Assembly: GCA_944326475.1 (NCBI GenBank)
Contig: CALVEC010000018.1
Coordinates: 1 to 48,126 of the forward strand
Origin: Candidatus Gastranaerophilales bacterium
GTDB lineage: Bacteria; Cyanobacteriota; Vampirovibrionia; Gastranaerophilales; Gastranaerophilaceae
Reading direction: 5' to 3'
DNA length: 48,126 bases
The translations under genes were made by a program, and so were the position numbers. The notes below the pieces were generated by a model, which was not told the DNA's origin, searched no databases, and saw only the letters and a program-made list of their open reading frames with translations. Below, piece by piece: positions 1-48,126 of the stretch. Within the stretch, counting starts at the first letter, position 1, and every line of letters starts with the position of its first letter.

Positions 1-30
1 TGACTAAATGTCAGGTCGATAATGGAGGAG
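1..30 (-). repeat. Inverted copy of the tRNA-flank repeat
   Basis: Read on the minus strand this gives a CCTCCATT box, then TGACATTTAGTCA, matching the same boxes at about 301-326 and 431-456 on the plus strand. The tRNA pair is therefore bracketed by inverted copies. A further relative lies at 40301-40346. The window edge truncates it. Confidence 0.6.
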
Positions 31-66
31 GGTAGCAGCGCTCCCTTGGTTTATGCTATGATGAGT

Positions 67-138
67 GCCTTTGTGGCGCAGTGGTAGCGCACTCCCTTGG
101 TAAGGGAGAGGTCACGGGTTCAAGTCCCGTCAAAGGCA
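67..138 (+). tRNA. tRNA-Thr (anticodon GGT)
   Basis: The seven-base acceptor arm GCCTTTG (67-73) pairs with CAAAGGC (131-137), followed by discriminator A138. The anticodon loop CTTGGTAA gives anticodon GGT, and the T arm reads GGGTTCAAGTCCC. CCA is not encoded. A TATGAT hexamer at 57-62 sits where a -10 box would start transcription at about the first tRNA base. It lies 8 bp upstream of tRNA-Tyr, so the two are probably co-transcribed. Confidence 0.95.
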
Positions 139-146
139 AATTAAAT

Positions 147-229
147 GGGTAGGTGCCCGAGTGGCTAAAGGGAGCAGACTGTAAATCTGCCGTCGCGAGA
201 CTACGGTGGTTCGAATCCACCCCTGCCCA
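147..229 (+). tRNA. tRNA-Tyr (anticodon GTA)
   Basis: The acceptor GGGTAGG (147-153) pairs with CCTGCCC (222-228) with one G-T wobble; the discriminator is A229. The anticodon stem-loop carries GTA, and the long variable arm is that of a class II tRNA, as expected for bacterial tRNA-Tyr. It is followed directly by an intrinsic terminator. Its last 11 bases and the downstream flank are duplicated at 348 onward. Confidence 0.94.
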
Positions 230-464
230 AACTAATAAAAAGACTCCAAATGGGGTCTTTTTTTTCTGGGGGTGTCTTCGCTCCACCGTGGTGGTTCTCC
301 CCTCCATTTCAAAACTGACATTTAGTCAGTTTTTAAACGGAGTCCTTACCCCTGCCCAAACTAATAAAAAGACTCCAAATGGGGTCTTTTTTTTTCTGGG
401 GGTGTCTTCGCTCCACCGTGGTGGTTCTCCCCTCCATTTCAAAACTGACATTTAGTCAGTTTTT
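219..464 (+). repeat. Tandem duplication of tRNA-Tyr 3' end, terminator and flank
   Basis: Copy 1 is 219-334 and copy 2 is 348-464, offset 129-130 bp with one extra T in the terminator T-run of copy 2. Each copy has the last 11 bases of tRNA-Tyr, the terminator, a GGGGGTGTCTTCGCTCC segment and an inverted repeat AAAACTGAC / GTCAGTTTT. Copies are nearly identical until a GAACGGAGTCCTTG-type tail that also occurs at about 40332-40347. Regeneration of a tRNA 3' end resembles an integration scar, but no integrase gene is present. Confidence 0.85.
237..265 (+). terminator. Intrinsic terminator of the tRNA-Thr/tRNA-Tyr unit
   Basis: An A-run leads into a GACTCC / GGGGTC stem (one wobble) with an AAAT loop, then eight T residues. 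The A and T runs extend the stem. A second copy lies at 365-395 inside the tandem duplication. Confidence 0.8.
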
Positions 465-637
465 GAACAGAGTTCTTGCAAAGGTCGGCGGAGTGGTTAC
501 ATGCGTGAAATGAAAACTATCTGTCATGCTGAACTTGTTTCAGCATCTGTACAAATGTCGATTTTAGTAATAATCTCTGTGATTCGTAGAAAATTAACTA
601 AATCCGACATCTAAAGAATAATCACCTAACGGTACAG

Positions 638-1054
638 ATCCTGAGACAAGCGTCTTGGATTTTCTTCTCGCTCGCTGCTGTCGCAGACTACGCTGCGCTG
701 CCGTCTGCTTCGCGCTCGCTCCCCGGGCTGGGTTCACTTCGTTCACACGGCGCCCGTCCGAAAATCCGCCTCAGGATGACGTACCATTTTATGCTTTTTC
801 CGTAAAACTAGCTGTCATGCTGAAGCGACCGGCGTTTGTGTCCACTTCAATATCGCCATGTTCAGCATCTTACCGGCGCTGCGTTCAGCGCAAAACGCGA
901 AGTGTGTAAGATCCTGAACACAAGCGTCTTGGATTTTCTTCTCGCTCGCTGCTGTCGCAGACTACGCTGCGCTGCCGTCTGCTTCGCGCTCGCTCCCCGG
1001 GCTGGGTTCACTTCGTTCACACGGCGCCCGTCCGAAAATCCGCTTCAGGATGAC
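638..1054 (+). repeat. 143-bp GC-rich direct repeat, two copies
   Basis: Copies lie at 638-780 and 911-1054 (offset 273-274). Each starts with ATCCTGA and ends in a TCAGGATGAC box, the two halves of a palindromic end, with an inner GGATTTTC / GAAAATCC inverted pair. The GC-rich interior differs from the A+T-rich surroundings. The end boxes are shared with 20755-20772 and 25836-25860, so this is one member of a dispersed family. Confidence 0.8.
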
Positions 1055-1534
1055 AGAAGTTTTTTGCAAAAAATACGATTATTGACATTTAAACACTCCC
1101 CACCCTAACCCTCCCCAAGCCGGGGAGGGACGGAGAATCATTTTTTTTAATTAACGGGGGTTACAGGGGGTGTCCCCCTGTCGTAACCTCGGTTACAGAC
1201 TCTTAGCATTTACGCACAAAATTTTCGTGGAGCTTGCGGCTAGAAAATTTTGAAGATAAATGCTTAGAGTCTGTTTTGATAAGCGTATTTTCTCTTTTTT
1301 GGTTCCGTTTTTTCTCTTTTGCTCGCAACAAAAGAGAAAAAATGAACGTAAAAAAAATTTGTCCGCTATAATCTTACGGTTTTCATTTTTGTAGGTTTGG
1401 CTTTCAGCCCAACAAGAATATGTCATGCTGAAGCGACCGGCGTTTGTGTCCGCTTCAATATTTCCGTGTTCAGCATCTTACCGGCGCGGTGCTCAGCGCA
1501 AAACGCGAAGTGTGTAAGATCCTGAACACACACG
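813..1534 (+). repeat. 114-bp direct repeat, two copies (813-926 and 1421-1534)
   Basis: Both copies begin TGTCATGCTGAAGCGACC and run through TTCAGCATCTTACCGGCG to AAGATCCTGAACACA, with a handful of substitutions between them. A partial copy lies at 26262-26305, and the middle part recurs at about 47745-47790. The ends are palindromic, resembling REP/MITE-type elements. Confidence 0.75.
1154..1372 (+). repeat. Three-hairpin structured repeat, copy A
   Basis: Hairpin 1 is ACAGGGGG-TGT-CCCCCTGT (1163-1181). Hairpin 2 has 17-nt arms at 1196-1212 and 1257-1273 that pair at 16 of 17 positions. Hairpin 3 has perfect 14-bp arms at 1308-1321 and 1329-1342. A conserved tail TTTGTCCGCTATAATCTT follows. 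Copies B (25890-26118) and C (minus, 43418-43787) keep the architecture while the stems of hairpins 2 and 3 change on both arms, arguing for selection on pairing. Function unknown; it could be a structured RNA or a folded single-stranded DNA element. Confidence 0.75.
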
Positions 1535-1622
1535 ACTATCACTGCGCCCCCAATTTGACGCTTCAGGATGACAGTTGAAGGTTGCGCTGCAGAGATTACC
1601 AAAACCTAAGAAGCTAAATATT

Positions 1623-1835
1623 TTAAAAATTTAAAAATTCCGCTAATGTTAAATTAAAAGCGTTGGCAATGTTTAATAATGTAAGATATTTAGGCTCAAC
1701 TAATCCTTTTTCTATTCTACTTATTGTAGATGGTTCAAGACCATTTTTATAACATAAAGCACTAATAGTAAGTTTTCGTTCTTTTCTTAATTTTTTTATG
1801 TGATTACCTAATTTCTTTAATTCAATATCTTGCAT
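1623..1835 (-). CDS. XRE-family HTH regulator, 70 aa
   Basis: A compact Cro/C1-type DNA-binding domain fills the protein: helix-turn-helix around residues 20-50 (LTISALCYKNGLEPSTISRIEKG) and the typical closing helix ending LTLAEFLNF. I chose the first ATG (1835); an upstream TTG start at 1883 would run through the palindromic operator candidate. It diverges from the HAD gene and lies beside the EcoRI-like operon. At 70 aa it has the size of restriction-modification controller (C) proteins, but C genes usually sit upstream of the nuclease gene, which is not the case here. It may equally be autoregulatory or control the HAD gene. No clear Shine-Dalgarno sequence precedes the ATG. Confidence 0.7.
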   Translation of the reverse strand: MQDIELKKLGNHIKKLRKERKLTISALCYKNGLEPSTISRIEKGLVEPKYLTLLNIANAFNLTLAEFLNF

Positions 1836-1863
1836 ATATGCAATTCTAATGCTATTATTGCTA

Positions 1864-1889
1864 TAAATTTTGCATGCGTGCAAAATTTA
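1864..1889. promoter_or_regulatory. Perfect 11-bp inverted repeat, candidate operator
   Basis: Arms TAAATTTTGCA and TGCAAAATTTA are separated by TGCG. The site sits in the 78-bp divergent gap between the XRE start (1835) and the HAD start (1914), where an XRE dimer would be expected to bind and control both genes. Binding is inferred. Confidence 0.55.
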
Positions 1890-1913
1890 AAAACTTCAAA
1901 GGTTTTATAAGAT

Positions 1914-2249
1914 ATGTTCACCAAAAAGATACTTATTGATTTAGACGGCGTGCTAAATGAGTACGGGAAAGAAAAATTTAACGAGAATCATATTCCTGAC
2001 ATTAAGGCAGGAGCTTACGAGTTTTTAGAAACTTTATCTCAAAATGCTGAATTGTATCTTTTTACCTCAAGAAATTTGTTGCTTGCGACTAAATGGCTAA
2101 TTAATAATAATTTAGATAAATTTTTTAAAGATGTCACTAATATAAAATTGCCGTCTTATCTTTATATTGACGACAGAACGATTTGTTTTAAGGGGAATTA
2201 TCACAAAACTCTTGAAGATATTAAAAACTTCAAAGTTTATTGGAAATAA
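1914..2249 (+). CDS. Small HAD-superfamily hydrolase, 111 aa
   Basis: Motif I is the nucleophile loop IDLDGVL (D9 and D11), motif II is LFTSRN (T51/S52), and an acidic motif IV YIDDR lies at D86/D87. No cap domain is present, and at 111 aa it is near the minimum for a HAD fold, like small phosphatases or 5'-nucleotidase-like proteins. Substrate unknown. An AAAGG box 11-12 nt upstream may serve as ribosome-binding site. It is divergent from the XRE gene and convergent with the methyltransferase gene, sharing the bidirectional hairpin at 2275-2298. A role with the RM genes is only suggested by position. Confidence 0.7.
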   Translation: MFTKKILIDLDGVLNEYGKEKFNENHIPDIKAGAYEFLETLSQNAELYLFTSRNLLLATKWLINNNLDKFFKDVTNIKLPSYLYIDDRTICFKGNYHKTLEDIKNFKVYWK

Positions 2250-2270
2250 TATTTATCTCTCATTGTATAA

Positions 2271-2300
2271 AAAAGACTCTGAAAGATTATTTTCAGAGAT
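2271..2300 (-). terminator. Bidirectional terminator between the HAD and methyltransferase genes
   Basis: CTCTGAAA (2277-2284) pairs with TTTCAGAG (2291-2298). On the minus strand the stem is followed by TCTTTTTT, so it should terminate the RM operon well. On the plus strand the trailing ATTTTAT is weaker. Confidence 0.7.
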
Positions 2301-2301
2301 T

Positions 2302-3300
2302 TTATGAGCCAAATTTCAAATTTTGTTGCTCATAACATACTACAGTTGATGAAGAATAATTTTTCTTTACTAATTTATTTTTAATTAGTATTCTAAAATA
2401 AGTCGATTTTCCGTTTATTCTCAAATCTTTACCATCATCACCTTTTCTAAATTTTATGATTTCAAATTGTCTGGGATTAAATTTATGAAGAAAAGTAATA
2501 GGAACGCCCATTAAACCATCATAATCTGCCGGAATATTTTTTGTCTTATTTACATTGATACCGTTGCAATTATCATAATTGGGATATTCGTTTTCATTTC
2601 CGGCATATTTTTTAGTAAGCTGTATAAATTCTTGTCTTTTAAAATTACTTAAATTAGTCAGCCACATACAATTATTTGGAGAAACAATTCGCTCTCCTTG
2701 GTCATTAATTTTTGTTTCCTGTCCATATAGTTCATAGTGCGAGGGAACTATAAAACCGGAAATACCACGTCCCAGATTTATACCAAGCCAAGCTTTGTTA
2801 TTTTGGATTAAATTAAAAATTTCTTTATATGTTATAGCATTAATATTGCTTATAACTAAAAATTTTTTATTATATGTAATTAGCTGTGATATATATTCTC
2901 TAAAAAGGGAAAAAGGGGGATTGGTAACAACAATATCAGATTGTTCCAATAATTTTATACTTTCTAAACTACGGAAATCACCATCACTGCTAAAATATTT
3001 TATATCATCATAATTAACTGCCCCGCCTGTATATTCAAAATAAGCGCCTAATCCGTCAGACGATTTTTTATAACAAGCACAAATTATTTTTTTTATTCCT
3101 AAAGTCTCAAAATTTGTCGCAAAATATTTAAAAAAATTACTGGTCTCTACGTCATCACAGTTGCAATATATCACTTTACCCGAAAAATGAGAGCTGTAAT
3201 GTTTTAGTTCTCGTTCTATATCAACAAGCTGCGTATAAAATTCATCTTTTTTGCTGATTTTAGCCTGGTCTAATAATAAATGATTAGCCTTTCTTTTCAT
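2302..3300 (-). CDS. ecoRIM: EcoRI-type DNA adenine N6-methyltransferase
   Basis: The sequence resembles M.EcoRI along its whole length (332 aa here, about 326 in M.EcoRI): N-terminal KSDEFYTQ-like KKDEFYTQ (17-24), KVIYCNCDD (42-50), the catalytic motif IV SDIVVTNPPFSLF with N127-P-P-F130, and SGFIVP.HYELYG, NNCMWLTNL and GVPITFLHKFNP blocks. By homology it should methylate the inner adenine of GAATTC and protect the host from the neighbouring nuclease. ATG start with a strong GGAGGT site; it overlaps the nuclease gene by 17 bp, so the two are translationally linked. The order nuclease-then-methylase matches the classical EcoRI operon. The tail after ILIKNK is longer by about a dozen residues. 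Confidence 0.95.
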   Translation of the reverse strand: MKRKANHLLLDQAKISKKDEFYTQLVDIERELKHYSSHFSGKVIYCNCDDVETSNFFKYFATNFETLGIKKIICACYKKSSDGLGAYFEYTGGAVNYDDIKYFSSDGDFRSLESIKLLEQSDIVVTNPPFSLFREYISQLITYNKKFLVISNINAITYKEIFNLIQNNKAWLGINLGRGISGFIVPSHYELYGQETKINDQGERIVSPNNCMWLTNLSNFKRQEFIQLTKKYAGNENEYPNYDNCNGINVNKTKNIPADYDGLMGVPITFLHKFNPRQFEIIKFRKGDDGKDLRINGKSTYFRILIKNKLVKKNYSSSTVVCYEQQNLKFGS

Positions 3301-4144
3301 TAATGACCTCCTTTTGCCCGGTCAATTGTCTGAAAAGATCTCTACCTAACATTTGAAGCGACGTTCTTGCAATATCAAGCATGACTTCTAACATTTCTTT
3401 TTCTTTCCAACGGTCACCTTCAGGTTGAGTATATATAGAGGTAGATTGAAGCATTATAACAGAATCATTGCAGGTAACAATCTTATTCTTACATAAATTG
3501 GTGTTAATCGGTAGTCCATAATTTGCAGAAGTTAACCTATCCAGTCTGTTAAGAGTTCCTGAATTATAAACAAGAGTAACTTTTCTTCCGTCAGGTCTGA
3601 CAACAGTAACGTCATGTGTCAAAAAATTTGACCCTTCTAAAAATAGCACATAAGGAAAATAATTTTCCGCTAACATAAAATTAGCAATTTCAGAAATATT
3701 TTTATGCGCTCTTTCAATCGCATTACCGGCAACCATTAAATCTTGATTATTTAACTTTCCCACAAGTTTTCCTTGCCTGATGTTTTCAATATCTTTACCC
3801 TGATGCTTCGCCTCTGATACTAATATAACCCTCCAATTAGCGTTATCATCTTTTACCTCTATAATACCGCCGTCCGGCTTAATTTTTGAATCAGAAACAA
3901 AAAGGGTCTGCCCTAATTCTTTGTCAATATTTTGCAATACAGTATTAATCTCTTTTTTGCTGATAGATTGTCTATATCTAAAATTTAATTGAGGAAATTC
4001 TATTTTTAAAGTTTCAACTACACAAAGTGAGATTTTCGCAACTCCTTGATCATGCAGTTGCGCGTCTTCGCAAAATATACCAACAACACCTTGTGAAGCT
4101 TTATGTTGGTTTGTTAGCCTATTTGATTGATTTTTTCTAGCCAA
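3284..4144 (-). CDS. ecoRIR: EcoRI-type type II restriction endonuclease
   Basis: At 286 aa (EcoRI is 277) it aligns without large gaps to EcoRI as I remember it: KQSNRLT.QHK.SQGV N-terminus, FRYR.SI.K.EIN, and the catalytic PD...ExK residues D91, E111 and K113 at the same numbers as EcoRI. The recognition segment 137-145 reads MVAGNAIER (EcoRI MAAGNAIER), keeping N141, E144 and R145; R200 and R203 are also kept. Differences at positions tied to EcoRI specificity are A138V, E192V and I197T. It should cut GAATTC or a relaxed form of it. The start is TTG at 4144, preceded by GAGGAG; no upstream ATG fits. First gene of the RM operon. About 30 bp upstream lies a perfect palindrome (4163-4176). 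Confidence 0.96.
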   Translation of the reverse strand: MARKNQSNRLTNQHKASQGVVGIFCEDAQLHDQGVAKISLCVVETLKIEFPQLNFRYRQSISKKEINTVLQNIDKELGQTLFVSDSKIKPDGGIIEVKDDNANWRVILVSEAKHQGKDIENIRQGKLVGKLNNQDLMVAGNAIERAHKNISEIANFMLAENYFPYVLFLEGSNFLTHDVTVVRPDGRKVTLVYNSGTLNRLDRLTSANYGLPINTNLCKNKIVTCNDSVIMLQSTSIYTQPEGDRWKEKEMLEVMLDIARTSLQMLGRDLFRQLTGQKEVINEKKG

Positions 4145-4162
4145 GTGCGCTCCTCTAAAGTT

Positions 4163-4176
4163 TTTAATGCATTAAA
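4163..4176. promoter_or_regulatory. Perfect palindrome upstream of the restriction gene
   Basis: TTTAATGCATTAAA lies 19-32 bp upstream of the nuclease start codon, between it and a TAAAAT -10-like hexamer on the minus strand (about 4204-4209). It could be an operator for the RM operon, but it does not resemble the 1864-1889 palindrome. Confidence 0.35.
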
Positions 4177-4305
4177 TCACAGATTTAGCACATCCTGCAC
4201 TCAATTTTACCACAAAAATACTTTTCTAACCTATCTTATCATAACGTAAACATAAGCTGAATTTATTTGCCATATCTGCTATAATAGCAGCAGCAGGAGG
4301 TAAAT

Positions 4306-4896
4306 ATGTTTATTCAATCAGTCCAACCTTACAAATACCCGATTAACATCACCAACACAAACGCACAAGCAGCAACGAACCCCTTAAAAGGCTTGGGTAT
4401 CAGCTCTTACAATGAAACAACGGAACCAAATCTGCTTAAACAAAAAGATTATGCAAAGCTTGTCTCCGTTCAAGACTATATGGACGGCACAAACCACTCA
4501 CACTATGTGCAAAAACACCTTCAAACCCCGGATTTTCAGGAGTTGGCAGAAAGCAAATATTTCAACACTCCGTCGGGCTTTAAAAAATTAACAACAATTG
4601 TATCCGAACTTGAACAAAAAAAGCAAAGCGCAATGGCGACAGTTTATTCCCCGCATTACCACTCGAGAACGATTCCTGATGTTTTGCAGATTCAAGCAGA
4701 TACTGACGTTTCGGATTGCGTAAAAAATATAAACAAATTCTTCAAATCAAAGTTCAGCGACGATTTAAAAAAATACATCAGAGACAACACAACGCTGCTT
4801 ACGGATTTGCACAAAACATCAACAAATTTAGCATATCTCGATGCAGAAAATCCAAATGTTGATTTCTTAAACGACTTTGCATTCGCGTTGCTGTAA
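4306..4896 (+). CDS. Hypothetical protein, 196 aa
   Basis: I do not recognise a family. ATG start with an excellent AGGAGGT site 6 nt upstream and a TATAAT box at 4280-4285, so expression is credible. There is no signal peptide or membrane segment. The N-terminus is polar and low-complexity with Asn/Thr/Ala (about 1-30), then a mixed helical region with two Lys-rich stretches. The start (MFIQSVQPYKYP) is loosely reminiscent of the Pro/Asn-rich leaders at 12219 and 13765 but lacks their SFxG box. It is followed by a strong hairpin at 4919-4950. Confidence 0.7.
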   Translation: MFIQSVQPYKYPINITNTNAQAATNPLKGLGISSYNETTEPNLLKQKDYAKLVSVQDYMDGTNHSHYVQKHLQTPDFQELAESKYFNTPSGFKKLTTIVSELEQKKQSAMATVYSPHYHSRTIPDVLQIQADTDVSDCVKNINKFFKSKFSDDLKKYIRDNTTLLTDLHKTSTNLAYLDAENPNVDFLNDFAFALL

Positions 4897-4918
4897 AAAA
4901 ACATATTGAGCATGTACT

Positions 4919-4950
4919 CTGCAGTAGTTTTCAGTATAAAACTACTGCAG
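4919..4950 (+). terminator. 13-bp perfect hairpin after the 196-aa gene
   Basis: CTGCAGTAGTTTT and AAAACTACTGCAG flank a 6-nt loop, 23 bp after the stop codon. The trailing sequence AATCCTTTAT is not a clean T-run, so termination may be imperfect. A second inverted repeat, CCCATGT/ACATGGG within CTCAAA...TTTGAG arms, lies at about 5047-5076. Nothing else gene-like is seen between 4897 and the promoter at 5117. Confidence 0.5.
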
Positions 4951-5116
4951 AATCCTTTATGTTAAAGCAAAGCGTTGTTTTAAAGCCTACACTCAAAGCA
5001 GCGAATGTAAAGGAATATTAAGCGCTTAACACTTTTTAATCATCATCTCAAACCCCATGTACACATGGGTTTTGAGAACAATTAATGAATAAGAATACAC
5101 CATTTAAAGGATTTAT

Positions 5117-5145
5117 TTGTTATGCAATAAAACATATATTATAAT
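5117..5145 (+). promoter_or_regulatory. Sigma-70-type promoter for yggS-sepF
   Basis: TTGTTA (5117-5122), a 17-bp spacer, and consensus TATAAT (5140-5145). The predicted start near 5152 leaves a leader of about 90 nt before yggS. Confidence 0.65.
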
Positions 5146-5243
5146 TAGAATAAGGAATTGAAAAATTTCCTGTTTCTTGGGGACTGTTAAGAAACGGTCG
5201 GAACACAAAAACGACTGAAGCTAAATGTCCGGAGGATAGGTTA

Positions 5244-5900
5244 ATGAACACAATAGAACAGAACTTATCTGAACTGAGAAACGACATTGCACCTTGTAAA
5301 GCTAAAATAATAGCAGTTACTAAGTATTTCGGAGCGGATAAGCTTATTGAAGCTTACGATGCCGGATTAAGGGATTTTGCAGAAAATCGTGTTCAAGATG
5401 CTCTTGAAAAATTCAAAGGACTGCCGGAGGAGATAAAGAGAAATTCCACCTTTCATCTTATTGGTCATTTACAGACAAATAAAGTTAAAAAAGCGGTAGG
5501 GAATTTTGATTTGATTCAGTCGGTTGATTCTTTGAGGCTTGCTAAGATGATTTCAGAAGCTGCACAGCAGAAAGGAATTGTCCAAAAAATACTTCTTCAG
5601 GTGAATAATGCGAACGAAGAAGGCAAGACGGGTTTTTCAAAAGAGGAATTGAAAAGGGATTTTAAAGAAATAATTTCCCTTGACGGCATAAAGGTAAAAG
5701 GGTTGATGAACATAGCCCCTATTACGACGGACACTGAGCTTCAAAGACTGTTTTCAGATATGGCTTCTTTAAAAAAAGAATTGGAAGAAGAAAACGGTTA
5801 CGGATTATCCGAATTGTCGATGGGAATGAGTAATGACTACAAAATAGCGGTTCACAACGGTTCCACAATGATAAGAGTAGGTAGAAAGTTATTTTTATAG
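5244..5900 (+). CDS. yggS: YggS/PLPBP pyridoxal-phosphate homeostasis protein
   Basis: This is the cytosolic PLP-binding, non-enzymatic TIM-barrel protein that buffers vitamin B6 and influences amino-acid balance. The Schiff-base lysine is K27 in IAVTKYF. Other family blocks are the FAENRVQDA segment, FHLIGHLQTNKVK, GFSKEEL, KGLMNIAP, LSMGMSNDY and the phosphate-binding C-terminus IRVGRKLF. At 218 aa it is about the usual length. ATG with GGAGG upstream. The 21-bp gap to sepF matches the conserved yggS-sepF arrangement of Gram-positives and Cyanobacteria. Confidence 0.95.
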   Translation: MNTIEQNLSELRNDIAPCKAKIIAVTKYFGADKLIEAYDAGLRDFAENRVQDALEKFKGLPEEIKRNSTFHLIGHLQTNKVKKAVGNFDLIQSVDSLRLAKMISEAAQQKGIVQKILLQVNNANEEGKTGFSKEELKRDFKEIISLDGIKVKGLMNIAPITTDTELQRLFSDMASLKKELEEENGYGLSELSMGMSNDYKIAVHNGSTMIRVGRKLFL

Positions 5901-5921
5901 AAAAATTGGGAGGAGAAGAAA

Positions 5922-6407
5922 TTGGCAGGCGTATCAGACAAAATTAAATCTATAGTAGGTTTTTTAACATCAGGTTTTGAAAGCAGAGACGATATATTTG
6001 ATGACATGGCAAATGAGATTGACGATTACCCGGTGAACGACAATTTAGCACTGGAGCCGATGTATTCTTCTTCGCCTGTAAAATCCCAGTCGCCTAATGT
6101 TGTCAGCCACCCCGGCTTCAAAGGTTATGAAGTCCTTGTTTGCGAACCGCGTTCATACGATGAATGTGTACAAATTGTTAAACACTTAAAAGAAAAGAAA
6201 ACTATCATCCTTAATCTGCACTTGTTAGATAAGGAACAGTCAATGAGAATTGTAGATTTCTTATGCGGTGCGACTCACGCATTGAGCGGTAACCAGCAAA
6301 AAATCGGTGATGCAGTATTTATCTTCACGCCGAGCAACGTTACTCTCAACGCAGAGTCACAAAAAAGCAAATTCATTCGTGATGCGCTTTGGAACCAACC
6401 GCAATAG
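5922..6407 (+). CDS. sepF: Cell division protein SepF
   Basis: SepF polymerises on the inner membrane and tethers FtsZ. The N-terminal stretch (residues 1-20, GVSDKIKSIVGFLTSGF) is the expected amphipathic membrane-binding helix, followed by an acidic linker (about 24-60). The globular SepF domain (about 65-155) contains YEVLVCEPRSYDECVQIV, KKTIILNLHLLDKEQSMRIVDFLCGATHAL and a final IGDAVFIFTPSNV. The start is TTG with GGAGGAG upstream; no ATG fits. Second gene of the yggS operon and closed by a strong terminator. Confidence 0.95.
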   Translation: MAGVSDKIKSIVGFLTSGFESRDDIFDDMANEIDDYPVNDNLALEPMYSSSPVKSQSPNVVSHPGFKGYEVLVCEPRSYDECVQIVKHLKEKKTIILNLHLLDKEQSMRIVDFLCGATHALSGNQQKIGDAVFIFTPSNVTLNAESQKSKFIRDALWNQPQ

Positions 6408-6435
6408 AATAGTTGGGGATATATGAATTAAGTTG

Positions 6436-6460
6436 ACCGCCTCTCGGGGCGGTTTTTTTT
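6436..6460 (+). terminator. Intrinsic terminator after sepF
   Basis: ACCGCC (6436-6441) pairs with GGCGGT (6448-6453) and is followed by an eight-residue T-run. Confidence 0.85.
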
Positions 6461-6510
6461 ACAAACTTAATATTTTTTTCTTTTTTGTATATATAGAGTA
6501 AAATAATAAT

Positions 6511-7158
6511 ATGGATAATGTATTTGCAGAGGAAATAGGGAAAATAAGAAATTTTGTATTCCAGGATTTGAAAAATTCCGGAATGCTGAATAGCGTATAC
6601 GCCTACTGGATTGAACTTGAAAACAATCTATCCGGTGATTTGTACCATCCGGTGAATTTTATAAGAGACTATTTGACAATACAAAACGGCGGCATGATTT
6701 CATCTTTAGACAATCTTACAAAAGATTTCATTATCTTTTACGCAAAAATTACAAAATACCAGTCAAAAGACGTTATTATAAAAAATCTTTGCAGATATTC
6801 TTCATATTACAAAAAAATCACCTCCGGCAATATTGCAGACGAAGACATAAAAGAAAAAATTGATAAAATAAACGAATACGGTGCAAAAGACGCTTACCCG
6901 TTTTTGATGGAAGTTTTTGAGGACTATGACTACGCCCACATAAACAAACACATGCTCATGGAGATACTGAATACGGTCATAGGATTTATAGAAGAAAGAA
7001 ATTCTGCAAATCCGTCGAAAATGGCGTTATCGTTTGCCGGACTGAGCAATGAAATAAACAAAATGATGGTGCTCAAAGATTACATGCCGAAATTTGTTGC
7101 CCAAAATACAGATTCACCGGAATGTGCAACGATAAACTCACTTTCAAATGCCGGCTAA
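6511..7158 (+). CDS. DUF262-like helical-domain protein, possible remnant
   Basis: This 215-aa protein resembles the helical middle part of DUF262 (GmrSD-type, modified-DNA restriction) proteins: AYWIELENNL...HPVNFIRDYL (31-51), FIIFYAKITKYQSKDVIIKNLCRYSSYYKKI (about 73-104) and AYPFLMEVFEDYDYAHINKHMLMEILNTVIGFIEER (about 127-162), recalling the family's yPfll...eeileliesfl.RR block. The N-terminal DGQQR nuclease region and the C-terminal HNH (DUF1524) part are both absent, so it would not be a complete restriction enzyme. No Shine-Dalgarno sequence precedes the ATG; TAAAAT lies exactly 6 nt upstream, which would make the transcript leaderless. The family call is tentative. Confidence 0.5.
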   Translation: MDNVFAEEIGKIRNFVFQDLKNSGMLNSVYAYWIELENNLSGDLYHPVNFIRDYLTIQNGGMISSLDNLTKDFIIFYAKITKYQSKDVIIKNLCRYSSYYKKITSGNIADEDIKEKIDKINEYGAKDAYPFLMEVFEDYDYAHINKHMLMEILNTVIGFIEERNSANPSKMALSFAGLSNEINKMMVLKDYMPKFVAQNTDSPECATINSLSNAG

Positions 7159-7210
7159 ATCTTTTACAAAAATTCATACCCCAAAAATATGTTTGCGCTA
7201 AAATCATAGT

Positions 7211-8374
7211 ATGAATGAAAAAAATACTAAAAAGAAAATCAAAGTTGCATTTCCTCACATGGGAAATATCTATATTGTATGGGCATCAGCACTCAGAAGA
7301 ATGGGTGTAGAACCTTATATTCCGCCTTATACAAACAAAAGAACACTGTCTTTGGGCACAAAAAACAGCCCGGATTCTATATGTCTGCCGTATAAATTAA
7401 TCCTCGGCAATTTTATTGAGGCAATAGAAGGCGGCGCAGATTGCGTTGCAATGATTACCTCGCCCGGTATATGCAGATTGGGGGAATACGGTCCGAATAT
7501 AGAAAAGACGCTTGAAGAACTCGGCTATCACGCAAAATACATCGAGCTAAAACTTTACGACGGCATAAAAGGGATGTACAGATTTCTTGTGGAACTCACC
7601 GGAGAAAAGAATCCTGTCACTATCCTTAGAGCAATCATATTTGCGCTGAAAAAGGTTTTTGTTGTAGACAGGCTAGAGAATTTGCTTTCTTATTACAGAG
7701 CACGTGAAATCAAAGAGGGAAGCGCCGAAAGAGCTTATAACAAGGGCTTGAAATATATTCTTGATGCAAACCATTCACATGAACTTAAACAAGCTGAAAA
7801 GCGGGCAACGGCAGAAATGAAAAAGGTGGAAATTGACCCGAACAGAGATGTCGTTTATGTAGATATAACCGGGGAAATATATCTTGTACAGGATCCTTTT
7901 TCAAATCAGAATATAGAACGGGAACTGGGCAAGATGGGTGTTCAAACCAGACGAACTCTCACTGTTTCAAGCTTTTTAAAAGATGCAATCATTCCCAAAA
8001 TATTTAAAAAGGGAGAAACTCATCTTGAGCGAGCGTTCAGACTTGCAAAACCTTATCTTTCAAGGGATATAGGAGGCGACGCACTTGAGTGTATAAGCGA
8101 TGTTGCCTACGCAAACGAAAAGGGTAAAGACGGTATTATTCACATAAGCCCGTTTACTTGCATGCCTGAAATTATGTCCCAGAACATATTTCCGGCAATG
8201 AGAGAAAATTGCGATATTCCTATCCTTCCGCTTATTATGGATGAACAAACAGGTAAGGCGGGATATTTGACGAGGCTCGAGGCGTTTGTTGATTTGATGA
8301 GAAGAAGAAAACGCAAAAAAGAAAAAGAGCTTGCAAATGCTGATAATGAAAAAACAGCGACAGAAGTAAAATAA
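7211..8374 (+). CDS. 2-hydroxyacyl-CoA dehydratase/activase-type protein (DUF2229/HgdB-like)
   Basis: At 387 aa it matches the HGD-D/DUF2229 group of Fe-S proteins associated with the ATP-dependent activators of 2-hydroxyacyl-CoA dehydratases. Conserved-looking cysteines are in DSICLPYKLILGN (about residue 58), GADCVAMITSPGICRLGEYGP, and the C-terminal HISPFTCMPEIMSQNIFPAM, which is the family hallmark (substrate/cluster pocket). The N-terminus starts directly in VAFPHMGNIYIVWASALRRMGVEPYIPP. The C-terminal 25 residues are Lys/Glu-rich and probably disordered. No partner subunit lies nearby, so the substrate cannot be assigned. ATG with no Shine-Dalgarno; TAAAAT at 7199-7204, 6 nt upstream, as for the preceding gene. 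Closed by a strong hairpin. Confidence 0.75.
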   Translation: MNEKNTKKKIKVAFPHMGNIYIVWASALRRMGVEPYIPPYTNKRTLSLGTKNSPDSICLPYKLILGNFIEAIEGGADCVAMITSPGICRLGEYGPNIEKTLEELGYHAKYIELKLYDGIKGMYRFLVELTGEKNPVTILRAIIFALKKVFVVDRLENLLSYYRAREIKEGSAERAYNKGLKYILDANHSHELKQAEKRATAEMKKVEIDPNRDVVYVDITGEIYLVQDPFSNQNIERELGKMGVQTRRTLTVSSFLKDAIIPKIFKKGETHLERAFRLAKPYLSRDIGGDALECISDVAYANEKGKDGIIHISPFTCMPEIMSQNIFPAMRENCDIPILPLIMDEQTGKAGYLTRLEAFVDLMRRRKRKKEKELANADNEKTATEVK

Positions 8375-8380
8375 AAAACA

Positions 8381-8414
8381 AAAAGCCCCTTTTTATGATT
8401 AAAAAGGGGCTTTT
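8381..8414. terminator. Bidirectional terminator
   Basis: AAAAGCCCCTTTTT and AAAAAGGGGCTTTT form a perfect 14-bp stem around a 6-nt loop. It lies between convergent genes and can serve the HgdB-like gene on plus and the 58-aa gene on minus. Confidence 0.85.
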
Positions 8415-8416
8415 GA

Positions 8417-8593
8417 TTAATACATTTCCAGTCCGGAGTAGTTTGTTCTTGCCTGATTGGCTGTACACTCAAAGAAAGATGTGAGCATTTTTTCAACTAC
8501 GTTTCTGACCTTTTTAATGTCGCTTTGAAGCTCCGAGAATTTTGCTTCCTCATTTTTTTTCAAAGCCGCATTGAATTTTTCAAAATCTGACAT
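8417..8593 (-). CDS. Small hypothetical protein, 58 aa
   Basis: ATG at 8593 with GGGAG 7 nt upstream, ending at a TAA just before the shared terminator. The protein begins MSDFEKFNAALKKNEE and ends TNYSGLEMY. Residues 3-36 look like an amphipathic, charged helix (KKNEEAKFSELQSDIKKVRNVVEKM), possibly a short coiled coil, with a single Cys at 43. There is no signal peptide or membrane segment. Its good start site and dedicated terminator make it more convincing than most short frames here. I do not recognise a family. Confidence 0.6.
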   Translation of the reverse strand: MSDFEKFNAALKKNEEAKFSELQSDIKKVRNVVEKMLTSFFECTANQARTNYSGLEMY

Positions 8594-8717
8594 TTTGATA
8601 CTCCCTATTTATTTCACTGACACTTTATATGTCGGCAAAAACTCAGCGATTCTTTAGAAAAAACGGTTAAATCTTTACATTTAGTAACAATACCTGCTTG
8701 CGGTGCCCAAAAACTCA

Positions 8718-8746
8718 TTGTCATAAAAAAATGTTCATGATATAAA
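8718..8746 (+). promoter_or_regulatory. Promoter for ispH-rpsA
   Basis: TTGTCA (8718-8723), a 17-bp spacer and TATAAA (8741-8746). The predicted start falls at about 8753, immediately before the inverted repeat at 8755-8774. Confidence 0.65.
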
Positions 8747-8754
8747 AAAATTAC

Positions 8755-8774
8755 CATACAATTCACATTGTATG
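8755..8774. promoter_or_regulatory. 8-bp inverted repeat at the ispH transcription start
   Basis: CATACAAT-TCAC-ATTGTATG sits at the predicted start site, so it is either an operator or a hairpin at the extreme 5' end of the mRNA. No binding protein can be named. Confidence 0.4.
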
Positions 8775-8800
8775 AGGCTAAAGACAGGACGTAACTCCAT

Positions 8801-9670
8801 TTGAAAAAAAATATAAAACTAGCTAAACATGCCGGTTTTTGCTACGGTGTCAAAAGAGCCGTAGAAACCACAAAAAAATTAAAAACCGAAAACAAAGATA
8901 CGGAAATATGGGTTCTTGGCGAACTTATCCACAATTCCCAGGTTATACATTCACTTTCGGAACTCGGGATTAATACAGTGGATGAACTGCCGGAGAACGG
9001 AAGCGGTATATGTGTAATAAGAAGTCACGGCGCTTCTCCCGGGATTTTTAAAGACATAAAAAGCAAGGGATATGAAGTTGTTGACCTGACTTGTCCTGAC
9101 GTAAAAAAAGTCCAGCAGAAAGCAATCCAGCTTGTGCAGGAAGGATTTTTGCTTGTGATAGTAGGAAAACCCGAACATCCGGAAGTCTCCGCAATAAAGG
9201 CAAACGCCCAGATTTACGGAGATGATATTGTTGTGACGCCTGATGTAGAGAGCCTCAAGGCATATGAAACAAAGCTTAAAGAGCACAAAAAAATAGGCGT
9301 TGTAGTCCAAACCACCCAGCGTATTGAAGTTTTGAAAAATGTGATAAACTACCTCACTGGTATTGCAAAAGAACTGAGGATTTTTAATACAATCTGCGCA
9401 TCAACTTCCCTCAGACAAAATGAAGCACGACAGCTTGCCGAAGAATCAGATCTGATGGTTGTTGTTGGAAGCAAGAAAAGTGCAAACACAACCCATCTAG
9501 CAGAAATCTTAACGGATATAACAAAAACCATTCATATTGAAACAGACGCAGAATTGGATAAATACAGCGCCATTATAGAAAAATCGGTAAATATCGGCGT
9601 CACGGCAGGTGCCTCCACGCCTGAGGATATTATTGAAAAAGTACTAAAAAAATTGAACGAATATAAATAA
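8801..9670 (+). CDS. ispH: 4-hydroxy-3-methylbut-2-enyl diphosphate reductase IspH
   Basis: Last step of the MEP isoprenoid pathway: reductive conversion of HMBPP to IPP and DMAPP by an oxygen-sensitive Fe-S enzyme. The three cluster cysteines are C14 (AGFCYGVKRAV), C98 (DLTCPDVKK) and C199 (NTICAST). Substrate residues H44 (GELIHN), H76 (RSHGAS) and HPEV (H126, E128) are in place. At 289 aa it is normal length. The start is TTG at 8801, placing the family N-terminus MKKNIKLAKHAGFC correctly; there is no clear Shine-Dalgarno. The 15-bp gap to the S1-domain gene mirrors bacteria where ispH and S1 are fused. Confidence 0.96.
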   Translation: MKKNIKLAKHAGFCYGVKRAVETTKKLKTENKDTEIWVLGELIHNSQVIHSLSELGINTVDELPENGSGICVIRSHGASPGIFKDIKSKGYEVVDLTCPDVKKVQQKAIQLVQEGFLLVIVGKPEHPEVSAIKANAQIYGDDIVVTPDVESLKAYETKLKEHKKIGVVVQTTQRIEVLKNVINYLTGIAKELRIFNTICASTSLRQNEARQLAEESDLMVVVGSKKSANTTHLAEILTDITKTIHIETDAELDKYSAIIEKSVNIGVTAGASTPEDIIEKVLKKLNEYK

Positions 9671-9685
9671 CAGAAAGGTAAAAAA

Positions 9686-10750
9686 ATGACACAAACTAAA
9701 ACTGATTTAGATGAATTTGAAAGATTGTTAGACGAATCTTTCGCAACAAAATTAAACGTGGCAGACGTTGTAAAAGGCGTTATTGTAAAAAAAGAAAATG
9801 ACGGATATCTCGTAGATGTAGGCGCAAAATCAGAAGGTTTTCTTCCTAACAGAGAAATTCCATCTTCCCAAAACGCTGAAAACCCGCTTTCAATAGGCGA
9901 CCAGAAAGAATTTTACGTATTAAGAGAAGACGAAAATGACGAATCCGGCGTTCTTCTTTCATTGAAAAAAGTTGCTTGCGCGCAAGCATGGCAGTCCTTG
10001 CAAAACGCAAAAATTTCCGGCGAAACAGTTGTTGCAAAAGTTGTATCGCTTGTTAAAGGCGGTGTAATTGTTGAAGTTCAAGACTTACGCGGTTTTATCC
10101 CCGCATCTCAATTGAGAACAGGCATGCCGTTTGACGGTCTTATTAATCAGGAAATTGAAGTTAAAGTTCTTGAAGCTGACGCAAAAAGAAACAAACTCAT
10201 CCTTTCACAAAGACAGGCTCTCGCAGAACAGAGAGAACAGCTCGTTGATGATGTAATCTCTAACCTTGAAATCGACCAGATAGTAGAAGGTGAAGTAGTA
10301 AGAATCGCCGACTTTGGCGCATTCATTGATATCAACGGCGTTGACGGACTTTTGCCGATTTCTGAAATTTCATGGCAGAGAATCAAACATCCGTCTGACG
10401 TACTCACACTCGGACAGAAAATTGAAGTCAAAATTCTCAAAATTGACGAACAACTTAAAAGAATCAGCCTGAGCTTAAAGAGAATCGGTGACAATCCGTG
10501 GGAAGAAATTGAAGACAAATTCAAAGAAGGCGAAGTTATCACAGGTACAGTTAATAAAGTAACCTCCTTCGGTGCTTTCATCAACATTTTCCCCGGCGTT
10601 GAAGCATTACTTCCGGTTGCAGAAATGGAAGACGCAAATGCAAATCCTTTTGATATTTACAAAGCCGGTGATGAAATTAAAGTTCTTATCAAAAAATTCA
10701 CTCCGCAAGAACACAGAATTGCATTGAGCGTTAGAGATATTAACGAATAA
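9686..10750 (+). CDS. rpsA: Ribosomal protein S1 homologue with four S1 domains
   Basis: Binds mRNA and helps load it on the 30S subunit. Four S1/OB-fold repeats are visible, beginning near residues 27 (VVKGVIVKKENDGYLVDVGAKSEGFLP), 111 (VVAKVVSLVKGGVIVEV), 197 (VEGEVVRIADFGAFIDI) and 282 (ITGTVNKVTSFGAFINI). The last two are the canonical RNA-binding GEV...FGAF type; the first two are more divergent. At 354 aa it is shorter than the six-domain E. coli protein, as in many Gram-positives and Cyanobacteria. ATG with AAAGG upstream, co-transcribed with ispH and followed by a terminator. Confidence 0.92.
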   Translation: MTQTKTDLDEFERLLDESFATKLNVADVVKGVIVKKENDGYLVDVGAKSEGFLPNREIPSSQNAENPLSIGDQKEFYVLREDENDESGVLLSLKKVACAQAWQSLQNAKISGETVVAKVVSLVKGGVIVEVQDLRGFIPASQLRTGMPFDGLINQEIEVKVLEADAKRNKLILSQRQALAEQREQLVDDVISNLEIDQIVEGEVVRIADFGAFIDINGVDGLLPISEISWQRIKHPSDVLTLGQKIEVKILKIDEQLKRISLSLKRIGDNPWEEIEDKFKEGEVITGTVNKVTSFGAFINIFPGVEALLPVAEMEDANANPFDIYKAGDEIKVLIKKFTPQEHRIALSVRDINE

Positions 10751-10767
10751 TATTTTTCAAAAAAAAT

Positions 10768-10798
10768 AAAAAGCGGTCCTTAATAAGACCGCTTTTTT
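10768..10798 (+). terminator. Intrinsic terminator of ispH-rpsA
   Basis: AAAAAGCGGTC (10768-10778) pairs with GACCGCTTTTT (from 10787), ending in a six-residue T-run. Confidence 0.88.
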
Positions 10799-10831
10799 GA
10801 TTTTCATATATAAAATTTTTTTAGCTATATA

Positions 10832-10860
10832 TTGAAGTACTGCTAGTTTTGTAGTATAAT
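10832..10860 (+). promoter_or_regulatory. Promoter for the SprA-type gene
   Basis: TTGAAG (10832-10837), a 17-bp spacer and consensus TATAAT (10855-10860), leaving a leader of about 20 nt with a GGGGG Shine-Dalgarno. Confidence 0.65.
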
Positions 10861-10887
10861 GCGGTATGTAAAAGGGGGTTGGAAATC

Positions 10888-11274
10888 GTGATTAATTCCT
10901 TTGGCTCATTGAATAATTTATACGCTCAACAAAAGCAAAATTTTATCAAACAGCGTTATGATGAAATTTATGCGCACGAACTTGCTCACAAAAGAGCAGC
11001 AGGCTCTCTCGGCGGTTCTATAGTTATAGAAAAAGACGGGAACGGTATTCCCGTAGGCGGGCATGTTTCAATACAAATGCCGAAACTCGACCCGACAAAC
11101 CCCGAAAAAACCATTCAGCACGCAGATACGGTAATTCGCGCTGCAATGGCGCCGTCTGACCCGTCCTCTCAGGATTACAAAGTTGCGTCTGAGGCAAGAA
11201 GCATAAAATCAAAAGCTCAAAGTTTGAAATCAGACAACCCGAAAATCGGCAGCAAGCTTAATTATATTGCATAA
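10888..11274 (+). CDS. SprA-family putative metalloprotease-like protein
   Basis: Residues about 25-115 match the SprA-related family: an AHELAHKRAAGS helix containing HEXXH (H30, E31, H34), then the GxxxG/VGGHVSI strand and the DPTNPEKTIQHADTVIRAAMAPSDPSSQDYKVASEA block, equivalent to the family's GDPEATI...RAALAPAEPS.QD..VA. The zinc motif suggests peptidase activity, but activity for this family is not established to my knowledge. I take GTG at 10888 as the start because GGGGG lies 9 nt upstream; the alternative TTG at 10879 abuts that sequence. No signal peptide. The 128-aa protein is essentially the minimal domain. Confidence 0.75.
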   Translation: MINSFGSLNNLYAQQKQNFIKQRYDEIYAHELAHKRAAGSLGGSIVIEKDGNGIPVGGHVSIQMPKLDPTNPEKTIQHADTVIRAAMAPSDPSSQDYKVASEARSIKSKAQSLKSDNPKIGSKLNYIA

Positions 11275-11286
11275 ATGCGTTTTAAT

Positions 11287-12219
11287 TTAAAACCAGTTCT
11301 TCTTTTTCCATTCAGTAAGGCAGTCCAGCAGCGCAAAATTCATAAGTTTTGTGGTGAAGTTCCATTCAAAATCTTTGCTGATATTTGAGGCGTTTTTAAA
11401 ATGAGAAACTTTGCTCATTTCAGGACATGGAGCATATGATTTTATTTGAAAGCAGTTTAAAAACCAGTCGTCCAAAAGCTCTTTTTCTTCGTAAGATATG
11501 GCAGACCCGAACAAATCCGTAAAGTTAACAAAAAGGTCATGCTCATTTTTTCGTCCGGTCTTTTCTAAAGTATCTTCAAAAAAATCCATCGTTTTTCCAC
11601 TGCTTACATAATCCGCATAGAAAATCTGTTTTTTACTGTTCAGCATTTGTTTTGTGAAGCCTATGTCATTAAAGTATTTGTCAAAATCTATACTCTGATA
11701 ATTCTTTTCTGCTTTTATCCGCTTTGAAAAAGGCACTATCATTGTATCAGCCCCCATATATTCAAGAATTTTTGCAAAAAGTGCGCAAGAGCCGCCGATT
11801 GTAACAAAAGTCCAGCCCTGCGGATATTTTTCATCAAGAATATTTTTTAGAATGTATGAAGTTTTGACAAAAAACTGCATATCATCTTCGACAGTTCTGT
11901 TAGTATCTTTTCTGCCGTCGTATTTCATGTAATTAATAATTAACAAACTTCTTAAATACTCTTTTTCATCTTCTGTCAGCCGTTTGTATTCATTTATTCC
12001 GAAAGTTTTGTTTTTCATTAAAGGTATTTGACGGAGTGTTTTTTCGGCAATACCTTGGCGTTCAAAGAAAAATTCACACCAACCGCCGTGGCGTTCGTAT
12101 TTAGCTGCAGCAGGTTTTCCGGAAAAAGAAACAGTATCGCATACAGGCTGTGCTAAAAGTTTTTTGGGGTTGTTTTGGGGTTGATATAAAACAGGGCAGT
12201 TAAAAAAATTTATCTTCAT
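11287..12219 (-). CDS. Hypothetical protein with PQ/SFxG leader, partner of the AAA+ ATPase
   Basis: The function is not recognised. The N-terminal 35 residues form a Pro/Asn-rich leader (MKINFFNCPVLYQPQNNPKK...TVSFSGKP) that parallels the leader of the adjacent AAA+ protein. The body (about 45-310) is mixed alpha/beta. The stretch KQIFYADYVSSGKTMDFFEDTLE (about 195-217) weakly recalls a phosphoribosyltransferase PRPP loop, and VTIGGSCALFAKILEYMGAD could be a nucleotide-fold strand-turn-helix; neither is sufficient for a call. I chose the ATG at 12219, giving a leader like that of its neighbour; an in-frame ATG at 12234 also exists. Neither has a good Shine-Dalgarno, so it may depend on coupling to the upstream gene. 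Confidence 0.6.
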   Translation of the reverse strand: MKINFFNCPVLYQPQNNPKKLLAQPVCDTVSFSGKPAAAKYERHGGWCEFFFERQGIAEKTLRQIPLMKNKTFGINEYKRLTEDEKEYLRSLLIINYMKYDGRKDTNRTVEDDMQFFVKTSYILKNILDEKYPQGWTFVTIGGSCALFAKILEYMGADTMIVPFSKRIKAEKNYQSIDFDKYFNDIGFTKQMLNSKKQIFYADYVSSGKTMDFFEDTLEKTGRKNEHDLFVNFTDLFGSAISYEEKELLDDWFLNCFQIKSYAPCPEMSKVSHFKNASNISKDFEWNFTTKLMNFALLDCLTEWKKKNWF

Positions 12220-12259
12220 ACTTAAGCAAAACATGAAAAAAATAAAAATTGCGAAAGCT

Positions 12260-13765
12260 TTATTTTTTTTGGTCGGAAATACGTTTTATTGCATTGCAGA
12301 AATCATCCTGCACAAGTTTAAAGTTAACAAAATCCTCATTTTTCACAGAATTATTTCTCATTTTTTCATATATACCAGTTCTCTCAAGCGCAAACGAATG
12401 GGCTGCGGAAAAAACTTCCGCAATATCAGAACCTGTAAATTCGTTTTCAAACATCATATTACAAATTCTGTCAATATTAATACTTTCATCTACCGGTTTG
12501 TTTTTTGCATGGATTTGAAAAATCTGTTTTGTTCCATTAAAATCAGGCGGCTGAACATTTAGCACCAAACCGAACCGCCCGGGCTGCAAAAGAGCGGAAT
12601 CTATTAAATCTTTCCGGTTCGTTGCAGCAATAACAAAAACCATATCATCACTTTTTTCTAAATCACTCATAAGTGAAAGAAGCTGATTGACCACATTATC
12701 CTGATATCTGGCCATATCACCGCCCGAACGCTGTTTTGCAATTGCGTCAAATTCATCTATAAAAATTATTGAAGGCTGATTTTTTCGGGCAGAGTCAAAT
12801 ACTTTACGCCAATTTTCTTCTGTTTTGCCGACATTTGCATGAGTCAGGTCATCCGCAGAAAGTTTTATAAAATTTATACCAAGCTCATTTGCAAGCGCAA
12901 GGGCAAGCAATGTTTTTCCACATCTTGGCGGTCCGGAAAGCATAATACCTTTATTGAGCCTGAAATCCTTATAAAACGCGGGATATTTCAGAGGAAACAT
13001 GACCTTTTGTTCAAGAATTTTTATGTTTTCATCTTGCCCGCCCACATCTTTGAAGGTTATTTTTCTTTCCGTTGGCGTCGTTTCGCGGGGTTTGGTAAGA
13101 TTCAGAAGAATAGAAGCGTTGTATTTTTTTATGTTATCTTTGTTTTCAAAGTATGATATTTTTTCTACTTCCTTTGCAAAAATTTTTTCGGAATCTCTCG
13201 GGAAAATATTTGTCTTTATAAAATTTTCCTGCCTAATAAACCCAAACCTTATATAATCATTATTTTTTAATTCAACAGGCTCATCCGCAGTATTGATATA
13301 TGTTTTTTTTACATTTACACCGTATTCTTCCTTGCCGCCCTCAAGCAGCATTGCGTTATCCAGCATGTGCAGTTTAAAAATTTTATATTTTCCGTCTTTT
13401 GCCCTAAAAACCGCAAGCGATGCCGTATTCAGATTATTTTTTACAAAATATATATTACTAAGCGGAAAATCAAGAACAGCATTGTATTGAATCAACAGAT
13501 TCGCCGCATTATCCAAGTCATTTACAAAAAGCAGCAGGCTGTTTTGGTCAAGATGCGATAGTACTGAATTGAATCGCGCCTCAACCTTTTGCTCCTCATT
13601 AGGTGATTTATTAAACAATCCGTGAAAAGAAATATTGTTCTGCGCTGTTATTTGTTCGTGTGGCAAAAGAACCTGTTCCTGAGTTTGAGCGGGAATATTT
13701 TGTCCTGAATTTACGGTCTTTTTTGTATACTGCGGTAAAAAATATGTTATACTGCTTACTTTCAT
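12260..13765 (-). CDS. AAA+ ATPase (Cdc48/FtsH-like module) with PQ/SFxG leader
   Basis: The C-terminal half is a classical AAA module: Walker A GPPRCGKT near residues 274-281, Walker B IIFIDEFD near 332-339, the second region of homology AATNRKDLIDSALLQPGRFG with arginine finger, and a C-terminal lid with sensor-2-like EFTGSDIAEVFSAA. Residues 1-50 are a Pro/Gln-rich leader (Y-F-L-P-Q...KK...NNISFHG); residues 55-230 are an unrecognised substrate or adaptor domain. No zinc-protease domain or membrane helix is present, so it is not FtsH. The start is ATG at 13765 with a weak AGAGAG upstream. It forms a two-gene operon with the 311-aa protein. Confidence 0.82.
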   Translation of the reverse strand: MKVSSITYFLPQYTKKTVNSGQNIPAQTQEQVLLPHEQITAQNNISFHGLFNKSPNEEQKVEARFNSVLSHLDQNSLLLFVNDLDNAANLLIQYNAVLDFPLSNIYFVKNNLNTASLAVFRAKDGKYKIFKLHMLDNAMLLEGGKEEYGVNVKKTYINTADEPVELKNNDYIRFGFIRQENFIKTNIFPRDSEKIFAKEVEKISYFENKDNIKKYNASILLNLTKPRETTPTERKITFKDVGGQDENIKILEQKVMFPLKYPAFYKDFRLNKGIMLSGPPRCGKTLLALALANELGINFIKLSADDLTHANVGKTEENWRKVFDSARKNQPSIIFIDEFDAIAKQRSGGDMARYQDNVVNQLLSLMSDLEKSDDMVFVIAATNRKDLIDSALLQPGRFGLVLNVQPPDFNGTKQIFQIHAKNKPVDESINIDRICNMMFENEFTGSDIAEVFSAAHSFALERTGIYEKMRNNSVKNEDFVNFKLVQDDFCNAIKRISDQKK

Positions 13766-13837
13766 AACTTTTTCTCTCTAACTAATTATACAAAAAACCA
13801 AAAAAATTTTTTTTTTGCAGATTATGTCGGAGTTAAC

Positions 13838-14034
13838 CTCGCTTGCAGAAGTGGTACACTGAGTGCGAGCGGCACCGGGTTCGGCATTTTGCACTCCGTC
13901 GAAGACACAATTAAGTATTGTTTCTGAGAGGGTGACCCCATGTACTTGTTGCTTGTGCCAGTATTATAAAAACAAAGGTTGAACCTGTTTTTTGCACAAG
14001 TTCAATAAGTTATCGGGGTCAGTTGACTATATAA
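13838..14034 (+). repeat. About 200-bp intergenic repeat, copy X
   Basis: It shares with 40223-40425 a 5' block (CCTCGCTTGCAGAA...GGTACACTGAGTG), a central TGACCCCATGTACT and a 3' block (TTGAAC.TGTTTT.TGCACA...TCAGTTGACTATAT), with divergent sequence between. TGACCCC can pair with GGGGTCA at the 3' end, and TTGAAC with GTTCAA. Both copies lie in divergent intergenic regions just upstream of a plus-strand gene. Nothing else is visible in the 13766-14093 gap. Confidence 0.7.
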
Positions 14035-14093
14035 AAAATTTCATACTTCTTAATAAATTGTCAATTTTTTACTATCATCTGCTTTGTTACTTT

Positions 14094-14903
14094 ATGCAAT
14101 TGAATTTTAACAGAACAAATTATTCATACAATCCGGCTTTTTCCTCCTGCCATAGAGATGTAAGCGACAAAACCGGTAAAGTTTTATACAGGAACAACAC
14201 CTCAATGTTTCGTTCCGACATAAAAAACTGGGACAAATTCGTAGATTATCTTGAAAAGAAATTTAAAGACGCAGACAGGGTTAATATTTATTGTCTGGCG
14301 TCCTCCGCAGGAGATGAGCCGTACTCACTGGCAATAAAATTGATAGAACGTCTCGGAGAAGAAAAGGCGCAGAAGTATTTTCCTATTTATGCCTCTGACT
14401 GCGATAAAAAAATAATTAACCTTGCAAAATGCGGATATCTGCCAATTTTTGATGAAGATATAGACAAAATATACTGTCATACAAACGGAAATATCGACAA
14501 GTATTTTGATATCGCGTACAAAAGACCAAAGTTCATAGACGATATGGATATTTCTTATGACACATTAATGCAGGTAAAACCATATTTAAAGGACAAAGTT
14601 GTGTTTAGCGTTGCAGACGCAACTAAAAAATGCAAAACTATCCGACCTGAAAATACAATCGTTTTGGCGCGCAATTTCTGGCCGTACCTTAAAAACGAGG
14701 AAACAAGGATTAAGTTCGCAAATGATTTATTTAAAAATACCGGTAAAAACTCGATAATCGTTGTCGGGGAATTTGACGACTCAACCGGCTCAGGCGCAGC
14801 AAAAAATCTCTACGATGCAGGTTTTTATTGCAACCCCGAGATTTACACGATTTTTGAAAAAAACGAAGTTCCCCATACTGCCTATTTCAGTTATCTCTTA
14901 TAA
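14094..14903 (+). CDS. CheR-like SAM-dependent methyltransferase-fold protein
   Basis: Residues about 45-265 resemble the CheR catalytic domain: VNIYCLASSAGDEPYSLAIKLIE corresponds to the SAM-binding ..sagCStGEEpYSlAm.l segment, FPIYASDCDKKIINLAKCGYLP to the ..atDis...l..A..G.Y segment, and NTIVLARNFWPYLKNEETRIKF to the ..vi.CRNvliYf segment. The usual Cys/Thr of the SAM loop is AlaSerSer here, so binding may be altered. No chemoreceptor or Che gene is nearby. The N-terminus (MQLNFNRTNYSYNPAF) is Asn/Tyr-rich, like other leaders in this region. I use ATG 14094; a longer reading begins inside the repeat. No Shine-Dalgarno is seen. Confidence 0.65.
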   Translation: MQLNFNRTNYSYNPAFSSCHRDVSDKTGKVLYRNNTSMFRSDIKNWDKFVDYLEKKFKDADRVNIYCLASSAGDEPYSLAIKLIERLGEEKAQKYFPIYASDCDKKIINLAKCGYLPIFDEDIDKIYCHTNGNIDKYFDIAYKRPKFIDDMDISYDTLMQVKPYLKDKVVFSVADATKKCKTIRPENTIVLARNFWPYLKNEETRIKFANDLFKNTGKNSIIVVGEFDDSTGSGAAKNLYDAGFYCNPEIYTIFEKNEVPHTAYFSYLL

Positions 14904-14994
14904 TAATATTAAGAATATTCGGAAGGAATAATTTACATTTTTCTGTTTTTAGAGTAATTTGTTGTTCTGATAACACAAGCCGGACGAATCAAAA

Positions 14995-15876
14995 ATGAAA
15001 AGAAAGACAATCGGAATCCTAAACGGTTCAATAGCTGCAGCAAGCTACGGTACGAATCCGCTTTTTGCTCTGCCTTTGTATGCTGCCGGAATCGGCGTAA
15101 ACTCCGTTCTTTTCTACAGATACGCCTTTGCTGTAATACTTTACGGCATCTGGCTGAAATTTTTCAAAAAAGTTCCGCTTAATTTGACAAGACAGGAATT
15201 TTTTCCGGTTTTTGTTCTGGCAATATTTTTTTCATTGTCCTCGCTAACTTTATTTTTGGCATTCAAGTATATTGAGGCGGGTATTGCATGCACAATTTTA
15301 TTTATTTATCCGGTAATTGTCGCGGTTATAATGGCAGTATTCTTTAAAGAAAAAATCACAAAGACAGTTGTTTGTTCAATACTTTTGACATCTGTCGGAA
15401 TTATACTTTTGTACAACGGAAAAACAGGTACTACGCTAAATATTCACGGAGTTTTGATTGTGCTTTTATCTGCGCTTTTGTACGCGCTCTATATTGTCGG
15501 GGTAAAAAAAATAAAAGCAATTCAGCACGTTCACAGAGCAAAGATGAGTTTTTATGTAATGCTGTTCGGTTTGCTTGTTTATATTTACAACCTGAAATTT
15601 TGTACGGAGCTGCAAATTTTGGACAAACCCGTTCTCTGGTTTTTTACAATAGCCCTTGCCGTATTTCCGACTATTGTTTCACTTGAAACCCTGACTGTTT
15701 CAATAAAACTAATCGGCTCGACAACAACAGCAATACTCGGTGCTCTGGAGCCTCTGACAGCAATATTTTTCGGTGTTTTACTGTTCAATGAACAACTGAC
15801 CCCGCGCATAATTGCGGGTATTGCACTAATCTTGACCGGCGTTATACTCATTGTAACAAGGAAAAAAGACAAATAA
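14995..15876 (+). CDS. EamA/DMT-family transporter, 10 transmembrane segments
   Basis: Two tandem EamA domains (about 5-138 and 150-288), each with five hydrophobic helices, give the ten-helix drug/metabolite exporter architecture. Typical features are the ASYGTNPLFA start, the LSSLTLFLAFKYIEAGIACTILFIYPV re-entrant region and GSTTTAILGALEPLTAIFFGVLLFNEQLT near the end, with a Lys/Arg-rich C-terminus inside the cell. The substrate cannot be told from sequence. It faces the GH57 gene across a shared hairpin. Confidence 0.88.
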   Translation: MKRKTIGILNGSIAAASYGTNPLFALPLYAAGIGVNSVLFYRYAFAVILYGIWLKFFKKVPLNLTRQEFFPVFVLAIFFSLSSLTLFLAFKYIEAGIACTILFIYPVIVAVIMAVFFKEKITKTVVCSILLTSVGIILLYNGKTGTTLNIHGVLIVLLSALLYALYIVGVKKIKAIQHVHRAKMSFYVMLFGLLVYIYNLKFCTELQILDKPVLWFFTIALAVFPTIVSLETLTVSIKLIGSTTTAILGALEPLTAIFFGVLLFNEQLTPRIIAGIALILTGVILIVTRKKDK

Positions 15877-15878
15877 AA

Positions 15879-15908
15879 AAATCGCCGGAATTTTCAAACC
15901 GGCGATTT
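15879..15908 (-). terminator. Bidirectional terminator between DMT and GH57 genes
   Basis: AAATCGCCGG (15879-15888) pairs with CCGGCGATTT (15899-15908). The minus strand continues into a T-run of seven, so it mainly terminates the branching-enzyme gene. Confidence 0.8.
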
Positions 15909-15924
15909 AAATATCATGAACTAA

Positions 15925-17646
15925 TTATTGATATAAAGGTTTAAGTTTTTCTTCCTGCTGAGGAATTTTACCTTCTTCTATCGGAAGATATGCTCTGTAA
16001 TCTATTACAGGGAAGCAGTTGTCAATCGACTCGATTTCAGAAAGTTTGCCTTCATCGATATTGCCTGATTCAATCATATCGGCAATTGTTTCAAATCTGT
16101 CAACGTGCTCTCTGAACCTGTCTGTTGCATAGTCTTTTGCCTGCCATGTAGTGATTAAGAACGGCCAGTCGGAACTTTGCAAAAGCAGATTTTCTCTTGC
16201 AAGCTGGTTGAGCGCTCTTTGGAGCAGCTTGTCTTCCGGTATTTTTTCGTATTTTGATACTATATCAATAATACGTTTTTCACATCCGTGAATTATCGGC
16301 CACATCCATTCTGTCAGATGGTTCTGCCATACATAGAAGTGTCCGCCCTGTCCCCAGGAGGATTCGGGGATTTGAATAGCTTCCGTCGGCGGATGAGCTT
16401 TCAAATATTCACCTGCAGTCATTCTTTCAACCTGCGGCAGATAGTTGTTGAATTTTCTGATAACCTGTTTAATAAATTCAACACCCTCAAACCACCAGTG
16501 TCCGAACAGCTCAGTGTCAAACGATACCATCACAAGACCTTCTTTGTTGTGAGCAATTTTATAATCATTCAAAAGATGGTATATCAATGTTGTGTAGTGA
16601 TCAGAGTTCAGATTAACCTGAGACATAGCGAGTACGGGGTCGTAAAGCATTTTGTCGCCGAGGTCTGTTGTTGAAGAAGTAATTCTCCAGTAGTGAGCAC
16701 CGGATTTGTCGTCCTTTTTGTGGAACTCTCTGTAGCAGCCGTCGCCCGGATAACCGTCAGCTGCAGACCAAACCTGGAATCCGGCTCTGTCATTTCTGCC
16801 CATAACGGCAACCTGTGCATCCGGCAGCCAGTATGCAGAATATGTGTCGTATCCGGTAGGCTCTCTCTCCGGCAGAGGAATGTATTCGATGTTTCCGTAT
16901 ACACCGATAACACGTCTGTTGCCGATAGAGTTGCCGCCTTCAATTACGTGTGATTCAGTGAAGAAATATTCAATATCATTATTCTGGAGAGTAACCTCAA
17001 TAGCCGGTCTCCATTTTTTCTTACCGTCTTTACCAATATATTCATAGCCCTGTCTGTATGCACATTCAGGAAGCCAGCAGCCTTTTGCTTTTTTACCGAA
17101 AAGACGTTTGGTTGTATCCGAACCGATTTTGAACTGGGCATTCAGGTTGGAATCTGTGGCAAGAAGCGGTGAAAAGCCGTGCGTTGCACCTGATGTAGTG
17201 ATTTCAATACATCCTAAATCCTGATATTTTTTAAACGCACTGATTAAATCTTTATTATATTTATTAATAAAAGAGTCTTTTATGTGATTAAACCAGTCAA
17301 AATAGTATTTTGCGAGGTATTTCAGGTGCTGTGAATGCGCAACCTCGGGATCCGGATATCTTTTCAAATCTCCGGAAACAGCCTTTATACGAGCATCAAG
17401 ATATTCGATAAAACCGTTTTTCAAATGTTCATCATTTAACTGTTCGGCAAGAATCGGGGTAATGCCGACAGTGAGTTTTGCTTTAATACCTTCATCTTCA
17501 TACAGCTCGGATATTGCGTTCAACAGAGGAACGTAAGTCTCTGCCATACATTCATAAAGGTTTTCTTCCCCAAACGGCCACATTCCTGCCTTTCTGTAGT
17601 ATGGAAGGTGGGAATGTAACATAAATACAAATTGACCAACTGTCAT
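15925..17646 (-). CDS. GH57-type 1,4-alpha-glucan branching enzyme
   Basis: It introduces alpha-1,6 branches into glycogen. The GH57 barrel starts with FMLHSHLPYYRKAGMWPFGE (8-27). The nucleophile is E194 in GCWLPECAY and the acid/base D377 in SFDTELFGHWWFEGVEFI; ATHGFSPLL and the C-terminal helical DUF1957-type region (about 420-550, with WGQGGHFYVWQN and NQLARENLLLQSSDWPFLITT) complete the family pattern. At 573 aa it is longer than the about 530-aa archaeal enzymes, owing to a Pro/Glu-rich tail. ATG with AAAGGAGAG upstream. Cyanobacteria also carry GH57 branching enzymes, in line with the proposed lineage. It appears monocistronic. Confidence 0.93.
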   Translation of the reverse strand: MTVGQFVFMLHSHLPYYRKAGMWPFGEENLYECMAETYVPLLNAISELYEDEGIKAKLTVGITPILAEQLNDEHLKNGFIEYLDARIKAVSGDLKRYPDPEVAHSQHLKYLAKYYFDWFNHIKDSFINKYNKDLISAFKKYQDLGCIEITTSGATHGFSPLLATDSNLNAQFKIGSDTTKRLFGKKAKGCWLPECAYRQGYEYIGKDGKKKWRPAIEVTLQNNDIEYFFTESHVIEGGNSIGNRRVIGVYGNIEYIPLPEREPTGYDTYSAYWLPDAQVAVMGRNDRAGFQVWSAADGYPGDGCYREFHKKDDKSGAHYWRITSSTTDLGDKMLYDPVLAMSQVNLNSDHYTTLIYHLLNDYKIAHNKEGLVMVSFDTELFGHWWFEGVEFIKQVIRKFNNYLPQVERMTAGEYLKAHPPTEAIQIPESSWGQGGHFYVWQNHLTEWMWPIIHGCEKRIIDIVSKYEKIPEDKLLQRALNQLARENLLLQSSDWPFLITTWQAKDYATDRFREHVDRFETIADMIESGNIDEGKLSEIESIDNCFPVIDYRAYLPIEEGKIPQQEEKLKPLYQ

Positions 17647-17827
17647 AAAATCTCTCCTTTGCGTGTAAACGCTTTATTTTTGTTCTTTATATATCAACGG
17701 AACCATGCTTACAGTTCCCGATTATAATTCTTTATAACACAAATCGGGAGAAAATATAACCCTCCTGAATTAATTCTGAAGGATTATTTACAAAAATATA
17801 TAAGAATTATTTAACAACCCTAAAAAA

Positions 17828-18367
17828 TCAATAATTATAAGCTTTTTCAAAGAAATAGGCTTTCGGGTGTTTACAAAGGGGACAAATCTCGGGTGCTTTT
17901 TTGCTGTCTGCAGTATAGCCGCAAACAGCACACTCCCAAACGATTTCCTCCTCTCTCTCAAAAACGCTGCCGCCCTGTATATCTTCAAGCAGTTTTTTAT
18001 ACCGAAGGTCGTGCATTTTTTCAACATTTATAACTTTTTCAAACAGAAAAGCAATGTCATCAAACCCTTCCTCTCTTGCTTCTTTTGCAAATTTTGCATA
18101 CATTTGCGACCATTCGTAGTGTTCCGTGTCCGACGCGCATTTAAGATTTTCCGTTGTAGATTTTATATCACCGCCGCTCAAGAGTTTGAGCCAGATTTTT
18201 GCGTGTTCTTTTTCGTTGTTTGCTGTATCTTCAAAAATTCTTGCAATTTGCACATAGCCTTCTTCTTTCGCTTTTTTAGCCCAAAAAGTGTACTTGTTTC
18301 TTGCCTCGGACTCGCCCTGAAATGCACACATAAGATTTTTTTCTGTTTTTGACCCCTTAAGTTCCAT
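17828..18367 (-). CDS. rbr: Rubrerythrin
   Basis: An NADH-linked peroxide reductase of anaerobes. The N-terminal four-helix diiron domain has the two ExxH ligand motifs (NNEKEHAK near 50-57 and INVEKMHDLR near 120) plus GESEARNKY and AKEAREEGF. The C-terminal rubredoxin-like Fe(SCys)4 knuckle is CAVCGYTADSKKAPEICPLC. At 179 aa it is slightly shorter than the Desulfovibrio protein. ATG with GGAGG upstream. Its presence suggests an anaerobe that meets transient oxygen or peroxide. Confidence 0.96.
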   Translation of the reverse strand: MELKGSKTEKNLMCAFQGESEARNKYTFWAKKAKEEGYVQIARIFEDTANNEKEHAKIWLKLLSGGDIKSTTENLKCASDTEHYEWSQMYAKFAKEAREEGFDDIAFLFEKVINVEKMHDLRYKKLLEDIQGGSVFEREEEIVWECAVCGYTADSKKAPEICPLCKHPKAYFFEKAYNY

Positions 18368-18466
18368 AAAAACCTCCTTATTAACCGGTATAATTGCATG
18401 TAATCACACAAAAACACGGAGATATGTCGGTTAACGGGGCTAGTTCCGGTGTATAGAATTTAAACG

Positions 18467-18495
18467 TTGCGAATAAGATAAAAATATAATATAAT
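18467..18495 (+). promoter_or_regulatory. Promoter for the 115-aa gene and glycosyltransferase
   Basis: TTGCGA (18467-18472), a 17-bp spacer and TATAAT (18490-18495); overlapping TATAAT hexamers also occur at 18485 and nearby. Confidence 0.6.
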
Positions 18496-18528
18496 TTTTC
18501 TATATAATATTTACAGTAAGGTGAGCAA

Positions 18529-18876
18529 ATGGCAAAGCACTTAGACACAATTCCCATAGAAGTCTGCATTTTGACTGTAGACCATGACATAAAAGGCACA
18601 GTTCACGTTTCAAAATATACAAACACAAACCGTGAATTGACAGACCTTCTGAACGACAAGGAAAGAAGATTTCTGGCAGTGACTAATGTTGAAATTTATC
18701 CGAGAAACGGAAACACACCGCCCAGAAGATACAATTTCCTTGAAATACACATGGATTATGTGCTTATGGTTCATCCGTCATCACAGGTTGTATTCAAAGA
18801 AGCTTCTAAAGCACAGGAAGATATAGCAAGATTCAGAGAACTGAGAAACAAACTGAGCCAGACTAAGCCCTTCTGA
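18529..18876 (+). CDS. Conserved small protein, DUF6812-like (115 aa)
   Basis: The pattern IPIEVCILTVDHDIKGTVHVSKYTNTNRELTDLLND..RRFLAVTNVEIYPRNG......YNFLEIHMDYVLMVHP recalls a small beta-rich family with the layout (lead strand, polar turn, DLLN, FLAVTDAE, closing strand) that I associate with DUF6812; the name is from memory and uncertain. There is no membrane segment. The C-terminal 30 residues are a charged helix. ATG with AAGGTGAG upstream. It lies 19 bp before the GT9 gene, so the two are likely co-transcribed. Confidence 0.6.
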   Translation: MAKHLDTIPIEVCILTVDHDIKGTVHVSKYTNTNRELTDLLNDKERRFLAVTNVEIYPRNGNTPPRRYNFLEIHMDYVLMVHPSSQVVFKEASKAQEDIARFRELRNKLSQTKPF

Positions 18877-18895
18877 TTTTATAGATTGCGGAATT

Positions 18896-19876
18896 ATGAA
18901 AAAGCCGAAAAAAATTCTTATTGTTAATTTTGGCGGGATTGGTGATGAAATCCTTTTTTTGCCGGCACTCTCAAGCCTGAAAAAAGAATTTCCCCAGGCG
19001 GAAATCACATTGTGTCTTGAGCCGAGGAGCAAGAGCGTTAAGGATTTGACCGACCTGATAGACAATGTTATTTGTGTTGATATAAAAGGTAAACACAAAT
19101 ATATTGAACTGCTGAAATTTGTCGCAAAGACTTTTCTTAAGTTTGATATGGTTTTCTCCTCAGGAGCAAACACTCTCATTCCTGTCTTGTTGTTTATGAC
19201 GGGAACAAAGAAAAGATACGGATTTGACAGCGGCTTGCTGAGCAGACTTCTGCTTTCCAAAGCCGTAAAATTGGACAAAAACCGCTATGCCTCAGCTATG
19301 TATCATGAACTGGTAACGCCTGTTACGGAAAATGTTACGCTTTTGCCGGAAATAAAAGTTGACGGAGTTGAAAAAGAGTCAGGAAGTGTGCTTGTCCATC
19401 CCGGAGTCAGCAAAATGAGCGTGCAAAAAAATATGATAAAGACCTGGACACCTGATATCTGGGCGGAATTAATAAAAAGAGTCATAGAAAAAGGCAAGAA
19501 AGTCTATCTAATAGGCGGACCTGACGATAAAGAGTGTATTGAAAAAATTGATGCAATATTAAACGGATATCCGAACTATGTAAACCTTTACGGAACAACA
19601 AAAAACATACTGGATTTAGCCAGACTCACAAAAAAAGCGGAAGTATTAATATGTTCGGATTCTGCCCCAATGCATATCGGAGTCGGGGTTGGAACAAAAA
19701 CGCTGGCGCTTTTTGGACCTACCGATGAAAAAAAACTTATTCCGGAGGATGAAAAATTCATTGCAATAAAGAATAACATTCATTGCAGACCCTGCCTTTG
19801 GGACAAACGACAGACAACCTGTGAAGAATTAGGCTGTTTAAAAATAGACTTGGATGATATTATCAACTATTTGTAA
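18896..19876 (+). CDS. Family 9 glycosyltransferase (heptosyltransferase-like)
   Basis: GT9 enzymes transfer heptose-type sugars in lipopolysaccharide core synthesis. The N-terminal Rossmann domain starts KKILIVNFGGIGDEILFLPALSSLKKEFP (5-33). The C-terminal nucleotide-sugar domain shows VLVHPGVS...KTWTPDIWAELIKRV, KVYLIGGPDDKEC, LICSDSAPMHIGVGVGTKTLALFGPTDEKKLIP and the CRPCLWDKRQTTCEELGCLKID tail typical of the family. At 326 aa it is normal length. It suggests a Gram-negative-type envelope glycan. No other cell-surface polysaccharide genes are nearby, so the acceptor is unknown. Confidence 0.88.
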   Translation: MKKPKKILIVNFGGIGDEILFLPALSSLKKEFPQAEITLCLEPRSKSVKDLTDLIDNVICVDIKGKHKYIELLKFVAKTFLKFDMVFSSGANTLIPVLLFMTGTKKRYGFDSGLLSRLLLSKAVKLDKNRYASAMYHELVTPVTENVTLLPEIKVDGVEKESGSVLVHPGVSKMSVQKNMIKTWTPDIWAELIKRVIEKGKKVYLIGGPDDKECIEKIDAILNGYPNYVNLYGTTKNILDLARLTKKAEVLICSDSAPMHIGVGVGTKTLALFGPTDEKKLIPEDEKFIAIKNNIHCRPCLWDKRQTTCEELGCLKIDLDDIINYL

Positions 19877-19877
19877 T

Positions 19878-20405
19878 CTATTTGTTTCTGTTTCTTCCCG
19901 TCATATAGAGTACATCTCTTTGAGCCTGGGTAGCCGGTTCCACACGTCTCGGATAAATAGATATAGTAAACTGGTCATAAACGGCGTTGACAGCCTCCGT
20001 CGTTCTGTTAGGACCTTTATCACCGTTTGTATCCACGTCAACTACTGCACAGACAACTTTAGCATTCGGACCGTCGGATGTGCAGTTTCCGCCTCCGTCC
20101 TGAACAGTAAATTTTATGCCGTCTGCTGTATAAACGGTATCACCGACGTGAGTCATCACGTTTAATTTTTTTGTCATTAAATGTATAAAATCAGCGCCTG
20201 TGTAACAGGATGCATCTTCACCGTCAAGTGCAAAACTCTGTTCTATTGCACGGCTTAACGTAGAAACAGCTTTTTTGTACACAGTTATATGCTCTTGCTG
20301 AGCGGTATTTGCCATTAATTGAGGGATTATCATAACACAGACAACGCCAACAACCATTATCGTGACTAAAACTTCCGCAAGCGTAAACCCGTGTCTTTTA
20401 TTCAT
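19878..20405 (-). CDS. Type IV pilin/pseudopilin-like protein
   Basis: A class III signal peptide is present: a short basic leader MNKRHG, cleavage before FTLAEVLVTIMVVGVVCVMIIPQLM, with Glu at +5. The rest is a soluble domain with four cysteines, including SCYT and NCTSDGPNAKVVCAVVD, and a short Asp/Asn segment DVDTNGDKGPN that could bind calcium, as in many pseudopilins. I use ATG 20405 because AGGAGAG lies 8 nt upstream; a TTG two codons earlier is less likely. It is convergent with the GT9 gene, and no pilus assembly genes are in view. Confidence 0.88.
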   Translation of the reverse strand: MNKRHGFTLAEVLVTIMVVGVVCVMIIPQLMANTAQQEHITVYKKAVSTLSRAIEQSFALDGEDASCYTGADFIHLMTKKLNVMTHVGDTVYTADGIKFTVQDGGGNCTSDGPNAKVVCAVVDVDTNGDKGPNRTTEAVNAVYDQFTISIYPRRVEPATQAQRDVLYMTGRNRNK

Positions 20406-20466
20406 ACTCAATTCTCTCCTGATTTTTTCATATCATACACTATTATTCAAGAAAAAGCCAGCGGTT

Positions 20467-20673
20467 TTAATTTAATTTACGTGTATGACAAAGCCTATTC
20501 TTGAAAATGTTTAATAATCTCTCAGTTACCCTGTCCGGCGTACAACAAATCCCGTCAGGAAAACAAGACGGAAGAAGCGCCGGGAATACTGTTTTAAAAA
20601 ATTCAATCCCGAGTACAACGCAAGCAAAAATCAAAAGAACACTCAGAACCTTTGTAAGAAACTTTGTATTCAT
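20467..20673 (-). CDS. Small membrane or secreted peptide, 68 aa (uncertain)
   Basis: N-terminal MNTKFLTKVLSVLLIFACVVLGIEFF is a plausible signal or membrane anchor, followed by a Cys-bearing segment FPALLPSCFPDGICCTPDR. No Shine-Dalgarno is seen; a TAAAAT hexamer lies 9 nt upstream of the ATG. It sits immediately upstream of the pilin-like gene on the same strand. No family recognised; it may be spurious. Confidence 0.35.
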   Translation of the reverse strand: MNTKFLTKVLSVLLIFACVVLGIEFFKTVFPALLPSCFPDGICCTPDRVTERLLNIFKNRLCHTRKLN

Positions 20674-20747
20674 AGTTTTTAAATTTTACAGCACTTACAA
20701 AAATTTAAACATAGCCAAAAGTGTAATATTTTTTAATCTAAAAAACT

Positions 20748-20803
20748 TCTGTCATCCTGAAGCGGATTTTTGCGGGGCGTTCCCTTCGGTCAGCCCCGCA
20801 AAA
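20748..20803. repeat. Palindromic dispersed repeat with 16-bp arms
   Basis: A GTCATCCTGAAG end box is followed by GCGGATTTTTGCGGGGC, a short loop, and its reverse complement. The end box is the reverse complement of the TTCAGGATGAC end found at about 1044-1054 and 1562-1572, so it belongs to the same family. It lies just beyond the rpmE terminator. Confidence 0.7.
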
Positions 20804-20812
20804 ATCCGCAAA

Positions 20813-20843
20813 AAAGGCGGATAAAAAATTATCCGCCTTTTCA
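20813..20843 (-). terminator. Intrinsic terminator of rpmE
   Basis: On the minus strand AGGCGGATA pairs with TATCCGCCT and ends in six T residues. Confidence 0.82.
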
Positions 20844-20861
20844 AATATTTCAAACAAACTA

Positions 20862-21065
20862 CTACTTTTTCTGTTCGTATCTTTTTTTGAATCTTTCAAC
20901 GCGTCCTTCCGTATCCATAATCTTTTGAGTTCCGGTAAAGAACGGGTGGCAGTTGTTGCAAATTTCAACCGTGATATCGTCCATAACAGAACCTGTTTCA
21001 ATTTCGTTTCCGCAAACGCATTTTATTTTCATCTTTTTATATTCAGGATGGATATCTTTTTTCAT
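20862..21065 (-). CDS. rpmE: 50S ribosomal protein L31
   Basis: A 67-aa protein starting [26 protein letters not shown] and continuing [29 protein letters not shown], the complete L31 pattern. The CxC and CxxC pairs are retained, so it is the zinc-containing (C+) form. ATG with AAGGG upstream. It has its own promoter (21101-21129) and terminator. Confidence 0.96.
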
Positions 21066-21100
21066 TGTTATTCCCTTCTTTCATAGTCCGATTTATTCTT

Positions 21101-21129
21101 ATTTTAGATTGCTCAAAAATTATTATCAA
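21101..21129 (-). promoter_or_regulatory. rpmE promoter
   Basis: On the minus strand TTGATA (21129-21124), a 17-bp spacer and TAAAAT (21106-21101), about 35 bp before the rpmE ATG. Confidence 0.65.
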
Positions 21130-21194
21130 GTTTTTTTATGATAATATTAAAATGTATTAAACAAAATAACGAGATATATAAAAGGAATGCAGAT

Positions 21195-22958
21195 ATGAAA
21201 ATGTCAAAACTCTTTGTACAAACCCTCAGAGACTATCCCTCGGACGCGGAAGTCATCAGCCACAAGCTGCTTGTCCGCGCGGGTTACATAAGAAAACTTG
21301 CAAACGGAATCTATAACTACCTGCCTTTGATGTGGCGGGTGCTTAAGAAAGTTGAAAATATTGTCCGTGAGGAGATGGATGCGTCAGGCGCGCAGGAACT
21401 TCTTATGCCGTTTGTCCAGCCTGAGGAATTGTGGAAAGAGTCAGGCAGGTGGGATGTTTACGGCAAAGAGCTTATGCGATTGAAAGACAGACACGACAGA
21501 GGAATGTGTCTCGGTCCGACGCATGAAGAAGTCATTACTTTTATTGCAAGAGAAGGCATTAAGTCATACAAACAGCTTCCCGTTAATTTATATCAGATAC
21601 AGTCAAAATTCAGAGACGAAGTCCGACCGAGATACGGACTGCTTCGAGGACGCGAATTTATTATGAAAGACGCGTACAGCTTTGATGTAAATCAGGAAGG
21701 GCTTGAAAAATCTTACAAAATTATGGCAGACGCTTATACAAGGATTTTTGACCGCTGCGGCTTGGAAACAAAAGCAGTTCAGTCTGACTCCGGCGCAATC
21801 GGAGGTGCTGTTTCTCATGAATATATGGTGCTGATAGACGACAACGAAAACAATGCCGGCGAAAATGATGTATTTTTCTGCAAAAACAAGTCCTGCGGAT
21901 ATGCAGCAAACGCAAACCACGCAGTCTCTGTTCTAAATCCGGCTGAAACCGACGGCTCAAAATACTTCAGCGGGTTAAACAAGGTTGACACCCCGAACAC
22001 AACGACTATAGAAGAACTTGCAGCCTTCCTGAAAATTCCGCAGACAGTAATTCTTAAGTCAATGATATATATTGCGGATAACAAAGTCGTTATGGCGCTA
22101 ATCAGAGCAGACAAGACTTTTGAAGAAACAAAAGTTATGAATGCAGTGAAAGCTCACGACATAAGAAGCGCAGCTCCGGCTGAACTTGAGGCAATCTTCG
22201 GTGCAAGTAAGGGGTTTGTCGGACCTAAAGATATTGAAAAGGTAAAAATTCCTGATGAATACGACGGAGAAACAATTCAGGTGGTTGCTGATTTAACGGC
22301 AAAAGAAATGAAAAACTTTGTAATCGGTGCAAACGAAACGGATAAACACTTTACAGGCGTAAACTGGTCTGATTTAAAGGAACCGGTTTTCGCGGATATA
22401 AGACTTGTTGAAAAGGGCGAGAAATGCCCCGACTGCGGCGAGCCTTTGTATGTAACAAAAGGTATTGAGGTCGGAAACATATTCCAGCTCGGAACTAAGT
22501 ACTCAAAGGCAATGAATGCGGTATTTCTGGATGAAAACGGAAAAACACAGCCGTTTATTATGGGCTGCTATGGCATCGGTATCTCAAGAACAGCAGCAGC
22601 AGCCGTAGAAAGACATCACGATGAGCACGGTATAAAATGGCCTGTTGCAATTGCTCCGTATCACGTGGATATTGTGCCCGTAAATGTCCAAAACGAGCTG
22701 CAAACAAAGGTTGCAGATGAAATTTACGAAAAACTTCTTGCGAAAAAAGTTGAAGCAGTTCTTGATGACAGGGACGAACGCGCGGGAGTCAAGTTCAAAG
22801 ATGCCGATTTGATAGGCTTTCCGTTCAGAATAACTGTCGGAAAGACAATAGATGACGGACTTGTCGAGTTTAAAACAAGAGAAACCGGCGAAGTCATAAA
22901 TCTGACACCCGAGGAAGCCGTTAATAAAATTCTAGAAGTTTTAGGAATAACTATATAA
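21195..22958 (+). CDS. proS: Prolyl-tRNA synthetase, bacterial type with editing domain
   Basis: Class II synthetase charging tRNA-Pro. The start region MKMSKLFVQTLRDYPSDAEVISHKLLVRAGYIRKLANGIYNYLPL matches ProS openings, so I take ATG 21195 rather than upstream in-frame codons. Motif 2 is FRDEVRPRYGLLRGREFIMKDAYSF and motif 3 is GCYGIGISRTAAAAVE. Between them lies the INS editing domain (about 225-400, with TIEELAAFLKIPQTVILKSMIY and GFVGPKDIEKVKIPD), which clears mischarged Ala-tRNA. The C-terminal anticodon-binding domain starts WPVAIAPYHVDIVPVN. The length of 587 aa is typical. Confidence 0.97.
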   Translation: MKMSKLFVQTLRDYPSDAEVISHKLLVRAGYIRKLANGIYNYLPLMWRVLKKVENIVREEMDASGAQELLMPFVQPEELWKESGRWDVYGKELMRLKDRHDRGMCLGPTHEEVITFIAREGIKSYKQLPVNLYQIQSKFRDEVRPRYGLLRGREFIMKDAYSFDVNQEGLEKSYKIMADAYTRIFDRCGLETKAVQSDSGAIGGAVSHEYMVLIDDNENNAGENDVFFCKNKSCGYAANANHAVSVLNPAETDGSKYFSGLNKVDTPNTTTIEELAAFLKIPQTVILKSMIYIADNKVVMALIRADKTFEETKVMNAVKAHDIRSAAPAELEAIFGASKGFVGPKDIEKVKIPDEYDGETIQVVADLTAKEMKNFVIGANETDKHFTGVNWSDLKEPVFADIRLVEKGEKCPDCGEPLYVTKGIEVGNIFQLGTKYSKAMNAVFLDENGKTQPFIMGCYGIGISRTAAAAVERHHDEHGIKWPVAIAPYHVDIVPVNVQNELQTKVADEIYEKLLAKKVEAVLDDRDERAGVKFKDADLIGFPFRITVGKTIDDGLVEFKTRETGEVINLTPEEAVNKILEVLGITI

Positions 22959-23014
22959 AAATTTGCCCTTAACTGATATATAAGGTAGAATCATAGATTA
23001 TACAGGAGTCTTGA

Positions 23015-24097
23015 GTGGATAATTTATCTCTAAAAGCTACAGCAATCGGCAGTCTGCCCTACAGCAGCCCGCAGGCGGCAATTGATATGATATTTAAAAA
23101 ATTCGCGGATATTCCGTTCTGGCCGCAGCTTAGCGCCGCGGACAGACACGAGGATATGACCGTTCAGTATATTCAGGGGATTCCGGGCATAATTTATGAT
23201 GAAAACAAAGAAAAATACCTGTTTGAAACATCTTCTGACGAATTTTTTCTGCAGCTTGAAGAATTTTTTATGGATTTTGAGGCAATTATTCACGAAAAAG
23301 ACTTTTCAGCTCTTGAAAAATATGCGATTACTCCGCCTTACTCAAGTGCAATATCAATGTTTTTTGAAAAACTGAAAAATCCAAAATACAAATTTGCCAA
23401 AGGTCATGTAATAGGCGCATTCACGTGGGGCACAAGCATTTGCGACGGAGAATCCCGGTGTTCCTTTTACGATGAAACGTGTCGTGAAATACTGGTAAAA
23501 GCGGTTATTTTAAAGGCTGTATGGCAGATTCAGAAAATGAAGAAAATGAATCCGGCGATTACCCCGATAATATTTTTTGACGAACCGGTTATGTCTCAAT
23601 ACGGAACATCTGCTTTTGTGACAATAAAAAGAGAAGACCTTGTGAGTGCTTTTTCTGAAGTTACGCGTGTTGTAAGAAGTTTTGGCGCCCTTAGCGCAAT
23701 TCATTGCTGCGGCAAGTCAGACTGGTCGGTTTTGATTGACTCCGGGGTTGATATAATAAACCTCGATGCATTTGCTTTTTCAAAGAGTCTTGTACCATAC
23801 AGCACAAAGATAAAAGAATTTTTACAAAACGGCGGATATATTGCGTGGGGCTTGGTTCCGACACTTGATACAAACGCGCTTTCAAAAATTTCCCTGAAAG
23901 AGCTTGTTAAAATATACGATGAAGCCCTGAAAGCACTTGAAGAAAAAGGTCTGGAACGCAAGCTGGTTATGGCGCAGAGTATCTTCACCCCTTCTTGCGG
24001 CGCAGGTTCTTTATCAATGGAGCTAGCGGACAAAGCAATGACGCTTGTGAACGAACTCTCTGCAGAACTAACAACAGGAGGTGCATTATGCCGATAA
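23015..24097 (+). CDS. MetE/UROD-superfamily methyltransferase-like protein
   Basis: A TIM-barrel protein of the cobalamin-independent methionine synthase/uroporphyrinogen decarboxylase superfamily: KATAIGSLPYSSPQAAIDMIFK at the start (7-28), IPFWPQL, FAKGHVIGAFTWGTSI, IIFFDEPVM and AIHCCGKSDW with H230, C231 and C232 as probable zinc ligands, then DIINLDAFAF and IAWGLVPT. At 360 aa it is half the length of MetE, like corrinoid- or folate-linked methyltransferases. GTG start with AGGAG 9 nt upstream. Its 3' end overlaps the CooC-like gene by 10 bp, and folD follows, so a one-carbon transfer role is likely; the methyl donor and acceptor are not known. Confidence 0.75.
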   Translation: MDNLSLKATAIGSLPYSSPQAAIDMIFKKFADIPFWPQLSAADRHEDMTVQYIQGIPGIIYDENKEKYLFETSSDEFFLQLEEFFMDFEAIIHEKDFSALEKYAITPPYSSAISMFFEKLKNPKYKFAKGHVIGAFTWGTSICDGESRCSFYDETCREILVKAVILKAVWQIQKMKKMNPAITPIIFFDEPVMSQYGTSAFVTIKREDLVSAFSEVTRVVRSFGALSAIHCCGKSDWSVLIDSGVDIINLDAFAFSKSLVPYSTKIKEFLQNGGYIAWGLVPTLDTNALSKISLKELVKIYDEALKALEEKGLERKLVMAQSIFTPSCGAGSLSMELADKAMTLVNELSAELTTGGALCR

Positions 24098-24846
24098 CAT
24101 TTGCCGTAACAGGGAAAGGCGGAAGCGGAAAAACCACACTGGTAAAGGGATTTGTAAAACTTTTTAAGGAAATTTATCCTGATAAAAGTATACTGCTTTT
24201 TGACAACGACCTCTCCGGAGAGTTGGGACATACGTACGGCAAAGACATAAGAAAGACTATTTACGGTATCAGAAGCGGAAAACATGAACTCAAAACAGGT
24301 CTGCCCGAGAAAATGTCAAAACAAGAATACATAGAATGGGCACTTGAAGACATTATAGTTACGGTAGAGGAGAATGTTGATTTGATTGTGTCGTGGCTCG
24401 TTCCGTCAAAAGACTGCCGTTGTCCGATGACGTCCTTGATGAGAGATGCGGTGACAAAGCTAATCTCCGCTTATGACATTGTTATTTTCGACTGTGAATT
24501 TGATTTGAAGTACCTGAATCAGGTTGTAGACACAGACATTGATGTAACGCTTATCTTGGCGCTGCCGACCGAAGAATCCGTACAGCTCGCAAAACGAATT
24601 GATGAATTTTCGGCAAAATACGCAGCAGGAGGACAGATGGGGCTTGTCGTTAACAGGGTAAAAGAAAGCGACAAAGCCTATGTTCATGAGCTGCTGTCAA
24701 AATATGATATGGAAATGCTTGCGATGGTGCCGGAAGACGAAAAGCTTGCGGGACACTCATTAAGCAGAAACTCCGAGGTCGTATCCGATGCGCTTAAACA
24801 GTTTTATTTCAGGTTAAACCTTCCGGATTTAAGGAACAAGGGGTAG
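24088..24846 (+). CDS. CooC-like nickel-insertion MinD/ParA-family ATPase
   Basis: Deviant Walker A VTGKGGSGKTT (residues 8-17, signature Lys10 and Lys15), switch LFDNDLSGELGHTYG (about 36-50), IVIFDCEFDL near 130 and VVNRVKES near 188. The CxCP motif C110-R-C112-P corresponds to the metal-binding CxC of CooC, the ATPase that loads nickel into carbon monoxide dehydrogenase. ATG at 24088 with AGGAGG; it overlaps the upstream methyltransferase gene. No CODH gene is present in the window, so the client is unknown; it might serve another metallo- or corrinoid enzyme. Confidence 0.82.
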   Translation: MPITFAVTGKGGSGKTTLVKGFVKLFKEIYPDKSILLFDNDLSGELGHTYGKDIRKTIYGIRSGKHELKTGLPEKMSKQEYIEWALEDIIVTVEENVDLIVSWLVPSKDCRCPMTSLMRDAVTKLISAYDIVIFDCEFDLKYLNQVVDTDIDVTLILALPTEESVQLAKRIDEFSAKYAAGGQMGLVVNRVKESDKAYVHELLSKYDMEMLAMVPEDEKLAGHSLSRNSEVVSDALKQFYFRLNLPDLRNKG

Positions 24847-24847
24847 T

Positions 24848-25705
24848 ATGGCAGTAATTATTGACGGAAAAGCTGTATCCAAAAAGATACTTGAACAGGT
24901 AAAAAAAGAAACAGAGGGCTTTGGGAAAAAGCCCTGTCTTGCGGTAATTATTGTCGGAGGCGACCCTGCAAGCAAAATTTATGTCAACAACAAACGAAAA
25001 ACCGCTCTCGAGCTGGGGTTTGAATCGATTGTAAAAGAATTACCGGAAAATATATCAGAATCCGGGCTTATTGAAGAAATTGAAAAGCTCAATAACGACG
25101 GTAAGGTGAACGCGATACTCGTTCAGCTTCCGCTGCCAAAACACATAAACAGCGAAAAAATTATTGAAACAATAAAACCAGGTAAAGATGTGGACTGTTT
25201 TCACCCCTCTAATGTCGGTAAAATTGCGGTGAACAGTGAAGTTTTTGTCTACCCCTGCACGCCCAAAGGTATTTTGTCGCTTTTAGAGGAGTATGGAATA
25301 TCCGTAGAAGGCAAAAATGCAGTGGTTATCGGGCGCTCAAATATTGTCGGACGCCCCCTTTCGATGATGCTTGTGAACAAAAATGCAACAGTAACGCTCT
25401 GTCACAGCAAAACTCAAAATCTTAAAGAAATAACAAAATCTGCCGATATATTAATTTCTGCAGTCGGAAAACCCAAATTTATAAAAAGAGAAATGGTCAA
25501 AGACGGCGCGGTCGTTATTGATGTGGGAATAACCAGAGATGAACAAGGAAAACTTTCCGGAGATGTTGATTTTGAAAGTGTAAAAGACACTGTATCTTTC
25601 ATAACACCCGTCCCCGGTGGTGTCGGTCCTATGACAATATGCAGCCTCATGCAAAACACTCTGGAATTGTTTAAACAGCAAAATCAAAGATTTTGGAAAA
25701 AGTAG
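24848..25705 (+). CDS. folD: Bifunctional methylenetetrahydrofolate dehydrogenase/cyclohydrolase FolD
   Basis: Interconverts 5,10-methylene-, methenyl- and 10-formyl-THF. Catalytic Tyr-Lys pair in IYVNNKRKTA (Y45, K49), QLPLPKHI, the PGKDVD block, PCTPKGILSLLEEY, GRSNIVGRPLSMML (NADP site), ATVTLCHSKT and the FITPVPGGVGPMTICSLMQNT terminus are all present. The normally glycine position in the KDVDGFHP motif is Cys117, an uncommon change beside the active site. The 285-aa length is normal. It starts one base after the CooC-like stop with AAGGGG upstream, so it is translationally linked to that operon. Confidence 0.95.
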   Translation: MAVIIDGKAVSKKILEQVKKETEGFGKKPCLAVIIVGGDPASKIYVNNKRKTALELGFESIVKELPENISESGLIEEIEKLNNDGKVNAILVQLPLPKHINSEKIIETIKPGKDVDCFHPSNVGKIAVNSEVFVYPCTPKGILSLLEEYGISVEGKNAVVIGRSNIVGRPLSMMLVNKNATVTLCHSKTQNLKEITKSADILISAVGKPKFIKREMVKDGAVVIDVGITRDEQGKLSGDVDFESVKDTVSFITPVPGGVGPMTICSLMQNTLELFKQQNQRFWKK

Positions 25706-26310
25706 TCAAACAAGTCCGGCATGACGTGTTATTACAAGTAGGTTGTGGTAAGTTTTAATTTAGGGCAACAAAAACTAAGGTTCGTTAATTTTTAACGAGT
25801 CTCGCAGATTGTTTTTACAATCAACGCCAGTACAGATCCTGAGACAAGCTCAGGATGACGCACTATTTTATGCTTTTTGGTCGAGCCAAACGGGGGTTAC
25901 AGGGGGTGTCCCCCTGTCGGGCGGAGCCGTCGGTTAGAGCTTGTTAGGATTTTAATGAAAATTTATCCGGTCTTGTGCCGGAAAATTTTCGTTTAAAGAC
26001 TCTACAAGCTCTTTTGTTCAGCGCCTGTTTTCTTTTCTTTGGTTCGTTTCTTTTCTTTTGCATGCGCAATTCAAAAGAAAAGAAATGAACGTTCAAAAAA
26101 TTTGTCCGCTATAATCTTTCGATTTGCACTCTGCATGCCGGGTTCAGCGGATTTCAACGAACTTCAGAGATTATTACAGCAATCGGCGTTTGTACAGATG
26201 CTGAAACGAGTTCAGCATGACATTATATTTTTTTGTCGGATTTGTGAATCCAACCTACTACTGTCATGCTGAAGCGCCGGGCGTCTGTGCCCGCTTCAAT
26301 AAACGACTAA
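25706..26310. repeat. Repeat-filled intergenic region
   Basis: No credible gene. It contains a TCCTGA/TCAGGA palindrome (25836-25860), copy B of the three-hairpin element (25890-26118), a TGCTGAA/TTCAGCA palindrome (about 26200-26220) and a partial copy of the 114-bp repeat (from 26262). An open frame beginning at 26039 recurs on the minus strand at 43501 only because the element itself is repeated; it runs through the hairpin arms and ends in the palindrome. Confidence 0.75.
25890..26118 (+). repeat. Three-hairpin structured repeat, copy B
   Basis: Hairpin 1 is the same ACAGGGGG/CCCCCTGT stem (25899-25917). Hairpin 2 has outer arms AGAGCTTGT (25936-25944) and ACAAGCTCT (26004-26012), with an inner stem closed by CCGG/CCGG. 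Hairpin 3 has perfect 14-bp arms 26047-26060 and 26072-26085. The tail TTTGTCCGCTATAATCTT is identical to copy A, although the hairpin 2 arms share no sequence with it. Confidence 0.75.
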
Positions 26311-26316
26311 AATATT

Positions 26317-26348
26317 AGCCCCTCTTTTTTCAAAAGAGGGGCTTTTTT
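26317..26348. terminator. Bidirectional terminator-like hairpin
   Basis: AGCCCCTCTTTT and AAAAGAGGGGCT form a 12-bp stem followed by six T residues on plus. On minus it lies just after the Cys-rich gene, followed by AATATTTT. Confidence 0.7.
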
Positions 26349-26349
26349 A

Positions 26350-26628
26350 CTAGAATCCGAGCATTGAGTTAAAGAATGTACCGACTGTTGAATTATATAT
26401 ATTCTTTGTTCTGTCCCACATTGTTTTTTTCTGGGTAATCGGGGCTGCAGCACCGGTACAGCAAGGTTTTGGTTCAACTTTACAGCAGCAAGGATTTGCC
26501 GGCGCAACGTAAGTTACTTTTTGTACGGGGATATATGCTTTTTGCTGCAACTGGCAGGGGCAGCCTGCGAAAGCGCTCGATGCAGCCAAAGACATAACAA
26601 GTGCGGATAATGCAATTACTTTTTTCAT
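26350..26628 (-). CDS. Secreted cysteine-rich small protein, 92 aa
   Basis: A clear Sec signal peptide MKKVIALSALVMSLAASSAFA, with cleavage after residue 21, leaves a mature peptide of about 71 aa beginning GCPCQLQ and containing CPC, CCC and CC clusters (eight Cys in all) within a Pro/Ala/Lys-rich low-complexity segment, then a short amphipathic tail MWDRTKNIYNSTVGTFFNSMLGF. The Cys pairs could bind metal or form disulphides; I do not recognise a family. I use ATG 26628 with AAGGAGA upstream; an upstream ATG at 26658 would disrupt the signal peptide. Confidence 0.7.
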   Translation of the reverse strand: MKKVIALSALVMSLAASSAFAGCPCQLQQKAYIPVQKVTYVAPANPCCCKVEPKPCCTGAAAPITQKKTMWDRTKNIYNSTVGTFFNSMLGF

Positions 26629-26825
26629 ACTTTTCTCCTTAGTAATCTGGTTCAACAAAGATTGCGTTTTATCAAAACTAAAAATTAACGCTATCTGTTT
26701 TTCGGTTTGTGATTAACCTCATTTACATTTTTGCATTTCTGAAAAAATTTTCATTAGACAGATTACCTAACCAAAAGATTGAACAATTGTGCTGTTTTTC
26801 TAAAAACATCACCACGCTTGTTTTA

Positions 26826-27389
26826 TTAACCGTTAAACTTGCTCTGTGTCAATGTAAGACCGTTATTAAGATAAAATTCAACCGCGTCGGCTGCTTTTTG
26901 AAGTGCGGGTTTGAGTTCTTCAAGCTGTTCTTTTGTAAAATTCTGCAGCACAAAGACCTCGGAAGGAACAGGAGGCTGAGGACCTATACCGATTTTCAGT
27001 CTGTCAAAGGTATTGTTCCCGCCTAAGACTTTAATAATCGATTTTATACCGTTATGCCCGCCGTCAGAGCCTTTTGCCCTGAATCTCAGCGTCCCGAGGG
27101 GCAGAGAAATATCATCATAGGCGACAAAAATGTCCTGTGGTTGAATCTTATAAAAATTCATAACAGCAATAACAGCATTTCCCGACAGATTCATATAAGT
27201 ATGCGGTTTTAAGAATACAACGCTTTCTCCCGCAAGCGTTGTTTTTGCGATTTCACCGTTGAATTTTGACTCAAATTTAAAGTCAAAAGAATATTTGTAT
27301 TTCATGTAATCAAGCAGCATAAACCCCGCGTTGTGGCGCGTAAATGCGTATTTTGTATCCGGATTTCCAAGTCCTGCAATCAGTTTCAT
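26826..27389 (-). CDS. pth: Peptidyl-tRNA hydrolase
   Basis: Frees tRNA from prematurely released peptidyl-tRNA. Family blocks: MKLIAGLGNPDTKYAFTRHNAGF with N9 and catalytic H19, FLKPHTYMNLSGNAV, FVAYDDISLPLGTLRFRAKGSDGGHNGIKSI and FDRLKIGIGPQPP...FVLQNF. The length of 187 aa is normal. ATG with no strong Shine-Dalgarno. It appears to be a single gene. Confidence 0.97.
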   Translation of the reverse strand: MKLIAGLGNPDTKYAFTRHNAGFMLLDYMKYKYSFDFKFESKFNGEIAKTTLAGESVVFLKPHTYMNLSGNAVIAVMNFYKIQPQDIFVAYDDISLPLGTLRFRAKGSDGGHNGIKSIIKVLGGNNTFDRLKIGIGPQPPVPSEVFVLQNFTKEQLEELKPALQKAADAVEFYLNNGLTLTQSKFNG

Positions 27390-27531
27390 CTTTCTGTTCC
27401 GCGTATTCTCTTATATATGCAATATTAAAACTTTTATTATCAGAAGATAGCCTGAAAGTTCAGCACTACTTACCAATAAAAAAAAGATAAATACAGTTTA
27501 TCTATATATATATTAGAGACGGAGGAGAGCT

Positions 27532-28098
27532 ATGTCAACCAAAAGTAAATCTATAGTAAACCTTAAAAGCAGTGAAAAGGTTGCAAACTTTCTGGCTTCA
27601 AATCATTTGCACAAAAAGGATTTTGCTGAGATGATTGGCGTTACATTGTCATACGTTTACAACTTAATAGATAACGCAATACCTTTTTCCACAAGAGGAA
27701 TCACTCTGGAACGAATCGCAACTGTTATGGATGTTGAACCGGAAGAATTTGTGGAGTACAAAATTCCGCAAGAACCTGTTGTCATTGATGAATCTGTTGA
27801 GTTTTTAAGAGACAAACAAACAGAAAAAGGAATTACAACGGTGCAATTTTTAAAAAGTTTCCCGAGAAAAAAGAGAGTGGAAATCGTTGATATTTTAAGA
27901 GGTGCAAAACCAATTCCGCTGGATTGGAAAGAGTTATGCCTTATTGCGCAGGTTCTTGATGTATCAAAAGAAGAAATCTACCCGTTCTGGGAATCCAGAT
28001 TGAGGCAGCTTCTTCAAACATCAGGAGTGAATTTGCAGGCAAACAGCGGACTTATTGACGCTATGTTTGATTGTGCAAGAAATTATGTTCATTCCTAA
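27532..28098 (+). CDS. Helix-turn-helix regulator with a second HTH-like half, 188 aa
   Basis: The N-terminal half (about 17-80) is an XRE-type domain: VANFLASNHLHKKDFAEMIGVTLSYVYNLIDNAIPFSTRGITLERIATVMDVEPEEFVEY. The C-terminal half (about 95-165) repeats the same rhythm (ITTVQFLKSFPRKKRVEIVDILRGAKPIPLDWKELCLIAQVLDVSKEEIYPFW), suggesting an internal duplication. No effector domain or membrane segment. ATG with GGAGGAG. The downstream gap carries hairpins, paired direct repeats and a possible small RNA that it might control; that link is only positional. Confidence 0.75.
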   Translation: MSTKSKSIVNLKSSEKVANFLASNHLHKKDFAEMIGVTLSYVYNLIDNAIPFSTRGITLERIATVMDVEPEEFVEYKIPQEPVVIDESVEFLRDKQTEKGITTVQFLKSFPRKKRVEIVDILRGAKPIPLDWKELCLIAQVLDVSKEEIYPFWESRLRQLLQTSGVNLQANSGLIDAMFDCARNYVHS

Positions 28099-28118
28099 GA
28101 CTGAGAACAGTAAACAGT

Positions 28119-28151
28119 GCGGTTTGTATGAGAAATTCTCTTACAAACCGC
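28119..28151 (+). terminator. Hairpin after the HTH gene
   Basis: GCGGTTTGTA (28119-28128) and TACAAACCGC (28142-28151) form a perfect 10-bp stem 20 bp after the stop codon, without a T-run. It could be a weak terminator or an mRNA 3' stabiliser. Confidence 0.5.
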
Positions 28152-28175
28152 CGTATACTCCAAAATATGGAAATT

Positions 28176-28209
28176 TCATACTTTAGTTGTAAAAAAATCA
28201 TACTTTAGT
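28176..28209. promoter_or_regulatory. Two 12-bp direct repeats, 22 bp apart
   Basis: TCATACTTTAGT at 28176-28187 and 28198-28209. The spacing is about two helical turns, as for cooperative regulator sites, and they lie just upstream of two TATAAT hexamers (28230 and 28240). Confidence 0.45.
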
Positions 28210-28251
28210 ATAGTTAACTTATACTTAATTATAATGTAGTATAATAATATA

Positions 28252-28348
28252 AACACGATACAAACGTCATAGATTTTTACCCAAATTATGATGACAAAAA
28301 AGATGTTAACGATAATTCACCGGAAAAAGTATTTTTCCGGTTTTTTTT
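28252..28348 (+). ncRNA. Possible small RNA, about 100 nt
   Basis: Two TATAAT boxes (28230-28235, 28240-28245) precede, and a strong intrinsic terminator (ACCGGAAAA/TTTTCCGGT with eight T, 28319-28348) closes, a segment that has no convincing open frame. The -35 region is poor, so the call rests on the terminator having no other gene to serve on this strand. It could alternatively terminate read-through from the HTH gene. Confidence 0.35.
28319..28348 (+). terminator. Strong intrinsic terminator
   Basis: A 9-bp stem ACCGGAAAA/TTTTCCGGT followed by eight T residues on the plus strand, 220 bp after the nearest plus-strand gene. Confidence 0.82.
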
Positions 28349-28356
28349 ATTCTCAC

Positions 28357-28384
28357 AAAAAAACGCTGCAAATGCAGCGTTTTG
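28357..28384 (-). terminator. Terminator of the M48 peptidase gene
   Basis: On the minus strand AACGCTGCA pairs with TGCAGCGTT and runs into seven T residues. It lies 18 bp beyond the stop codon. Confidence 0.75.
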
Positions 28385-28401
28385 GAATATTGTTTTCGGA
28401 A

Positions 28402-29259
28402 TTAGTACGACTGAGACGCTTCAAGCATACTGTATGCAGCGCTCCAGGGGTTTGTTGACTTTGCCATGTTTCTCATTCTTTTTAATTTGTCTTTCTGGAG
28501 CTTTTCCTGTTCCTTTTTAGCTTTTGCGAGCTTTTTAGAATCTGCGTTTCTTATTTTTAAATTCGCATATATAAGATTCAGTGCAGACTGATAAGAGTCC
28601 GTTTTATAGTTCGCTTTAACCTGTGCCGGATAGTTGTAATTTGCATAGTCGTATATATTCATAATCCTTTCTTCACAAGACAAATCCTCGGAAAGAATCC
28701 CGCCGTTTTCGGCAATATCTGACTTATACACTACAGAAATCAATGCAAGCGGATTGTATTTTGCATTCATCATTAAATCGACAGCAGTAATGTCTGCTTC
28801 TTTTTCGTTCTCTTTGTTCACTCTGTTAGAGGAAACTGTTTTTATTAAATTTACTGTTGTTGATGCAGTTTCTGTTTTTGTATCCGGTTTAAATGCTGAA
28901 ATAATATTATTTAAAATAGATGATTTTGAATAGTGCCCGTTCACAAGGTGCCCGATTTCATGCGCAACAACTCCGGCAAGTTCATTATCGTTTTCGACGT
29001 ACTTTAAATCACCTGCATAAATATACACATATTGTGTATAATTTTCGTTTGATGAGTTCATATACGGGTTATCCGTGACTTTAAAAGTAACGGAAGACGG
29101 CATTTTGTTTGCCTTGATAATATTTTGTCCGATTGTGTTTAAATGACTGACATTTTTTGAATCGAACCAGTTTGTAGACGTATTATACGAAGCAGCAAAC
29201 GCCGGCGCCGCAAAAGAAAACACAAACATTGAAAAAATAACTGATAAAAACTTTTTCAT
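28402..29259 (-). CDS. Secreted M48-family zinc metallopeptidase
   Basis: Signal peptide MKKFLSVIFSMFVFSFAAPAFA, then an M48 (HtpX/BepA-like) catalytic domain: the zinc helix VVAHEIGHLVNGHYSKS with H100, E101 and H104, and the third-ligand region NKENEKEADITAVDLMMNAKYNPLALISV. No TPR repeats follow; instead a Lys-rich tail (about 240-275, KKLAKAKKEQEKLQKDKLKRMRNM) probably forms a charged helix. The size and periplasmic location fit envelope quality control. I chose ATG 29259, with GGGAG upstream and a proper signal peptide, over the ATG-like start at 29316. Confidence 0.85.
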   Translation of the reverse strand: MKKFLSVIFSMFVFSFAAPAFAASYNTSTNWFDSKNVSHLNTIGQNIIKANKMPSSVTFKVTDNPYMNSSNENYTQYVYIYAGDLKYVENDNELAGVVAHEIGHLVNGHYSKSSILNNIISAFKPDTKTETASTTVNLIKTVSSNRVNKENEKEADITAVDLMMNAKYNPLALISVVYKSDIAENGGILSEDLSCEERIMNIYDYANYNYPAQVKANYKTDSYQSALNLIYANLKIRNADSKKLAKAKKEQEKLQKDKLKRMRNMAKSTNPWSAAYSMLEASQSY

Positions 29260-29296
29260 AAAAAACTCCCTTCCTTTTGAAAAAATTATACAAAAC

Positions 29297-29329
29297 AAAA
29301 AGAGCCGTATCAACAAATACAGCCCTTTT
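29297..29329 (-). terminator. Terminator of the rpoB-rpoC1-rpoC2 operon
   Basis: On the minus strand AAAAGGGCTGTAT pairs with ATACGGCTCTTTT (G-U pairs allowed) and is followed by T residues, about 30 bp after the rpoC2 stop codon. Confidence 0.72.
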
Positions 29330-29355
29330 GTTAAGATATTTAAGCTTTTATTCTG

Positions 29356-32300
29356 CTATTCCGCAGAAAAGTCAGGAGCGCCGAACATACCCTCGATTTC
29401 TTCAAGGATAGCGGAAGGTTTGCGTGCATTGTTTTTCTGCGCAGCCCTTCTTTGAGCCTCTCTGTCTTTTTCTTCTGACGCGTGTGTTAAGTGGTAGTAT
29501 CCGGTACCGGCAGGTATCAATCTACCGATGATTACGTTCTCCTTCAAACCTCTTAACATATCTTTCTTGCCGTCAACAGCCGCTTCTGTCAGGATTCTTG
29601 TAGTTTCCTGGAAGGAAGCCGCAGATATGAAGCTTTCAGTGTTCAAAGATGCTTTTGTAATACCGAGCAATACCGGTTCAAAAGTAGCTTTCTCGCCGCC
29701 TGCAGCTTCTACTGCTTCATTTTCCTGTTCAAGAACCTGAATTTCTATCAGTTCGCCCGGAAGAAGTTTTGTATCGCCGGATTCAACGACTTTAACTTTC
29801 TTAGTCATCTGACGAACAATGATTTCAACGTGTTTGTCCGCAATTTCAACACCTTGTGAACGATATACTCTTTGTACTTCATCAACAAGGTATTGTTGTG
29901 CAGCTTCAATGCCGTTCAGTCTGATAACATCGTGCGGGTTCAACGGACCGCTTGTCAAAGGCTGACCTATAGAAATCTTCTGCTTATCCTGAACAATAAT
30001 ATTTGAGTCTATCGGATATTTGATTTCAGTTCTGCCATTTTCGTTGACAAGATAAAGTCTCGGCACATCGTCTTCAATCTCGATTTCAGCAACTGCCTCA
30101 ATCTCTGAAAGAATAGCGGAATCTTTAGGTTTACGACCTTCAAGAAGTTCTTCAACCCTCGGAAGACCTTGTACGATGTCACCTGTCTTTTGTCTTTCAA
30201 ATACCAGAGAAGCAAGCATATCACCTCTCAGCACCAGAGAACCGTTGTCAACCTGCAGCATTGTACCGGGGCTGATTAAGTAAGGTCTGCCGACTCTTAT
30301 TTTTACTGAATTTTTAGTAACGTCTACGACCTGACCGGACACCGGAGATTTTTCGCCGCTTTCTGACAGAACTGCGTCCATTCTCAGCATTTCACCGGCT
30401 TTTACAACAGGTTTCGTTTTCAGTTCAACTTCTTTTTCTGAATTTGCAGAAATAAGAAGAAGTCTTCTCAAGTCTTCACCGTCGCCCTTTATGCTTGCTA
30501 CAGCGTCGTTAACAGCAAGTACCTGGGTTTTTGCAACGGGTTCTTTCGGTTCAATAATTTGACCGTTTTCAACCAGCAACTCTGTTTGAAGCGATGCTTT
30601 GTTAGAACCTTCAAGTTCCCTTCTTACAATCAATGTCTCAAGAACAACTATCTTCAACGCATTATCTGCAGTCATTTCCACCATACCTTTTAAATGGCTC
30701 AAATAACCCTGCATTTGAAGCACGAGACTTGTTCTCGTCAACGTTGCACCGTCCAGGTTTCTGACTCTTGCGCCGTCTTTGTACTGGAGCTGTGTAACAG
30801 GAACAATGCTTATTGACTCATCTGTACTTTCAAATTCGATAGAAACAGATTTCGGTTTGATATCAAACTGTTGAACAGGTCTGACAAGAATCTGTATCGG
30901 CTGGTTTGTGATAGATTCTTCGTCCAATGTTGCAACATCAATATCTTCATCCAAATCGTCTATATCAAGATTTGCGTCGTCATTTTCCATAATGGTAACG
31001 ATTGAAGTAGATTTAGCTTTAATCTTAGGAGCAATTTGAGTGCCTGCCTCTACGATTTCACCTTCTTCAACTTTTAAATCACCGATATTTTCAAGAGTAT
31101 AAATCTCTCCGGGTCTTATAATAACCTCATGAACAACATCGTTAAATTCTTTAAATTCAACGATACCGTCAATGTGTGTATAAAGGTCTTTTACTACCTC
31201 AGTACCGGCTGTAACAAATGTATTATTTTCAACCATTTTCAGGGCTGAATCTTTGTTTATCTGATGCACTTCTTCCGGTATGAATACGAGTGAACCCGGG
31301 TTTGTGATGATTTGATTGTCATCAACTTCAATACCCATATATCTGATTTCTCCGGCAGATTCTACCGCATACTCATCGTCGATAAGTTCCGCAATAATCA
31401 TTCCGTTTTCAACTGTCGTATCAGCAGGGGATTTTACGATATATTTTTCGCCCGTAGATTCAACCGTCCAGAATTGTTCTTTCTTTGTTGATTCAAAAAC
31501 TGCATTTGACGGTGCAATTGAAGCAATAACGATAGTCAATTCTTTACCTTGAACAATCTTTTTGATTTTCTTTCCGTCAAATTTAACTTCTTCAATCTCA
31601 AGATTGTCTCCGACTCTGACTTCACCGCCGTGTTCAGATGCAATATGAGTTTCCGCAAGTTTTTCTCCGGCTTTAATTTTTTGTCCGTCTTGTACAAGAA
31701 TTTTAGAACCGCCGGGCAAGCTGTAAACATCACCGCCAAGCACCCAAACAATACCGTTTTTGTTTGCGGTTCTGGAAACGTTGCCCTGTCTGTCTTTCTT
31801 TTCGTCTGCAACAAAGTCTTCAAAAAGAACTTCACCTGACAGGTCAGAATTAATATCCTTTGTAGCTTTTTCAGTCAAACGACTTCCGTCGCCTGCTGAT
31901 GCGGGTTCAAATTCTGCGATTTCATCACCTTTTTTAACAACCGAGCCTGGTGCTACTAGCATTTTTGCGCCGGTCGGAACATGATATTTTCTTGAATATT
32001 TTTCACCTTTAATTTCAACATCAGCTTCCTGAATCATTACCTGTACAACATCACCGTGACGGGTTCTCATTTCTTTTGTTTTGAATTTAGAAACAACTTC
32101 ACCGTCAATTTCAGCAATGATGTGTTTTAATGCGCCGGAACCTTTGAATACACCGCCGGTGTGGAAGGTTCTCATTGTAAGCTGTGTACCGGGTTCGCCG
32201 ATGGACTGGGCGGCAATAATACCGATAGCTTCACCGACATCAACCATTTTTTGGGTTGTCATAGCCCATCCGTAGCACTTGCGGCATACACCGTATTCAA

Positions 32301-33192
32301 GCGCACAGGTTAACGGTGAACGTACTCTGACAGAAGTCAATCCCAAAGGCTCAATCTTCTTGATGTCATTTCTGTCTATTGTTGTATTTGCAGCGACAAC
32401 AACGTTTCCGTCTTTGTCCTTGATATCTTCGGCAATAGTTCTGCCCAAAAGTCTGTCTGTCAGTTTTGCAACAATCTTTTCTCCGTCAGAGATAGCAGAC
32501 ATTACGATACTCTTTTTAGTATGGCAGTCATCTTCTCTGATGATTACATCCTGTGCAACGTCAACAAGACGTCTGGTCAAATAACCGGAGTCAGCCGTTT
32601 TAAGCGCCGTATCAACCAGACCCTTACGTGCACCGTATGATGAAATGATGTATTCCGTAACCGACAAGCCTTCTTTAAAGTTTGATTTAATCGGCAAGTC
32701 GATGATTTGACCTTGTGCGTCAGCCATCAAGCCTCTCATACCGACAAGCTGTGATACCTGTGACAGGTTACCTCTTGCACCTGAGAATGCCATCATGTAA
32801 ACCGGGTTGAGTTTATTGAAGTTTTTAACAACCTGTTCGGTCAATCTGGCTGTCGTTTCTGACCAGGTATCAATAACTTTTGTATATCTTTCAACCTCTG
32901 TGATTTCTCCTTTGAGGTATCGGTTTGTTGATTTTTCGATTTCTTTTTCAGCTTCAGCAAGAAGTTCTTTCTTTTCGGGCGGAACGCTTAAGTCCTGGAT
33001 TGAAATAGTAACGCCGGATTTTGTTGCGTATTTGTATCCGAGGTTTTTCAGGTTGTTAGCAAGGTCTGCTGCCTTTGCACCGCCAAACTCAAGATAAATC
33101 TGCGCAAGCAAATCTTTCAATGCGCCTTTATCCATGACCTTGTTAATATAGTCAAATTGTTTCTTGCTATGAGGAATTAATGTATTGTTCAT
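29356..33192 (-). CDS. rpoC2: RNA polymerase beta'' subunit (C-terminal half of beta')
   Basis: It starts within the region corresponding to the middle of E. coli beta' ([57 protein letters not shown]). Landmarks: [90 protein letters not shown] with the zinc site completed by [14 protein letters not shown], then the bridge helix/trigger loop [27 protein letters not shown] near residue 340. The second half of the trigger-loop region, [19 protein letters not shown], only resumes near residue 1003, so about 650 residues of repeated beta modules are inserted. The split and the giant insertion are both hallmarks of cyanobacterial polymerase. The length of 1278 aa is near the cyanobacterial norm. 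Gap to rpoC1 52 bp. Confidence 0.97.
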
Positions 33193-33244
33193 TTTATAAT
33201 CTTCCCTTTAATTTCTTCTAATTTAACGGTTTTGTGTACTGAAA

Positions 33245-34957
33245 CTACAGAGCCAGTGATTTTCTGACTGTTTCGTTGAAAATAATTCTTCCGACAGTCG
33301 TTTCTATTCTCTGACCGTGTTCGTCTCTAACAATAATTTTGTCATGAAGCTCTATGACCTTAGCCTCAAGAGCAGCAATCGCATCCTGGAAGCTGTAGAA
33401 ATAGCCTTTTATCGGAGCTGATTGGTCTTTAATTGTTGTCAGGTAGTACATACCCAAAACCATATCCTGAGAAGGAGTGATAATAGGTTTACCTGTAGCA
33501 GGAGCAAGGATGTTGTTTGTAGCTAACATAAGCATTCTTGCTTCTGTTTGGGCTTCGATTGAAAGCGGTACGTGAACAGCCATTTGGTCGCCGTCAAAGT
33601 CAGCGTTAAACGCTGTACAAACAAGCGGGTGAAGCTGGATAGCACGACCTTCAACGAGTTTCGGTTCAAATGCCTGAATACCGAGTCTGTGAAGTGTAGG
33701 TGCACGGTTCAAAAGTACCGGATGTCCGTCAATAACTTCTTCCAATATATCCCATACAACGGGTTCTGAACGCTCAATCTTCTTCTTAGCTGATTTAATA
33801 TTTTGAACAAGTCCGCGTTCTATAAGTTTATTTACAACGAAAGGTTTAAACAGTTCTATCGCCATTTCTTTAGGCAAACCGCACTGATTGAGCTGCAGGC
33901 TCGGACCTACTACGATAACGGAACGACCCGAGTAGTCAACACGTTTACCCAAAAGGTTTTGTCTGAAACGACCCTGTTTACCTTCAATGATATTAGACAA
34001 TGATTTCAGCGGTCTGTTGTTCGGACCGACAACCGTTCTGCCGCGTCTGCCGTTATCAATAAGGGCATCAACAGCTTCCTGGAGCATACGTTTTTCGTTT
34101 CTTACGATAATTTCAGGTGCTCCCATCTCGATGAGTCTTAACAAACGGTTGTTTCTGTTAATAACACGTCTGTATAAGTCGTTCAGGTCGGAGGTTGCAA
34201 ATCTTCCGCCGTCCAGTTGAACCATAGGTCTCAAATCCGGAGGAGTAACCGGAAGAACATCCATTATCATCCAGGTCGGTTCTGTGTTAGATGCAATCAG
34301 AGATTCAACAAGTCTCAATCTCTTGATTAATTTAGCTCTTTTCTGAACTGAGCCGCCTGCTGCCGCCAATTCATTTCTGATTTCTTCAGCAAGTTCTGTC
34401 AGGGTAATTTCAGAAAGAAGTTCTTTGATAGCTTCTGCGCCGATACCGACTTTCAACTGTGATTCTTCATTTTCGGTTATAAAATCATCGTATTCTTCTT
34501 CTGACAAAAGCTGTAATTTTTTGAATCCCGAGTCAGCCGGATCTATTACAACATAGTTGTTGAAATAAATTACCTGTTCAAGGTCTTTCAATGACATATC
34601 AAGGAGAAGTCCGAGATATGACGGAATGCCTTTTAAGAACCAGATATGGCTGACAGGAGCTGCCAGTTTAATGTGTCCCATTCTGTGACGTCTTACTTTT
34701 GAGTCAGTAACTTCAACGCCGCAGCGTTCGCAGATAATACCTTTGTGTCTGACTCTTTTGTATTTACCGCAGAAGCATTCCCAGTCCTTGGAAGGTCCGA
34801 AAATTCTTTCGCAGAAAAGACCGTCGCGTTCGGGTTTTAATGTACGGTAGTTAATTGTTTCAGGTTTTGTAACCTCACCGTATGACCATTTCAGTACACG
34901 TTCGGGTGACGCGATACTGATTCGTATATAGTCAAAATAATCTATGCTTGTAGACAA
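33245..34957 (-). CDS. rpoC1: RNA polymerase gamma subunit (N-terminal half of beta')
   Basis: At 570 aa it is the cyanobacterial-type gamma subunit. The N-terminal zinc ribbon is [23 protein letters not shown]; the clamp helices and lid follow ([56 protein letters not shown]), then the active-site loop [14 protein letters not shown] with three aspartates near residues 450-458. The protein ends where the bacterial beta' would continue into the region carried by rpoC2. ATG; 21 bp after rpoB in one operon. Confidence 0.97.
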
Positions 34958-34978
34958 TGTCCTTATCTCCTATATTAA

Positions 34979-37900
34979 TTAATCTTTAAATGAAGCCGGG
35001 GTTTCAAAGAAGTTTATGTTTAACAACTCTGAATCAATATCAGAAAGCGTTCTCTTGGGTGCAGACTTTCTTAAATCGTCAGTGTCAGACATAAGGTCAA
35101 CTTCTTCGCCGCCTTTCTTAGCAACAGTGATATCCAAACCGATAGATTGAAGCTCTCTGACGAGGACTTTGAACGATTCAGGGATACCCGGTCTCGGAAT
35201 GTTGTCGCCCTTGACAATTGCTTCGTAAGCTCTGCTTCTTCCGTTAACATCGTCGGATTTGATTGTTAACATTTCCTGAAGTGTGTAAGCAGCGCCGTAA
35301 GCTTCAAGAGCCCAAACTTCCATCTCACCGAATCTTTGACCGCCGAATTGAGCTTTACCGCCCAGAGGCTGTTGAGTAACCAGTGAGTAAGGACCTGTAC
35401 TTCTTGCGTGAATTTTATCGTCAACGAGGTGAACAAGTTTCAGAATGTAGGAAAGACCTACGGCAACAGGTTCATCAAACGGTTCACCGGTTCTTCCGTC
35501 AATCAAGAGAACTTTACCGTCTTCTCTTACCCAGTCGCAGCCTGATTCTTTTATACCTCTCAGAAGCTCTGCCTTAGTAGCAATTTCTGACATGTTATCT
35601 CCGTACATTTCATCAAATGAAGGAGCTTCGTAGTAGTCTTTTGTTAAGTATGATGCAAGACCGAGCAAGCATTCATAAGTTTGTCCGACGTTCATACGGG
35701 AAGGAACGCCCAGCGGGTTCAACACGATATCAACCGGTGTACCGTCAGGCAAGAAAGGCATATCTTCTTTCGGAAGTATTCTTGAAACAATACCTTTGTT
35801 TCCGTGACGTCCGGAGAGTTTGTCACCGACAGATACTTTACGTTTCTGTGCAATATAAACTCTGATAACGGTATTTGCGCCCGGAGGCAGTTCATCGCCT
35901 TTTTCTCTGTCAAATACCTTAACATCGACAACGCGTCCGCCTTCACCGTGAGGAACTCTCAAAGAGTTGTCTTTTACGTCTCTTGCTTTTTCGGCAAAGA
36001 TAGCACGGAGAAGTTTTTCTTCCGGCGGATGTTCCGATTCACCTTTCGGGGTAACCTTTCCGACCAGAATATCGTCAGCGTAAACCCTTGCACCGATTCT
36101 TACAATACCTCTTTCATCAAGGTGTCTCAACGCTTCTTCCGAAACGTTCGGAACTTCTCTTGTAATTTCTTCGGGTCCGAGTTTAGTTTGTCTTGCGTCT
36201 ATTTCCAATTTTTCTATGTGAACTGATGTAAATATGTCATCCATAACACATCTTTCTGAGAGCAGGATAGCATCCTCGAAGTTATATCCTTCCCAGGGCA
36301 TATAAGCAACAAGAATGTTTTTACCCAGTGAAAGCTCGCCCATATGAGTCGAAGCGCCGTCTGCAATAACGTCTCCCGCTTTAACCTTATCGCCGGCTCT
36401 TACAATCGGTTTCTGGTTAATGCAGGTATCCTGGTTGCTTCTGACATATTTCATCAATGTATGTTTATGTAATTTGCCGGCATTATCTTTTATGATTATT
36501 TCTTCACCGACAACTCTTTCAACCACGCCGTCAACTGTAGAACAAATAACCATGCCGGAGTCTTTTGCGGCACGTTTTTCAAGACCGGTACCAACTACAG
36601 GGCGGTCAGTGATAAGAAGCGGAACAGCCTGACGCTGCATGTTAGAACCCATCAGAGCACGGTTTGCGTCATCGTGTTCGATAAACGGAATCAACGATGT
36701 AGCAACAGAGATAATCTGAATCGGGCAAACACCCATATAGTCAACCCTTGTGGATTCACCCATCGTAAATTCTGAACGGTAACGAACAGGTACATAAGGG
36801 TGTTTAATACTTCTGTCAGGGTTTAACTGCAAGTCCGCAGGAGCGATACGGAGGTTTTCTTCTTCGTCTGCAGAGAGGTAATGTACTTCTTCTGTCACAA
36901 CGCCGTCTTTAACAGCAAAGAACGGTGATTCAATAAATCCGTAGTCGTTAACTTTTGCGTGGGTAGCAAGTGAACCGATTAGACCTGCGTTCGGACCTTC
37001 AGGTGTTTCAACAGGGCAGATACGTCCGTAGTGTGAAGGGTGAATGTCACGAACCGCGAATCCGGCTCTTTCTCTAACCAGACCGCCGGGTCCTAATGCG
37101 GATATTCTTCTTTTATGTGTCAACTCGGAAAGCGGGTTAACCTGATCCATGAACTGGGACAACTGTGAAGAACCAAAGAACTCTTTCAAAGACGCAACCA
37201 GCGGTTTTGTATTCAAGAGGTTCAACGGAGTCAGCGTGTCTGAATCCTGGAGAGTCATTCTTTCTTTAACGATTCTTTCAATTCTTGAAAGACCGACTCT
37301 GAACTGGTTTTGAAGCAATTCACCAACTGAACGGATTCTTCTGTTGCCGAGATGGTCGATATCATCGCAGCTTCCTTCATCGTATGTAAGGTTGATAAGG
37401 TATTCAATCGATGCGACTATATCCTGGACAGTAACCGTTCTCTGGGTTTCAGGAAGGTTCAAACCGAGTTTTTTGTTTAATTTATAACGACCGACTCTGC
37501 CTATATCGTATTTCTTTTCATCAAAGAAACGGGCTTCCAGAATGGAACGTCCGCCGGCAGCCGATGCGGGGTCTCCCGGACGAAGCTTTTTATAAATTTC
37601 AATCAAAGCGTCGTCTGTAGTTTCAGTCGGGTCTTTGTCTAATGTTTTCTTTAAGAAATCTGCGTGCGTAAACAGAGTTTCCATTTCAGATACAGTAATA
37701 CCCATTGCCTTCAACAAAGTAGTGGCAAGGATTTTTCTGTTTTTATCAATTTTTACATATATAACATCGTTTGCATCTGTTTCAATTTTAAGCCAAGCGC
37801 CTCTGTTAGGTATCAGGGTAGCATTATAGAGACGTTTACCTGTCGGAGAAATTTCTCTTTTGAAGTAAACACCGGGAGAACGGACGATTTGTGAAACAAT

Positions 37901-38293
37901 AACACGTTCGGCACCGTTGACAATAAACGTACCTTTGTCCGTCATGGTCGGAATATCGCCGATATAAACTTCCTGTTCCTTAATTTCACCGGTATCACGG
38001 TTTACAAGTCTGACCATAACGCGGAGTTGTTTTGCATAAGTAGCGTCATGGATTCTTGCTTCTTCGATAGAATATTTCGGATTATCGAAAGTGTAATTAG
38101 GAAGAAAATGCAGTTCAAGACGACCTGTATAGTCTTTTATCGGAGAAAAAGACAGCAATTCTTCCTTCAAACCTTCTTTTAAAAACCATTCAAAAGATTT
38201 CTTTTGAACTTCAATTAGGTCCGGCAAGTCATCCAAACGGGTGTTGGGTATTCCCATCGGAGTAACTCTTGTTGCGTGATTTTTTGTCGACAT
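34979..38293 (-). CDS. rpoB: RNA polymerase beta subunit
   Basis: At 1104 aa it lacks the large lineage-specific insertions of E. coli beta, like cyanobacterial RpoB. Features include the rifampicin-pocket cluster [103 protein letters not shown] and the C-terminal [41 protein letters not shown]. The rifampicin-region residues look wild type. First gene of the operon, with its own promoter (38397-38424) and a leader of about 95 nt; the usual upstream rplJ/rplL genes are not adjacent. Confidence 0.98.
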
Positions 38294-38396
38294 TTATTTA
38301 CCTCGCTAAATGTGGCGTACTACTAATATATAAAATTTTTATTTATGTTGTTTAAGATATTTGAATACAATTTTGCTCATATCTAACCATTCTACA

Positions 38397-38424
38397 ATCT
38401 TATCCGCTAAAACATGCGAGTCAA
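38397..38424 (-). promoter_or_regulatory. rpoB operon promoter
   Basis: On the minus strand TTGACT (38424-38419), a 16-bp spacer and TAAGAT (38402-38397). It gives a 5' leader of about 95 nt. No other feature is seen in the 38294-38552 gap. Confidence 0.65.
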
Positions 38425-38552
38425 GAAAATCAGGCTATTTTTAAATTTTTAGCGAAACATTTGTTTACAAAAGCCCTAAAACGGGTATATACTCTATCGA
38501 AAAGAGCTGTTATGTCTGCTTTTGCGTGTCAACCCTCCTCTTGAACAAAACG

Positions 38553-39551
38553 TCAATTTAAAAGACGGATGAAATCGTCATAAGTTTCAAGTTCTGTAAT
38601 TTTTTCAAGACCCAACGCCTTTTTATCAACGTTCAAAACCGTCTTGTTTTCTTTAACCGCATAAACAGGGATGTCGTTTTTAATTGCATCAAAAACAATA
38701 CTGCCGCCAAGCGAATCACAAGGCATCAAGACAGCATCAAGGTTCTTATTTGTAACAGCCTTTTCCGTATTTTCCGCAAAGAGCGGCGCATTGTCCAAAC
38801 CGAACATAAGGCAGGGCAAAAATGTCGGAGTAATGTATTCAGCACTGCATTTAGGGCTGACAAGAGAGCCTTGTATGGAAACATCAGCAAACGCCGGAGC
38901 GTGAACGCAAGGGCAAAACAGCTCTTTTGAAATATAATGAGAAATCACCGCCTCAACCCCGCCTACAATATCAACACCTTCTCCGGATTCATAGTCATCT
39001 TCCGGCGGTTCGTCAAAAAGACAAACAACAGCGAGAACCTGAGCGCCGCGATTGATAAGCTTTTTCCCGGCTTCAATCAGGGTTTGCGGACAATCGACAG
39101 CACCTGAGGATATATCATTTTCTGTGGCAAAAAAGTCCACTCCGACAGGCTTACCGGTAATTTCATAACCGATAATATCAATTCCGTACACGGTTTTTAT
39201 TGCATTTATCGTATTAATATGAATATTCAAAACGTTTTCGGGAATTGATTTATCAAAAATAACCCCGATTTTGTTATGAAAAGACGGAATAAGCCCCAGA
39301 TTTCCGCGTACAAACTCCGTCATACTCCAGCCCTCAACGTACAGCATGCGGTTTGTAATCCCGGAAAACACGGCAGCATTAACTACATTCGGGTTTACAA
39401 TAAGAGGAATTTTTTCCGCAATTTTTCGGGCGGCAAGACTGGCGTCGCCGGCATAACCGCCGACAGACGCGCCGATTCCGGTCGGAACCGCCATAAGTGC
39501 ATATTTTTGTGCTAAACCGGGATTGTTTCGCCGGGTTTTAGAATCAGACAT
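38553..39551 (-). CDS. DUF3326-domain protein
   Basis: It matches the DUF3326 family, conserved in cyanobacteria and plastid-bearing plants: MAVPTGIGASVGGYAGDASLAARKIAEKIPLIVNPNVVNAA, YVEGWSM..FVRGNLGL, NKIGVIFDKSIPE, GVDIVGGVEAVISHYISKELFCPCVHAPAF and TPTFLPCLMFGLDNAPLF...AVLMPCDSLGGSIVF. Biochemical role unknown. ATG 39551 has AAGGA 6 nt upstream but overlaps the UPF0173 gene by 40 bp; a start at ATG 39494 (MAVPTG) would remove the overlap and also fits the family, but lacks a Shine-Dalgarno. It supports the cyanobacterial affinity of the genome. Confidence 0.85.
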   Translation of the reverse strand: MSDSKTRRNNPGLAQKYALMAVPTGIGASVGGYAGDASLAARKIAEKIPLIVNPNVVNAAVFSGITNRMLYVEGWSMTEFVRGNLGLIPSFHNKIGVIFDKSIPENVLNIHINTINAIKTVYGIDIIGYEITGKPVGVDFFATENDISSGAVDCPQTLIEAGKKLINRGAQVLAVVCLFDEPPEDDYESGEGVDIVGGVEAVISHYISKELFCPCVHAPAFADVSIQGSLVSPKCSAEYITPTFLPCLMFGLDNAPLFAENTEKAVTNKNLDAVLMPCDSLGGSIVFDAIKNDIPVYAVKENKTVLNVDKKALGLEKITELETYDDFIRLLN

Positions 39552-40189
39552 TCAATATCCTTATTTTTTAATTTATCTTTAAGTATTTCCGGATTTGCTT
39601 TTACCTGCGGGAATGTATTGTAATGCATAGGTACAACGGTTTTAACCCCGGTCCATTCAGCGGCAATAACAGCATCGTCAATATCCATAGTATAGTGTGA
39701 ACCTATCGGAGCCAGCATTATATCGGGTTTGTAGACCTCTCCGATTACTTTCATTTCGGAATTTAAGCAGGTATCACCGCAGTGATATATTTTCTTTCCG
39801 TCGATTTCAAGAATAACTCCCGTCGGCATGCCCGCGTATTTTCCGTCAGGCGTAGAACTGCTGTGAAAAGCGGGTACAAAGCGGAGTTTACCCCAGCTAT
39901 AGCTCAAAAGACCGCCCATCTGCACGGGATTTGCATTTGCCCCCTGTGCTGCGCACCAGTTTGCAAGCTCAACCATTGCACTAATCGGCGCGCCTGTTTT
40001 TTTAGAGAGGGGAACCGCGTCTCCGAGATGGTCGCCATGCCCGTGTGTTACGATAATATCCGTGATTTTCTTTCCGGCGGCATCAAATTTTGCAAGCGGA
40101 TTTTGAGAAATAAACGGGTCGATGAGTATACCGCATTGCGGATTTTCAATATAAAAAGCACTGTGCCCGATGAATGTCAAATTTGTCAT
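39512..40189 (-). CDS. UPF0173 metal-dependent hydrolase (MBL fold)
   Basis: Metallo-beta-lactamase fold with the motif THGHGDHLGDAV, then FHSSS, HCGDTCL and the final VPMHYNTFPQV ligand region, the UPF0173 arrangement. The length of 225 aa is normal. Substrate unknown. ATG 40189 is preceded by GGAGGG; an upstream extension runs into the repeat at 40223-40425. Probably first gene of an operon with the DUF3326 gene. Confidence 0.9.
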   Translation of the reverse strand: MTNLTFIGHSAFYIENPQCGILIDPFISQNPLAKFDAAGKKITDIIVTHGHGDHLGDAVPLSKKTGAPISAMVELANWCAAQGANANPVQMGGLLSYSWGKLRFVPAFHSSSTPDGKYAGMPTGVILEIDGKKIYHCGDTCLNSEMKVIGEVYKPDIMLAPIGSHYTMDIDDAVIAAEWTGVKTVVPMHYNTFPQVKANPEILKDKLKNKDIECLILKPGETIPV

Positions 40190-40222
40190 AAAAACCCTCC
40201 TTGTTAAATTATCTAAGAGTGC

Positions 40223-40425
40223 CCTCGCTTGCAGAAACGGTACACTGAGTGAGAGCAGCACCGAGTCTGTAATTTGGCGGAAGTGACCCCATGTACTTTC
40301 CTTCATTCAAAACTTGACATTTAGTCAACTTTTGAACGGAGTCCTTGGATGCCGTGTTACAACACAAAGTTTGAACTTGTTTTATGCACACGCTCAAGAA
40401 GTTATCGGAGTCAGTTGACTATATG
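40223..40425 (+). repeat. About 200-bp intergenic repeat, copy Y
   Basis: Partner of 13838-14034: the same 5' block, central TGACCCCATGTACT and 3' block ending TCAGTTGACTATAT. Between the central and 3' blocks it carries an AACTTGACATTTAGTCAACTT insert with a GAACGGAGTCCTTG tail, the same module that flanks tRNA-Tyr at 310-345 and 440-478. The TGACCCC/GGAGTCA pairing has one mismatch here. It lies just upstream of the HD-GYP gene. Confidence 0.7.
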
Positions 40426-40525
40426 AAATATTATATCAAACTCAGAGAAAATCATACAAACGTATTGTTTGAAAATAAAAAAATATCCGATATAATTAAC
40501 AATAGAAACGTAGCGGGATATCAGC

Positions 40526-41512
40526 ATGGAACGAATTTTAGTTGAAGATCTTGTAAAATTTAAAATGCTGCCGTTTGACATTTACAATGACAGCGGCGAA
40601 AAGCTTATCAGCGCGGGTGAAATCTTAACATCAGGAAAGTTGTTAAGAATATCGCAGTACAGTGAATTATACAAAGACACGCCAAAACGTTCTCCCAAAA
40701 TTCAAACTAATGAAAACACCGATAAACAGTACATACCGCCGCCGGTTTCTCACACAAAAGAAATTGTTTTTGACAAAACAGTCAATAAAACCTCAAAAAT
40801 AAAAGCACAGGCACAGGTCGATATGAAGTCTTACTATGCGACCACAATGTTTGCTGTAAACAACAACGAAAACAAAGACGCAGCAATGATGATTGACGAG
40901 ATAAAGACAAAAATTCTCTCCGATATCGGCAACGTGATTGAGGATGTGAAATTCTGTTCCCAGCTAAAGCTTTTAGGCAGCTATGCCGACTGTCACTCGC
41001 TGAACACGGCTATTCTTGCCACCGCCTTCGGCTATAAGATGGAATACGATTCCGATATAATTGCAAAAATTACAAAAAGCGCACTGCTCCACGATATAGG
41101 TATGACAAGGATTCCGGAAGATTTGCTCAAAAAAACCAACCCGTCATCACAAGAAACAAAAATTATCCAGAGTCATACTCAAATCGGATACAAAATTCTT
41201 AAGCTGGATATGAACATGCCGGAAGATATCTGCCTTGTTGCACTGGAACACCACGAAAACAATGACGGTTCCGGTTATCCGTTCAAACTTTCGGGCGAAC
41301 AAATCAGCGAACTGAGCCGCGTAGTCGGTATGTGCAGCTTTTTTGACGATTTGACGTCGGGAAAGACAACATACAAAGTCAAAAACACCAAAGAAGCGCT
41401 CAGGGTTATGCTCGAAGTCGGTTCAAAAAGATTTTTCCCCGAGCTGCTGTACAAATTTGTCAACACCTTTAATTACAACGACCTGAGCACTTTTGAAGAG
41501 ATGATGCAGTAA
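40526..41512 (+). CDS. HD-GYP domain protein, probable cyclic-di-GMP phosphodiesterase
   Basis: The C-terminal half is an HD-GYP domain: catalytic H189-D190 in ALLHDIGMTRIPEDLLKK, HH at 242-243 and the GYP of HHENNDGSGYPFKLSGEQI, so both the HD metal site and the GYP signature are kept. The N-terminal half (1-100) has a short strand-rich start (ERILVEDLVKFKMLPFDIYNDSGEKLISAGEILT), common in this class, then a Lys/Thr-rich linker; there is no receiver or PAS domain. A TATAAT box lies at 40491-40496 and GGGAT upstream of the ATG. It overlaps trmFO by one base (TAATG), so the two are translationally linked, an odd pairing. Confidence 0.88.
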   Translation: MERILVEDLVKFKMLPFDIYNDSGEKLISAGEILTSGKLLRISQYSELYKDTPKRSPKIQTNENTDKQYIPPPVSHTKEIVFDKTVNKTSKIKAQAQVDMKSYYATTMFAVNNNENKDAAMMIDEIKTKILSDIGNVIEDVKFCSQLKLLGSYADCHSLNTAILATAFGYKMEYDSDIIAKITKSALLHDIGMTRIPEDLLKKTNPSSQETKIIQSHTQIGYKILKLDMNMPEDICLVALEHHENNDGSGYPFKLSGEQISELSRVVGMCSFFDDLTSGKTTYKVKNTKEALRVMLEVGSKRFFPELLYKFVNTFNYNDLSTFEEMMQ

Positions 41513-42828
41513 TGAAAGCGGCAGTAATCGGAGCAGGGTTGGCAGGGTGTGAAGCAGCGCTGCAGCTTGCAAAAAGGGGGATTGAAGTTGATTTATACGA
41601 AATGCGCCCCTTAAAAACAACAGGCGCCCACAAAACAGACAACCCCGCAGAATTTGTTTGCAGCAACAGTCTCGGCTCGCTCGACCCTACGAACGCCAGC
41701 GGGCTTCTAAAAAAAGAAATGCAGATGATGGGTTCATTTTTAATACAAGAGGCGATTAAAGCGGCTGTTCCTGCCGGCAACGCGCTTGCCATCGACAGAG
41801 AAGCCTTTTCTTTAAGCATAAAGAAACTGATTGAAGAAAACGAAAAAATAAATTTTATAAGAAAAGAAATAACACAAATCCCGCAGGATATTCCTGTTAT
41901 TACAGCCTCAGGTCCGCTGACGTCAGAGGCGCTTGCAGAGAATATAAAAGAGTTTGCGGGCGAAGAACACTTGCATTTTTTTGATGCAATTGCGCCGATT
42001 GTGGAAAAGGACTCGATTAATTTTGATATTGCGTTCTATGCAAGCCGCTATGACAAGGGAGAAGCGTCATACATAAACTGTCCCATGAACAAAGAGCAGT
42101 ACGAAAAATTTTACAACATACTCATAAATGCACCGAAAATCGAGCTTAAAGAGTTTGAAAAGGACGCAAAGTTTTTTGAATCCTGTCTTCCGGTGGAAGT
42201 ATTGGCTTCGCGCGGGGTGGACACGCTGAGATACGGACCTATGAAGCCTGTCGGGCTTATTGACAAAAGAACCGGAGAAAAGAATTATGCAGTTGTTCAG
42301 CTCAGGCAGGACAATCTTTCGGCTACAATGTACAACCTCGTCGGCTTTCAGACAAACCTGAAATGGGGTGCCCAAAAAGAACTCGTGCATTCGATTCCGG
42401 GGCTTGAAAACGCTAACATACTGCGCTATGGAGTAATGCACAGAAATACTTTTATTAACAGCCCCAAAATCCTGACGCCGTCTTTGCAGTGCAGAAAGAG
42501 AAAAGACCTGTTTTTTGCGGGACAAATCACAGGAACGGAAGGCTACACGGAATCTATGGCGACAGGCATGCTGGCGGGAATAAATATGGCGAGATTTTTG
42601 AGAGGTGAGACGCTGCTTGAATTGTCAGGAGTGTCAATGCTCGGAGCCTTAACACGATATATTTCATCAGAAGAACACAAGAATTTCCAGCCGGTCAATT
42701 CAAATTGGGGTATTGTGGACGAGCTGGCTGCGGATAAAAAAATTAAAAAGAATAAAAAAATGAAAACTGAAATGCTCTCAAAAAGAGCAATTGAGTGGAT
42801 GGAAAGTTTTTTAGAAAATGGTGTCTGA
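41512..42828 (+). CDS. trmFO: tRNA (uracil-54-C5)-methyltransferase TrmFO
   Basis: Folate- and FAD-dependent enzyme making ribothymidine 54. FAD-binding VIGAGLAGCEAALQLAKRGI (5-24), YEMRP, EFVCSNSLGS with the conserved Cys, TASGPLTSEAL, FFDAIAPIVEKDSI, CLPVEVLASRGVDTLRYGPMKPVGL, YAVVQLRQDN and FAGQITGTEGYTESMATGMLAGINMARF are all present. The length of 438 aa is normal. Methylene-THF, its methyl donor, is the substrate of the FolD enzyme encoded at 24.8 kb. The stop codon lies directly against the start of a dispersed repeat (AGCTCAGGATGACG). Confidence 0.96.
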   Translation: MKAAVIGAGLAGCEAALQLAKRGIEVDLYEMRPLKTTGAHKTDNPAEFVCSNSLGSLDPTNASGLLKKEMQMMGSFLIQEAIKAAVPAGNALAIDREAFSLSIKKLIEENEKINFIRKEITQIPQDIPVITASGPLTSEALAENIKEFAGEEHLHFFDAIAPIVEKDSINFDIAFYASRYDKGEASYINCPMNKEQYEKFYNILINAPKIELKEFEKDAKFFESCLPVEVLASRGVDTLRYGPMKPVGLIDKRTGEKNYAVVQLRQDNLSATMYNLVGFQTNLKWGAQKELVHSIPGLENANILRYGVMHRNTFINSPKILTPSLQCRKRKDLFFAGQITGTEGYTESMATGMLAGINMARFLRGETLLELSGVSMLGALTRYISSEEHKNFQPVNSNWGIVDELAADKKIKKNKKMKTEMLSKRAIEWMESFLENGV

Positions 42829-42904
42829 TAAGCTCAGGATGACGTACTATTTTATTTTTCCATTTCACGTATACAGCTACCCCGCCGACCTTTGCATAGC
42901 GAGT

Positions 42905-43044
42905 TACAGAAAGTTAATTAAACAACGATTAGTCTCATCTGTCTGAGCAGCCCGTAGTTATTTTCAAGAACTTTAATTTATTTATGCTTTTTGCGGAAAT
43001 ATGGGCTGCGAGTTATGAGACTCGGGTTTGATTTACTTTCTGTA
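42905..43044. repeat. Long imperfect inverted repeat
   Basis: Matching arm blocks in order are TACAGAAAGT (42905), AGTCTCAT (42931) and GCAGCCC (42947), with their complements GGGCTGC (43003), ATGAGACT (43015) and ACTTTCTGTA (43035), around a loop of about 50 nt. It could fold as a 45-bp interrupted hairpin. Confidence 0.65.
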
Positions 43045-43069
43045 TGAGCGGAGCAGCAGGTCGGAAGGT

Positions 43070-43166
43070 TTGCCTTCTTTTCTTAGCGAGCTGGGGCGAG
43101 CTAAAGAAAATGGCGTCACGACTATACGCTAAGCAGACATATTCGCAATGGTCTGTAAATAGTGAC
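43070..43166 (+). repeat. Two-stem repeat, copy 1
   Basis: Stem 1 TTTTCTTAGC (43078-43087)/GCTAAAGAAAA (43100-43110) with one bulged A closes a GAGCTGGGGCGA loop; stem 2 is TGGCGT (43111-43116)/ACGCTA (43126-43131). The conserved tail is CAATGGTCTGTAAATAGTGA. Copy 2 at 47526-47622 has different stem bases that still pair. Confidence 0.65.
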
Positions 43167-43417
43167 ACTGGGCTCCACAATCATTATACGGCACGGAGAT
43201 ACTTCGTATCTCACTTAGCCTGCCTCTAAAAAAACGATACTTAATCGTTTTTTCAGAGTTCTTGTCAAAGAATGGGTGGAACATGTAACTATAATCGTAT
43301 TTTTCGCAAAAAACTTCTGTCTTGCTGAACTCGTTTCAGCATCTGTACAAACGCCGATTGCTGTAATAATCTCTGAAGTTCGTTGAAATCCGCTGAACCC
43401 GGCATGCAGAGTGCAAA

Positions 43418-43787
43418 CCGAAATATTGTATCGAACAAGTTTTTTGAACGTTCATTTCTTTTCTTTTGAATTGCGCATGCAAAAGAAAAGAAACGAACCA
43501 AAGAAAAGAAAACAGGCGCTGAACAAAAGAGCTTGTATAGTCTTTAAACGAAAATTTTCCGGCACAAGACCGGATAAATTTTATTTAACATCATGCCGTT
43601 CCCCACCCTACCCCTCCCCAAGCCGGGGAGGGAACAAAACAGGCTTGTAGAACTCCTTCCCCGACTTGGGGAAGGTTGGGATGGGGAGTGACCCGTAAGG
43701 GGGCAACCGGCTACGGGTGTTCTAACAAGCTCTAACCGACGGCTCCGCCCTACAGGGGGACACCCCCTGTAACCCTCGTTTGGCTTG
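43418..43787 (-). repeat. Three-hairpin structured repeat, copy C with nested insertion
   Basis: On the minus strand it follows copy B closely (same hairpin 1, same CCGG-closed inner stem, same hairpin 3). Inside hairpin 2 it carries an extra segment of about 140 bp made of two GC-rich hairpins (CCTTCCCC/GGGGAAGG-type and CCCTCCCC/GGGGAGGG-type). A single version of the latter lies beside copy A at about 1107-1128. Confidence 0.7.
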
Positions 43788-43984
43788 ACAAAAAACATAA
43801 AATAGCTCCGTATCTTTTGGTAATCTCCGATTAGCGAAGCATTATTGTTGCGCTAAATTTTAATTTACCGCAACCTGCTTATAATAACACGTCATGCTGA
43901 ACTTGTTTCAGCATCTGTACAAACGTCGATTGCTGTAATAATATCTGAAGTTCGTTGAAAATTAACTAAATCCGACTTGGCTTG

Positions 43985-45025
43985 CTACATACCTATATTC
44001 TGTTCCACCTTGAGTTCGTCGATGATTCTGAACACGTCGATAAAGTCCACGAGCACCCGCTGCCAGTTGCCTATGTCTGAAAAAGACTTATTCGGCGCAA
44101 TATCGAACCAGTCTTTACCGTCCAGCGCAAGATACATATACCCGTCTATAAAGCTGCAGGATACCGAGCAATTTCTGTTCTTAGACGCAATGCTTACCAG
44201 TCTGTTCATAAATCCGGTGGTTAAAATATACCTTGCCTCCACCTGATCATCTGCATACACGTCAAAATACTTCTCAAACACAGGATCTTCGAGGTGGACT
44301 CTGTTTTGGCTGTCTCCCAAATTTATCAGTACGTTTACATCTCTTTTTACAATAATATCACCATTGAATTTTTTATTCATCGGAAATTTTACAAGCAGAC
44401 CTTTAAAAATTTGTGTAACAGTACGATTTTTACCGGAGCCGCTTTCACGCTTAAGGTTAATATCTCTAAACAAGATGGGCAGAGAATTGTATTTTCCGGT
44501 TATATAGTCATCTATTTTGCAGCGATTAAAATAGTCAAACAGTCTTGTGTGTTCATATTCTTTTTCTTCCGAGTTTTTAAAATCCGCATTTTCATCATGA
44601 AGACGGAATGTAAACACATCTTTTAGCCTGTCTGCATAAGGATTTCCGGAGGTTTTGTTTACGCCGTAGTCTCTTATGACAAAGTCGCTTCCGATAAAGT
44701 TTAAAAGCAATGGCAGGGTCTCGTATTTCATCTGCTGCTGCAGTTTTTTCATAGAAGGTGTTACGATTTTAAGAATCAGACCGACAATCAAAATCGTAAG
44801 CAGTACCATCATGACATCCATATTTTTTATTTCAAACAGTCTTGACACCATTAAAATTACAGCAATCACCGTCAAAATTGTATCCAAAACATAAATTGCC
44901 GGACGCCATCTTTCATAACCCACAACTTTCGGATGAATATTTTTGTAGAAATAATTACTAAACTCTTTTGAGCTTATCTTTCGCATTACTTCAACGCTTT
45001 TCGGGACATTATTTGTTTCTTCCAT
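43985..45025 (-). CDS. DUF3137 membrane protein B
   Basis: Two closely spaced transmembrane segments (about 47-64, ILTVIAVILMVSRLF, and 72-90, MMVLLTILIVGLILKIV) precede a large soluble domain containing YDYFNRC-like LFDYFNRCKIDDYITG, VTQIFKGLLVKFPMNKKFNGDIIV, VHLEDPVFEKYFDVYADDQVEARYILTTGFMNRLV and CSFIDGYMYLALDG, the DUF3137 pattern. The C-terminus EQNIGM nearly repeats EQDIGM of the paralogue. ATG 45025 overlaps the upstream stop by one base (TGATG). It is the last gene of the lemA operon. Role unknown. Confidence 0.8.
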   Translation of the reverse strand: MEETNNVPKSVEVMRKISSKEFSNYFYKNIHPKVVGYERWRPAIYVLDTILTVIAVILMVSRLFEIKNMDVMMVLLTILIVGLILKIVTPSMKKLQQQMKYETLPLLLNFIGSDFVIRDYGVNKTSGNPYADRLKDVFTFRLHDENADFKNSEEKEYEHTRLFDYFNRCKIDDYITGKYNSLPILFRDINLKRESGSGKNRTVTQIFKGLLVKFPMNKKFNGDIIVKRDVNVLINLGDSQNRVHLEDPVFEKYFDVYADDQVEARYILTTGFMNRLVSIASKNRNCSVSCSFIDGYMYLALDGKDWFDIAPNKSFSDIGNWQRVLVDFIDVFRIIDELKVEQNIGM

Positions 45026-46110
45026 CACATACCTATATCTTGTTCTGCCTTCATTGTATCTACAACCGTCAGCACTTTGCCGAGGTCCATAAGTAATTTT
45101 CGATAATTTTTTATAGTGTTTGCCGACTTAAACAAGCTTACATCAAACCACTTGCCCTTCTTTTGCAAAGCAAGATTCATCATTCCGTTTTCAAACGAAC
45201 ATACAACATCAAACTTGCCCTTTTGCTTTGCAATAAATATAAATCTCTGCAATATCGGTATGGTTAAAATATTTTTTGCATCAGAAATATCATCGGCATA
45301 AACCTCGAAAACCTCCTCAAATATCGGGTCTTCAAGAGATACCGCAGGCGGCAGGTTTAAGTTTTCAAACTGGTTCAGCCAGCTCTTTTTCTTCTTAATA
45401 ACCACACGACCGGAAGTCTTTTTAGCAATGTTGCAGGAAATAAAAACGCCGTTAAATATTTTGTTTATCGTTCTGCGTCCGAGTTTCAGAGGACCTACGG
45501 TTATGAAATTTTTTGTAAATGACACATAATCGAGCCTGAGTGTGCGGATGGTAAGATTCAAGCCTTTATAAATCCCGTCTATTACCTCAAAAGCGTAGCA
45601 GCGGTTGAACGACGGAAGCAGCCGCAACGATTTTACATACTGACCGTGGGGGCTTGCTATGTAGTCATTATTGTCAAAATAGGTGCGTTTTGTCTCTTTT
45701 GATTCATAAATACCCGTATCCGTATAGTCAAACGAGAGTTCCGCAAGCCATTTCCAGATTAAATCTTTCACATTCGGCGTTTCGCACGAAAAATCCCCCC
45801 AGAAAGAAAGCAGTTTCCCCATTACACGGGATTTTGCGTTCAATGCGTAAACACACCTTACATATTTTTTTACGACCATTACAATAAACAGCGCCGCAAA
45901 TACCCCCAGATAACTTTTCGTAAGCAGGTATATGCCGACAGCAATTATTGCTGACAGCACAATAGTTGAATAATAAACACTGACGAATTTGTTTCTCAGT
46001 GTTTCTATTTTTTGGAGCACAGGCTCCATTTCTTTGTTAAAAAACTCTGCAAACTCCGGAGTTCGCAGAGTTTTTATGAGTTCTACACCTTTTTGGGCGT
46101 TTTCTTCCAT
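45025..46110 (-). CDS. DUF3137 membrane protein A
   Basis: Same architecture as its downstream neighbour: two membrane helices (about 43-60, YYSTIVLSAIIAVGIYLL, and 68-84, GVFAALFIVMVVKKYV), then LLPSFNRCYAFEVIDGIYKG, IFNGVFISCNIAKKTSGRVVI, VSLEDPIFEEVFEVYADDISDAKNILTIPILQRFI and CSFENGMMNLALQ, ending VDTMKAEQDIGM. The two are clearly paralogues but well diverged. ATG; 16 bp after lemA. Association of DUF3137 with LemA is a recurrent pattern; the molecular role is not established. Confidence 0.8.
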   Translation of the reverse strand: MEENAQKGVELIKTLRTPEFAEFFNKEMEPVLQKIETLRNKFVSVYYSTIVLSAIIAVGIYLLTKSYLGVFAALFIVMVVKKYVRCVYALNAKSRVMGKLLSFWGDFSCETPNVKDLIWKWLAELSFDYTDTGIYESKETKRTYFDNNDYIASPHGQYVKSLRLLPSFNRCYAFEVIDGIYKGLNLTIRTLRLDYVSFTKNFITVGPLKLGRRTINKIFNGVFISCNIAKKTSGRVVIKKKKSWLNQFENLNLPPAVSLEDPIFEEVFEVYADDISDAKNILTIPILQRFIFIAKQKGKFDVVCSFENGMMNLALQKKGKWFDVSLFKSANTIKNYRKLLMDLGKVLTVVDTMKAEQDIGM

Positions 46111-46126
46111 AATTAATTACCAGTTT

Positions 46127-46702
46127 TTATAGATATTGGCTTGCGGAAACAGGTTCTCTGCTTGCAGCATCGGTTTCAAAATAGCTGTAACCCATAACTT
46201 CCGCAGCACAGCCGGCAAACAGCGAGCCGGGGAAAATTTGAACAGCGTTTCTGACCTGAGTCAACGCAGAGTTGTAAAATCTTCTTGCTGCCGCAATGTG
46301 TTCTTCAACTTCGTTGTAAGTCGTCATTGCATGCATCATTGTCGAATCTGATTTCAATTGCGGATAATTTTCCACATTAACCATAAGCTGACTCATAAGA
46401 TTGTCCAATTTTGCCTCTGCAGCAAACTTTTCTTTTGAACCGGAACGTGACTGCATTGCCTGCGATCTGAGTTCAGTAATTCTCTCAAAAATTTCTTTTT
46501 CATGTTCCATGAATTTTTTTGCGATAGTCAAAATATTCGGAACAAGGTCGTGGCGTTTTTTAAGCTGTACATCAATACCTGATAAGGCTTCCATAACATT
46601 GTTTTTACAGCGTACTACATTTGCATATGTCATATACAAAACACCGCCGATAAACAGAACTGCGAAAGCAACTACACCAGCCATACCTGTTAATGTAAAC
46701 AT
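46127..46702 (-). CDS. lemA: LemA family protein
   Basis: One N-terminal membrane helix (about 7-26, MAGVVAFAVLFIGGVLYMTY), then the LemA helical bundle: YANVVRCKNNVMEALSGIDVQLKKRHDLVPNILTIAKKFMEHEKEIFERITELRSQA, MSQLMVNVENYPQLKSDSTM, EVEEHIAAARRFYNSALTQVRNAVQIFPGSLFA and the closing Y.YFE..A..R.PVS. The length of 191 aa is normal. The family is poorly understood and is usually placed in the cell envelope. AAGGAG precedes the ATG. First gene of the three-gene operon with two DUF3137 genes. Confidence 0.93.
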   Translation of the reverse strand: MFTLTGMAGVVAFAVLFIGGVLYMTYANVVRCKNNVMEALSGIDVQLKKRHDLVPNILTIAKKFMEHEKEIFERITELRSQAMQSRSGSKEKFAAEAKLDNLMSQLMVNVENYPQLKSDSTMMHAMTTYNEVEEHIAAARRFYNSALTQVRNAVQIFPGSLFAGCAAEVMGYSYFETDAASREPVSASQYL

Positions 46703-46776
46703 TCCATACTCTCCTTATTATTTACCAATAATATACTAACATATATACGGTTTAATGTTGTAATCTTTTTGGAGTA

Positions 46777-47409
46777 TTATGACTTGTCGCTGCCAAAAGG
46801 CAAGTTATATTTTTTTTCGTATCCTATGGTCGTTTTGGCGTCGTGTCCGGGGTAAACATTGATATTATCATCAAGTGTAAACAGCTTATTAACAATAGAG
46901 TTTTGAAGCTGCTTAAAATTTCCGCCGGCTAAGTCTGTTCTTCCGACAGAGCCGTAAAAAAGCGTATCGCCCGAAAACAAATCGTTGCCTATCAAAAAGC
47001 AGCAGCTTCCCTGCGTATGACCGGGGGTGTGGATGATTTTGATTTTTTTGCCGCCGAGCCTTAAGTCGCTGTTTTCGTTAAATGTAATCACATTAGCAGG
47101 CGGAAGCACATCCGGTATACCGAGAGCCGCAGTTTGTACATTAAGACTCTCCAGCAGAAGCTTGTCATCTTCGTGCACATAAACAGGAACACCCGTTCTG
47201 TCCTGAATGTCTTTTTCTTCTATAATATGGTCAAAATGCGCATGAGTATTCAAAATATACTTTAGAGTCGCATGCAGCTTTTCAATTTCATCGTTTATAA
47301 TGTCAAAATTGCTGCCTCCATCGATAATAATTGCCTCTTTCGTTTCTTCGTCAACCAAAAGGTATGTGTTTTCGCCAAAAATACCTGTCGGAAATATTTT
47401 TATAATCAT
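46777..47409 (-). CDS. MBL-fold hydrolase, glyoxalase II-like
   Basis: The metal motif is NTHAHFDHI (H56, H58, D60, H61), followed by IIHTPGHTQGSCCFLIG, LFSGDTLFYGSVGRTDL and NVYPGHDAKTTIGYEK, giving the full set of ligands of the glyoxalase II/persulfide dioxygenase branch. At 210 aa it lacks the C-terminal substrate domain of true glyoxalase II, so a generic hydroxyacylglutathione-hydrolase-like label is safer. ATG 47409 with AGGAG upstream. Confidence 0.9.
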   Translation of the reverse strand: MIIKIFPTGIFGENTYLLVDEETKEAIIIDGGSNFDIINDEIEKLHATLKYILNTHAHFDHIIEEKDIQDRTGVPVYVHEDDKLLLESLNVQTAALGIPDVLPPANVITFNENSDLRLGGKKIKIIHTPGHTQGSCCFLIGNDLFSGDTLFYGSVGRTDLAGGNFKQLQNSIVNKLFTLDDNINVYPGHDAKTTIGYEKKYNLPFGSDKS

Positions 47410-47960
47410 TGATTTTCTCCTATAAGAGAATATTATATCAGACAAAATATCAAATTTGTCAAATTATGCAGAGAGGCAGGCATGTCGGATTTTTCTCATA
47501 AAACGAACTGTCATGCTGGCGGATTTGCCTTCTTTTTCGGCTGAGCTGGGGCGAAGCCTGAAAAATGGCGTCACGACTTTACGCCAAGCAGGCATAATTG
47601 CAATGGTCTGTAAATAGTGACAAGGTCGGACGGCTGACCGGAGGGAACGCCCCTTGTGAGCAAGGTTGACGACGCGGGATTTGCAAAGCAAATCAAAGCG
47701 GAGTGCAAAACCTTGTGAACGCCAATAATCCAAGACGAGGATTTCAGCATCTTACCGGCGCGGCGTTCAGCGAAAAAGGCGGAATTAAGTTAAAAGCTAA
47801 AAAATACGATTATAGCTTTTTGTTCCACCCATTCTTTGGCAAGAACTCTGAGAGGGAACAGAACAATCGAACAGACCCTCTCTCTTTGGGAGAGTGGTTA
47901 AAAAGTAACAGCATATTTATATATTACTTGATAATTTTTTTTTAGCAGGTATTATGATTT
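47410..47960. repeat. Repeat-filled region before the tandem array
   Basis: No credible gene. It holds the TGTCATGCTGGCGG end box (47508), copy 2 of the two-stem element (47526-47622), a GGCGTTCAGCG segment shared with 815-925, and a CCACCCATTCTTTG.CAAGAACTCT box whose inverted version is at about 43258-43277. Confidence 0.7.
47526..47622 (+). repeat. Two-stem repeat, copy 2
   Basis: Stem 1 TTTTTCGGCT (47533-47542)/AGCCTGAAAAA (47555-47565) has the same loop and the same single bulge position as copy 1 at 43070. Stem 2 TGGCGT (47566-47571)/ACGCCA (47581-47586) is fully paired. The same CAATGGTCTGTAAATAGTGA tail follows. Confidence 0.65.
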
Positions 47961-48126
47961 TATACGTGCCTGTAGCCCAGCTGGCTGAGCAAGCGTTGAG
48001 CTTGCGTTTCAGATAAAGTTTGGCTCCAAACGCGGTAATGACAATTAAATATACGTGCCTGTAGCCCAGCTGGCTGAGCAAGCGTTGAGCTTGCGTTTCA
48101 GATAAAGTTTGGCTCCAAACGCGGTA
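47961..48126 (+). repeat. Tandem 89-bp repeat resembling a degenerate tRNA gene
   Basis: Unit 1 is 47961-48049; unit 2 starts at 48050 and is cut by the window end; the copies are identical where both are visible. Each begins with a tRNA-like 5' part (GTGCCTGTAGCCCAGCTGGC) and can form a GCAAG-CGTTGAG-CTTGC stem-loop of anticodon-arm size plus a GTTTG/CAAAC stem, but lacks the U33 position, a TTCRA loop and a matching 3' acceptor strand. I therefore do not call it a functional tRNA. Confidence 0.6.

What the first reader, a model, noticed from the sequence alone, without database searches (positions are those of the whole stretch)
11287..13765. Adjacent proteins share an N-terminal leader: Y-(x)-PQ-x-KK ... 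(V/I)SFxG
The AAA+ ATPase (YFLPQYTKK ... NNISFHG, residues 8-49) and its operon partner (LYQPQNNPKK ... DTVSFSG, residues 11-34) have unrelated bodies but similar leaders. They are not Sec, Tat or pilin signals. Other hypothetical proteins nearby (MFIQSVQPYKYP at 4306, MQLNFNRTNYSYNPAF at 14094) have loosely similar Asn/Pro/Tyr-rich starts. A shared leader on different domains suggests a sorting, assembly or processing tag not covered by known signals.
Basis: partly seen in the sequence, partly recalled or inferred. Interest (0 to 1): 0.62.

Follow-up and report, generated by a model that had tools for sequence, protein, structure and literature searches.

The report
Lineage-specific N-terminal tag on unrelated enzymes
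In one family of gut bacteria, dozens of otherwise unrelated cytosolic-type enzymes begin with the same short, unstructured tag (roughly MKI..I, then a variable stretch, then VSFxG) that matches no known sorting signal, which points to an unrecognised way of routing or recruiting proteins in these cells.

Summary
Y-x-PQ-x-KK is not conserved in orthologues. The real leader has a head M-[K/R/Q]-[I/V]-x-x-[I/V], a disordered hypervariable linker of 0 to about 55 residues, and a tail [V/I]-S/N-F-x-G. In 13 AAA orthologues only M1, F47 and G49 of the leader are invariant. SFxG-like motifs are about 2.5 times enriched in the first 80 residues across Gastranaerophilaceae, are not enriched in sister families, and go with the MK[I/V] start (OR 7.3, p = 7e-6). 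The compact form (MKIxxISFxG) occurs at 8 N-termini against 0.05 expected. A fixed-frame DNA pattern gives 39 hits in the family against 2 for the reversed-pattern control, and 2 against 4 outside it. Tagged bodies include AAA, Ski2-like helicase, GlgA-like/PIG-L, TlyA, phosphoglucomutase-like, DEDD exonuclease and tyrosine phosphatase. Leaderless homologues of the helicase and TlyA exist. The leader matched no family model or searched literature. Best reading: an N-terminal docking/sorting tag with an unknown receptor. Export by a near-universal second type III apparatus is a rival. No function has been shown.

The parts
12260..13765 (-). AAA+ ATPase (501 aa) carrying the leader; Cdc48/FtsH-like AAA module at residues about 234-500 preceded by a mostly beta domain (about 57-200)
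   Evidence: PF00004 E 1e-38; AF2 model; p97 D1 Z 29, rmsd 1.8, 251 aligned, over residues 235-501
13619..13765 (-). Leader of the AAA protein, residues 1-49
   Evidence: pLDDT < 50 for residues 1-54 and no secondary structure; 13 orthologues aligned
13748..13765 (-). Head motif MKVSSI (consensus M[KRQ][IV]xx[IV])
   Evidence: all 13 orthologues start M[KRQ][IV]
13619..13633 (-). Tail motif ISFHG (consensus [VI][SN]FxG)
   Evidence: F47 and G49 invariant in 13/13, entropy 0 against 2.43 bits mean in the linker
11287..12219 (-). Partner protein (310 aa from the corrected start), no Pfam family, weakly phosphoribosyltransferase-like fold
12118..12219 (-). Leader of the partner, residues 1-34 (MKINFF ... 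VSFSG)
   Evidence: orthologues L065, L066 keep MKIN and DTVSFS but end SFSR, not SFSG
13718..13744 (-).
   Evidence: absent from the 12 other orthologues
12160..12189 (-).
   Evidence: YYQIQNKNTTKK in the orthologues
14094..14903 (+). CheR-like methyltransferase with variant leader MQLNFNRTNYSYNPAFSS (14094-14147)
   Evidence: PF01739 E 8e-18; orthologues MQINFNKINYSYTPSFSS and MQINLSNINYKNSPNFSS

Best explanation
The leader is a protein-level N-terminal docking (sorting) tag specific to Gastranaerophilaceae. A short hydrophobic/basic head at the very N-terminus (M[KRQ][IV]xx[IV]) and a tail ([VI][SN]FxG), joined by a disordered linker of variable length or directly fused in compact forms (MKIxxISFxG), are bound by a common cytosolic partner. 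That partner recruits many unrelated, mostly accessory enzymes to one place or assembly. Shown here: the motif, its position, its lineage restriction, its predicted disorder in the AAA protein, its conservation pattern, and its absence from leaderless homologues. Inferred: the receptor, that recruitment (not export or cleavage) is the outcome, and which place it is.
For: Only the two ends are conserved: entropy is head 0.64, linker 2.43, tail 1.03 bits, with F and G at 0, while the protein bodies differ completely. The compact form sits at 8 N-termini of 1151 non-redundant proteins against 0.05 expected. A frame-fixed DNA pattern scores 39 against 2 for the reversed control in the family, and 2 against 4 outside it; of 30 loci read, about 20 open ORFs of 100 aa or more in roughly ten protein families. 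Codons of S-F-K-G differ between proteins (AGC TTT AAA GGC, TCG TTT AAG GGA, TCC TTC AAG GGC and others), so selection is on protein, not on a copied DNA element. Homologous helicases exist with the leader (L179-L190, L195) and without it (L202-L208, body starts at once); TlyA has it only in the window's genus among those sampled. Tagged proteins look cytosolic and their hydrophobic-segment rate is at background, 12/47 against 29%. Tagged genes sit side by side more often than chance, 8 pairs against 2.1, p = 0.001, with a broad rule.
Against: No receptor or destination is identified. Several patterns were refined after seeing the data; the rule frozen from the AAA family alone, tested on other proteins, still holds but with modest numbers (6/89 against 20/1528, p = 0.002). 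The tail is not strict: partner orthologues have SFSR and the CheR-like family FSS. One tagged protein repeats SFKG internally (L038:9897-12332), so the tail can sit away from the N-terminus. The broad rule has background in sister families (0-3%), and one compact-like N-terminus was found among 456 sister-family proteins.
Confidence: 0.45

Rival explanations
1. [quoted passage not shown]
For: The FlhA/SctV family was found in 59 of 60 family genomes, usually two full copies. Four of four genomes checked that lack the flagellar-type FlhA keep one FliP and one FliF/YscJ, and the one checked for FlhB has it. Leader linkers are T/P/N/Q/S-rich and D/E-poor. In flagellar FlgD, residues 2-5 plus the 36-40 motif form a two-part export signal (PMC8983047). 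Tagged genes are patchy and include tyrosine-phosphatase-like enzymes.
Against: The published flagellar signal needs at least 26 residues between its two parts (PMC8983047), but many leaders here have F at residue 8. Sister families f3, f6, f8 and f9 have the same second FlhA, but sampled genomes of f3, f6 and f8 show essentially no leader. The small protein beside FliF2 in L219 has no leader. Tagged bodies include the only TlyA copy in the genome, GlgA-like and phosphoglucomutase-like enzymes, unlikely secreted proteins.
Confidence: 0.22
2. The leader is a propeptide or processing signal, cut at or near SFxG, to activate or release the body.
For: The mostly conserved G lies at the leader/body border in AAA, GlgA-like and helicase families.
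Against: No candidate protease is linked; the residue after G is not conserved; the G is replaced in partner, CheR-like and some helicase orthologues.
Confidence: 0.12
3. Chance or shared ancestry: a common MK[I/V] start plus a common tetrapeptide, or one duplicated 5' end copied in front of several genes.
For: MK[I/V] starts are common; the raw SFxG excess includes unrelated proteins such as acyl carrier protein.
Against: Head-tail association, compact-form excess, family restriction with a reversed-pattern control; different codons; linkers with no similarity.
Confidence: 0.08
4. The tail is part of the fold of each body (an intramolecular strand) and the head just helps translation start.
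For: The tail directly precedes the body.
Against: The bodies are unrelated; in the AAA model residues 1-54, tail included, are disordered and undocked.
Confidence: 0.08

Closest known systems
Flagellar early-substrate export signal (N-terminal hydrophobic signal plus gate recognition motif; PMC8983047)
   Same: Two-part N-terminal signal with a hydrophobic element at the extreme N-terminus, a spacer, and a downstream hydrophobic motif
   Different: There the spacer must be 26 residues or more and the proteins are rod/hook subunits; here the spacer goes to zero, the tail FxG is sequence-conserved and the proteins are enzymes
Type III effector N-terminal secretion signals (general knowledge)
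   Same: N-terminal, disordered, polar, poor in acidic residues, on diverse bodies
   Different: Those have no conserved sequence motif; here F-x-G and M[KR][IV] are conserved
Cargo-loading peptides of encapsulins and bacterial microcompartments (general knowledge)
   Same: Short linear motif that recruits unrelated enzymes to one assembly through a flexible linker
   Different: Known peptides have other sequences or are amphipathic helices; no shell gene was looked for here
Organelle transit peptides (general knowledge)
   Same: Hypervariable, polar, acid-poor N-terminal extension on copies of otherwise untagged enzymes
   Different: No organelle is known in these bacteria; here the two ends are strongly conserved

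Membership tests
Type III (flagellar-type) early-substrate export signal | Hydrophobic N-terminal element plus downstream motif at least 26 residues away | tested here: not met
   Head present, but the F lies at residue 8-16 in many leaders; criterion from PMC8983047
Type III (flagellar-type) early-substrate export signal | Dependence of export on FlhA/FlhB | not testable with these tools
   Apparatus genes are present; export not measurable
Sec / lipoprotein / Tat / type IV pilin signal | Hydrophobic h-region with cleavage site, twin arginine, or GFTLxE | tested here: not met
   No hydrophobic segment and no such motif in the leaders of AAA, partner, helicase or GlgA-like proteins (and the sequences)
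Known protein family or domain covering the leader | A Pfam or NCBIfam match within the leader | tested here: not met
   Matches of domain-level strength start after the leader in the proteins scanned
Encapsulin or microcompartment cargo peptide | Shell protein encoded in the same genome | not tested
Copied DNA element (mobile 5' end) | Nucleotide similarity of leaders between genes | tested here: not met
   Different codons and unrelated linkers

The most novel reading that the evidence does not exclude
Gastranaerophilaceae have an undescribed protein-routing system in which a cytosolic receptor reads an N-terminal M[KR][IV]xx[IV]...[VI]SFxG tag and gathers dozens of accessory enzymes into a compartment, condensate or secretion machine.
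Probability: 0.4. Interest if true: 0.85.

Novelty: new variant of a known kind. Interest (0 to 1): 0.64.

Why it matters
Gastranaerophilales are common, hardly cultured gut relatives of cyanobacteria, and many of their proteins have no annotation. A lineage-wide N-terminal tag would show which of these proteins act together, would give a handle to find the receptor and its destination, and would add a routing signal to the few known in bacteria. The test (leader fusions, F/G point mutants, pull-down) is simple.

Tried and rejected
Y-x-PQ-x-KK as part of the motif: not conserved. The leader as a signal peptide: no h-region. The leader as a phage trait: viral contigs gave only AAA-module matches for A2 and none for the partner. 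Defence system: PADLOC matches are only generic AAA and helicase modules. A unique link to the second type III apparatus: that FlhA type also occurs in sister families without leaders. Papers on a secretion system or N-terminal motif in this lineage: nothing relevant among the hits. The partner's fold stays unsure: mean pLDDT 55, best Foldseek E 0.03, with several phosphoribosyltransferases at probability above 0.9. TlyA start: an internal ATG at residue 20 could be used, but the leader is kept in two other genomes of the genus.

Full report
WHAT WAS CHECKED. The window is one contig (G000:C18) of a 2.14 Mb, 98.7% complete genome. The closest named relative is a Candidatus Gastranaerophilales MAG, so this is a gut-type, non-photosynthetic relative of cyanobacteria. 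The AAA+ ORF (12260-13765, minus) and its downstream neighbour (11287-12234, minus) are as described. Orthologues of the neighbour start at MKIN, so its start is most likely 12219 and both proteins begin MK[I/V]. The neighbour has no Pfam match.

THE MOTIF, CORRECTED. Orthologues of the AAA protein were found in 17 of 60 family genomes. In a 13-sequence alignment the leader has three parts: a head, M[KRQ][IV] in 13/13, most continuing xx[IV]; a linker without detectable conservation, which puts the F at residues 43-63; and a tail [VI][SN]FxG in which F47 and G49 are invariant. Mean column entropy is 0.64 bits for the head, 2.43 for the linker, 1.03 for the tail (0 for F and G), 1.99 for the next 180 residues and 1.20 for the AAA module. 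Y-x-PQ-x-KK occurs in none of the other 12. In two partner orthologues the PQ is lost and the tail reads SFSR, so the G is not strict there. The predicted AAA model has residues 1-54 below pLDDT 50 and without secondary structure, while the body is ordered: the leader is predicted disordered and does not dock on its own body.

GENOME-WIDE TEST. I took 1.24 Mb of this genome plus 0.4 and 0.2 Mb of two family members and 0.12-0.2 Mb of four genomes from other families of the class and called genes with a simple hexamer/ribosome-site script; start sites are therefore approximate. In the own genome SFxG occurs in 35 N-termini (first 74 residues) against 12.8 expected from residues beyond 100 (p = 2.4e-7). 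After collapsing homologues over three family genomes, an SFxG-like motif is in 35/1086 proteins (first 80 residues) against 11.6/817 (80-160); in the four outgroup genomes 8.6/430 against 7.3/351. The head and the tail go together (OR 7.3, p = 7e-6), with no association for residues 100-180. A rule frozen from the AAA alignment alone gives 8/91 head proteins with the tail in the first 80 residues, 0/69, 0/57 and 0/45 in the next three windows, and 20/1528 in proteins without the head; leaving out the AAA family it is 6/89, p = 0.002.

COMPACT FORM. Some leaders have no linker: MKINQISFKG, MHISPVSFKG, MKVNPVSFGK. The pattern M(x)[KRHQ][IV]xx[IVF][STNA]F is at 8 N-termini of 1151 non-redundant proteins against 0.05 expected from its rate elsewhere (the pattern was drawn after seeing examples, so the p value of 1e-15 is optimistic; the sister-family sample had 1 of 456 against 0.06 expected). 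A DNA pattern with fixed reading frame was then searched in 382 genomes of the class: by my count of the table, 39 matches in the family against 2 for the tool's reversed-pattern control, and 2 (both with an in-frame stop) against 4 outside the family. Of 30 loci read, about 20 open ORFs of 100 aa or more, about nine are short or chance, and one runs off the contig. They include seven alike tyrosine/dual-specificity phosphatases (two confirmed by Pfam), a possible kinase (by eye only; no Pfam match), and TlyA orthologues from the same genus.

WHAT CARRIES IT. Tagged bodies: AAA+, Ski2-like DEAD/DSHCT helicase, FtsJ/TlyA methyltransferase, starch-synthase/glycosyltransferase/PIG-L fusion, TPR protein with a variant, phosphatases and DUF2963, phosphoglucomutase-like and DEDD exonuclease, a CheR-like protein with a variant, and many large proteins without any family. 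Helicase homologues divide into those with the leader and those that start directly with the body; TlyA carries it in G000, G033 and G130 while 18 sampled TlyA from other genera of the family start at or within a few residues of the body. The three starch-synthase-type homologues keep MRI/VKI and KISFKG with different linkers. Hydrophobic segments are no more common than background. Codons of S-F-K-G differ between proteins, so this is not a copied DNA element. Tagged genes are neighbours more often than expected (8 pairs against 2.1, p = 0.001, broad rule); the window is one such neighbourhood. A distant paralogue of the partner lies beside the tagged helicase as well (L022).

MECHANISM. The anatomy (two short conserved ends, free linker, unrelated bodies, leaderless homologues) fits a short linear motif read by a common partner. 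I rate recruitment by a cytosolic receptor as most likely (0.45). Export by a type III apparatus is the main rival (0.22). FlhA was found in 59 of 60 genomes, and genomes without the flagellar-type FlhA keep FliP and FliF, one also checked for FlhB. Against export: sister families with the same FlhA show essentially no leader, the compact form leaves no spacer while flagellar signals need 26 residues or more (PMC8983047), and several tagged enzymes look like housekeeping types. Cleavage, chance and intramolecular roles are less likely. None of these steps was shown experimentally, and the receptor is unknown.

NOVELTY. No Pfam or NCBIfam domain covers the leader in the proteins scanned, and full-text searches for this lineage found no description; subscription papers are not held, so absence is not proof. 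N-terminal sorting tags are a known kind of thing; this sequence and this lineage-wide use are, as far as I could test, not described.

Noticed in passing
L010:6392-7858 (G000:C1:106392-107858); same in nearly all of 60 family genomes: A soluble protein of about 490 aa whose C-terminal part matches only the cytoplasmic domain of FlhA (FHIPEP about 315-654), beside a RicT-like gene. In the class sample it is in all Gastranaerophilaceae and only a few other genomes; an FlhA-C without a membrane part is odd and a candidate adaptor.
   Followed up: partly
G000:C20:12022-17540, C4:68615-69640, C3:60560-61135; G006:C11:295843-301015: A second set of flagellar-type export genes (FlhA, FlhB, FliP, FliF) in scattered loci, kept in genomes that lack the flagellar-type FlhA; in both genomes read, FlhB2 lies next to a small sigma-factor-like gene.
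   Followed up: partly
window 11287-12219 and L022 about 5423-6184 (-): The partner has a weakly predicted phosphoribosyltransferase-like fold, and a distant paralogue sits next to the leader-tagged Ski2-like helicase: a partner/ATPase pairing seen twice.
   Followed up: partly
L054:3434-6721 (-): Fusion of a starch-synthase-type glycosyltransferase with a PIG-L/BshB-like deacetylase, 1095 aa, in 3 of 40 family genomes.
   Followed up: no
L038:9897-12332 (-): Tandemly repeated domain in one protein; the second copy also has NPSFKGFF in front of it at about residue 385.
   Followed up: no
window 655-1108, L222:2966-3223, L035:11283: A dispersed repeat, read in one frame as LTGAAFSAKREVCKI, recurs in otherwise non-coding stretches of the genome.
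   Followed up: no
window 12260-13765, residues about 100-190 of the AAA protein: The beta domain between leader and AAA module resembles a forkhead-associated domain by eye; Pfam shows none and the fold search did not test it separately.
   Followed up: no
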